NCBI GenBank assembly: GCA_007123715.1
Contig: SKKO01000128.1
Location: forward strand, 1 to 37,004
Direction: 5' to 3'
From: Balneolaceae bacterium
GTDB taxonomy: Bacteria; Bacteroidota; Rhodothermia; Balneolales; Balneolaceae
Length of the DNA stretch: 37,004 nucleotides
Shown here: in pieces, positions 1-37,004 of the stretch
How positions within the stretch are numbered: the stretch's first letter is position 1
How the letters are laid out: each line of letters opens with the position of its first letter
The notes under the pieces: model-generated
The model's input: only the letters and a program-made list of their open reading frames with translations
Database searches by the model: none
What the model was told of the DNA's origin: nothing
Position numbers and translations under genes: made by a program

Positions 1-210
1 GAAGGGTTTGGCCATGTAGGCCGGAGAGCTTCTGCGGCTTGGAAAATCCTGGATAACAGGTGAACGGAAGAACCGAAGAACCGATGAACAGAGTAAGTGA
101 AGGCAGGAAGGGTTTTGGCCATGTAGGCTGGAGAGTTTCTGTGGCTTGGAAAGCCCCCGGATAACAGATGAACAGACGAACCGATGAACCGATTAACAGA
201 TTAAGTGGAG
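1..210. repeat. Direct repeat, two copies of about 106 bp
   Basis: Two near-identical head-to-tail copies start at position 1 (probably cut by the window edge) and at 107. Both run from GAAGGGTTT..GGCCATGTAGG through TTGGAAA and GGATAACAG into a low-complexity tail built from GAACCGAT/GAACAGA-like words, ending near GTAAGTGAAG and TTAAGTGGAG. They differ at scattered positions. No reading frame is shared, so this looks like non-coding tandem repeat DNA. The array may continue to the left of the window. Confidence 0.8.
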
Positions 211-357
211 GTTGTTTTAGCTGAATGGATTTCCTTGTTAGTGCACAGAACAGTACTAATATGGTGGTGCCAGGTTTTTGGGAAAATTAAATGCCCGGGA
301 TGTCGCTTAGGAATGTCGATGTAAACAGGAGTTCAAATTTTTTCCTACTTTGAAGCC
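211..357. other. Intergenic leader before the ATL gene
   Basis: This is the unrepeated remainder of the 357-base gene-free left end. I see no convincing promoter, hairpin or small gene in it. The sequence just before the ATG at 358 (CTTTGAAGCC) is at best a weak ribosome-binding site. Confidence 0.4.
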
Positions 358-693
358 ATGCAGCGTAACGATTTTTATTCACGGGTTTACGAGGTTGTGG
401 CTATGATTCCTTATGGTAAAGTTACGACCTATGGCGCCATTGCACGGCATCTTGGTGTAGAAAGCGGTGCGCGAATGGTGGGATACGCGCTGAATAACCT
501 GATTCAGGCTCCCGGGGGAGAAGGGGTTCCGGCTCACCGCGTGGTGAACCGCTTGGGGCAGCTAACCGGAAGGGGATGGTTTCCCGGCGATTCGATGCGC
601 GAGCGGCTTCAGCAGGAGGGAGTGGAGTTTACCGAAGAATACTCCGTAAACATCGAAACACACTTCTGGAGTCCGGAAAAACTCTCAGTTTGA
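358..693 (+). CDS. Alkyltransferase-like protein (ATL), MGMT family without the active-site cysteine
   Basis: The 111-residue protein matches the DNA-binding domain of O6-alkylguanine-DNA alkyltransferases: an N-terminal IPYGKVTTYGAIA helix-turn-helix region (residues 17-29) and VPAHRVVNRLG at 57-67. In true MGMT/Ogt enzymes the active site reads PCHR; here it is PAHR, with Ala59 in place of the acceptor cysteine. It should therefore bind O6-alkylguanine without repairing it. Known ATL proteins flag such lesions for nucleotide excision repair, so that role is inferred here. The length fits the ATL family (about 100-120 aa) rather than full MGMT. Its last 9 bases overlap the 3' end of the convergent glycerate kinase gene. 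Confidence 0.88.
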   Translation: MQRNDFYSRVYEVVAMIPYGKVTTYGAIARHLGVESGARMVGYALNNLIQAPGGEGVPAHRVVNRLGQLTGRGWFPGDSMRERLQQEGVEFTEEYSVNIETHFWSPEKLSV

Positions 694-1995
694 TAACACG
701 ATCTGGATGTCCATAACATTGTTCCCGGTTGGTCCGGTGATAATATGTCCGCCAGCCTTTTTGAAAAAATGGTAACTGTCATTTTCTGTTATGAATACTT
801 CAGGATCAAGCCCGGCATCTTTTGCCTCTCTCCATGTGTTTTGATCAACTACAGCTCCGGCCGCATCGGTTGGCCCGTCAATTCCATCTGTTCCTGCACT
901 CAGAAAAGCGATAGGCTCACCGGCATCAGTCAGCCGTCTGGCCAGTCTTAATGCCAGTTCCTGGTTGCGGCCGCCTAACCCTTCGCCGGTTACTTTAACC
1001 GTACATTCTCCATATAAAACAAGAGCATTCTTCCCTTTGTCCCCAAAAATTTTATGTTGAATGGAATCTACAATTTTTTCTTCAAAATCATCGATGATGC
1101 CAGTCCAGGCCGGATGAATGAGTTCGGCTTTAAATCCATCTTCTTCAAGAAGTTCCCTTGTTCGTTCTGCAACCTTTGATGCAGAGGATACAATCCAGGC
1201 ATAATGGTTCTCAAAATCTTTTGTGATGGTCACGCCATCCGATTTAATCTTTTCCGAAATACGTTTTTGTACCGACTCCGGCAACCTGCTCCGGATACGA
1301 TACTTCTCGACAACTTTATGTGCATCAGTGTATGAAATTTCCTGCGCGGTTGTGGGTCCGCTCCCGATATACCGGAGATCATCATCAGGTACATCTGAAA
1401 TGACGAGATCAAGAAGGGTTGTGTGATTCAGGTGCTCCAGCAATTTCCCGCCCTTTACCTGCGACAATGCCTTTCTCACAGTATTCACTTCATGGATGGT
1501 GGCACCTGATTCGAGCAACAGCTTGTATACTTCGCGTATCTCATGAATACCAATTTCATCTGCCGGCATACAAAGCAGGGAGGAGGTTCCCCCGGAAAGA
1601 AGATTGATGACAATAGAACCTTCCGGAATTTGATCAATAAATGCAATCAGCCTTTTTGAAGCTTCGTAGCTCTGTTCATCCGGCAGGGGATGGGAGCCTT
1701 CAAGCATGGTAATGCGGCCAGGTGTTGTTTTAGAATCGGGCGGTGCAATGATCATTCCGCCGGAAAGATCCCCGCCAAGAACATTTTCACATGCAGATGC
1801 CATCGTGGGAGATGCTTTTCCTGTACCAATAACAAAAATTTCGGTTGCAGGAGGAACCTTGAATTCCTGGTTGTGAACACGCAACACTCTCTCACTCTGC
1901 TCCCAGGATAAAATTTCCGGCAGAAATTCCCGGGGATTTACGTTTTTCAGTGTTGATTTAAATATTTCGGCAGCCTGTTTTTTGAGATTCATCAT
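685..1995 (-). CDS. Glycerate 2-kinase (DUF4147/MOFRL family)
   Basis: The 436-aa protein phosphorylates D-glycerate, most likely to 2-phosphoglycerate, feeding lower glycolysis. The N-terminal DUF4147 part carries GTGKASPTM (57-65) and NLLSGGTSSL (131-140). The C-terminal MOFRL part carries GEGLGGRNQEL (337-347) and SAGTDGIDGPTDAAGA (366-381). The length is normal for the class. Two adjacent ATGs exist (1995 and 1992); the first is used here. It is transcribed away from the B12 riboswitch region, with about 85 bases between its start and the riboswitch promoter, and stands alone as a single gene. The symbol (gck/garK/ttuD) is left blank because substrate preference and history vary in this family. 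Confidence 0.9.
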   Translation of the reverse strand: MMNLKKQAAEIFKSTLKNVNPREFLPEILSWEQSERVLRVHNQEFKVPPATEIFVIGTGKASPTMASACENVLGGDLSGGMIIAPPDSKTTPGRITMLEGSHPLPDEQSYEASKRLIAFIDQIPEGSIVINLLSGGTSSLLCMPADEIGIHEIREVYKLLLESGATIHEVNTVRKALSQVKGGKLLEHLNHTTLLDLVISDVPDDDLRYIGSGPTTAQEISYTDAHKVVEKYRIRSRLPESVQKRISEKIKSDGVTITKDFENHYAWIVSSASKVAERTRELLEEDGFKAELIHPAWTGIIDDFEEKIVDSIQHKIFGDKGKNALVLYGECTVKVTGEGLGGRNQELALRLARRLTDAGEPIAFLSAGTDGIDGPTDAAGAVVDQNTWREAKDAGLDPEVFITENDSYHFFKKAGGHIITGPTGNNVMDIQIVLSN

Positions 1996-2081
1996 ATAAA
2001 TTTATTGAATTCATATGATCAAAAAATAAAGGAAATCAAATCCTTATAAAAATTTTGAGGGTTTTTAATGAGAAAAGATTA

Positions 2082-2110
2082 TTGACATCCATCCCAATTC
2101 ACTGTACTAT
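2082..2110 (+). promoter_or_regulatory. Sigma70-like promoter of the B12 riboswitch/btuB transcript
   Basis: TTGACA (2082-2087) is followed after exactly 17 bases by TACTAT (2105-2110), a near-consensus -35/-10 pair. Transcription would start about 2116-2118, at the base of the riboswitch P1 helix, which supports the call. It is a sequence match only. Confidence 0.65.
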
Positions 2111-2117
2111 TTCACAG

Positions 2118-2298
2118 CAACAGGTTCCCCTCTGTTTCGGATGGGATGAAAAGGGAATCCGGTTAAAATCCGGAGCTATCCCCGTAGCTGTAAGCTCATA
2201 CAAATGTGTCAGCCAATTGTTATGCCACTGTACCTGCAACCTTGTGGTGGGGACGGGAAGGCTGCCGGCACTGAGCAAGCCAGAAGACCTGCCTGTCT
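2118..2298 (+). promoter_or_regulatory. Cobalamin (adenosylcobalamin-type) riboswitch
   Basis: All hallmark blocks of the B12 aptamer appear in order: GATGAAAAGGGAA, then CCGGTTAAAATCCGG, then GCTATCCCCGTAGCTGTAA, then GCCACTGTA, then GGGAAGGCTGCC, and finally the B12 box AGCCAGAAGACCTGCC (2278-2293). ACAGG (2120-2124) can close P1 with CCTGT (2292-2296). It sits between a sigma70-like promoter and a BtuB-like receptor. High B12 should turn the receptor off. Downstream, an imperfect hairpin (about 2340-2371, TGCACA...TGTGCA) and a T-run near 2380-2388 could be the expression platform, which is inference. Confidence 0.95.
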
Positions 2299-2429
2299 GC
2301 CACTTTTTATTTCACAGGCTTTCGGAGGAAAGGCCGGGAATGCACAGGCGCTGGTTTTTTTCAGTGTGCAGACATACCCATCTTTTTTTCAGCGAAAGCT
2401 CATCGGTTCAGCATTAAATCAATTAAACC

Positions 2430-4331
2430 ATGAGCAAAATATTCTTATTTATTATGATAGCAGCAGCTTTTGATGTTGCTGCTGTCCATGCACAAAATAA
2501 GTCAACCATTGCTGATTCGCTTCAGCTGGATGATATCATGATCACCGGAACTAAAATTCCGATATCGCTGCGTGAGACGACCCGCCCGGTGGTGGTGATA
2601 AGCAGGCAGGAAATAGAACAGAGTGCTGCCCGGGATCTTGGCCAGCTATTGAACCGGCAAAGCGGGATCAGGGTCAATAATAGCCAGGGAACCCCTGGTA
2701 ATAATCAGAGTCTTTTTTTGCAGGGTGCAGGAGGTGAATATACACTTATCTTAATCGACGGAATGGCAGTGAAAGATCCGTCGGGAGTAGGAGGTTCGAT
2801 CGACTTGCGGATTATTCCGGTCGGTAATATTGAACGTATTGAGATTCTCAAAGGAAATCAGTCCTCGTTATATGGAACCGATGCTATTGCCGGGGCAATC
2901 AACATTATCACCAAAAAAGAATCGGCAAATCTGCTTCAAGCTGATGGCCGCATCTCTTATGGTGCATACAATACCTTTAATGGAACACTTGCCCTGAACG
3001 GTTCACTGAACAAAGGGGTAAGATATTATGTGAATTACAACCGAAAATCGAGCGACGGGATCAGTGCTGCTGCAGATCCGTCGGGAACCGGTTCATATGA
3101 AAATGACGGTTCTCATCTTGATTCATTTTATGGTAAAGTAACGTTTCAGCCGGCAGAGAGTTTCACTATCACTCCCTTTTTAAATATTGCTACTTTTAAC
3201 GGGGATTTTGATGCGGGTGCGTTCACAGATGCGCCGAATACTTTCTCATTGGATTTGTTGAATCCGGGAGCCCTGCTTTTGTTTGAAAGCGGAGACATCC
3301 GCTTCAGTGGAAATTACAGCTTTACGTATACGGACAGGCTATTTTCAACTCAGTTCGGTGAAAGTGAATTTGAAGGCAAATTTCATAATGCCGACGTGTT
3401 TGGCTCATACCGGCTGAATCACTATTACACGGTATTGGCCGGCTTCAATGTGCAAAACGGAAGTCTTCCTGCCACGGATTTTACAGAAGAAGTTTCTGCA
3501 TCATTTGCAAGCCCTTACGTGAATATGCTCTTGAAAAATGTAAGGGGAGTATCCATGGAGGCCGGATTCAGGCTCAATAATCACTCCGAATATGGCAGTA
3601 ATTCAACCTTTAGCCTGGCTCCTTCATATTCTATAAATGGCAGACTGAAAGTTTCTGCATCGTACAGCACCGGGTTTAAAGCACCCACACTGAATGAGTT
3701 ATTCGGCCCATTTGGAGCGAATCGGAATCTTGATCCCGAAACAAGTTCGGAAATCAGGTTTGGCGCAGAAAGTTATTTAATGAACCGGTCATTAAAATTG
3801 GAAGCCCACTATTTCAGCAGGGACATTGATAACCTGATCGTATATACGTTTGATTCCGGTTATATGAACCGCGACCGTGAAGAAACATCCGGCTTTGAAC
3901 TGGCCGGTAACTGGATAGTTTCACCTGCATTTACATTTGGCGGACACTATAACTATCTCTCCGGGGAAACCATAACACTGGACGATTCCGGAAACCGCCT
4001 TTCTGCCGATGGGCTGATCAGGAAACCGAAACATTTGGTTGGTTTATATGGATCTTACCGTTTTGGCAGCGGCCTGTTCGTGCAGTTGGATGGTGAATTC
4101 GTTGGCGAGAGAACCGATCTGTTTTTTAATCCCGCGAACAATTTTGCTGCCGAAGATGTAATTCTTGATTCCTACTTTCTGCTGAATGCGTATGCTGAAT
4201 TCTCATTTTTTGATCATAACCTTTCGCTGTTTACGAATGTCCGTAATCTGCTCAACAGTAATTTTACAGAGGTATATGGCTTCAATACAATGGGATTACA
4301 TGCAAATGCAGGAGTGCGTTTTCGTTTTTGA
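2430..4331 (+). CDS. btuB: TonB-dependent outer-membrane receptor, BtuB-like cobalamin transporter
   Basis: The 633-aa protein has a Sec signal peptide (about 1-21, ending VHA), a TonB-box-like segment DDIMITGT (34-41), a plug domain (about 45-165, with ILIDGMAVKDPSG, IERIEILKGNQSSLYG and GAINIITKK), and a long beta-barrel ending in the aromatic terminus VRFRF expected for BAM insertion. The size is normal for BtuB (about 600-650 aa). It should import cobalamin across the outer membrane with energy from TonB-ExbBD, and the upstream cobalamin riboswitch fixes the substrate far better than barrel similarity would. Its stop overlaps the ATG of the next, truncated, reading frame (TGATG), so the two were translationally coupled. 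No btuF/C/D genes follow. Confidence 0.92.
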   Translation: MSKIFLFIMIAAAFDVAAVHAQNKSTIADSLQLDDIMITGTKIPISLRETTRPVVVISRQEIEQSAARDLGQLLNRQSGIRVNNSQGTPGNNQSLFLQGAGGEYTLILIDGMAVKDPSGVGGSIDLRIIPVGNIERIEILKGNQSSLYGTDAIAGAINIITKKESANLLQADGRISYGAYNTFNGTLALNGSLNKGVRYYVNYNRKSSDGISAAADPSGTGSYENDGSHLDSFYGKVTFQPAESFTITPFLNIATFNGDFDAGAFTDAPNTFSLDLLNPGALLLFESGDIRFSGNYSFTYTDRLFSTQFGESEFEGKFHNADVFGSYRLNHYYTVLAGFNVQNGSLPATDFTEEVSASFASPYVNMLLKNVRGVSMEAGFRLNNHSEYGSNSTFSLAPSYSINGRLKVSASYSTGFKAPTLNELFGPFGANRNLDPETSSEIRFGAESYLMNRSLKLEAHYFSRDIDNLIVYTFDSGYMNRDREETSGFELAGNWIVSPAFTFGGHYNYLSGETITLDDSGNRLSADGLIRKPKHLVGLYGSYRFGSGLFVQLDGEFVGERTDLFFNPANNFAAEDVILDSYFLLNAYAEFSFFDHNLSLFTNVRNLLNSNFTEVYGFNTMGLHANAGVRFRF

Positions 4332-4432
4332 TGAAGCCTGAAAAAACAATACTGCACTGGACCGGGGGTAAAAACAGTGCTCTGGCGCTGAAGAAGTTGT
4401 TATCCCGAATTATAAAACTATCTTTTTGTTAA
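4331..4432 (+). pseudogene. Truncated N-terminus of a PP-loop ATPase (diphthine-ammonia ligase-like)
   Basis: A 33-codon frame begins at the ATG sharing a base with the btuB stop. Its first part, ILHWTGGKNSALALKK (residues 7-22), matches the N-terminal PP-loop (SGGKDS-type) of the adenine nucleotide alpha-hydrolase/Dph6-like family, whose members are normally about 220 aa. After about residue 24 the reading frame turns into unrelated sequence and stops at TAA (4430-4432). A deletion or rearrangement appears to have removed the rest. Homologues follow btuB in B12-regulated operons of Bacteroidota (recalled, not checked here). The GG(K)xS core is intact, but no functional enzyme can be made. 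Confidence 0.75.
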
Positions 4433-4488
4433 TCATTAGGGTTAAGGGGGGTATATTTTAAAAAAATTATAAAACCTTGCTATACCAT

Positions 4489-4839
4489 TTACAGTTTACA
4501 GTATATCCATTCATCCTGAATGGATAATTCAAAAGTTTTTATTCTTTTGTAAGTATCAATCAAACATTCACCTGACTCCAGATCAAATTCCCATCTGTGC
4601 CAGGGGCACCGGATCACTAATTTCTCACCGTATATATAATTTCCCGGAGAATTTGAGTTTACTGTACGGTTGATGAACCCGGAGCATATCGGAGCTCCCA
4701 TGTGCGGGCAATAATTATGGATAGCATAAAATTTACCCTCTACATTAAACAATCCGATTTCAATAGTCTTAATGGTAACTATTTTTCGTTCACCCGGATT
4801 AATGTCAGTTATCTTGGCAACGGGATAGAACGGCATCAT
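4489..4839 (-). CDS. Rieske [2Fe-2S] ferredoxin-like protein
   Basis: The 116-aa soluble protein has a Rieske cluster fold with both ligand pairs: C44-P-H46 (NYCPHMGAP) and C78-P-W-H81 (RCPWHRWEFDLESG). It has no membrane helix and no catalytic oxygenase domain, so it is the small ferredoxin type that passes single electrons, as in NirD-like or dioxygenase ferredoxins. The insert between the two ligand pairs (about 31 residues, including NSNSPGNY) is longer than in the usual short ferredoxins. It is the last gene of a three-gene operon. Its ATG overlaps the stop of the amidohydrolase by one base (TAATG), so co-translation is likely. Its redox partner is not visible in the window. Confidence 0.88.
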   Translation of the reverse strand: MMPFYPVAKITDINPGERKIVTIKTIEIGLFNVEGKFYAIHNYCPHMGAPICSGFINRTVNSNSPGNYIYGEKLVIRCPWHRWEFDLESGECLIDTYKRIKTFELSIQDEWIYCKL

Positions 4840-5891
4840 TAAAAACCATAAAGTTTAGCTGCATTTTCGTAAAAAATCTTTTCCCTTAACTTTTCAGAAA
4901 AATGTCTGAATATTTTTTCAGGGTTATCAAAATCCCAGTGCGGATAATCACTTGAAAACAGCAACATATCATCAGAGGGCATCATATCCATTAATTGATG
5001 TAAATGTTTCCGGTTTTCAGGCTCATCAAGTGGCTGGGTTGTGAGGCGAACATGTTTAGAAACAATTTCACTTGGTTTTTGCTTTACCCACGGTACTTCT
5101 CTACGCAATCCTTTCCAATTTTTATCGAGACGCCATAAAAAAGGGGGTAGCCAGCCTATGCCGCCTTCAACAAGTACGAGTTTTAAATTGGGAAATTTTT
5201 GAAAAACACCTTCACATATCATACTCACCAGATGCGTTTGCATACTTGTAGTAGCAAGTGTATGATATTCAATGTAATAGGTGGGATATCCGGCTGGTGA
5301 GGGCGGGTTTGCGATGCCGGCACCATCTGTAAAAGGATGAATGGCTACAGGAAGTTTCATTTTTTCGGCAGCTTCATAAATCGGGTAGAAGTACCGGTTA
5401 CCGTAGGGCAGGCGAGATCCGGATCCCAAACTTACCTGTACAAACTGAGGGTGATTTCCAACACGTTCAATTTCTTGTGCCGCTTTTACAGGGTCTTGAG
5501 TTGCCACAATAATGGATCCGAAATACCTATTATCAGCACTGAACCAGCGATTGATAAACCAATCGTTATATGCAGAGGATAATGCTGCGGCCCAGTCGGC
5601 ATTGGCAAGATTAGAAACTGCCAGATGGCTCGACTCTCCAATTAAAATTGCTTTTTCTATATCGTACCTATCCAATAAATCCTGAGCGGTATAAAACGGA
5701 TCCGATCCGGGTGAGGCTCCGTCCGGAGGAAATGAATCCATTTTATAAGTCCCGTCAGGATTAGGGTACCCATTATGTCCGTATAAAATATAACCCTGTT
5801 TTAAGCGGGTAAGCCAGGGCTCGGACAGATATGGCGACAATTCATCGGTACTTTTCCAGCGTACATGTACATCACAATCAATTTTTTTCAT
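4839..5891 (-). CDS. Amidohydrolase-2 family metal-dependent hydrolase or decarboxylase
   Basis: The 350-aa TIM-barrel protein belongs to the amidohydrolase-related family PF04909, which includes ACMSD and other decarboxylases as well as hydrolases. Visible metal-site elements are DCDVHV (5-10, with His9), AIHPFTDG (183-190, His185), the strand VLVEGGIGW (239-247) and FSSDYPHWD (312-320, Asp315). The second His of the classic HxH is absent, as in the DxH subgroup. The length is normal. It overlaps the upstream acetyltransferase gene by four bases (ATGA) and the downstream Rieske gene by one. The substrate cannot be read from sequence; pairing with a Rieske ferredoxin suggests metabolism of an organic or aromatic acid, but this is inference. 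Confidence 0.88.
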   Translation of the reverse strand: MKKIDCDVHVRWKSTDELSPYLSEPWLTRLKQGYILYGHNGYPNPDGTYKMDSFPPDGASPGSDPFYTAQDLLDRYDIEKAILIGESSHLAVSNLANADWAAALSSAYNDWFINRWFSADNRYFGSIIVATQDPVKAAQEIERVGNHPQFVQVSLGSGSRLPYGNRYFYPIYEAAEKMKLPVAIHPFTDGAGIANPPSPAGYPTYYIEYHTLATTSMQTHLVSMICEGVFQKFPNLKLVLVEGGIGWLPPFLWRLDKNWKGLRREVPWVKQKPSEIVSKHVRLTTQPLDEPENRKHLHQLMDMMPSDDMLLFSSDYPHWDFDNPEKIFRHFSEKLREKIFYENAAKLYGF

Positions 5892-6547
5892 TTATTTGCG
5901 GATTTTTTACCTGTTGGTTTTGCAGGAACTCCAATAGCTACCGATTGAGGGGGGATATTAGTAACAACTACGGCACCTGCTCCGATAATCGATTCTTTAC
6001 CTATAAGCACCCTGTCTTTAATAACCGTTCCGGTTCCAATGTGTACCTTATCTTCTATCACCACGTGTCCTGATATATTTGACCCGCCCGCGATGTTTAC
6101 GAAATTTCCAATTTGTGAATGATGTGCAATTGTAACTCCCGCTCCAACATAAGTATGATTGCCAATTTCCACCATGGGATCAATAATAACTCCAGGTTTT
6201 ATGACATTATTTATGCCAATTTTAGCACGTTTTGAAATGATAGATGTGTGATCAATTGCATTTATAAATTTAAAGCCAAGCTTTAGCAGTCTTTTCGAAA
6301 TGGATACCCGGGCCGTTATATTACCTACTGCAATGATTGCAAGATTCAGTCCTGATTTCTGAAGCTCTCGAATATCGAAATCATTGTGAACTACAGGTAT
6401 TCCGTTGAATGTTTGAGGAGTGCCGGAAATGTTTACATCATCAACATACGCTTTAATTTGATATGTATCAGATTGACCTAATATATCGGTAACAACCTCT
6501 GCCTGCCCCGAAGCCCCCCAAACCAATACGGGTAATGCTTTTTTCAT
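5888..6547 (-). CDS. NeuD/PglD-type sugar O- or N-acetyltransferase
   Basis: The 219-aa protein has an N-terminal nucleotide-sugar-binding PglD_N domain (VLVWGASGQAEVV, 7-19; IIAVGN, 71-76) followed by a left-handed beta-helix of hexapeptide repeats (about 103-210, IGN/VGAG/IGTG turns). His142 in TIAHHSQIGNFVNI sits where the catalytic base of NeuD/PglD lies. The C-terminal IPPQSVAIGVPAKP is typical of the family. It transfers acetyl from acetyl-CoA to a sugar or amino-sugar. It is the first gene of the operon with the amidohydrolase and Rieske protein; AAGAAGAGA directly before the ATG is a plausible ribosome-binding site. No sialic-acid or glycan genes lie nearby, so its usual partners are missing. 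Confidence 0.88.
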   Translation of the reverse strand: MKKALPVLVWGASGQAEVVTDILGQSDTYQIKAYVDDVNISGTPQTFNGIPVVHNDFDIRELQKSGLNLAIIAVGNITARVSISKRLLKLGFKFINAIDHTSIISKRAKIGINNVIKPGVIIDPMVEIGNHTYVGAGVTIAHHSQIGNFVNIAGGSNISGHVVIEDKVHIGTGTVIKDRVLIGKESIIGAGAVVVTNIPPQSVAIGVPAKPTGKKSANK

Positions 6548-6642
6548 TCTCTTCTTTTGTTTTAATCGTATAGATGGAATGGTTGTGAATTATATAAACA
6601 TCCTTATCTCAGTATCAGTATTAATTATCGTAGCAAAAACGT

Positions 6643-7320
6643 TTATATTTTAACATCAAATATGGTCCCATTTTCAATTTGAACGGTTCTGTGAGGAAAT
6701 TTTCTGATGACATCGTAATCATGAGTCACCATCAGTACAGCCATACCCCGGTTATTGATTTGTAGCAGGAGTTCCATAATTGAGGCACTTGCTTCAGGAT
6801 CAAGATTTCCGGTGGGCTCGTCAGCGAGAAGAAGGCGCGGTTCATTTGCAAGAGCCCTTGCAATTACCACACGTTGTTTCTCACCACCTGAAAGATCATC
6901 GGGCATAGAATTCCTTTTATGGCTCAATCCCACAAGGCCAAGCACTTCGAGCACACGGCTTTTAATGAATTTCTTGCCATGTCCGGTTACACGCAGTGCA
7001 AATGCCACATTATCGAAAGTACTGCGATCCGGGAGCAACTGGAAATCCTGAAAAACAACCCCGATTCTTCGTCTCAGGTAAGGTACCTGTTTCTCGGGAA
7101 GCTTGGTTACTTCGAAATCGGCTACGTAAACCAATCCCTTATCAGGTTTAACATCTCTGTATAAAAGTTTAAGGAAAGAACTTTTCCCTGCCCCTGTTCG
7201 CCCGATCAAGTAACAAAATTCTCCTGTATCAAGAAAGAAGTCAACACCATCAAGTACACGATTATTTCCGTTATAGGTAACCGATACATTGTGGAGCTGG
7301 ATAACGCCGTTTCCTGTCAT
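6643..7320 (-). CDS. ftsE: ABC-type ATPase, cell-division protein FtsE-like
   Basis: The 225-aa ABC ATPase carries Walker A GRTGAGKSS (40-48), Q-loop VFQDFQLLPD (89-98), signature LSGGEKQR (143-150), Walker B LLLADEP (163-169) and switch His200. The opening IQLHNVSVTYNGN and the phrases NRGMAVLMVTHDYDVIRKFPHRTVQIENG match FtsE, which with FtsX controls septal peptidoglycan hydrolases. No ftsX gene adjoins it, so it might instead serve another ABC exporter; FtsE remains the best match. It overlaps the preceding methyltransferase by four bases (ATGA) and ends the pdxA-methyltransferase-ftsE operon. Confidence 0.85.
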   Translation of the reverse strand: MTGNGVIQLHNVSVTYNGNNRVLDGVDFFLDTGEFCYLIGRTGAGKSSFLKLLYRDVKPDKGLVYVADFEVTKLPEKQVPYLRRRIGVVFQDFQLLPDRSTFDNVAFALRVTGHGKKFIKSRVLEVLGLVGLSHKRNSMPDDLSGGEKQRVVIARALANEPRLLLADEPTGNLDPEASASIMELLLQINNRGMAVLMVTHDYDVIRKFPHRTVQIENGTIFDVKI

Positions 7321-8093
7321 TGTAACACCATAGTAATTCGCAGGCTCTTTTGGTGAGCCGGTTTCAGTTCAAATCCGTCATAAGCCTGCAAGATAGTAAA
7401 ATCTGTTTGCTGAATGATCGATTCAATCTCCTCTTTTGTGTAAATTTTTTGACGGTGTATTTCTTCTGTAGTTGAGCGAACCGAGCTATCAGATGGATTG
7501 AGGTATTGTATGATGAACCGGTTGGTATGAATACGGGTTTTCCCGTCAAATGAGCTTTCTCTGTGGTAACGGAATCTTCCCTCTACCGCTTTAGAGTCGT
7601 TATTCAGGAATCGAATGGCTTTCCGGGAATTGCGTGGTGTGGTAAAGTCATAAACAAAAATACCACCCGGCTTTAATACTTTTTTAACTTCGTTATGCAG
7701 TTTGATGAATTCATCATCCTTGTGCAGGTAGTTCACGCTGTCGAACACCATAAAGACTATGTCGAATGTTTTATGGACGTTTATGTCAAGAAAATTCATG
7801 GTTAAGAAATCAATCTCTGAATTAACCTGATTCGCTTTTTCCCTGGCAATACGTATCATGTCGGCCGAGCCGTCAGTTGCGGTTATGTGATAACAGTCAA
7901 GCTCTTCAAGAGACAGGGCCATCGTTCCGGTACCACAGGCTAGTTCCAAAATATCAGTTGCATAGGGATGATGCTGAAGAATAATTTCGTCGATGTAATC
8001 GGTCCATGTTTCATAATCCACATCATGCATTACCTCATCATAAATATCGGCAATGGCTGAATAGGGTGGTTTTACGGTATCCGTTTGATTCAT
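7317..8093 (-). CDS. Class I SAM-dependent methyltransferase
   Basis: The 258-aa Rossmann-fold methyltransferase has motif I ILELACGTGTMAL (48-60), the acidic loop TATDGSADMIRIA, and motif IV-like FDIVFMVFDSVNYL. The N-terminal YSAIADIYDEVM is typical of the small-molecule branch of the family. The substrate cannot be assigned. It lies 15 bases after pdxA and overlaps ftsE by four bases, so the three are probably one transcript. Confidence 0.85.
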   Translation of the reverse strand: MNQTDTVKPPYSAIADIYDEVMHDVDYETWTDYIDEIILQHHPYATDILELACGTGTMALSLEELDCYHITATDGSADMIRIAREKANQVNSEIDFLTMNFLDINVHKTFDIVFMVFDSVNYLHKDDEFIKLHNEVKKVLKPGGIFVYDFTTPRNSRKAIRFLNNDSKAVEGRFRYHRESSFDGKTRIHTNRFIIQYLNPSDSSVRSTTEEIHRQKIYTKEEIESIIQQTDFTILQAYDGFELKPAHQKSLRITMVLQ

Positions 8094-8108
8094 TCTCTTA
8101 TCAGATTC

Positions 8109-9089
8109 TTAATTTTTAACCATACTTAAAGCCAGGTTATAGGCTTCCAGGAAAGAACTTTCATCAGCCCTGTTTTTACCTGCAATGGAAAATGCCGTAC
8201 CATGATCAGGTGAGGTACGGATAATGGGCAAACCGGCAGTAAAATTTACACCTTTACCGAAGGAGAGGGTTTTGAAGGGAATCAGCCCCTGGTCGTGATA
8301 CATAGCCAATATGGCATCATAGGTATGATGAAGCCTGCTGCCGAAAAATCCGTCGGCAGAAAACGGACCATCTGCCCTCACTCCTGAATTCCGAAGTGAA
8401 TGAATGGATGGCTGAATGATGTCAATCTCTTCCATGCCCAATACACCACCGTCACCCGCATGCGGGTTCAGGCCAAGCACGGCAATTTTTGGGGTTTGGA
8501 TACCAAAATCACGAATCAGGCTTCGTTGCAGTATTTCGGCTTTTTTTATGATTTTTTCTGCGGATATATCAATGCCAACATCTTTTAGCGGAACATGGAC
8601 GCTGACTAGAGCAACCCTGAGATCACCGTTTACCAGCATCATCACAACATCGTCTGCAGATGTTTGCTGAGCCAGGAATTCGGTGTGCCCGGGAACATCG
8701 TATCCCGCCATTGAGATCGCTTCTTTTGAAATGGGCGCCGTAACGAGAGCATGGCACTTTTTATTCATGCAAAGCCTGATGCCTGTTTCCACGGCTTTCA
8801 TCGCTGTTCTGCCTGCATCAGCGGAAAGCACACCTGGTTCTGGCTGATGATCTTCATTGTGAAAAAGATCCAGAATATGAATTTTACCATCCTTAAATGG
8901 ACCGTTTTCATCAGCTTTATGGTAAGTAATTGGCAAATTCAGTCCCGTGGTGTAATATTGCAAAACAGATTTACTGCCAATCCAGACGGGAGTTGAAAAT
9001 TGGGTGTCAATACTGGCAAGTGCTTTGAAAGTTACCTCCGGACCGATTCCGTTGTAGTCTCCCATGCTGATGGCAATGATTGGTTTCAT
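8109..9089 (-). CDS. pdxA: 4-hydroxythreonine-4-phosphate dehydrogenase
   Basis: The 326-aa protein catalyses the NAD(P)-dependent oxidation of 4-phosphohydroxy-L-threonine in the DXP-dependent pyridoxal-phosphate pathway. Family motifs are GDYNGIGPEV (10-19), PGHTEFLA (133-140), SVHVPLKDV (163-171), GLNPHAGDGG (206-215) and MYHDQGLIPFK (263-273). The three histidines expected to hold the divalent metal are present as His165, His210 and His265. The length is normal (about 330 aa). It is first in an operon with a methyltransferase and ftsE. The partner pdxJ is not in the window. Confidence 0.95.
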   Translation of the reverse strand: MKPIIAISMGDYNGIGPEVTFKALASIDTQFSTPVWIGSKSVLQYYTTGLNLPITYHKADENGPFKDGKIHILDLFHNEDHQPEPGVLSADAGRTAMKAVETGIRLCMNKKCHALVTAPISKEAISMAGYDVPGHTEFLAQQTSADDVVMMLVNGDLRVALVSVHVPLKDVGIDISAEKIIKKAEILQRSLIRDFGIQTPKIAVLGLNPHAGDGGVLGMEEIDIIQPSIHSLRNSGVRADGPFSADGFFGSRLHHTYDAILAMYHDQGLIPFKTLSFGKGVNFTAGLPIIRTSPDHGTAFSIAGKNRADESSFLEAYNLALSMVKN

Positions 9090-9461
9090 GCTTAAAAGTA
9101 GCTATTTACACAACCGTGACAAAACAAGAGGCCTTATTATTTTTGGTTATGTGATTATTTGCAAGGGTATGGGTATAACTGTACTGTTCAAGATACGCGA
9201 TCGGGGTGTGGGTTATTTTGTACAATCCTCCCGCCATGCCAAATGAGGATAGTGTCCCCGATCCGGCTGTTTACACACCATTAATTATTATCATTTTACC
9301 AGCAACATCCGGTAATCAGCAAGCTGAAAGGACCCTGAAAAGCACGGGGGCGCTTTCGGGTCTTTGAACCTTGAACACGCATCCTGTCTCATGTCCTGAC
9401 TCAAGCCGGCATAGCTAAGCTATAAATTTCTTTGTAATTACAAAATCGCTGGAATAATAAA
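9090..9461. other. Intergenic region between pdxA and the GWxTD gene, with an imperfect hairpin
   Basis: This 372-base gap has no credible gene. It contains an imperfect inverted repeat at 9327-9365: AAAGGACCC pairs with GGGTCTTT and TGAAAAGC with GCTTTC around a G-rich loop. No T-tract follows on either strand, so it is not a textbook terminator. It should also hold the pdxA promoter, but I see no clear box. Confidence 0.5.
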
Positions 9462-10850
9462 TCAGGACTCCGATATTAGCCGGAAATCACCGAAGCCGGT
9501 AGTGGCTTCGAATATGAGGGTTCGGCTTGGATACTGCCAGATCTCCCGGGTTGGAGCGTTCGTTGGAAGCCTGCGTTCTATGTTTGATGGCGGGCCGTAC
9601 ACGATATATGCTTTGCCTTGGTCGGTGTCATAACCGGGCGATTGCAGGGATGTGAAATTTTTGTATGCATGGTCAATTCGCCTGTAGTATTCGGCCATCA
9701 GCTCATTGAATTCGGTGTCGGGGGTCGGGTCGCGCTGTGCCCAGAATTCCCTGAATTTTTGCTCACGTTCTGCCGTTGAGCCTGAGTTGATACGACGCAG
9801 TTCCTGTTCACTGACAATGAACTGCAGCATACTAATCGATACATCAAGGTTGTACAGGCTTATTGGCATATCGAGCCATTGTGAGTTGATTACTCTTTCA
9901 CCAACCGGCTTTTCAATCCCGTCGGCCATTAGCCGGAGGCTAAATCGTGCGTTTTCGAAATCCCTGTTAGGTATATCGACGTGAGCATACCTGTAGCCCT
10001 CTTCAGAAATATCTGCGGTCAATACGATATTGTTATTAACTTTTGAAAATGCAGGGTTTTTAATATGTACGATATGCTCATCTGTGAGTTCTGCACTGTG
10101 ACGAATCTCACCCTCACCGGAATCCTGTCCGGCTGTAAGCCTGTGCAGATTCAGAGTCAGAGTTTTGCCTTCAAGTTCTTCCTGATTCGGAATGCGGATC
10201 AGCAGGCTGTAGCTCTGGCCATAAAGCACATTATTGCCGTAATTCATAAGGGTAGCGTGCAGCCGGTTGTTATCAACATTGTTTTGACTAAGAATAATAA
10301 AATTGGCTTCGGTTGTGTTTTCGGGATTACTTACCCGGAAATTCCTGCGGCTGGATGATTGCTCGCGTACCGATTGAGCCCTTGCCAGTTGAAGTTCATA
10401 GTGGTATTGTCCGCTATCTAATTCGGTGCTGATAAACCCCTGTACATAATCGAAACGGGATTTGGTGTCTTCAAATGTATTCACCCAAATGGTATCCTGC
10501 CAGCTGTCACGGAATACGGGAATTGCACTCGATGACCTTCGTGATGAAGGCGATGACCCCTGGAAAACTTCAACTCCCATTCGTAATGTGGAAAAATATT
10601 CGGCTTCGGGTGTGGGGGGTGTCATACCGGGACGCATGCGTAGGAAAGGGATAAAATCATAATCAAGCCTGAAAAAAACGGCAAAGACACTTTCTGTATC
10701 ATTTTTTGGAATGATAATTTGGTCGATATAAGATGCGGGCTGATCGGTTCGCTGAAGAAGCGATTCGTATGTTGTAGCACGGCGCTGCGCTTCAATGTCA
10801 ACAACCGAGAGCATTAAGAATACTGACAGTATAATAGTATGTTTGTACAT
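9462..10850 (-). CDS. GWxTD-domain secreted protein
   Basis: The 462-aa protein has a signal peptide (1-21, MYKHTIILSVFLML...IEAQ), a central beta-rich region (about 120-340), and the C-terminal domain found widely in Bacteroidota, Balneolota and relatives: FREFWAQRDPTPDTEFNELMAEYYRRIDHAYKNF-type text (about 365-400), then GYDTD (406-410) and AYIVYGPP. The family motif GWxTD is present in variant form with Tyr for Trp. Its function is unknown; the protein should be periplasmic or outer-membrane associated. It is a single gene. Confidence 0.85.
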   Translation of the reverse strand: MYKHTIILSVFLMLSVVDIEAQRRATTYESLLQRTDQPASYIDQIIIPKNDTESVFAVFFRLDYDFIPFLRMRPGMTPPTPEAEYFSTLRMGVEVFQGSSPSSRRSSSAIPVFRDSWQDTIWVNTFEDTKSRFDYVQGFISTELDSGQYHYELQLARAQSVREQSSSRRNFRVSNPENTTEANFIILSQNNVDNNRLHATLMNYGNNVLYGQSYSLLIRIPNQEELEGKTLTLNLHRLTAGQDSGEGEIRHSAELTDEHIVHIKNPAFSKVNNNIVLTADISEEGYRYAHVDIPNRDFENARFSLRLMADGIEKPVGERVINSQWLDMPISLYNLDVSISMLQFIVSEQELRRINSGSTAEREQKFREFWAQRDPTPDTEFNELMAEYYRRIDHAYKNFTSLQSPGYDTDQGKAYIVYGPPSNIERRLPTNAPTREIWQYPSRTLIFEATTGFGDFRLISES

Positions 10851-11092
10851 GGATGGTTGTGATTAAATCAAAAGAATTCTTTAAAAAGATAATGTTTCGA
10901 CAGGTAGAATCGGAATATTCTCAAATTGCATTAATCATGCTTTCAGATAACGATAAAATAACCTTTAGCGTCTTATTTTGGTTCAATTTTATTAAAAAGA
11001 ATATTTTATAGCATAAACGTCAATACAATTGTCCGTACAATTTGGAACGTAATGCAGGTAATCACTATTATCAGCTACTGCAAATTAAAGTA

Positions 11093-11102
11093 AGAAGGTG
11101 AG
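11093..11102 (+). promoter_or_regulatory. Strong Shine-Dalgarno before the carboxylase start
   Basis: The sequence AGAAGGTGAG lies a few bases before the ATG at 11105 and is one of the better ribosome-binding sites in the window. It supports this start codon. Confidence 0.55.
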
Positions 11103-11104
11103 TT

Positions 11105-12715
11105 ATGAATCATAACGGTATAGATAACCTGCTAAGTGAACTTCAAAAAAGTGAAATCCGTATCAAGAAGGGTGGAGGGAAAGCCAGAATTCAAAAAGAA
11201 CATTTAAAAGGAAAACTGACCGCAAGAGAGCGCATCAACCTTCTTCTTGACGGAGATTCTGAATTATTTGAGATCGGGCTTTGGGCTGCATATGAGATGT
11301 ATAAAGATGAAGGCGGCTGTCCATCTGCCGGTGTGGTAGCAGGTACTGGGAAAATCTGTGGCAGAACCTGTATGATTGTAGCGAATGATGCCACGGTTAA
11401 AGCGGGAGCATGGTTTCCGCTCACTGCTAAAAAGAACCTCCGTGCACAGGAAATTGCCATGGAAAACTGTCTCCCTATCATATATCTGGTTGATTCTGCC
11501 GGGGTATATCTACCCATGCAGGATGAAATTTTTCCGGATAAAGAGCATTTCGGGCGCATTTTTCGCAACAATGCTGTTATGAGTGCGAAAGGTATTCCGC
11601 AAATAGCGGCGATTATGGGCAGCTGCGTTGCCGGCGGTGCGTACCTTCCCATTATGAGTGATGAAGCTCTGATTGTGGATGGAACAGGAAGTGTATTCCT
11701 GGCAGGCAGTTATCTTGTAAAGGCTGCGATCGGGGAGGAGGTGGACAACGAAACCCTGGGCGGGGCAGCCACCCACACCGAAATCAGCGGTGTTACGGAT
11801 TATAAAATGAAAAACGATACGGAATGCCTTCTTACGGTGAGAGACCTTGTAGATAAACTCGGGCCTTTTCGAGAGGCCGGCTTCAACAGGAAAAAACCTC
11901 TGGAACCTGAGAAGGAGATCAGTGAGTTTCTAAAAAATTTTCCGGATGACAGCACCAAACCCTACGATACATATCCGCTTATTAAAAGCCTGGTGGATAA
12001 TAGCAGTTTTACGGAATATAAAAGAGGGTATGGCCAGACCCTGATTACCGGTTATGCCCGGATTGACGGCTGGAGTGTGGGTATTGTGGCTAACCAGAGA
12101 AGTATTGTTCGGAGCAAATCGGGAGAGATGCAGATTGGCGGAGTGATCTATTCGGATAGCGCAGATAAAGCGACGAGATTTATCCTGAACTGCAATCAGA
12201 AAAAGATCCCGATTCTGTTTCTGCAGGATGTAACCGGGTTTATGATCGGAAAGCGTAGTGAGCACGGAGGGATTATCAAAGACGGGGCGAAAATGGTGAA
12301 TGCCGTTGCGAATTCAACAGTGCCAAAAATTACCATAATTATCGGAAACAGCTATGGGGCCGGAAATTATGCCATGTGTGGCAAAGCGTATGATCCCCGA
12401 TTCATTTATGCCTGGCCAACTGCCCGGATTGCCGTGATGGGCGGTACACAGGCTGCGAAAGTACTGACTCAAATTCAGGTTTCTTCTCTGGAAAAAAAAG
12501 GCAAAAAGCTTGGCGATGATGATAAAGCCGCAATCCTTGAAAAAATTAAAAGCCGCTACGACCGCCAAACCGATGTGCGTTATGCCGCAGCCCGGCTTTG
12601 GGTAGATGCCATCATTTCGCCCTATGAAACCAGGAAAATGATTTCTCACTCTATCGAATGCGCCAATCAGAACCCCGATATACCGGATTTCAGAACCGGA
12701 GTCATACAGGTATAA
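11105..12715 (+). CDS. Acyl-CoA carboxylase carboxyltransferase (beta) subunit, methylcrotonyl-CoA type
   Basis: The 536-aa protein is a biotin-dependent carboxyltransferase with N and C crotonase-fold halves. Features are KLTARERINLLLD (72-85 region of the N half), the DSAGVYLPMQDEIFPD block, MGSCVAGGAYLP and, in the C half, GFMIGKRSEHGGIIKDGAKM, IGNSYGAGNYAM and WPTARIAVMGG. The DEIFPDKEHFGRIFRNNAVMSA block closely resembles methylcrotonyl-CoA carboxylase beta (leucine degradation) rather than propionyl-CoA carboxylase. The biotin carboxylase (alpha) gene is not adjacent, whereas usual MCC loci pair the two. A biotin carrier protein is encoded at 30207-30707. Substrate assignment is moderate; family assignment is firm. 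Confidence 0.9.
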   Translation: MNHNGIDNLLSELQKSEIRIKKGGGKARIQKEHLKGKLTARERINLLLDGDSELFEIGLWAAYEMYKDEGGCPSAGVVAGTGKICGRTCMIVANDATVKAGAWFPLTAKKNLRAQEIAMENCLPIIYLVDSAGVYLPMQDEIFPDKEHFGRIFRNNAVMSAKGIPQIAAIMGSCVAGGAYLPIMSDEALIVDGTGSVFLAGSYLVKAAIGEEVDNETLGGAATHTEISGVTDYKMKNDTECLLTVRDLVDKLGPFREAGFNRKKPLEPEKEISEFLKNFPDDSTKPYDTYPLIKSLVDNSSFTEYKRGYGQTLITGYARIDGWSVGIVANQRSIVRSKSGEMQIGGVIYSDSADKATRFILNCNQKKIPILFLQDVTGFMIGKRSEHGGIIKDGAKMVNAVANSTVPKITIIIGNSYGAGNYAMCGKAYDPRFIYAWPTARIAVMGGTQAAKVLTQIQVSSLEKKGKKLGDDDKAAILEKIKSRYDRQTDVRYAAARLWVDAIISPYETRKMISHSIECANQNPDIPDFRTGVIQV

Positions 12716-12762
12716 AGCATTTGTATTTCTTAGCCTTAGGTCGGCCAGGCACAGGCCGCACA

Positions 12763-12800
12763 GGTGCAAGCCCCAAAGGGGAAAGCGGGGTGCTTGCGCC
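12763..12800. repeat. GC-rich palindrome (REP-like hairpin)
   Basis: GGTGCAAGCCCC (12763-12774) pairs with GGGGTGCTTGCGCC (12787-12800) around an A/G-rich loop, with one mismatch and one bulge. It is markedly GC-rich within an AT-rich gap between the carboxylase and the CDP-alcohol transferase. There is no T-tract, so it is more likely a repetitive extragenic palindrome than a terminator. Confidence 0.6.
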
Positions 12801-12948
12801 ATCCCGTAGTCCGTACCCGCGTATTTTTTTATTGAGCCACTGTTTTTATAAACGGCAAAGATATTTTTAGTTGTTTTGTAAACTACAAGAGTTATTTTAA
12901 GCGATACCAACCAGACGCCGTTTCATTTTCACGATAGATTAACTGCTT

Positions 12949-13539
12949 ATGATCCCCCGCGAATATGTAAATATTCCTAATGCTCTGTCTTTAATTCGAC
13001 TATTGGGTGTGCCTTTTCTTTTTATTTTAGTGTACTTCGAATCCCCGCTCTGGTTTATTGGCTGGTTTATTTTTTTGGGACTCACCGATTACTTCGACGG
13101 GCTTCTGGCCCGCCGGTGGAATCAAACTACAGATTTCGGTTCCATGCTCGATGCGGTGGCCGATGTAGCCTATTATATATCGGCCGCATGGTTTTTGATC
13201 TATCTTTTCCCTGAATACCTTACTCCCAATATTCCGTATGTAATTTTCTGCCTGGTTATTTTTGGATTCTCAATGTTGATATCGCAAATGAAAATCGGGA
13301 AAATTCTTTTTCTGCATACTCATTTGAGTCGTACAAGCGGAGTTTTGGTATTCTTCGGTGTACTGGCTTCATTTTTTATGGATACAACTCTGGTGATAAG
13401 GTTCATCGTTTTCACTTATACCCTTGCCTTTATAGAAGTGAGTATTATCTTGTGGATATATGGAGAAGTAAGCACCGATACCCGTACCATTTTCCAGCTT
13501 CGGCCAAAAGAGAATAATAAAAAAGGCCTGTTAGATTAG
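12949..13539 (+). CDS. CDP-alcohol phosphatidyltransferase family membrane enzyme
   Basis: The 196-aa integral membrane protein carries the full CDP-alcohol phosphotransferase signature DG-x2-AR-x8-G-x3-D-x3-D, with Asp50, Gly51, Ala54, Arg55, Gly64, Asp68 and Asp72. About five to six hydrophobic helices are visible. Family members swap CMP for an alcohol, for example glycerol-3-phosphate in PgsA-type synthases making phosphatidylglycerol phosphate. The NIPNALSLIRLLGVPFLF opening is PgsA-like, but PgsA versus a cardiolipin- or archaetidyl-type role cannot be separated here, so no symbol is given. It is followed by a weak possible terminator. Confidence 0.88.
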   Translation: MIPREYVNIPNALSLIRLLGVPFLFILVYFESPLWFIGWFIFLGLTDYFDGLLARRWNQTTDFGSMLDAVADVAYYISAAWFLIYLFPEYLTPNIPYVIFCLVIFGFSMLISQMKIGKILFLHTHLSRTSGVLVFFGVLASFFMDTTLVIRFIVFTYTLAFIEVSIILWIYGEVSTDTRTIFQLRPKENNKKGLLD

Positions 13540-13552
13540 CCTTTCAATTTTC
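13521..13552 (+). terminator. Weak possible terminator after the CDP-alcohol transferase
   Basis: AAAGGC (13522-13527) pairs with GCCTTT (13539-13544) and is followed by a T-rich run. The stem is only six pairs and begins inside the last codons, so the call is tentative. The next gene is convergent, where a terminator is expected. Confidence 0.3.
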
Positions 13553-13636
13553 TTCTTTTGGTGGATATCTTCTTTCTATAGACCTGAGTTCGATTCAAAA
13601 ATTAAGTCAAAGAATCATCAACATACACGGGCGGTT

Positions 13637-15274
13637 TTATAATCTATTACCCGTTAAAGCTGTGATTATTTGTCGGGCTTTAGGACGCGCTGACGGCGGT
13701 AAGATTCTGGCAGCATATTCTTGTAGCTTCCACAATCTTTTTTTAATCAGCCGTTTATATCGTATTGGTTGAAAGTTGTTATGAAATTCAAAAACAAGAT
13801 AAACAGCATTACTCTCACCAATATTTCTGATACCATGGGGCTCGCCTTTGAAATAAAATATCAACCCGTTCGGGCCGACTTCGCGCCCCAGTGTTTCAAC
13901 ATTCCCACTTAAAACAAGGATTGCAACATCATAATTATCAGCATGAGGTTCATAACCGCCACCCGGTTTCAGAATACTCATATGGGAGTGAAGTTTAGAA
14001 AGTTGTTCTGTTTTCCCCTGTAAAAGTCTCTTTACTGTCCATGATTGCTTGTAATTGATCTGATCTGATTCAATCTCGGTTATATGGGAAACAAGCGAGG
14101 TTTTTAAAAGTTCGCCGGTATGCCTTTGGAGATTATTTCGCCATTTAAACATTAGGTAGGTGATGTTATCCTCGGAATTATTCCGGATTGTATGGAGCTG
14201 CCCACCCGGATAATAAATGAATTCACCCCGTTGTAGCTCTTTTGATTGCTGATCATTCCCATCACCAATCAAAACCGTGGCTATGCCATCAAGCACTATT
14301 AAAATTTCTTCCTCAGCGTGCTTGTGAGGCGGGTGGGGTGTTTTACCGGGACTTAATACTGATGCATGACATGTAAGCCTATCCATTACGGGAGAATTTC
14401 CGGAATGGATACGATGCGGTTTCCAGCCTTTTTCAGGGTCGTCCGGCAGCGGTAAATCTAATTGTACAATCCAGCTTTTTATGTTACTGGATGTGGACGG
14501 TGGCTCAACAATTTCGTTTACGCCAAATTTATCAGTACCTCGAACCATAATGCATGGCGGGCGAATATCGTCCCGAAATTGGAATGGCCAGTCTAAGTTA
14601 CTGTATGATGGGGCTTTTACTGGACGATTGGGCGTGGCGTATTGTATAAGTAGTGCTTTTCTTGTACCTGTAAGATTGATGTTGTCTGTTCCATGCCATA
14701 GATTCCCGTCAAAAAATATGGCATCGCCGTCTTTCATGGAACAGGTAATTTGTGTTGACCCGGGATCGATTTCCCTGGCCCACTTCAGCACTTGTTCAGG
14801 ATTTACATTTGAACGGTCAACACCGGTTTTATGCCTCATTTCCTGGATTGAAATTCCGAATTTATGAGAGGATTTTATAACCTGAAGTGATGAGTTATAG
14901 TTTACATTCTGAAGGCCTAACCATACAGATACAGTCCGGCCAACGCCTCCCACTGTTTCCATATCTGAATGCCAGGGATGTACCTTGCCTGGTTTTCGTG
15001 TAACCAGGTTGGCTCCCCACAGCATAACATCTTCGCCCAGTATAGCTGTCACACGTTCCAAAATTGAAGGATGGGTAGCAATATCATAATAATCACGTGA
15101 ATCAGCAGCATAGCCCTTTGGCCAAACCGCAGGCCCGGAATGTGATAATATCAATGCAATTTTTGCTGCAACATCGCTTTGAAAAATCTGTACAGGACCG
15201 ATAAAACCATTGTCTTCAAATTCTTGATTCAATAGTTGAATATCTGCATCAGTAAAAGATTCCTGAAATTCCAT
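13637..15274 (-). CDS. Phytanoyl-CoA dioxygenase domain fused to two cupin domains
   Basis: The 545-aa protein has three parts. Residues about 1-225 are a PhyH-type Fe(II)/2-oxoglutarate dioxygenase with His102-x-Asp104 (HPWHSDMET), the distal His194 (GNLWHGT) and Arg205 as the likely 2-oxoglutarate anchor. Residues about 300-380 are a cupin with HPPHKHAEEE (His317, His319, Glu323) and His361. Residues about 420-500 are a second cupin with GGGYEPHADNYD (His444) and GEPHGIRN (His480). All iron ligands of the dioxygenase appear intact. Typical PhyH proteins are about 250-300 aa and lack cupins. It is a single gene, convergent with the CDP-alcohol transferase. It probably hydroxylates a small molecule; the substrate is unknown. 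Confidence 0.85.
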   Translation of the reverse strand: MEFQESFTDADIQLLNQEFEDNGFIGPVQIFQSDVAAKIALILSHSGPAVWPKGYAADSRDYYDIATHPSILERVTAILGEDVMLWGANLVTRKPGKVHPWHSDMETVGGVGRTVSVWLGLQNVNYNSSLQVIKSSHKFGISIQEMRHKTGVDRSNVNPEQVLKWAREIDPGSTQITCSMKDGDAIFFDGNLWHGTDNINLTGTRKALLIQYATPNRPVKAPSYSNLDWPFQFRDDIRPPCIMVRGTDKFGVNEIVEPPSTSSNIKSWIVQLDLPLPDDPEKGWKPHRIHSGNSPVMDRLTCHASVLSPGKTPHPPHKHAEEEILIVLDGIATVLIGDGNDQQSKELQRGEFIYYPGGQLHTIRNNSEDNITYLMFKWRNNLQRHTGELLKTSLVSHITEIESDQINYKQSWTVKRLLQGKTEQLSKLHSHMSILKPGGGYEPHADNYDVAILVLSGNVETLGREVGPNGLIFYFKGEPHGIRNIGESNAVYLVFEFHNNFQPIRYKRLIKKRLWKLQEYAARILPPSARPKARQIITALTGNRL

Positions 15275-15434
15275 ATATGTGCTATTCTGAGATTTTTTTC
15301 GAGATCAGTAGTATTGATTTATAAATGAATAGTATTCTAATTGATCAAATTCAGCAAATGAATATCATATAATCGTGCAGCCTGTATTGATTCCCAAACA
15401 AAACAAAAAAGCTGTGATGTTTTCATAAGAGGTA

Positions 15435-16592
15435 TTAAATCTCAATCCCGTGAGATAGCTCTTTTGCCCTTAAATAAGTCTCTTCAACATCATCCCCAAG
15501 CAGGGTATAATGTGCCATTTTGCGCCCTTTTTTACTTTCAAGTTTACCATAGTGATGGAGATGTCCATTTGGCTCGGCAAGTAAAGCTTCTGCTTTCTCA
15601 ATCACGGCGGATTGATTCCGTGTACCTAGTAAGTTGATCATCACGGCAGCCGGTTTCATGAGAGCAGGGCTGCCCAGTGGCAGACCGCATACGGCACGTA
15701 CGTGGTTTTCGAATTGCGAGGTAACACAACCTTCGATGGTGTAATGCCCGGAATTGTGAGGACGGGGTGCCGATTCATTCAGGAGTACTTCGCCGGACGT
15801 GGTAAGGAAAAATTCAAAAGCAAAAATTCCTTTTCCGTCAATGGCTTCAGTGGCTAGCAGAGCCAGTTCCTGTGCCTTTTTTTGAATTTCGGGACTGACT
15901 GGAGCAGGAGCTTTAACCGCTACACAAATATGATTTTCCTGTACGGTTTCACAGCATGGATACACCACATACCCGGTTTCGTTCCGGGCTACCTGTACGG
16001 AAAGTTCGTGGGTGAAATTTACAAATCCTTCGGCAAGAATTTCATGTCCGGCATATCCTCCCAGCTTTGTAAATGCGCGTTCTGCTTCTTCCGGGGATTT
16101 CACGGTTTCGTTTCCATAACCGTCGTAACCCCCTTTCGATGATTTGAGCAAAAATGGCCATCCGCAGGTTTGGCCAAACCGGTGAAGGTCATCGGCCGAA
16201 CGAACCACGGCGTAAGGGGTGACCGGAATTCCTGCGCTTTCAAATGTCTCTTTTTCAATTCGCTTATTTTCAATAAGGGCAAAACTTTCTGGTGATGGAA
16301 AAACAGGGGTTCCGGAACGGTCGCGCAGTTCTTTCAGGATTTCGGAGTCGATAAATTCATTTTCGAGGGTAATTATATCACACGATCGGGCAAACTCCAT
16401 CATGGATTCTGCATCCGAAAAAGAACCACTGAAGGAACGCGGAGTCATGAACTGTACGGGTTCAAATTCTGGGCGGTCAGAAAAAACGGCAACCTGCATC
16501 CCGAAACGGAATGCCTGCAGTGCCGACATACGGGCAAGCTGCCCGGCTCCGAGGAAGCCGATCACAAAACTGGAAGAAAGCGGGTTTATCAT
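15435..16592 (-). CDS. purK: N5-carboxyaminoimidazole ribonucleotide synthase
   Basis: The 385-aa ATP-grasp enzyme converts AIR, bicarbonate and ATP to N5-CAIR in purine synthesis. The N-terminal FVIGFLGAGQLARMSALQAF (9-28) is the PurK-specific dinucleotide-like motif. LLKSSKGGYDGYGNETVKS and FAFEFFLTTSGEVLLNESAPRPHNSGHYTIEGC are the ATP-grasp core and the metal/ATP site. The length is normal. The partner purE is not adjacent, so here purK is a separate transcription unit, divergent from trpB2. Confidence 0.94.
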   Translation of the reverse strand: MINPLSSSFVIGFLGAGQLARMSALQAFRFGMQVAVFSDRPEFEPVQFMTPRSFSGSFSDAESMMEFARSCDIITLENEFIDSEILKELRDRSGTPVFPSPESFALIENKRIEKETFESAGIPVTPYAVVRSADDLHRFGQTCGWPFLLKSSKGGYDGYGNETVKSPEEAERAFTKLGGYAGHEILAEGFVNFTHELSVQVARNETGYVVYPCCETVQENHICVAVKAPAPVSPEIQKKAQELALLATEAIDGKGIFAFEFFLTTSGEVLLNESAPRPHNSGHYTIEGCVTSQFENHVRAVCGLPLGSPALMKPAAVMINLLGTRNQSAVIEKAEALLAEPNGHLHHYGKLESKKGRKMAHYTLLGDDVEETYLRAKELSHGIEI

Positions 16593-16843
16593 AGGGTATT
16601 CAATTCAACGAATATTTTGCGTCAAGGTATTAAATTTGTGATTTAAAACGAAGGTTGAATAGTACACATGGAGGCACGTATCATCACAGTTAGTTCGAAA
16701 TCTGCCTGTTCAGCAGTCCTCCAGTCTTAGGGATTCTTCTGCCATCCTGCCGAAAAACTTTTTGGACACGGACCAATCCTATATTCAAAAAATTCGTATC
16801 ATCTCCCTGTGAAAAGGTGATACTTTAAATTTAAAATGATCTC

Positions 16844-18205
16844 ATGAACAGAAAAATTTTACTGGATGAATCCGACATCCCTACACATTGGTACAACATT
16901 ATTGCGGATATGCCTAACAAGCCCCTGCCTCCTCTAAACCCAAAAACCGGTCAGCCCGCGGGCCCCGCTGACCTGAGCCCTATTTTCCCGATGGGCCTCA
17001 TTATGCAGGAAGTTTCGGGCGAGCAATATGTAGAGATTCCTGATGAAGTGCGCGATATTTATAAAATTTGGCGTCCCACTCCAATGTATCGTGCAACCGG
17101 CCTTGAAAAAATGCTCGACACACCGGCAAAGATTTATTATAAATATGAAGGTGGAAGCCCAAGTGGATCTCATAAGCCGAATACGGCTGTACCACAGGCC
17201 TACTACAACAAACAGGAAGGCGTGAAAAGTATTACTACGGAGACCGGTGCCGGGCAGTGGGGAACTGCACTTGCATTTGCATGTGCACAATTTGGTATAC
17301 GCTGTGAGGTGTACATGGTAAGGATCAGTTATGACCAGAAGCCTTACCGGAAAATCATGATGAATACATTCGGTGCCGAGGTTTATCCATCTCCAAGTAA
17401 CCGAACCGAAGCAGGAAGAAGAGTACTTGCTGAAGATCCGGAAACAAGCGGCAGTCTCGGTATTGCCATATCTGAGGCTATCGAACGGGCTGTAATGGAT
17501 GAAACCACCAAGTATTCACTGGGTTCAGTGCTCAATCATGTATTGCTGCATCAGACTGTGATTGGCCAGGAAGCTATCAAACAGATGGAGTATGCGGGGG
17601 ATTATCCTGATGTGATCATTGCACCACTTGGCGGCGGATCAAATTTTGCTGGAATTTCATTTCCATTTCTGAAAAATAATTTGACGAATGGAAATAATAC
17701 ACGGTTTGTGGCAGTTGAGCCGGCATCATGTCCAAAACTTACGCAGGGTGAATTTATGTACGATTTTGGTGATTCAGCAGGGTACACACCGCTGCTGCCT
17801 ATGTACACACTTGGCCATAATTTCAAACCAGCTGCCATTCACGCAGGCGGGCTCAGGTATCACGGAGCAAGTGTACTGTGCAGCCAGCTTCTTAAAGACG
17901 GACTTATTGAAGCCGTAGCCATCCAGCAGCTCGAGTGCTTTGAGGCAGGGGTTTTGCTTGCCAAATCAGAGGGTATTATTGCCGCTCCCGAGGCCACACA
18001 TGCTGTTGCCCAGGTAATAAGGGAAGCAAAACAGGCTAAAGAAGAGGGTTCGGATAAAACAATCCTTTTCAATCTTTGCGGCCATGGCTTTGTGGATATG
18101 CAGGCGTATGCCGACTATTTTGCCGGAAAACTCTCTGATCACAGTTTTACCGAAAATGAACTTAAAGAGGGTCTGAAAGAAATCCGTGAAATGCAGCCAT
18201 CCTGA
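16844..18205 (+). CDS. TrpB2-type tryptophan synthase beta-like PLP enzyme
   Basis: The 453-aa fold-type II PLP enzyme matches the TrpB2 branch: [34 protein letters not shown] with the PLP lysine Lys111, TETGAGQWG (132-140) and the phosphate-binding GGGSN (263-267). TrpB2 proteins are longer than TrpB1 (about 400 aa), have an N-terminal extension and usually act without TrpA. No trpA is adjacent. It should make tryptophan from indole and serine (or O-phosphoserine), possibly as indole salvage. It is a single gene ended by a strong terminator. Confidence 0.9.
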
Positions 18206-18236
18206 AAAATCAGGAATTATGGATTGAACACTTCAT

Positions 18237-18277
18237 AAAAAAAAGAGCTTTCTCTCAGATGAGAGAAAGCTCTTTTT
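18237..18277. terminator. Bidirectional intrinsic terminator between trpB2 and the FKBP gene
   Basis: A perfect 13-bp stem, AGAGCTTTCTCTC (18244-18256) with GAGAGAAAGCTCT (18261-18273), closes a 4-base AGAT loop. An A-run precedes it and a T-run follows it. It therefore terminates trpB2 on the plus strand and the convergent FKBP gene on the minus strand. Confidence 0.93.
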
Positions 18278-18343
18278 ATATACTGTATTTTCAAACTCGA
18301 TTGCTTTTTAAACATGCAAAAGCATTCAGGTTATAAAACGGAT

Positions 18344-19057
18344 TTACCTGATGTCGAGCAATTCAACTTCGAAAATTAAAACAGATCCCGCTTCAATCGG
18401 GCTTCCCGGAGGCGGATTGTTTCCGTAGGCCAAATCCGGGGGAATGAAGAACTGGTACTTTGATCCGACGTTCATCAGCTGTACGCCTTCCGTCCAGCCG
18501 GGAATAACCTGGTTCAGCCCAAAAGTGACCGGCTCACCCCTGTCAACAGAACTGTCGAAAACGGTATCATTGATCAGCGTTCCATGATAGTGTACCTGTA
18601 CCCGGTCGGTAGCCGATGGTTTAGGCCCGTCGCCTTCTTCAAGTATGCGGTATTGTAAACCGGAACCGGTTTCAAACACATCGGAATTGTTAAGGTTTTC
18701 TTCAAGGAATGCCCTTCCTCTTTGAATATTAACATCAGCCTGTGCAGTCCGCTCTTCCATTTGTCTCATTTGGAGATCCTGAAAATAGGCCTGAAGGAGC
18801 ATTTGCATCTCCATTTGATCAATAAGAGCTTCATTTTCTTCCATTCCGGTATTAAATCCGGCAATAAAATTTTCAATGTCCAGGTCTTTAATGCCTTCAC
18901 CGGCAAGATTAGCTGCTGATAAGTAACCGAAACTGTAGCTTAGCGAATCGGTTTGGCTATTTAAACTTGCTTTGGCAGATTTGTAGGGATCTCCGCACCC
19001 GGATAAAGCCAATACCAGGCCGGACAGTAGGAAAACTGAATAGATCAGATATTTCAT
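18344..19057 (-). CDS. FKBP-type peptidyl-prolyl isomerase lipoprotein (FkpA/Mip-like)
   Basis: The 237-aa lipoprotein has signal peptide and lipobox LSGC with the lipidated Cys21, a helical dimerisation segment with the FKBP-N pattern (about 35-120, SYSFGYLSAANLAGEG), and an FKBP domain (about 128-237) with YRILEEGDGPKPSATDRVQVHYHGTL-type text, DSSVDRGEPVTF, VIPGWTEGVQLM, and PPDLAYGNNPPPGSPIEAGSVLIFEVELL. It is expected on the periplasmic side of a membrane as a folding catalyst for exported proteins. It is a single gene with a shared terminator downstream. Confidence 0.93.
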   Translation of the reverse strand: MKYLIYSVFLLSGLVLALSGCGDPYKSAKASLNSQTDSLSYSFGYLSAANLAGEGIKDLDIENFIAGFNTGMEENEALIDQMEMQMLLQAYFQDLQMRQMEERTAQADVNIQRGRAFLEENLNNSDVFETGSGLQYRILEEGDGPKPSATDRVQVHYHGTLINDTVFDSSVDRGEPVTFGLNQVIPGWTEGVQLMNVGSKYQFFIPPDLAYGNNPPPGSPIEAGSVLIFEVELLDIR

Positions 19058-19574
19058 GTGAATTTTGTGAATTTAAGTTTTAAACAAGCACGAAAGTTAA
19101 CGTTTTTTGATCCGAGTAGAAAGTAGTTAAAAAGGTTTTTGAGATGTAAAATTGTGGGGGGAATGAGAGGAAATGGAGGAGTACTGAGATCATTATACCT
19201 TCGATGAATTAAATGGGCCATTGAATTTGTATGGATTTGGTGCAGGTTACGGGGGGCGTACAGGGCTGGTCAGATTCATTCCTAAAGTACTGACAAACCT
19301 ATTTCCCATCAGGGCCAACATCGAAGCTCTATTGCGGATGAAACTTCGTAGTTCAATCTAAAGCAAAATTGGAAAGTTTTAATTTTTTGGCGGGCCTCCC
19401 CTGCAAAGTTATAACGGATCCAGGTCGCATTCATTAGCCTGCACAAATCAAAGTCGCGCCCTTTTTGTATAACTTCTTTACAAAAGAAGTGCTTGTTTGA
19501 AAAATCCGGTAACTTTCTCTTCAAAACAGTTCATAAATTCTTAACTTCGCACAGCAGATTAAGTAACAGTACGT
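19058..19574. other. Intergenic region between the FKBP and dCTP deaminase genes
   Basis: This 517-base gap between divergent genes has no convincing gene. A 71-codon minus-strand frame (19309-19524) shows no recognisable domain. A perfect small hairpin, ACTTCTTT-ACA-AAAGAAGT (19472-19490), lies about 85 bases before the deaminase start. It could be an operator-like or structural element, with no further support. Promoters for both genes should be here but none is clear. Confidence 0.45.
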
Positions 19575-20786
19575 ATGAGTCAAAAAAGTATTGATGTTAT
19601 TTTACGAACCAAAGGAATACTGCCGGTTCAGAAGTTAAAATTATTGTGTGAAGCCGGTATCATCAGGGGGGCAGAAGGCCATCCTATAAATGAAAACCAG
19701 TATCAACCTAATTCCATTGACCTTCGGCTCGGAGAAGTGGCACATCGTGTGAGGAGCAGTTTTTTACCGGAAAATGAGACGGTTCAGCAAAAAATTGATA
19801 AGCTTCATCAATACTCATTTTCAATTGAAGATGGCGCCGTGCTGGAACCCAATTGTGTGTACATTATTCCGTTGCTTGAAGAACTGGATTTACCTTCTTC
19901 ACACTACCCCATGCAGAAAAACTTTTTTAACGGGGCAAAAGTGGGAGGGATCCGGCTTTTTGCAGAGGAAAACCTTTCCGCAAAAGCTAATCCGAAAAGT
20001 ACTACAGGCCGCCTGGATATTTTTACCCGGATAATTACCGATTATTCCCATAGATTTGAGGAAATTGAGCAGGGATTTAAAGGCAGGCTTTATCTGGAGG
20101 TTGTACCTAAATCTTTTCCGATTAAAGTTCGTACCGGTCAGCGGCTCAATCAGTTACGGATCAGACATGGCCATCTGGTACTTTCTGATCAGGATATTCT
20201 GCGCACACATGACAGTGATCCGCTTCTGTTTGATGAAAACGGTAAACCGCTGCCGCTTGATGCGCTCAATGTTAATAACGGCCTTTTTATGAGCGTAAAT
20301 TTAAAAGGGGATGAAAATGACGTTCTTGGCTATAAGGCAAAAAAGCACCGTGACATCATTGACCTGGATAATATAAACCATTACGAAATTTCCGAATTTT
20401 GGGAGCCGATTTATGCCGGCAGCTCCGAACACCTGATTCTAGAACCTGAGGCATTTTATATCTTTGCGTCAAGCGAACGCTGCCGGATACCGAAACACCT
20501 GGCTGCAGAGATGATTGCCTATGATACAGGTTCAGGAGAACTGCGCACACATTATGCCGGCTTTTTTGACAGTGGTTTTGGTGGGGAAGTGGAAGACAAA
20601 GGCGCGCGTGCGGTACTTGAGGTTCGGTCGCACGATGTACCCTTTTTAATTGAGCACGGACAAACATTTTGCAGTATGAAGTTTGAGCCAAACACTGAAA
20701 TCCCGGAATTCATATATGGTGCCGATATAAAAAGCAATTATCAGGGGCAGGGACTTAAACTCGGAAAACATTTCAAACAATTCTGA
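19575..20786 (+). CDS. dcd: dCTP deaminase, duplicated-domain type (2'-deoxycytidine 5'-triphosphate deaminase)
   Basis: The 403-aa protein is twice the length of ordinary Dcd (about 190 aa), matching the two-domain PF06559 type of some Gram-negative bacteria. The first half has QPNSIDLRLG (44-53) and NPKSTTGRLD (139-148). The second half has GELRTHYAGFFDSGFG (321-336), which includes the catalytic-Glu loop of dUTPase/Dcd, and a C-terminal YQGQGLKL. It deaminates dCTP to dUTP, which the dUTPase encoded at 32740 would hydrolyse to dUMP for thymidylate synthesis. It heads a cluster with a BFD-like protein and rsmE, 17 and 8 bases apart. Confidence 0.9.
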   Translation: MSQKSIDVILRTKGILPVQKLKLLCEAGIIRGAEGHPINENQYQPNSIDLRLGEVAHRVRSSFLPENETVQQKIDKLHQYSFSIEDGAVLEPNCVYIIPLLEELDLPSSHYPMQKNFFNGAKVGGIRLFAEENLSAKANPKSTTGRLDIFTRIITDYSHRFEEIEQGFKGRLYLEVVPKSFPIKVRTGQRLNQLRIRHGHLVLSDQDILRTHDSDPLLFDENGKPLPLDALNVNNGLFMSVNLKGDENDVLGYKAKKHRDIIDLDNINHYEISEFWEPIYAGSSEHLILEPEAFYIFASSERCRIPKHLAAEMIAYDTGSGELRTHYAGFFDSGFGGEVEDKGARAVLEVRSHDVPFLIEHGQTFCSMKFEPNTEIPEFIYGADIKSNYQGQGLKLGKHFKQF

Positions 20787-20803
20787 CCAGAGGTTATCGA
20801 GAA

Positions 20804-20998
20804 ATGCCAATTAACCGATGTATTTGTCACAATATTACTTTTGATGAGCTTCTGCAGATTGCGAGAGAAAAAGGATTGAAAACTGTTGAGGAACTGCAAA
20901 GAGAGAAGATTAGCAGCACGCAATGTAAGCTTTGTGAACCCTATCTAAAAAAAATGCTTCAAACAGGACAGATATCCTTTACGCCAGGCAAGTACTAA
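20804..20998 (+). CDS. Small BFD-like [2Fe-2S]-binding protein
   Basis: The 64-aa protein has the bacterioferritin-associated-ferredoxin cysteine pattern C6-x-C8 ... C41-x2-C44 (RCICHNITFDEL and STQCKLCEPYLKKML). Known members carry a [2Fe-2S] cluster and donate electrons, for example to bacterioferritin, or act as modules of larger enzymes. No bacterioferritin gene is nearby. It sits 17 bases after dcd and 8 before rsmE, so all three are probably co-transcribed. Confidence 0.85.
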   Translation: MPINRCICHNITFDELLQIAREKGLKTVEELQREKISSTQCKLCEPYLKKMLQTGQISFTPGKY

Positions 20999-21006
20999 AC
21001 AGTTGC

Positions 21007-21705
21007 ATGATGAACTTGTTCTATGCATATCCTGATGATATTTATCCGTCTGAGCTTTCAATCAGAGGGCAGGAAGCCATTCATATAATCCGGGTACTAC
21101 GGTTCGGAGAAGGGGATGAGATTTTTGTTACGGATGGAAAGGGATCACGATTTCTATGTGTCATAAACCGGATTGGAAAACAGGAACTCACAGCTGAAAT
21201 CAGAGAAAAGGTGATCGAAGAGAGGCCTTCTCCATTTCTGACACTCTGTTTGGGTATTATAAAAAAAAGAGACAGGCTCGAACTTGCAGTAGAAAAAGCT
21301 GTTGAATTGGGAGCTGATGAGCTCATACTGTTCAGAGGTGAATACAGCCAAAAGGAAAATTCGCGCCTCGACCGTCTAGAAGCCATTGTGCTTTCTGCAA
21401 TGAAGCAGTCACTTAGAACGTGGCTTCCGTCGGTATATCATGAAAATTCTCTCGAAAGGGCATTAACGTATCGAAAGGAGCGATCCTTGTTAATTGTTGC
21501 GGATGAAACTACAAACCCGGATGTTTCGCAAATTAAAGAAGCTGCCAACTATTTTCTTGTGGTTGGACCTGAAGGGGGATTTTCTGATAATGAACGTAAA
21601 GTCTTAAATGATAGAGAAGCTATTCCATTTTCCCTGGGGAGTAAACGACTACGTACTGAAACTGCCGCCATTGTGATGACGTACCATTTTAAATCGAATT
21701 TCTGA
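21007..21705 (+). CDS. rsmE: 16S rRNA (uracil1498-N3)-methyltransferase
   Basis: The 232-aa SPOUT methyltransferase modifies U1498 of 16S rRNA with SAM. An N-terminal PUA-like part is followed by the SPOUT domain with the knot motifs VVGPEGGFSDNE (185-196) and SLGSKRLRTETAAI (209-222). The length is normal. Two consecutive ATGs exist (21007, 21010). It is the last gene of the dcd-BFD-rsmE cluster. Confidence 0.94.
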   Translation: MMNLFYAYPDDIYPSELSIRGQEAIHIIRVLRFGEGDEIFVTDGKGSRFLCVINRIGKQELTAEIREKVIEERPSPFLTLCLGIIKKRDRLELAVEKAVELGADELILFRGEYSQKENSRLDRLEAIVLSAMKQSLRTWLPSVYHENSLERALTYRKERSLLIVADETTNPDVSQIKEAANYFLVVGPEGGFSDNERKVLNDREAIPFSLGSKRLRTETAAIVMTYHFKSNF

Positions 21706-21780
21706 ATCTCAGAGTACTATTCGAGATCAGCCTGTCGAAGATTTAAATCCCCATCATTTTTGTTGGCAAAACCCCAGCCT

Positions 21781-21983
21781 CCAGGCGAGCCATATGTTTG
21801 CAGAAACAAAGGATGCTCATGCCATAAGGCACCAGGCGAGCCATATGTTTGTAAAAACAAAGGATGCTCATGCTATAAGGCGCCAGGCAAGCCGCTTGTG
21901 TGCAAAAGCAAAGGATACCCATGCCATAAGGCACCAGGCGAGCCACATGTTTGCAGAAACAAAGATTGTTCGTGCCAAAGGCT
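21781..21983. repeat. 51-bp tandem repeat array, four copies
   Basis: Copies start at 21781, 21832, 21883 and 21934. The first three are 51 bp and the fourth has lost one base. Each begins CCAGGCGAGCC, continues with an (A/T)GTTTG(C/T)AGAAACAAAGGATGC-like core and ends near CATAAGG. The ends of adjoining units can fold: CATAAGGC pairs with GCCATATG across the junction. A diverged fifth unit continues into the palindrome doublet at 21980. Confidence 0.88.
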
Positions 21984-22046
21984 CCGGAGGAGCCCCCTGT
22001 TTATAGAAACAATGGATGGCTATCCCCCCAAAGCTCCGTAGGAGCT
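21980..22046 (+). repeat. REP-like palindrome doublet, forward copy
   Basis: Two short palindromes, GGCTCCGGAGGAGCC (21980-21994) and AGCTCCGTAGGAGCT (22032-22046), are separated by about 37 bases containing CCTGTTTATAGAAACA and CCCCCCA. The same design appears in reverse orientation at 22278-22344. Confidence 0.82.
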
Positions 22047-22277
22047 GCCTGATTGGTAATGGCAACCCATTCGGCCTGTCAAAAAGAACTTTATATGCAG
22101 GGTAAGGGATGTTTTCCTATTCTAAATGAGACGTTGTCAGGGCAGCAAAATATGTTTAAACCAGCAAGATCATCACCGCAGGAATATCTTCAGGGAAGAG
22201 TAGAAGGCATTACGGATCAAATTATATATTCTGTGAGGATAAATACCTGTTTCGATTTTTGGATGGGGGGTACAGGG

Positions 22278-22344
22278 GGTTCCTGCGGAGCCTGGGGGTT
22301 TTATTTTCTGTTTTATCTATAAACAGGATGCTCCTGCCGGAGCA
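22278..22344 (-). repeat. REP-like palindrome doublet, inverted copy
   Basis: GGTTCCTGCGGAGCC (22278-22292) and TGCTCCTGCCGGAGCA (22329-22344) flank a spacer containing TGGGGG and CTATAAACAGG, the reverse complement of the forward doublet's spacer words. The element is again 67 bp long. It lies inverted to the copy at 21980-22046, with 231 bases between them. Confidence 0.78.
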
Positions 22345-22482
22345 GAACACATCCAACAGGTCAATTTGATGAATGATGCAGGAAAGGAGGTCCGGAGATC
22401 GAAATGCACTTCTATTCATTCCCGTGTTTCCATTTCAAACCGAACGGATAACAAGAGTTCGGATGTATTTTGTAATAAATAC

Positions 22483-22518
22483 AAAAAACCCCGGACTTTA
22501 CTCATGTAAAACCGGGGC
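22483..22518 (-). terminator. Intrinsic terminator of the S41 peptidase gene
   Basis: Read on the minus strand, GCCCCGG and CCGGGG form a GC-rich stem around a 17-base loop, immediately followed by TTTTTT. It lies 28 bases beyond the peptidase stop codon. Confidence 0.85.
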
Positions 22519-22545
22519 ATGAAGATGTTTGTTGAAACAGTTTTG

Positions 22546-24423
22546 TCAGTTAGGACGAGATTCAGCCTGACTCTGAACGAAAAGTGCCAGTTTTTCAGCT
22601 TCTTCCCAAAGGTTTATTGCTTCACGGAGTTCTATGTTCAGATAGTCATTTATAACCGGATAGAAGTACTCTGATCCCCAGACCTGGCGAGCCAGTTCGG
22701 CTTTCATTCTGCCAAAATTTATCCACTTTAATTCATCAAAATTTTCTCTTGATAATTTAAGTGTGTTATTTTCGACGGTAGGCTCATTAACCTCATCAGA
22801 AATAACCATTCCTTCATTTTCCATCATGCTGATAAATCTTTGCTCATCGGCCGATGACCATGAAAAACTTGTTCGGTATTCCTGATAACGATCTGCCCAG
22901 TTTGCCCGGAAATTCTCACCGTTTCTATCGAGGTAGTCACGTACAAAATCAAAATCCACACGGTTTACCAGCATAAAATTAAACAGGTAGGGCGATGAGG
23001 TTGTGTCTTCCCGAACGATGATATCAGGTACAATTCCGCCACCCCCAAATACATCCCGGCCGGCGGCAGTTTTAAACCTGAGCGAGTCCGGAATGATGTC
23101 TTTAAAATCGGTTGCATCTACTGTGGTTCGTGATGTTGTATGTTCCAGTTCATAGGCGTAGTATTCACCGCCATCTTCAAATGGCTTTTGAATGAGCCTG
23201 CCCGAAGGAGTATAATATCTGGAAATCGTTACCCGTATATTGCTGTTATCGATCAATTCATACTGCTGTTGAACCAGGCCTTTTCCAAATGTTCTGCGGC
23301 CTACAACAAGCCCCCTGTCATGATCCTGAATCGCGCCACTCACAATTTCACTGGCAGATGCAGATCCCTCATTCACGAGTGTAATAACCGGGATATCTCT
23401 CAGCATACCGTTCTTTCGGGAGTGTACTTCGGAATTAAAGCGCGAATGACGGCTTTGGGTGGATACAATTTTCGTGCCTCTTGGGAAGAATTCTTCAGCC
23501 ATTGCAATTGCCTGGCTTAAATATCCGCCCGGGTTGTTCCGGAGGTCAAGGATTAACCTTTCCATGCCCTTATTTATAAGATCTTCGGCAGACACGAGGA
23601 ATTCTTCATGAGTAGTGGCTGCAAACCGGTTCACTTTGATATAACCGGTTTTCTCATCAATCAAATAATGAGTATCAATCGTTGTAATCGGGATATCATC
23701 TCTTATGATTGTAAAATTGATCGGGTTCGGATTTCGTGGTCTCATGATTCGAACATCCACCGTAGTACCCTTTTCTCCTCTGAGTCTGCGTACAACGTCT
23801 TCGTTGCTGAAGCCAACTGAATTTGTGTCATTGATGGCAACGATTCTGTCGCCGGACATAATTCCGAGCTGGTCACTTGGTCCGCCGGAAATTGGGGTTA
23901 TTACAGTAATCGTATCCTGAATAACATTAAATTGTATTCCAATGCCCTGAAACTTACCTGCAAATTGTTCCTGTATCTGTTCACTTTCCCGTGCTTCGAT
24001 ATAAACAGAATGTGGATCGAGAGTTTTCAGCATTTCCCTTATAGACGATTCAACGACTCTGCCCATGTCAGTTTCAGGGAAATTGTTAGCTACATACAAG
24101 TATGCTTCCTCGTAACGGTTGTAAGAATCGCGCAGATTACGTACAGAAAAATCCATTGTAGTATCTATTGGTGTGCCCGAAAGATCCAGTTCATTGCTGT
24201 TTAGTACTTTAACAATGCCATGAATACTCTTTTCGAATAGAATGTCAATACTGGTATCTCCAAAATAATTGTCGATAACTCTCCTCTGAACCTGAAGGTA
24301 TTTATGGAGGTTATCCTGGTGGAGCCCTTTCTGTACAACAACATTGTCAATTCCTGCTAACCAAACAGCAGATAAGATGAGTAAGAGAGCAAGCTGGGGA
24401 GCAATAAATTTTTTCACGGACAT
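22546..24423 (-). CDS. C-terminal processing peptidase, S41 family (CtpA/Prc-like)
   Basis: The 625-aa periplasmic serine protease has an N-terminal signal/anchor (about 7-25), a PDZ domain (about 155-230, GIGIQFNV, GDRIVAIND) and the S41 catalytic core with LILDLRNNPGGYL (290-302), NEGSASASEI (351-360) and TFGKGLVQ (378-385). The Ser356/Lys381 catalytic dyad keeps the 25-residue spacing of known tail-specific proteases. The C-terminal extension of about 180 residues beyond the core is rich in charged residues and has no recognised domain. Such proteases trim or degrade envelope proteins by their C termini. It is a single gene with its own terminator. Confidence 0.92.
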   Translation of the reverse strand: MSVKKFIAPQLALLLILSAVWLAGIDNVVVQKGLHQDNLHKYLQVQRRVIDNYFGDTSIDILFEKSIHGIVKVLNSNELDLSGTPIDTTMDFSVRNLRDSYNRYEEAYLYVANNFPETDMGRVVESSIREMLKTLDPHSVYIEARESEQIQEQFAGKFQGIGIQFNVIQDTITVITPISGGPSDQLGIMSGDRIVAINDTNSVGFSNEDVVRRLRGEKGTTVDVRIMRPRNPNPINFTIIRDDIPITTIDTHYLIDEKTGYIKVNRFAATTHEEFLVSAEDLINKGMERLILDLRNNPGGYLSQAIAMAEEFFPRGTKIVSTQSRHSRFNSEVHSRKNGMLRDIPVITLVNEGSASASEIVSGAIQDHDRGLVVGRRTFGKGLVQQQYELIDNSNIRVTISRYYTPSGRLIQKPFEDGGEYYAYELEHTTSRTTVDATDFKDIIPDSLRFKTAAGRDVFGGGGIVPDIIVREDTTSSPYLFNFMLVNRVDFDFVRDYLDRNGENFRANWADRYQEYRTSFSWSSADEQRFISMMENEGMVISDEVNEPTVENNTLKLSRENFDELKWINFGRMKAELARQVWGSEYFYPVINDYLNIELREAINLWEEAEKLALFVQSQAESRPN

Positions 24424-24698
24424 TCTATATTATTCGATGATTTACGTTGTAACGATTCTTCAGCATCAAAGATTATACTAAATCACAAATCATTATGCCA
24501 TTATTTACGGGTTAAACACAAATTCTCATGGAACGTTTCCCACTCATTTCATAATTTTGTTAAACTCTGCAAAAAAAACGTATAGTAAACCGGCTAAATA
24601 TTTTCAATTGCCAGTTATTGTACTGTGTTTGATTGATTATGCCATAGTTAATGAATTTCCGAAAAATAATCAGAGAAAGATTTGAGTAATGCTGATTT

Positions 24699-26105
24699 TT
24701 ATAAGATATAATGGCTCAAATCTTTATTCTTCACCAATCCGTCGAGTTGTTTATGAACATAGTTTTTGTCAATGGTAATTTCTCCGGAACCAATATCATC
24801 GGGTACGGCAAAAAGAAGTTCTTCCAAAAGAGATGAAAGAATGGTATGAAGCCGGCGGGCGCCAATATTTTCCACCTCGCTATTCACTTGTGCGGCAAGC
24901 TTTGCAATTTCTCTTATAGCTTCTGTAGTGAAATTTACGATAACCCCTTCAGATTCAAGCATAGCCTGGTACTGTTTAGTGAGGGCATTTTTAGGTTTGG
25001 TGAGTATATCGAAGAAGTCCTCTTCTGATAGTGAATTAAGCTCTACCCTGATTGGGAAACGCCCCTGCAGTTCAGGTATCAGGTCAGATGGTTTTGACAC
25101 ATGAAATGCACCTGATGCAATGAAAAGAATGTGTTCGGTTTTTACTATACCATGTTTCGTATTTACTGTACTGCCCTCAACTATCGGGAGAAGGTCGCGC
25201 TGTACGCCCTGACGGCTGACATCGGCCCCGCCTTTATGGCTTGTGGAATCACTGGCAACTTTATCGATTTCATCGATAAATACAATGCCCTGATTTTGAA
25301 CCCGTTCCAGAGCTTCCTGTACGGCAGCTTCATGATCAATTAATTTTTCAGATTCCTGCTCCAGCAGCACTTCTCTGGCCTCGCTTATAGGCATTTTTCG
25401 TTTATTTTTTTTACCTCCGCGTGTAAGGTTACCAAGCATATCCTGAATATTGACACCCATCTCTTCCATCCCTTGCGGGCCGAATACCTGCATCATCGGT
25501 GTTTTTTTACTAGCCACTTCAATTTCAATTTCCCGGTCTTCAAGGTCCCCGTTTTTCAGTTTCTCCCTGAAACGTTCCCGGGTGCGTTCATTCAGTTCCT
25601 GATCGGTGGCAGTTTCGGGATTAAAACCAACCTCACGGGAAGGAGAGGTACTATTTACCGGGCTATTCTTGCGAACTGGCGGTATGAGGTTATCGAGAAT
25701 TTTGTCTTCTACAATAGCAGCGGCTTTTTCCTTTACCCGTTCCTGCATTTCCATTTTAACCATATTTACCCCAAGATCAGAAAGATCCCGAATCATCGAT
25801 TCCACATCGCGCCCAACGTAACCTACTTCAGTAAATTTACTGGCCTCTACTTTGATAAAAGGTGCTCCTGCCAATTTGGCGAGCCGGCGGGCTATTTCAG
25901 TTTTTCCAACACCGGTTGGCCCGATCATTAAAATATTGTTCGGGATGATTTCTTCCCTTATTTCAGGGTCGGCCTTCATCCGTCTCCATCTGTTCCTCAG
26001 CGCAATCGCCACTGAACGCTTGGCATCACTTTGGCCGATAATATATTTATCGAGTTCGACCACTATTTGCCTTGGTGTTAAATTTTGTTCCTGTATTTGT
26101 TTCAT
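24699..26105 (-). CDS. hslU: HslU, ATPase subunit of the HslUV protease
   Basis: The 468-aa AAA+ unfoldase has [17 protein letters not shown], Walker [10 protein letters not shown] (68-76 counted from an upstream TTG, 62-70 from the ATG), [14 protein letters not shown] (pore GYVG), Walker [10 protein letters not shown], sensor [10 protein letters not shown] and the C-terminal YIL that docks into HslV. The I-domain is present in the middle. I chose the ATG at 26105 over a TTG at 26123. The ATG start begins ten bases after the hslV stop, and [14 protein letters not shown] matches usual HslU beginnings. It is co-transcribed with rng and hslV. Confidence 0.95.
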
Positions 26106-26115
26106 TGTACTGCTG

Positions 26116-26664
26116 TTATTCAATTTCTAAAATGGTGAGATTATGATTCGTATATATGCAAATGTCTGCTGCAATAGTCAGTGACTTTTCAACAATCTCC
26201 GTTGCAGATAAATTCGGCGCATTCTGTCTTAATGCACGTGCGGCTGCTAATGCAAACGATCCTCCGCTACCTATAGCAAGTATCTGGTCATCAGGTTCAA
26301 TCACATCACCCTGCCCTGAAATTAGGAGAGAGGTTTCTGAATCCATAACAACCAGCAGAGCCTCGAGTTTTTGCAGATATTTATCCTTTCGCCATTCTTT
26401 GGCCATTTCTACGGCTGCGCGTTGCAGATTTCCATTATAACTATTCAATTTTTCTTCAAACCGCTCAAATAATGTAAAAGCATCAGCGGTTGAACCTGCA
26501 AAACCTGCAAGAATCTTGCCGTTTTGCAATTTTCTAACTTTTTTTACTGTTGATTTTATTACGGTCTTGTCAAGTGTGGCCTGGCCATCGCTGCCTATTG
26601 CCACACTGCCATTATGTATTACACCGACAACTGTTGTTGCGTGAAGGTTTTTCAAACTATTCAT
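26116..26664 (-). CDS. hslV: HslV, peptidase subunit of the HslUV protease
   Basis: The 182-aa proteasome-like N-terminal threonine peptidase has [12 protein letters not shown], with the mature nucleophile Thr10 exposed after loss of a nine-residue propeptide, then [26 protein letters not shown] and [20 protein letters not shown] at 26715 would add 17 residues but overlaps the end of the RNase gene and gives an atypical N terminus, so the ATG at 26664 is preferred. It lies between the RNase G gene and hslU in one minus-strand operon and forms a dodecamer capped by HslU. Confidence 0.94.
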
Positions 26665-26695
26665 AAAAATTCGGTTTAGTAAAAGAGAGGGGAAT

Positions 26696-28432
26696 TTACC
26701 CGTGATTCTGGGCACGCGGCCTTTTTTGTCTCTGTGTTGTTACTTGTTTTTTATCTACTTTATTCTGCTCGTCTTTAGAGTAGAAATCAAGAGTATCTGC
26801 CTTTTGGTTGATTTCAATTTCATTTAACTGCTCCTGATGGGCTTCAAGTATCTCATCCAGCGGTTGACCCTGAAGCACCACATCGTTGATTTCAAGGTCG
26901 GAACCTGCAAGAGTTGCCTTGAATTCGTTGAGGGAAATGGTACTGTCAGCGATAAAAGAGATTCTCATTCTGAATCTGAAAATCCATTTCCAGCGCTGGC
27001 TGAAAAATCCCTTGCACAAGAAAGACCGGAGATAGGGATTCACGTAAACATCGACTGCCCGGTATTCAGTACTGTATTTGAACTTGCTGAGCCAGCTTTC
27101 AAGATCCGTTATAATAGTATCCTGGCTAACCACACTACCTGCGCCGCCGCACATTGGACAAACCTTCGAAACGGAATTGACAACACTTGGCCTGATTCGC
27201 TGACGGGTGATTTGTATCAAGCCGAAATCACTCATTCCAATTACATTGGTTTTGGCCTGGTCTTTTTTAAACTCTTTTCTGAGTTCGTCATATATTTTCT
27301 TTCGGTTTTTGGCATCGCGGAGGTCAATAAAATCCACAACAATAATACCGCCGATATCCCTCAGGCGCAGTTGTTTGGCAATTTCACGGGCTGCCTCAAG
27401 GTTGGTTTTCAGGGAATTATCTTCCTGCTTTTCCTTTGCTGCATAGGGCCCTGAATTTACATCAACCACATACATGGCTTCGGTCTGTTCAAATATCAAG
27501 TATCCACCGGATTGCATCCGGACCCTTGGGCTAAAAATCGAGTTTACATCCTGACCTATTTTAACATGGTCAAAAATGTGATCGCGCCCTTTATATAACT
27601 GTACAGCTGGTACCATTTTCGGGGCAATCTGCGAAACATAGCTTTTAACGGATTTATATAACTGGTAATCATCAATCAGGACTCTGTCGTATTGTTTTGC
27701 AAAAAGGTCTCTGATCAGGCTTTCTGTGATATCCAGGTCTTTATACAGGAGTGTGGGGGGTTTGGCATTTTCAAGTTTATTGAGAATCCGTTCCCATTTT
27801 TTCAGAACGGTTCGCATATCTTCTTCAAGTGCTTCCTTATTTTGGCTCTGGGCAACTGTTCGTATGATGACTCCAAAACCCTCCGGTAGCATAGCGCCAA
27901 CCGTACTTTTTAAACGCCTGCGTTCGCTGTTATTCGAGATCTTTTTAGAAACCGCGATATATTCACCCATTGGGATAAGCACAAGGAAACGCCCTGCTAT
28001 CGTGATATCAGTGGATACGCGAGGCCCCTTGGAACCAATGGGTTCCTTAACGATCTGAACCAGCAGGTTCTGGTTATTTTTCAGCATTTTCCCTGCAAGA
28101 ACCTGCTTGTCATTATTTGACAATTTATTGAAGTTCTTAAGATCCTCACGCGCTGAAGACGGTACGCTTTTTTCACCATTTAACATCATCAAGTATGATC
28201 CAAGATGATCACCCGCATCTGAAAAGTGAAGAAAAGCATCCTTTTCCATGCCTACATCAATAAATGCAGCACGGATTCCACTCATCACCTTGTGTACCCT
28301 TGCAAGATAAATATCACCAACTGTTCGCTGGTTATCTTCGGATTCTATAAAAAGTTGTGCTAATTCTCCATTTTCTAAAAGCGCAACCCGGGTCTGTTTG
28401 CCAGAACTGTGTATAATAATTTGGTTTTTCAT
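26696..28432 (-). CDS. rng: Ribonuclease G/E family endoribonuclease
   Basis: The 578-aa RNase G-type enzyme has an S1 domain (about 36-125, [24 protein letters not shown]) and a catalytic domain with Asp324 in VVDVNSG and Asp367 in VVDFIDL, 43 residues apart as in E. coli RNase E. The zinc-link CPMC (Cys425, Cys428) is present. Length and architecture fit RNase G with a charged C-terminal tail (about residues 535-578, rich in Lys/Gln/Arg), not the long RNase E scaffold. It would process 5S/16S rRNA precursors and mRNA. It leads the rng-hslV-hslU operon. Confidence 0.93.
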
Positions 28433-28724
28433 GCAAAAAATGAAATTTCATCAGCATATCGCGCAGTTTTCTTTCCAATACAAAAAAGAAGCCGGATTTC
28501 AGACCGGTACTTGAAAATGATATTTGGCAGGAATAATAACCGGTGTTGGAAGGACGAAATGCTGTGATGTTATAATTCTCGTTTAAAAATGATTGGGCTG
28601 TGCGAAGGCCTTCGGATTCATTCAAATCATACTTATACTCCCGGCTGTTTTCATCCGGCAGAGCGTAAGAGAAAAGGGTTAAAATCGATTCTATAATTCT
28701 GTAAAATAATGACTTCAGTGCCAT
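28332..28724 (-). CDS. Uncertain small hypothetical protein overlapping rng
   Basis: A 130-codon frame starts at the ATG at 28724 and runs 101 bases into the rng coding region in another frame. The first ~96 residues read like a plausible protein with a hydrophobic N-terminal stretch (LFYRIIESILTLFSYAL). The last ~34 are only an out-of-frame reading of rng. Either the true gene was truncated by a frameshift or deletion near 28432, or this is not a gene. I recognise no domain. Confidence 0.3.
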   Translation of the reverse strand: MALKSLFYRIIESILTLFSYALPDENSREYKYDLNESEGLRTAQSFLNENYNITAFRPSNTGYYSCQISFSSTGLKSGFFFVLERKLRDMLMKFHFLHEKPNYYTQFWQTDPGCAFRKWRISTTFYRIRR

Positions 28725-28936
28725 ATAAGAGGAACTTCACACAAGTTTTTGTCCAATGGTAATATAGTGTAAAGTTATTTAATAATTAAACGTGGTTAAA
28801 ATATAAATATAGAAGGTTTTTGTTCCCGGTTGTTTTCCATGGTATGATTGCCCGCTGTACGCTATGAATTTTGCGATACGGTTGATAGAAGGGTAAGTCA
28901 TTCCCATTCCCATGCTATTTTACTGTGGACACGATA

Positions 28937-30205
28937 CTATTGCGATTCCCGTTTTATTGAAGCTCCGACCCGATTAAGCTTGTCTTCAAGTTTTTCATAA
29001 CCCCGGTCAAGATGATAAACCCTCAGGATTTCAGAGGTTCCTTCTGCCACAAGCCCGGCCATGACCAGGCTCACGCTTGCACGCAGATCGGTACTCATTA
29101 CCGCTGCCCCTTTTAACGGTGTTTTTCCATGTATGGTTACCTTGTTTTTATCTACCCGCAGATTGGCTCCAAGGCGGTTCAATTCGGGTACATAACTAAA
29201 TCTGTCAAAATATACTGTATCTGTAACGGTACTGATTCCATTTGCCTGGGTCATGAGTGTAGCCCACTGTGCCTGCAGATCAGTTGGAAAGCCCGGATAA
29301 GTTTTGGTTTTAATACTCACCGGATTAATTTTCTCTGCCGACCTGATGAAGATTGTTGAATCGCCGATCTCAATATCCACACCGAGTTTGTTGAATGTTT
29401 GTGGAAAATTACCAAGATCATCGGGCTTGCAGCCGGTAAGCGTTAGCTCAGAACGGGGATGCAAGGCTGCTGCAATCATATAGGTCCCGGTTTCAATTCT
29501 GTCCGGATCATTTGAAAATTCGATCCCCCGGAGGTTGTCAACTTTTCGAATTGTTAGAGTGCCTGTTCCAATACCCTCTATGTCTGCCCCCATTTTTTGC
29601 AGCATTCTGCACAACAATACCACATCCGGTTCTTTGGCTGCATTTTTAATCACAAAATGCCTGGCCCGCTTTACAGCCCCCAATATCAGGTTTATGGTTG
29701 CTCCTACACTGCTTGGTTCGAGGGTAAACTCCCCGCCATCTACGAACTCTCCCGACATGGATGCGTAAACATATCCCTGGTCATGCTTAATCTGAATGCC
29801 CATTTTTTCAAACCCTTGCAGGTGGAGGTCAACAGGACGGGGTCCCCAGGCACATCCCCCGGGCAGGGATACTTTCGCTTCACCTGAATGGCCAATTAAA
29901 GCGCCGAGCATATAAAAGGATGCCCTCATTTTACGAACAAGGTCGTAGGGAGCATATGTATTGTTGAGACCGGCAGGATCAATAATCAGGCTGTTTTCAA
30001 CGCCATTAAAATGAACATCCGTACCCGTTTCAGCAATTACATTGTTAAACGTGTAGATATCCTGCAATCTTGGGATGAGCGACAAACGTGTAGGGGTGTT
30101 TCCCAATAGTGCTGCAGCCATCAAGGGTAAAGCCGCATTTTTTGACCCGCTTATTGGAATGGTACCGATTAATGGAGTTGGGCCTTCAATAACAAATTTA
30201 TCCAC
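28937..30205 (-). CDS. murA: UDP-N-acetylglucosamine 1-carboxyvinyltransferase
   Basis: The 422-aa enzyme makes UDP-GlcNAc-enolpyruvate, the first committed step of peptidoglycan synthesis. SGSKNAALPLMAAALL (19-34) has the conserved Lys22-Asn23, and LPGGCAWGPRPVDLHL (114-129) carries the PEP-reactive Cys118, so fosfomycin sensitivity is predicted at the target. The C half has YDRF-like YFDRFSYVPELNRLGA and DLRASVSLVMAGLVAEG. The start is GTG. Its start lies one base beyond the stop of the upstream biotin carrier gene, so the two are co-transcribed. Confidence 0.96.
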   Translation of the reverse strand: MDKFVIEGPTPLIGTIPISGSKNAALPLMAAALLGNTPTRLSLIPRLQDIYTFNNVIAETGTDVHFNGVENSLIIDPAGLNNTYAPYDLVRKMRASFYMLGALIGHSGEAKVSLPGGCAWGPRPVDLHLQGFEKMGIQIKHDQGYVYASMSGEFVDGGEFTLEPSSVGATINLILGAVKRARHFVIKNAAKEPDVVLLCRMLQKMGADIEGIGTGTLTIRKVDNLRGIEFSNDPDRIETGTYMIAAALHPRSELTLTGCKPDDLGNFPQTFNKLGVDIEIGDSTIFIRSAEKINPVSIKTKTYPGFPTDLQAQWATLMTQANGISTVTDTVYFDRFSYVPELNRLGANLRVDKNKVTIHGKTPLKGAAVMSTDLRASVSLVMAGLVAEGTSEILRVYHLDRGYEKLEDKLNRVGASIKRESQ

Positions 30206-30206
30206 T

Positions 30207-30707
30207 TTAAGATATAACTAATAAATGTTGATTTTTTTCTACGCTATCACCGGCTTTTACAAGCAGAGCAGATATGATGCCTCCCGCCGGTGCCTTCAGT
30301 TCATTTTCCATTTTCATGGCTTCCAGAATCACAAGCGGCTGACCTGCATCCACTTTGTCGCCTGGTTGTATCATGATTTCCAGGATTTTTCCAGGCATAG
30401 GAGCATTTAAATCCCCTTCTTTTTTACCTGTCTGATTTTTAAATCCGAGCTTTTCAAGAAGCAGGGTTTGTTCATCCTTTACAATGGTTTCTAAAAAAAC
30501 TCCATTCAGTGCAAATGATACGCTGCTGCCATTCACGTGTATATTATCAAATTTGTAGAGTTTGGTTCCCGATCTTAGTAAGATCCGGCCATTATTCTGT
30601 TCCACAATTTCAAACTCCAATATTTCATCATTGATTCGGGCCAGGGATCGGTTTCTGTCAATCTCAACCCGATATACTATATCATTAATGAGCGTTTCAA
30701 ACAGCAT
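30207..30707 (-). CDS. Biotin carboxyl carrier protein of an acyl-CoA carboxylase
   Basis: The 166-aa protein has a C-terminal biotinyl/lipoyl domain (about 98-166) with the biotinylation site EAMKMEN, Lys132 in the canonical AMKM, and the lead-in APMPGKILEIMIQPGDKV. The N-terminal part (1-90) is a beta-rich region like that preceding the carrier domain in propionyl- or methylcrotonyl-CoA carboxylase alpha chains, here as a separate protein. It may serve the carboxylase beta chain encoded at 11105-12715, but no biotin carboxylase is in the window. It overlaps the small upstream gene by 11 bases and abuts murA. Confidence 0.9.
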   Translation of the reverse strand: MLFETLINDIVYRVEIDRNRSLARINDEILEFEIVEQNNGRILLRSGTKLYKFDNIHVNGSSVSFALNGVFLETIVKDEQTLLLEKLGFKNQTGKKEGDLNAPMPGKILEIMIQPGDKVDAGQPLVILEAMKMENELKAPAGGIISALLVKAGDSVEKNQHLLVIS

Positions 30708-30969
30708 GGCTTTGAATTTGTTTTAAACCCGATTTGGTAGCCTTAAATGCAAAGCGGCCCATATTATCAGAATCATAAAACGGAGAAACCGAACGCATTG
30801 AATGTCTGTCAAATACTTCAATGTAGCCATGGTTAACAAGCTTCATCAAATCATCGCGGATGGCGCCAAAGGGGAGACCGGTTTCTGATAAAATATGCTC
30901 AACGGTTTCAGGAAAGATAAGTTCTCTGAGAATGGCTGTTTCAGATGAAGTAAGTTTTGTTTTGGCCAT
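30697..30969 (-). CDS. Small winged-helix-like hypothetical protein
   Basis: The 90-aa protein, from the ATG at 30969 (MAKTKLTSSETAILRE), has a pattern of short helices and a final strand pair (ETVEHILSETGLPFGAIRDDLMKLVNHGYIEVF) typical of winged helix-turn-helix DNA-binding domains. A longer frame to 31110 exists but would overlap the upstream lipoprotein gene by about 98 bases. It overlaps the biotin carrier gene by 11 bases. It may be a local regulator or a nucleic-acid-binding accessory; the function is unknown. Confidence 0.6.
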   Translation of the reverse strand: MAKTKLTSSETAILRELIFPETVEHILSETGLPFGAIRDDLMKLVNHGYIEVFDRHSMRSVSPFYDSDNMGRFAFKATKSGLKQIQSHAV

Positions 30970-31012
30970 AATGATCAAAGATAGAGTCAATTCGTTCGAA
31001 AGACAATCCGTT

Positions 31013-31531
31013 TTATTGAATTTGAATATCTCCGTAGGTGATAATGTTCCTTTTAAAATCTTCCAGGATAATCCGGTAGATTCCTTGTGGATTTTCCTGG
31101 AATTGAGCAATGGATAACGGGTTCAAAGGAATGGTGTACAGCCCTGTCATTAGAGGGCTTGAGAGCTCTTCATGTAGAAAACGGATATTACTGGTATCAT
31201 ACAAAACAAATGCCCGCAACCCCGAAACGGCATCAATTCCGGTAACCTGAATATTGATGAATGCCCTGCCATTAGACTGAACCGGATTTGGGAAAGCGGG
31301 ATCCACAATCACCAGCCCCAGAAAAAATGGGGCAATACGCCAGTCATCAGGATCACGGTTTCCGTCTACAATTTCCCCGCGGTCGTTGGTTTGCGTGATA
31401 CCACTGGCAAGGTTAAATGCTTCCCTTTCAAACTCCCGTTGGCTGTCATTCTGGCTGCAACCTGTTAAAAAAGAAAGGATTAATGAAAACGATAGTAATA
31501 ACTTGTATGGTTGTTTTAGCCGGATAAACAT
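31013..31531 (-). CDS. Hypothetical lipoprotein
   Basis: From the ATG at 31531 this is a 172-aa lipoprotein with the signal MFIRLKQPYKLLLSFSLILS followed by FLTGC. The rest is soluble with a beta-strand-rich pattern (VTGIDAVSGLRAFVLYDTSN, GLYTIPLNPLSI, GIYRIILEDFKRNIITYGDIQIQ). I recognise no family. A frame open to 31576 would place the signal peptide internally, so the inner ATG is preferred. It heads the minus-strand murA cluster. Confidence 0.7.
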   Translation of the reverse strand: MFIRLKQPYKLLLSFSLILSFLTGCSQNDSQREFEREAFNLASGITQTNDRGEIVDGNRDPDDWRIAPFFLGLVIVDPAFPNPVQSNGRAFINIQVTGIDAVSGLRAFVLYDTSNIRFLHEELSSPLMTGLYTIPLNPLSIAQFQENPQGIYRIILEDFKRNIITYGDIQIQ

Positions 31532-31624
31532 TGAAAAGTAGTTATCATCATTGGCACATAACCAAATCTTATTCATAACAGATGTAAATCTTCGTATTTT
31601 ACACGTTTAACAAAACAAAAAATT

Positions 31625-31966
31625 ATGATACAAGTTTACGGAATCAAAAACTGTAACAAAATCCGCGATACACTGAAATGGCTTGAGGTGCAGGACATTG
31701 ATTATCATTTTTATGACTTGAAGAAGGAACCCTTATCAAGGGAAGAACTCGAAGAGTTTGTTCACAGAATCGGACTGGATGTACTGGTTAACAGCAAAGG
31801 AACGACATACCGCCAGCTCGGTTTAAATGAAAAAAATCTGAATGAGAAAGAGCTTTTTGAACAGCTACTTGAAAATCAGACTATGATGAAACGCCCTGTT
31901 TTAGTAAAAGATGAAGCAATTCTGGTTGGATATGATGAGGAGGCTTTTGAAGCATTTATCGAGTAA
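31625..31966 (+). CDS. ArsC/Spx/YffB-family thioredoxin-fold protein
   Basis: The 113-aa protein opens with IQVYGIKNCNKIRDTLKWLE, the thioredoxin-fold start of the ArsC-like family, with one redox Cys10 and no Cxx[24 protein letters not shown] is the typical C-terminal end with the cis-proline RPV. Members include glutathione-linked arsenate reductases and the regulators Spx/MgsR. No ars genes are near, so arsenate reduction is not supported by context. It is followed by an overlapping DUF3108 gene. Confidence 0.85.
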   Translation: MIQVYGIKNCNKIRDTLKWLEVQDIDYHFYDLKKEPLSREELEEFVHRIGLDVLVNSKGTTYRQLGLNEKNLNEKELFEQLLENQTMMKRPVLVKDEAILVGYDEEAFEAFIE

Positions 31967-32753
31967 GGCCGTATTATGCGCGGTACTTTTTTTGCCTTTT
32001 AGTCACGCGCTCGCGCAGGCGCCGCTTACATTTGAGAGAAATTCACCACCTACCATGCAAATGCTTATGGATGCACGCGAGGTTTTTGAATATGAGGTAA
32101 GATATGGTTTCATGACACTTGGATGGGTAGATGTTGAATTACTTCCGGATACCACTATAAACGGTGAAAAGGCATATCACATGAGAACAAGGATTCGTTC
32201 GAATAACAGGATACTATTTGTAGGTACACGGATTGTAAACTATGAAAATATCTTCCGGTTCAATGAAAAATGGCCATACAGTTATGTTTTCTGGCGTGAT
32301 GATATCCACGATGAGGAATACGAGAGTGCAAAAATAATTTTCGACCGTGATCAAAAGCTTGTCCATTTTTATGAGAAAGGCGAATTCATGGAATCACTCG
32401 ACTTAATTGAACCGGCAAGCGGCGGGGATACAATCTTTTATTACTCACGTATGTTTGCCGGTATAAGAACACCATATGAACTACCCGCCTATATTGAAAA
32501 TGATCTTGGCTTTGTACGCGCAGAAAGCAGCCCCCGCATTGAAATACGCAGTTATGATGCTTTTGATGAACCTATAAAAACATATCTAAGCGAAGGTACT
32601 GCTGATGTGGATGGGCCTTTTGGATTTAGAGGGAGTTTTAAATCGTGGTTCTCTGCTGACGATCTGCGTGTGCCGGTAGAAGCACATGTACGTGTAATCT
32701 TTGGGAATGTGAAAGTAAGGTTAATTTCATACGAGCGTCATGGAACCAATTAA
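31932..32753 (+). CDS. DUF3108-family secreted protein
   Basis: From the ATG at 31932 the protein is 273 aa with a signal peptide (about 1-29, [11 protein letters not shown]...LAQ). The body ([69 protein letters not shown]) matches DUF3108, a periplasmic or outer-membrane-linked beta protein of unknown function in Bacteroidota and Proteobacteria. An in-frame ATG at 31911 is an alternative. It overlaps the ArsC-like gene by 35 bases and dut by 14, so the three form an operon. Confidence 0.8.
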
Positions 32754-33192
32754 CGTTTACTTTCAAAAACTGGAACATGGCTCAGATTTGCCGTTACCTG
32801 TATATGAGTCACCGGAAGCTGCCGGAATGGATCTGCGAGCCGCTCTTATTGAACCGCTGGTTCTGAAAGCCGGTGAGCGTGCTCTAATCCCAACCGGTTT
32901 AAAAATGGCCATTCCGCCCGGCTATGAAGCGCAAATAAGGCCACGCAGCGGACTTGCCTGGAAAAACGGTATTACCATGCTCAATTCACCCGGCACAATC
33001 GATTCCGATTACAGGGGAGAGGTAAAAGTGCTGGCCATCAATCACGGAAAGGAAGATTTTACGATACATCACGGTGACAGGATTGCACAAATGATTATTG
33101 CACCTGTTTTACGCGCAGTACCCGTGGATGTTGATCGGCTCACCGAAAGTGAACGTTCCGAAGGCGGATTTGGTAGCACAGGAGTGAAATAG
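32740..33192 (+). CDS. dut: Deoxyuridine 5'-triphosphate nucleotidohydrolase (dUTPase)
   Basis: The 150-aa trimeric dUTPase has all five motifs: AGMDLRA (28-34), PRSGLA (68-73), [11 protein letters not shown] (85-95), GDRIAQ (112-117) and GGFGSTG (142-148). It converts dUTP to dUMP, protecting DNA from uracil and feeding thymidylate synthase. Together with the dCTP deaminase encoded at 19575 it forms the two-step route from dCTP. It overlaps the DUF3108 gene by 14 bases. Confidence 0.96.
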
Positions 33193-33277
33193 ATAAAACT
33201 TCGGTTTACAGTACGTAACGAAAACACACACTCCTTGTACAAATTTTACAACAGAGTTTAAATATCACAGGCAGTTT

Positions 33278-34561
33278 TTGAGAGAAAAATTCCGGCCATA
33301 TATCGATCTGGTCAAAACCAATACTCACTACAGAAGATTGTGGCTGGCACAGATTATATCCAATTTTGGTGACTGGTTCGGCATTCTGGCAGTCTATGCC
33401 ATTATTCAGCAATACAGCGGATCTGAACTTCTGCTCGGTCTCATTATCGTCGTGAAAATGCTGAGTCTCGCTATTTTTTCACCTTTAGCCGGCTTTATTA
33501 CCGATAGGTTCAACCGGCGGCAGTTGATGATCATGAGTGATATTGCAAGAGGAATTCTTGTTCTTGGCTTTATACTTATCACAACTTCAGATTTACTCTG
33601 GCTTGCTTATGCCATCACTGCCATGCAAATGGTATTCTCAGCTATTTTTGAACCCGCAAAAACATCATCTATTCCCAATGTTACCGCTCCACAGGAATTG
33701 GTATTTGCGAATATCTTGTCAGCAGCTTCCTGGAGTCTGATATTTACAACAGGAATGGCCATCGGGGGATTTGCAACCGCTTATCTCGGAACGGATTTGG
33801 TTTTTATCATCAACGCTATCACATACGGTGTTTCCGGAGTGTTTATTTACAGGGCAGTAATCCCTCAGAAGGAGATGTCGGATGAACAAAAAATAGAAAA
33901 CCGCAACCCGATTCGGGGGATTCTTGAAGGTTTTCGGTATTTAATCAATAACAATGATGTACTGCGACCGACATTGGCGAAAGGTACATTTACCATGTGT
34001 ATGGGTGCATTGATTTACATGCTTATTATTGTCTCTGATGAAATACTTATGATGGGCAGTATAGGGCTGGGTATTCTTTATGCAGCACGCGGTGTCGGCA
34101 CCGGAATTGGCCCGGTACTCGGAAGAAGGCTTTTCAGAAAAGAATCGGGCTGGATCAGGTCTATTGGAATCTTTATGATTTTCAGCGGATTCATGTATGC
34201 GGTAATCGGCAGTCTGCAGTCGGTAGTTTTGATGAGTATTTTTGTAATGATAGCTCATATGGCCTCTGGCAGTAATTGGGTTTTCAGTACGGTGCTTTTA
34301 CAGAGAAGAACACCGGATACGTTAAGGGGCCGGGTTTTCAGTACAGAATGGCTGCTTTTTACCCTCGCACAGTCTGTTTCTGTTACAGCCGCAGCCCTGA
34401 TTCTGGAATTTAACATTTTATCTATTCGTCAAACTATCACACTTTTCTCGGTTTTGCTCATCCTGTCCGGAATACTCTGGCTTTGTAAAGTAGCCCCGAA
34501 AGAGGAGGCGGAAGAGAAACCCGTGATCGAAAAATTTGCATTCGAGTCTTCAGGGAAATAA
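33278..34561 (+). CDS. Major facilitator superfamily transporter
   Basis: The 427-aa protein has about 12 hydrophobic helices. An MFS motif-A-like loop, GFITDRFNRRQLMIMSDIARG, lies between helices 2 and 3, and a second loop lies near the middle. The style (NTHYRRLWLAQIISNFGDWFGILA) matches the MFS_3/enterobactin-exporter-like group, proton-coupled exporters of small molecules. The start is TTG at 33278; no suitable upstream ATG was seen and the next internal ATG would remove helix 1. The substrate cannot be assigned. It follows dut by 85 bases and may be a separate unit. Confidence 0.87.
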   Translation: MREKFRPYIDLVKTNTHYRRLWLAQIISNFGDWFGILAVYAIIQQYSGSELLLGLIIVVKMLSLAIFSPLAGFITDRFNRRQLMIMSDIARGILVLGFILITTSDLLWLAYAITAMQMVFSAIFEPAKTSSIPNVTAPQELVFANILSAASWSLIFTTGMAIGGFATAYLGTDLVFIINAITYGVSGVFIYRAVIPQKEMSDEQKIENRNPIRGILEGFRYLINNNDVLRPTLAKGTFTMCMGALIYMLIIVSDEILMMGSIGLGILYAARGVGTGIGPVLGRRLFRKESGWIRSIGIFMIFSGFMYAVIGSLQSVVLMSIFVMIAHMASGSNWVFSTVLLQRRTPDTLRGRVFSTEWLLFTLAQSVSVTAAALILEFNILSIRQTITLFSVLLILSGILWLCKVAPKEEAEEKPVIEKFAFESSGK

Positions 34562-34979
34562 TTCCGGATCGACTCCTCTGCCTGCCCCTGTTGGGAATTA
34601 CTGTTGACACGACAGTAGGGTATATTTCAATAGTCAAAACATTAAACTCCACGTTGATCAGCATTTGGTCTTATTCTATTGTACAGATACATCATAAATA
34701 AAATTATGCAATCGGGTCTGGACATATTTTTTACAAATGAGCAGGGATTATAAGATTCCACCTATAAAAATGCTGTCGGTCGTTGGAACAATTCCTTTTC
34801 CGGATTGAGGAGCTATTTCCAGTATTTCTGCCACAATTGAGATCGTTCGCCAGGTTGCGTCGGGGTAAATCGATTTGAAGCGGTATATGATCAACAGATA
34901 AAATTTTTTCTGTGTTTTAGCGATACGTTGATTTATTTGTGTTTATTACATTTTCTGTAATCATCGAAATCTTTGTTGA
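34562..34979. other. Intergenic region upstream of the GH67 remnant
   Basis: This 418-base stretch has no reading frame of convincing length on either strand. It contains the T-rich words TTTTTTCTG and TTTATTTGTGTTTATTACA before the remnant. No repeat or hairpin of note was seen. It may contain decayed sequence, since the next frame is itself a remnant. Confidence 0.5.
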
Positions 34980-35300
34980 ATGCAATTCATAAAGCAGGTT
35001 AATCTGATTATTTTTGCCATTTTGCCCTTAACCGGTATGAGCCATGTTAAGGGCGAAGATGGATACAGGATGTGTTTAAGGTATGTTAAAATTGAAAATC
35101 AGTGTCTGCCCGATGAATACAAGTCTCAAATTAATTCCATTCATTCAACAGCAGAAACACCAGCGCCGGAATCTGAATGGAACAGAGAAAGAATCTTCAT
35201 CATTGCGGCTAATGAAGATGTGGATGTTTTACAAAAATTTGGGACAAATTATTTACATCCCGGATTACTGGTATGGCCGATAAAAATACAAGAACAATGA
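34980..35300 (+). pseudogene. Internally deleted N-terminal fragment of a GH67 alpha-glucuronidase
   Basis: The 106-codon frame has a signal peptide (MQFIKQVNLIIFAILPLTG) followed by GEDGYRMCLRYVKI, which matches the EDGY-LWLRY N terminus of GH67 alpha-glucuronidases, then a YKSQI segment. Residues 69-81 (RIFIIAANEDVDVL) resemble the VIAANTDIGVLYG strand of the same family, which normally lies tens of residues farther in. The remaining ~500-600 residues, including the catalytic barrel, are absent; a normal GH67 is about 680-720 aa. It therefore looks like a decayed gene with an internal deletion and a lost 3' part. Homology is judged by eye, not by a search. Confidence 0.6.
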
Positions 35301-35320
35301 TCATTAAATCTGATTACTAA

Positions 35321-37004
35321 ATGGAACCAGAATCAATGGGATACAGAAATTCACAGCTCACACCGGAAGAAAGGACGAATGACCTTCTTTCGCGAATGAC
35401 TCTGAAAGAAAAAAATGCACAGATGATGTGCATCTGGAATCAGAAAAGTGAGAAGCTGCTTGATGAAAATGGCAGTTTTGATCCCGAAAAAGCCAGGGTA
35501 GCATTTAAAGAGGGTAACGGTATTGGCCAGGTAGGCAGGCCAAATGATTCGGGCGGTGGGACCACTGCACGGGAGATGGCAGAATTGACGAACCGGATCC
35601 AGAAGTTTTTTATCGAAAATTCGCGTTTAGGAATACCGGTGATTTTCCATGAAGAGTGCCTGCACGGGCTGGCTGCAAAAGAGGGCACCAGCTTTCCGCA
35701 GCCTATAGCCCTTGCCGGAACATTTAACCCTGGCCTTATTGAACAGCTCTATGCCATGACGGCTGAAGAAACGCGTGTAAGAGGCGGCCACCAGGCATTA
35801 ACACCGGTACTTGATGTTGCACGTGACCCGCGATGGGGCCGTGTGGAGGAAACATTCGGGGAAGATCCTTATCTGGTTACGCAAATGGGGCTTGCTGCAG
35901 TACGAGGATTCCAGGGTGATGCAACTTTCAGGAACCGGAAAAACGTCATGGCCACACTCAAACATTTTGCCGCTCACGGCGATCCCGAATCGGGGATGAA
36001 CTGTGCACCGGTGAATGTATCTGAACGGGTGCTTCGTGAGGTTTTCTTGCCGCCATTCAGGGACGCAGTACAAAAAGCGGGGGCGATCAGTGTGATGGCC
36101 TCCTACAATGAAATTGATGGAGTACCGTCTCATGCCAATATACGGCTGCTGCGGGAAATACTCAGGAATGAATGGGGTTTTAAGGGATTCATTGTTTCGG
36201 ATTACTACGCAATATGGGAATTGAATCATCGTCCCGATACCCACGGGCACTTTGTAGCAAAGGATAAAAAACAGGCCGCCGAACTTGCAGTGAAGGCAGG
36301 TGTAAATATGGAGCTTCCGGAACCGGATTGCTATCTGCATCTGGCAGATCTCGTAGAAGAAGGCTCTGTTGATGAATGCCTTATTGATGAAATGGTATGG
36401 CCGCTGCTGTATTGGAAATTCAGATTCGGAATTTTTGATGATCCTTATGTTGATCCCGATGAAGCAGATAGAATCTGCGGTTCTGAAAAAAATCGTGAAC
36501 TTGCCCTGCAGGCTGCCCGGGAAAGCATCACTCTGCTTAAAAATGAAAATGACATCCTGCCGGTTGACCCCGGTACTTTCAAGACTATAGCAGTGATCGG
36601 CCCCAATGCGAACCGGAGTTTACTGGGTGGTTATAGTGGAATTCCAAAACATGAAGTAACGGTACTTGCCGGAATCCGTGATAAAGTCGCCGGAAAAGCA
36701 GAGGTTCTTTACAGTGAAGGGTGCAAGATTACTTTGGAGGGTTCGTGGAATGAAGATCAGGTGCAACTACCAACGGAAGAGGATGACCTGAAATTGATAG
36801 CAGAAGCCGTTCAGGTAGCGGAAAGATCTGACCTGGTAATACTGGCGATCGGCGGAAATGAACAGACATCCCGTGAAGCATGGTCCGGAACTCATATGGG
36901 TGACAGAACGGATATCAATCTTTTTGGCCGGCAGGAACAGCTTGTGAAGACTTTGGTTGATACAGGTAAGCCAATCATTGTTTTTCTTTTTAATGGCCGG
37001 CCGC
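35321..37004 (+). CDS. Glycoside hydrolase family 3 (beta-glucosidase/beta-xylosidase), 3' end cut by window
   Basis: The frame starts at the ATG 20 bases after the GH67 remnant and runs 561 codons off the window. The GH3 barrel is clear: LLSRMTLKEKNAQM, GIPVIFHEECLHGL, ARDPRWGRVEETFGEDPYL, KHFAAHGDPESGMN, and the nucleophile Asp294 in GFKGFIVSDYYAIWEL. The second domain begins with RESITLLKNENDILP. It lacks a signal peptide, so it is probably cytoplasmic or exported by other means; beginning at the ATG gives a family-typical start. EGT/HEECLHG styles are common among xylan-degrading beta-xylosidases, and the neighbouring GH67 fragment points the same way. The substrate remains inferred. Confidence 0.9.
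   Translation, partial: MEPESMGYRNSQLTPEERTNDLLSRMTLKEKNAQMMCIWNQKSEKLLDENGSFDPEKARVAFKEGNGIGQVGRPNDSGGGTTAREMAELTNRIQKFFIENSRLGIPVIFHEECLHGLAAKEGTSFPQPIALAGTFNPGLIEQLYAMTAEETRVRGGHQALTPVLDVARDPRWGRVEETFGEDPYLVTQMGLAAVRGFQGDATFRNRKNVMATLKHFAAHGDPESGMNCAPVNVSERVLREVFLPPFRDAVQKAGAISVMASYNEIDGVPSHANIRLLREILRNEWGFKGFIVSDYYAIWELNHRPDTHGHFVAKDKKQAAELAVKAGVNMELPEPDCYLHLADLVEEGSVDECLIDEMVWPLLYWKFRFGIFDDPYVDPDEADRICGSEKNRELALQAARESITLLKNENDILPVDPGTFKTIAVIGPNANRSLLGGYSGIPKHEVTVLAGIRDKVAGKAEVLYSEGCKITLEGSWNEDQVQLPTEEDDLKLIAEAVQVAERSDLVILAIGGNEQTSREAWSGTHMGDRTDINLFGRQEQLVKTLVDTGKPIIVFLFNGRP

Follow-up and report, generated by a model that had tools for sequence, protein, structure and literature searches.

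Gene organisation of the locus

The window, that is, the whole stretch of 37,004 nucleotides analysed here (contig SKKO01000128.1 of a Balneolaceae bacterium, assembly GCA_007123715.1), carries three complete open reading frames in a row on its minus strand (Table 1). They encode a NeuD-type acetyltransferase, a protein of family PF04909 (Amidohydro_2 match, 1e-41) and a small Rieske protein (PF00355, 7.5e-17). The NeuD and PF04909 genes overlap by four bases, ATGA at 5888-5891, and the stop codon of the PF04909 gene shares one base, 4839, with the start codon of the Rieske gene (TAATG). A sequence-only reading of this DNA had proposed a three-gene, translationally coupled unit, which these complete frames and overlaps bear out.

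Table 1. Features of the locus and the evidence for each
Feature	Coordinates	Strand	Length and evidence
NeuD/PglD/PerB-type hexapeptide acetyltransferase	5888..6547	-	219 aa; TIGR03570, PF17836, PF00132
PF04909 protein (ARO)	4839..5891	-	350 aa; relatives, ligands, AlphaFold2/Foldseek
Small Rieske [2Fe-2S] ferredoxin	4489..4839	-	116 aa; PF00355, motif, adjacency
Segment holding the trio	4371..6667		blastn of the G119 locus L115 against the window; GC
ATP-pyrophosphatase (diphthine-ammonia-ligase-like) remnant after BtuB	4331..4420	+	shared with G119 (L115)

None of the NCBIfam models names the PF04909 protein, and neither a Rieske-oxygenase alpha chain nor a ferredoxin reductase could be recognised among the open reading frames of the window. 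The earlier reading of the oxygenase partner as absent is nevertheless mistaken, as the PF04909 protein is itself predicted to be the oxygenase that the Rieske ferredoxin serves, as we describe below. Elsewhere in the window, a 545 aa protein (13637-15274, minus strand) has a PhyH-type oxygenase domain fused to two cupin domains.

The PF04909 protein as a predicted dinuclear oxygenase

The work of the Rittle laboratory (PMC10811679, PMC10401708), which followed that on AibH1H2 (PMC7782822), described the amidohydrolase-related dinuclear oxygenases (AROs), and O2-dependent C-H hydroxylation has been reported for SfbO and AibH1H2 (PMC10401708, PMC10811679, PMC7782822). The solved relatives of the window protein rank as 8SM7 (1e-116), SfbO (8SM6, 1e-86), then 8SM9, 8SM8 and AibH2 (1e-61), and the four solved AROs and AibH2 are 36-50% identical to it over the full length. 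Ordinary PF04909 decarboxylases, e.g. LigW, are far behind, at 1e-17 or weaker.

Regarding the metal site, the alignment predicts D7, H9, H185, E242, D315 and H318 as ligands, which means that all six ligands of AibH2 (D25, H27, H211, E265, D337, H340) are identical in the window protein; they are also invariant among 43 aligned relatives. The second-sphere D342 of AibH2, an acidic residue that distinguishes the dinuclear from the mononuclear members of the family, aligns with D320, and the counterparts of H318 and D320 were tied to the binuclear site by Hibi et al. The AlphaFold2 model (mean pLDDT 90) gave Foldseek TM values of 0.96 with 8SM7, 0.92 with AibH2 and 0.78 with PtmU3, as against 0.67-0.74 with the non-redox members. 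On these grounds the PF04909 protein is predicted to be an ARO, i.e. a two-metal, O2-using enzyme, and not an amidohydrolase. The amidohydrolase reading, and the deacylation that the sequence-only reading derived from it, are rejected on the six-ligand dinuclear site and the nearest relatives.

The closest known counterpart, the ARO of Geobacillus sp. Y412MC10 (8SM7, 'G. y4 TruffO'), is about 50% identical and of equal length, with the same ligands and the D342 equivalent, but its pocket positions 44/213 are S/L, whereas those of the window ARO are N/A. SfbO of Litorilinea aerophila, 40% identical, has a Rieske neighbour as in the window, and carries out O2-dependent C-H hydroxylation and dealkylation with Mn/Fe or Fe2 (PMC10811679). 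Nevertheless, its anion- and sulfate-binding R232 and R235 align with H210 and A213 in the window ARO, so that neither its sulfonate preference nor its substrate class carries over. The residue given as "Y280" of SfbO in the paper is D at the same index of the chain sequence, and it was left out of the comparison.

The AibH1H2-AibG-AibF system of Rhodococcus wratislaviensis (PMC7782822, PMC10401708) likewise joins a PF04909 oxygenase, 36% identical in AibH2 and with shared ligands, to a Rieske protein. However, AibH1H2 is a heterotetramer in which another subunit binds Zn, and it has a reductase of its own, whereas the operon in the window holds a single PF04909 gene, with neither an AibH1-like second subunit gene nor an AibF reductase. 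The other PF04909 matches of the genome are weaker and on other contigs. Of four such proteins, we read the locus of the strongest (contig C298) in detail as a candidate for a second subunit; this protein was rejected for its SDR and sugar permease neighbours and its lactonase-type TIM-barrel look.

In a maximum-likelihood tree the window ARO groups (100/100) with the ARO of a sister genome of the genus (G119, locus L004). The two fall outside the clade of AibH2 and the tandem actinobacterial subunits, and nearest to them are a Fictibacillus ARO (82/89, long branch) and 8SM7. Residue 213 is A or G in these two Balneolaceae AROs, as against L in most relatives.

The Rieske ferredoxin and the electron supply

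The 116 aa Rieske protein is similar to dioxygenase ferredoxins and has the cluster motif C44-P-H46 ... C78-P-W-H81, i.e. C-x-H...C-x2-H. We looked for such genes at 80 loci of ARO homologues, drawn from many phyla. A Rieske frame lies directly downstream of the ARO, on the same strand, in 62 of them, 61 of these frames with the full CxH...CxxH motif, and just one non-adjacent Rieske frame was found across the same loci; therefore, the pairing of ARO and Rieske genes is not due to chance. This agrees with Powell et al., who report 90% co-occurrence for AibH2-like proteins and a small Rieske protein encoded next to them, and with AibG/AibF as the electron chain of AibH1H2 (PMC10401708, PMC10811679, PMC7782822). 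The Rieske ferredoxin is thus the presumed electron donor to the window ARO, and the redox step that had been suspected in this unit is supported in the form of a ferredoxin with a predicted oxygenase. The statement that the genes have no matching neighbours has to be given up for the PF04909 and Rieske genes, which form a conserved and published pair, and holds for NeuD.

No Rieske gene follows directly downstream in the remaining 18 loci (L005, L010, L013-L018, L021, L022, L028, L034-L036, L050, L054, L063, L064). These are mostly from Chloroflexota, and nearly all have intact ligands, L054 excepted.

The genome itself has two PF00355 matches only, the ferredoxin of the trio and a 162 aa protein with a CTHAGC/CTCHGS-type cluster site. 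The latter is at an unrelated locus and was discarded as a partner of the ARO; a Rieske non-heme oxygenase system was discarded as well, there being no alpha subunit among the two. It is against this background that one may ask whether the PF04909 protein is a true one-metal amidohydrolase or decarboxylase after all, with the Rieske protein serving something encoded elsewhere. Its Pfam name and the presence of ACMSD and LigW in the same superfamily would fit, but the sixth ligand and D320 are in place, the nearest relatives are all AROs, the Rieske gene recurs beside them and the sole other Rieske protein found in the genome is the unrelated one just described, so that we regard this explanation as extremely improbable.

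The operon has no dedicated reductase. The best candidate that we saw is a PetH-like reductase of the FNR type, on contig C377, proposed by its NAD-binding domain and by similarity only.

The acetyltransferase is a local addition

NeuD scores 177.9 bits with TIGR03570 (NeuD/PglB/VioB), above the cut-off of 160.8, and consists of a PglD_N domain (PF17836) followed by a left-handed beta-helix (PF00132). Its best solved relative is the perosamine N-acetyltransferase PerB (3e-23), with which H142 aligns at H141, the histidine that varies between the 4EAA and 4EAB chains. It shares the domain order and the position of the catalytic histidine with PerB, PglD and NeuD, but the overall similarity is low and the gene lies outside any glycan cluster.

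Near the ARO, phmmer found a NeuD-like protein at just two of the 80 loci: L004, which belongs to the same genus, and L034, where it is 7 kb away; there was none beside AROs outside the genus. Homologues were also lacking at E<1e-30 in the 91 other genomes of the family and, under strict cut-offs, in plasmids and 394 genomes of the phylum, apart from the protein itself. The identity between L004 and the window is 70% for the ARO and 43% for the Rieske protein. The hexapeptide transferase there lies 8 bp from the Rieske gene, but it is in the opposite orientation, scores under the TIGR03570 cut-off and matches NeuD with 36% identity over 118 residues, all of them in the beta-helix. Therefore the trio is not a widespread three-gene system: when conserved neighbourhoods are compared, as had been suggested, the ARO and Rieske pair recurs across phyla and the trio does not. 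NeuD is a local addition, outside the conserved pair.

Two explanations have to be weighed here. NeuD could be a passenger that joined by chance during transfer, the functional unit being the ARO and the ferredoxin alone. The absence of NeuD near the ARO at 78 of the 80 loci, the distance at L034 and the missing homologues in the family argue for it, whereas the four-base ATGA overlap with the ARO gene and the hexapeptide transferase near the Rieske gene of L004 argue against it; we consider it a tenable reading, although not the favoured one. Alternatively, the trio could be an isolated glycan-modification cassette, in which the ARO oxidises a nucleotide-amino-sugar or a similar compound and NeuD acetylates the amine. 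Relatives such as NeuD, PerB and PglD are known to N-acetylate nucleotide-linked amino sugars, the ATGA overlap couples the two genes, a hexapeptide transferase adjoins both Balneolaceae AROs and the A or G at position 213 possibly makes the pocket roomier. Nevertheless, no glycan genes stand beside the trio in the window, the two transferases, which lie in different orientations, resemble each other in the beta-helix alone, and the characterised AROs use small molecules or terpenoids and not nucleotide sugars, for which reasons this sugar pathway seems to us rather unlikely. A functional link between NeuD and the ARO, to which their coupled translation and a neighbour at L004 that is only loosely comparable point, is plausible but weakly supported. 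It would be still more speculative, and in our opinion unlikely, that an acetylated amino compound, which might be an activated amino sugar, is the substrate or the product of the ARO; if true, this would be a new substrate class for a young oxygenase family.

Insertion between ftsE and btuB

The trio is present in one of the 28 genomes of the genus, and ARO homologues were found in two of the 92 genomes of the family, both of them of the genus. In the sister genome G119 the gap between ftsE and btuB is 293 bp long, with no trio between the two genes. The blastn homology between the window and this locus (L115) ends at 6668 and restarts at 4370, and around 2.3 kb of the window replaces 272 bp of unrelated sequence in G119. 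The GC content of the segment is 39.3%, as compared with a window mean of 43.0% (sd 1.6%), and it is below that of every sampled 2.3-kb stretch. Neither repeats flanking the trio nor the ends of insertion sequences were found around it. Beside the G119 ARO, at L004 11647-12022, there are short integrase-core-like frames (rve_3, E 0.077, below the cut-off), a weak hint of a mobile element.

The empty site of G119 and the restricted presence within the genus support the proposal that the genes were acquired as a block, and this comparison of sequences shows an insertion next to ftsE and the btuB tail, most likely by horizontal acquisition. However, the truncated B12 operon that it abuts, which had been read as a mark of this event, exists without the trio: the remnant after BtuB is also found in trio-free G119, and a long frame of the same ATP-pyrophosphatase family follows BtuB in two other genomes, G330 (L118) and G203 (L119). 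The decay thus took place before the insertion or apart from it, and the insertion as the cause of the truncation can be rejected.

Other ARO loci and the choline lead

The plasmid-borne AROs of Paracoccus, Sinorhizobium (pSymA), Pseudomonas (MPC6) and Pseudohalocynthiibacter form one clade (100/100); their loci (L131, L132, L133, L143) hold an ARO and a Rieske gene. In all four a gene annotated as a hybrid-cluster NAD(P)-dependent oxidoreductase adjoins the ARO. We scored two of these genes, and both matched the GbcB model best, at 294-296 bits, which is under its cut-off of 500. Downstream of the ARO, Sinorhizobium and Pseudohalocynthiibacter have a BetB passing NF009725, the Paracoccus locus has a short aldehyde-dehydrogenase frame downstream and a BCCT transporter, and the Pseudomonas locus has a choline-binding protein (ChoX) above the cut-off. 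This suggests that the AROs of the proteobacterial clade are candidate choline or quaternary-amine monooxygenases. Within the literature library that was searched, no paper linked AROs to choline.

AROs also stand beside BCCT transporters at haloarchaeal loci (L051, L062) and in Bacilli (L071, L073). A 2,5-dioxovalerate-type aldehyde dehydrogenase is also present at L051, L062 and L071, ETF and Fer4 subunits at L071, and a ferredoxin reductase, a second Rieske gene and an enolase-superfamily gene at L073. These neighbours, too, point to quaternary-amine oxidation, and the loci could serve betaine catabolism, e.g. of hydroxyproline betaine. Tandem ARO genes of which one copy has H at the position of D342, as expected of a mononuclear AibH1-like subunit, occur at L056, L065, L070, L079, L082 and L083; each tandem pair in Actinobacteria includes such a copy.

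Does the window ARO also oxidise a quaternary amine, such as choline, carnitine or betaine? The GbcB-like reductase, BetB, ChoX or BCCT of the proteobacterial loci and the BCCT and aldehyde dehydrogenase genes of haloarchaea and Bacilli would encourage the idea, but the window ARO lies outside the proteobacterial clade and its genome has neither a BCCT transporter nor a BADH above the cut-off. We therefore do not extend the choline idea to it and judge it very improbable.

Proposed function and significance

The explanation that we prefer, and that as a whole we consider very likely, is an acquired ARO monooxygenase fed with electrons by its Rieske ferredoxin, with the reductase encoded elsewhere and NeuD probably acetylating. 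The PF04909 protein would be an O2-activating dinuclear monooxygenase with an Fe2 or Mn/Fe centre. The co-translated ferredoxin would relay electrons to it from an NAD(P)H-dependent reductase, for which the FNR-type protein on C377 is a candidate. The ARO would act on a small and probably polar compound and hydroxylate one of its C-H bonds. This bond may lie beside a nitrogen, in which case dealkylation would follow as in SfbO. NeuD, from the same message, would probably transfer an acetyl group to an amine or hydroxyl of that compound or of its product. The cassette, most likely gained horizontally, was inserted in the interval that separates ftsE from the tail of btuB. Of this account, family, ligands, fold, the cluster motif of the ferredoxin, the recurrent pairing and the insertion are shown by the sequences, whereas the nature of the metals, the transfer of electrons, the type of reaction, the part played by NeuD and the choice of reductase are inferred.

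Thus, as far as its sequence tells, the window locus adds a further member, with its ferredoxin, to an oxygenase family that was described only recently. Proteins of the ARO type still carry an amidohydrolase annotation; if they are read as dinuclear oxygenases, the expected reaction is no longer a hydrolysis but an O2-dependent oxidation of C-H bonds, in a family with very few known native substrates. The window contributes a Balneolota branch of AROs with an unusual acetyltransferase partner, and the proteobacterial branch brings together a reductase, a ferredoxin, a betaine-aldehyde dehydrogenase and choline transport, which would make its native substrate directly testable.
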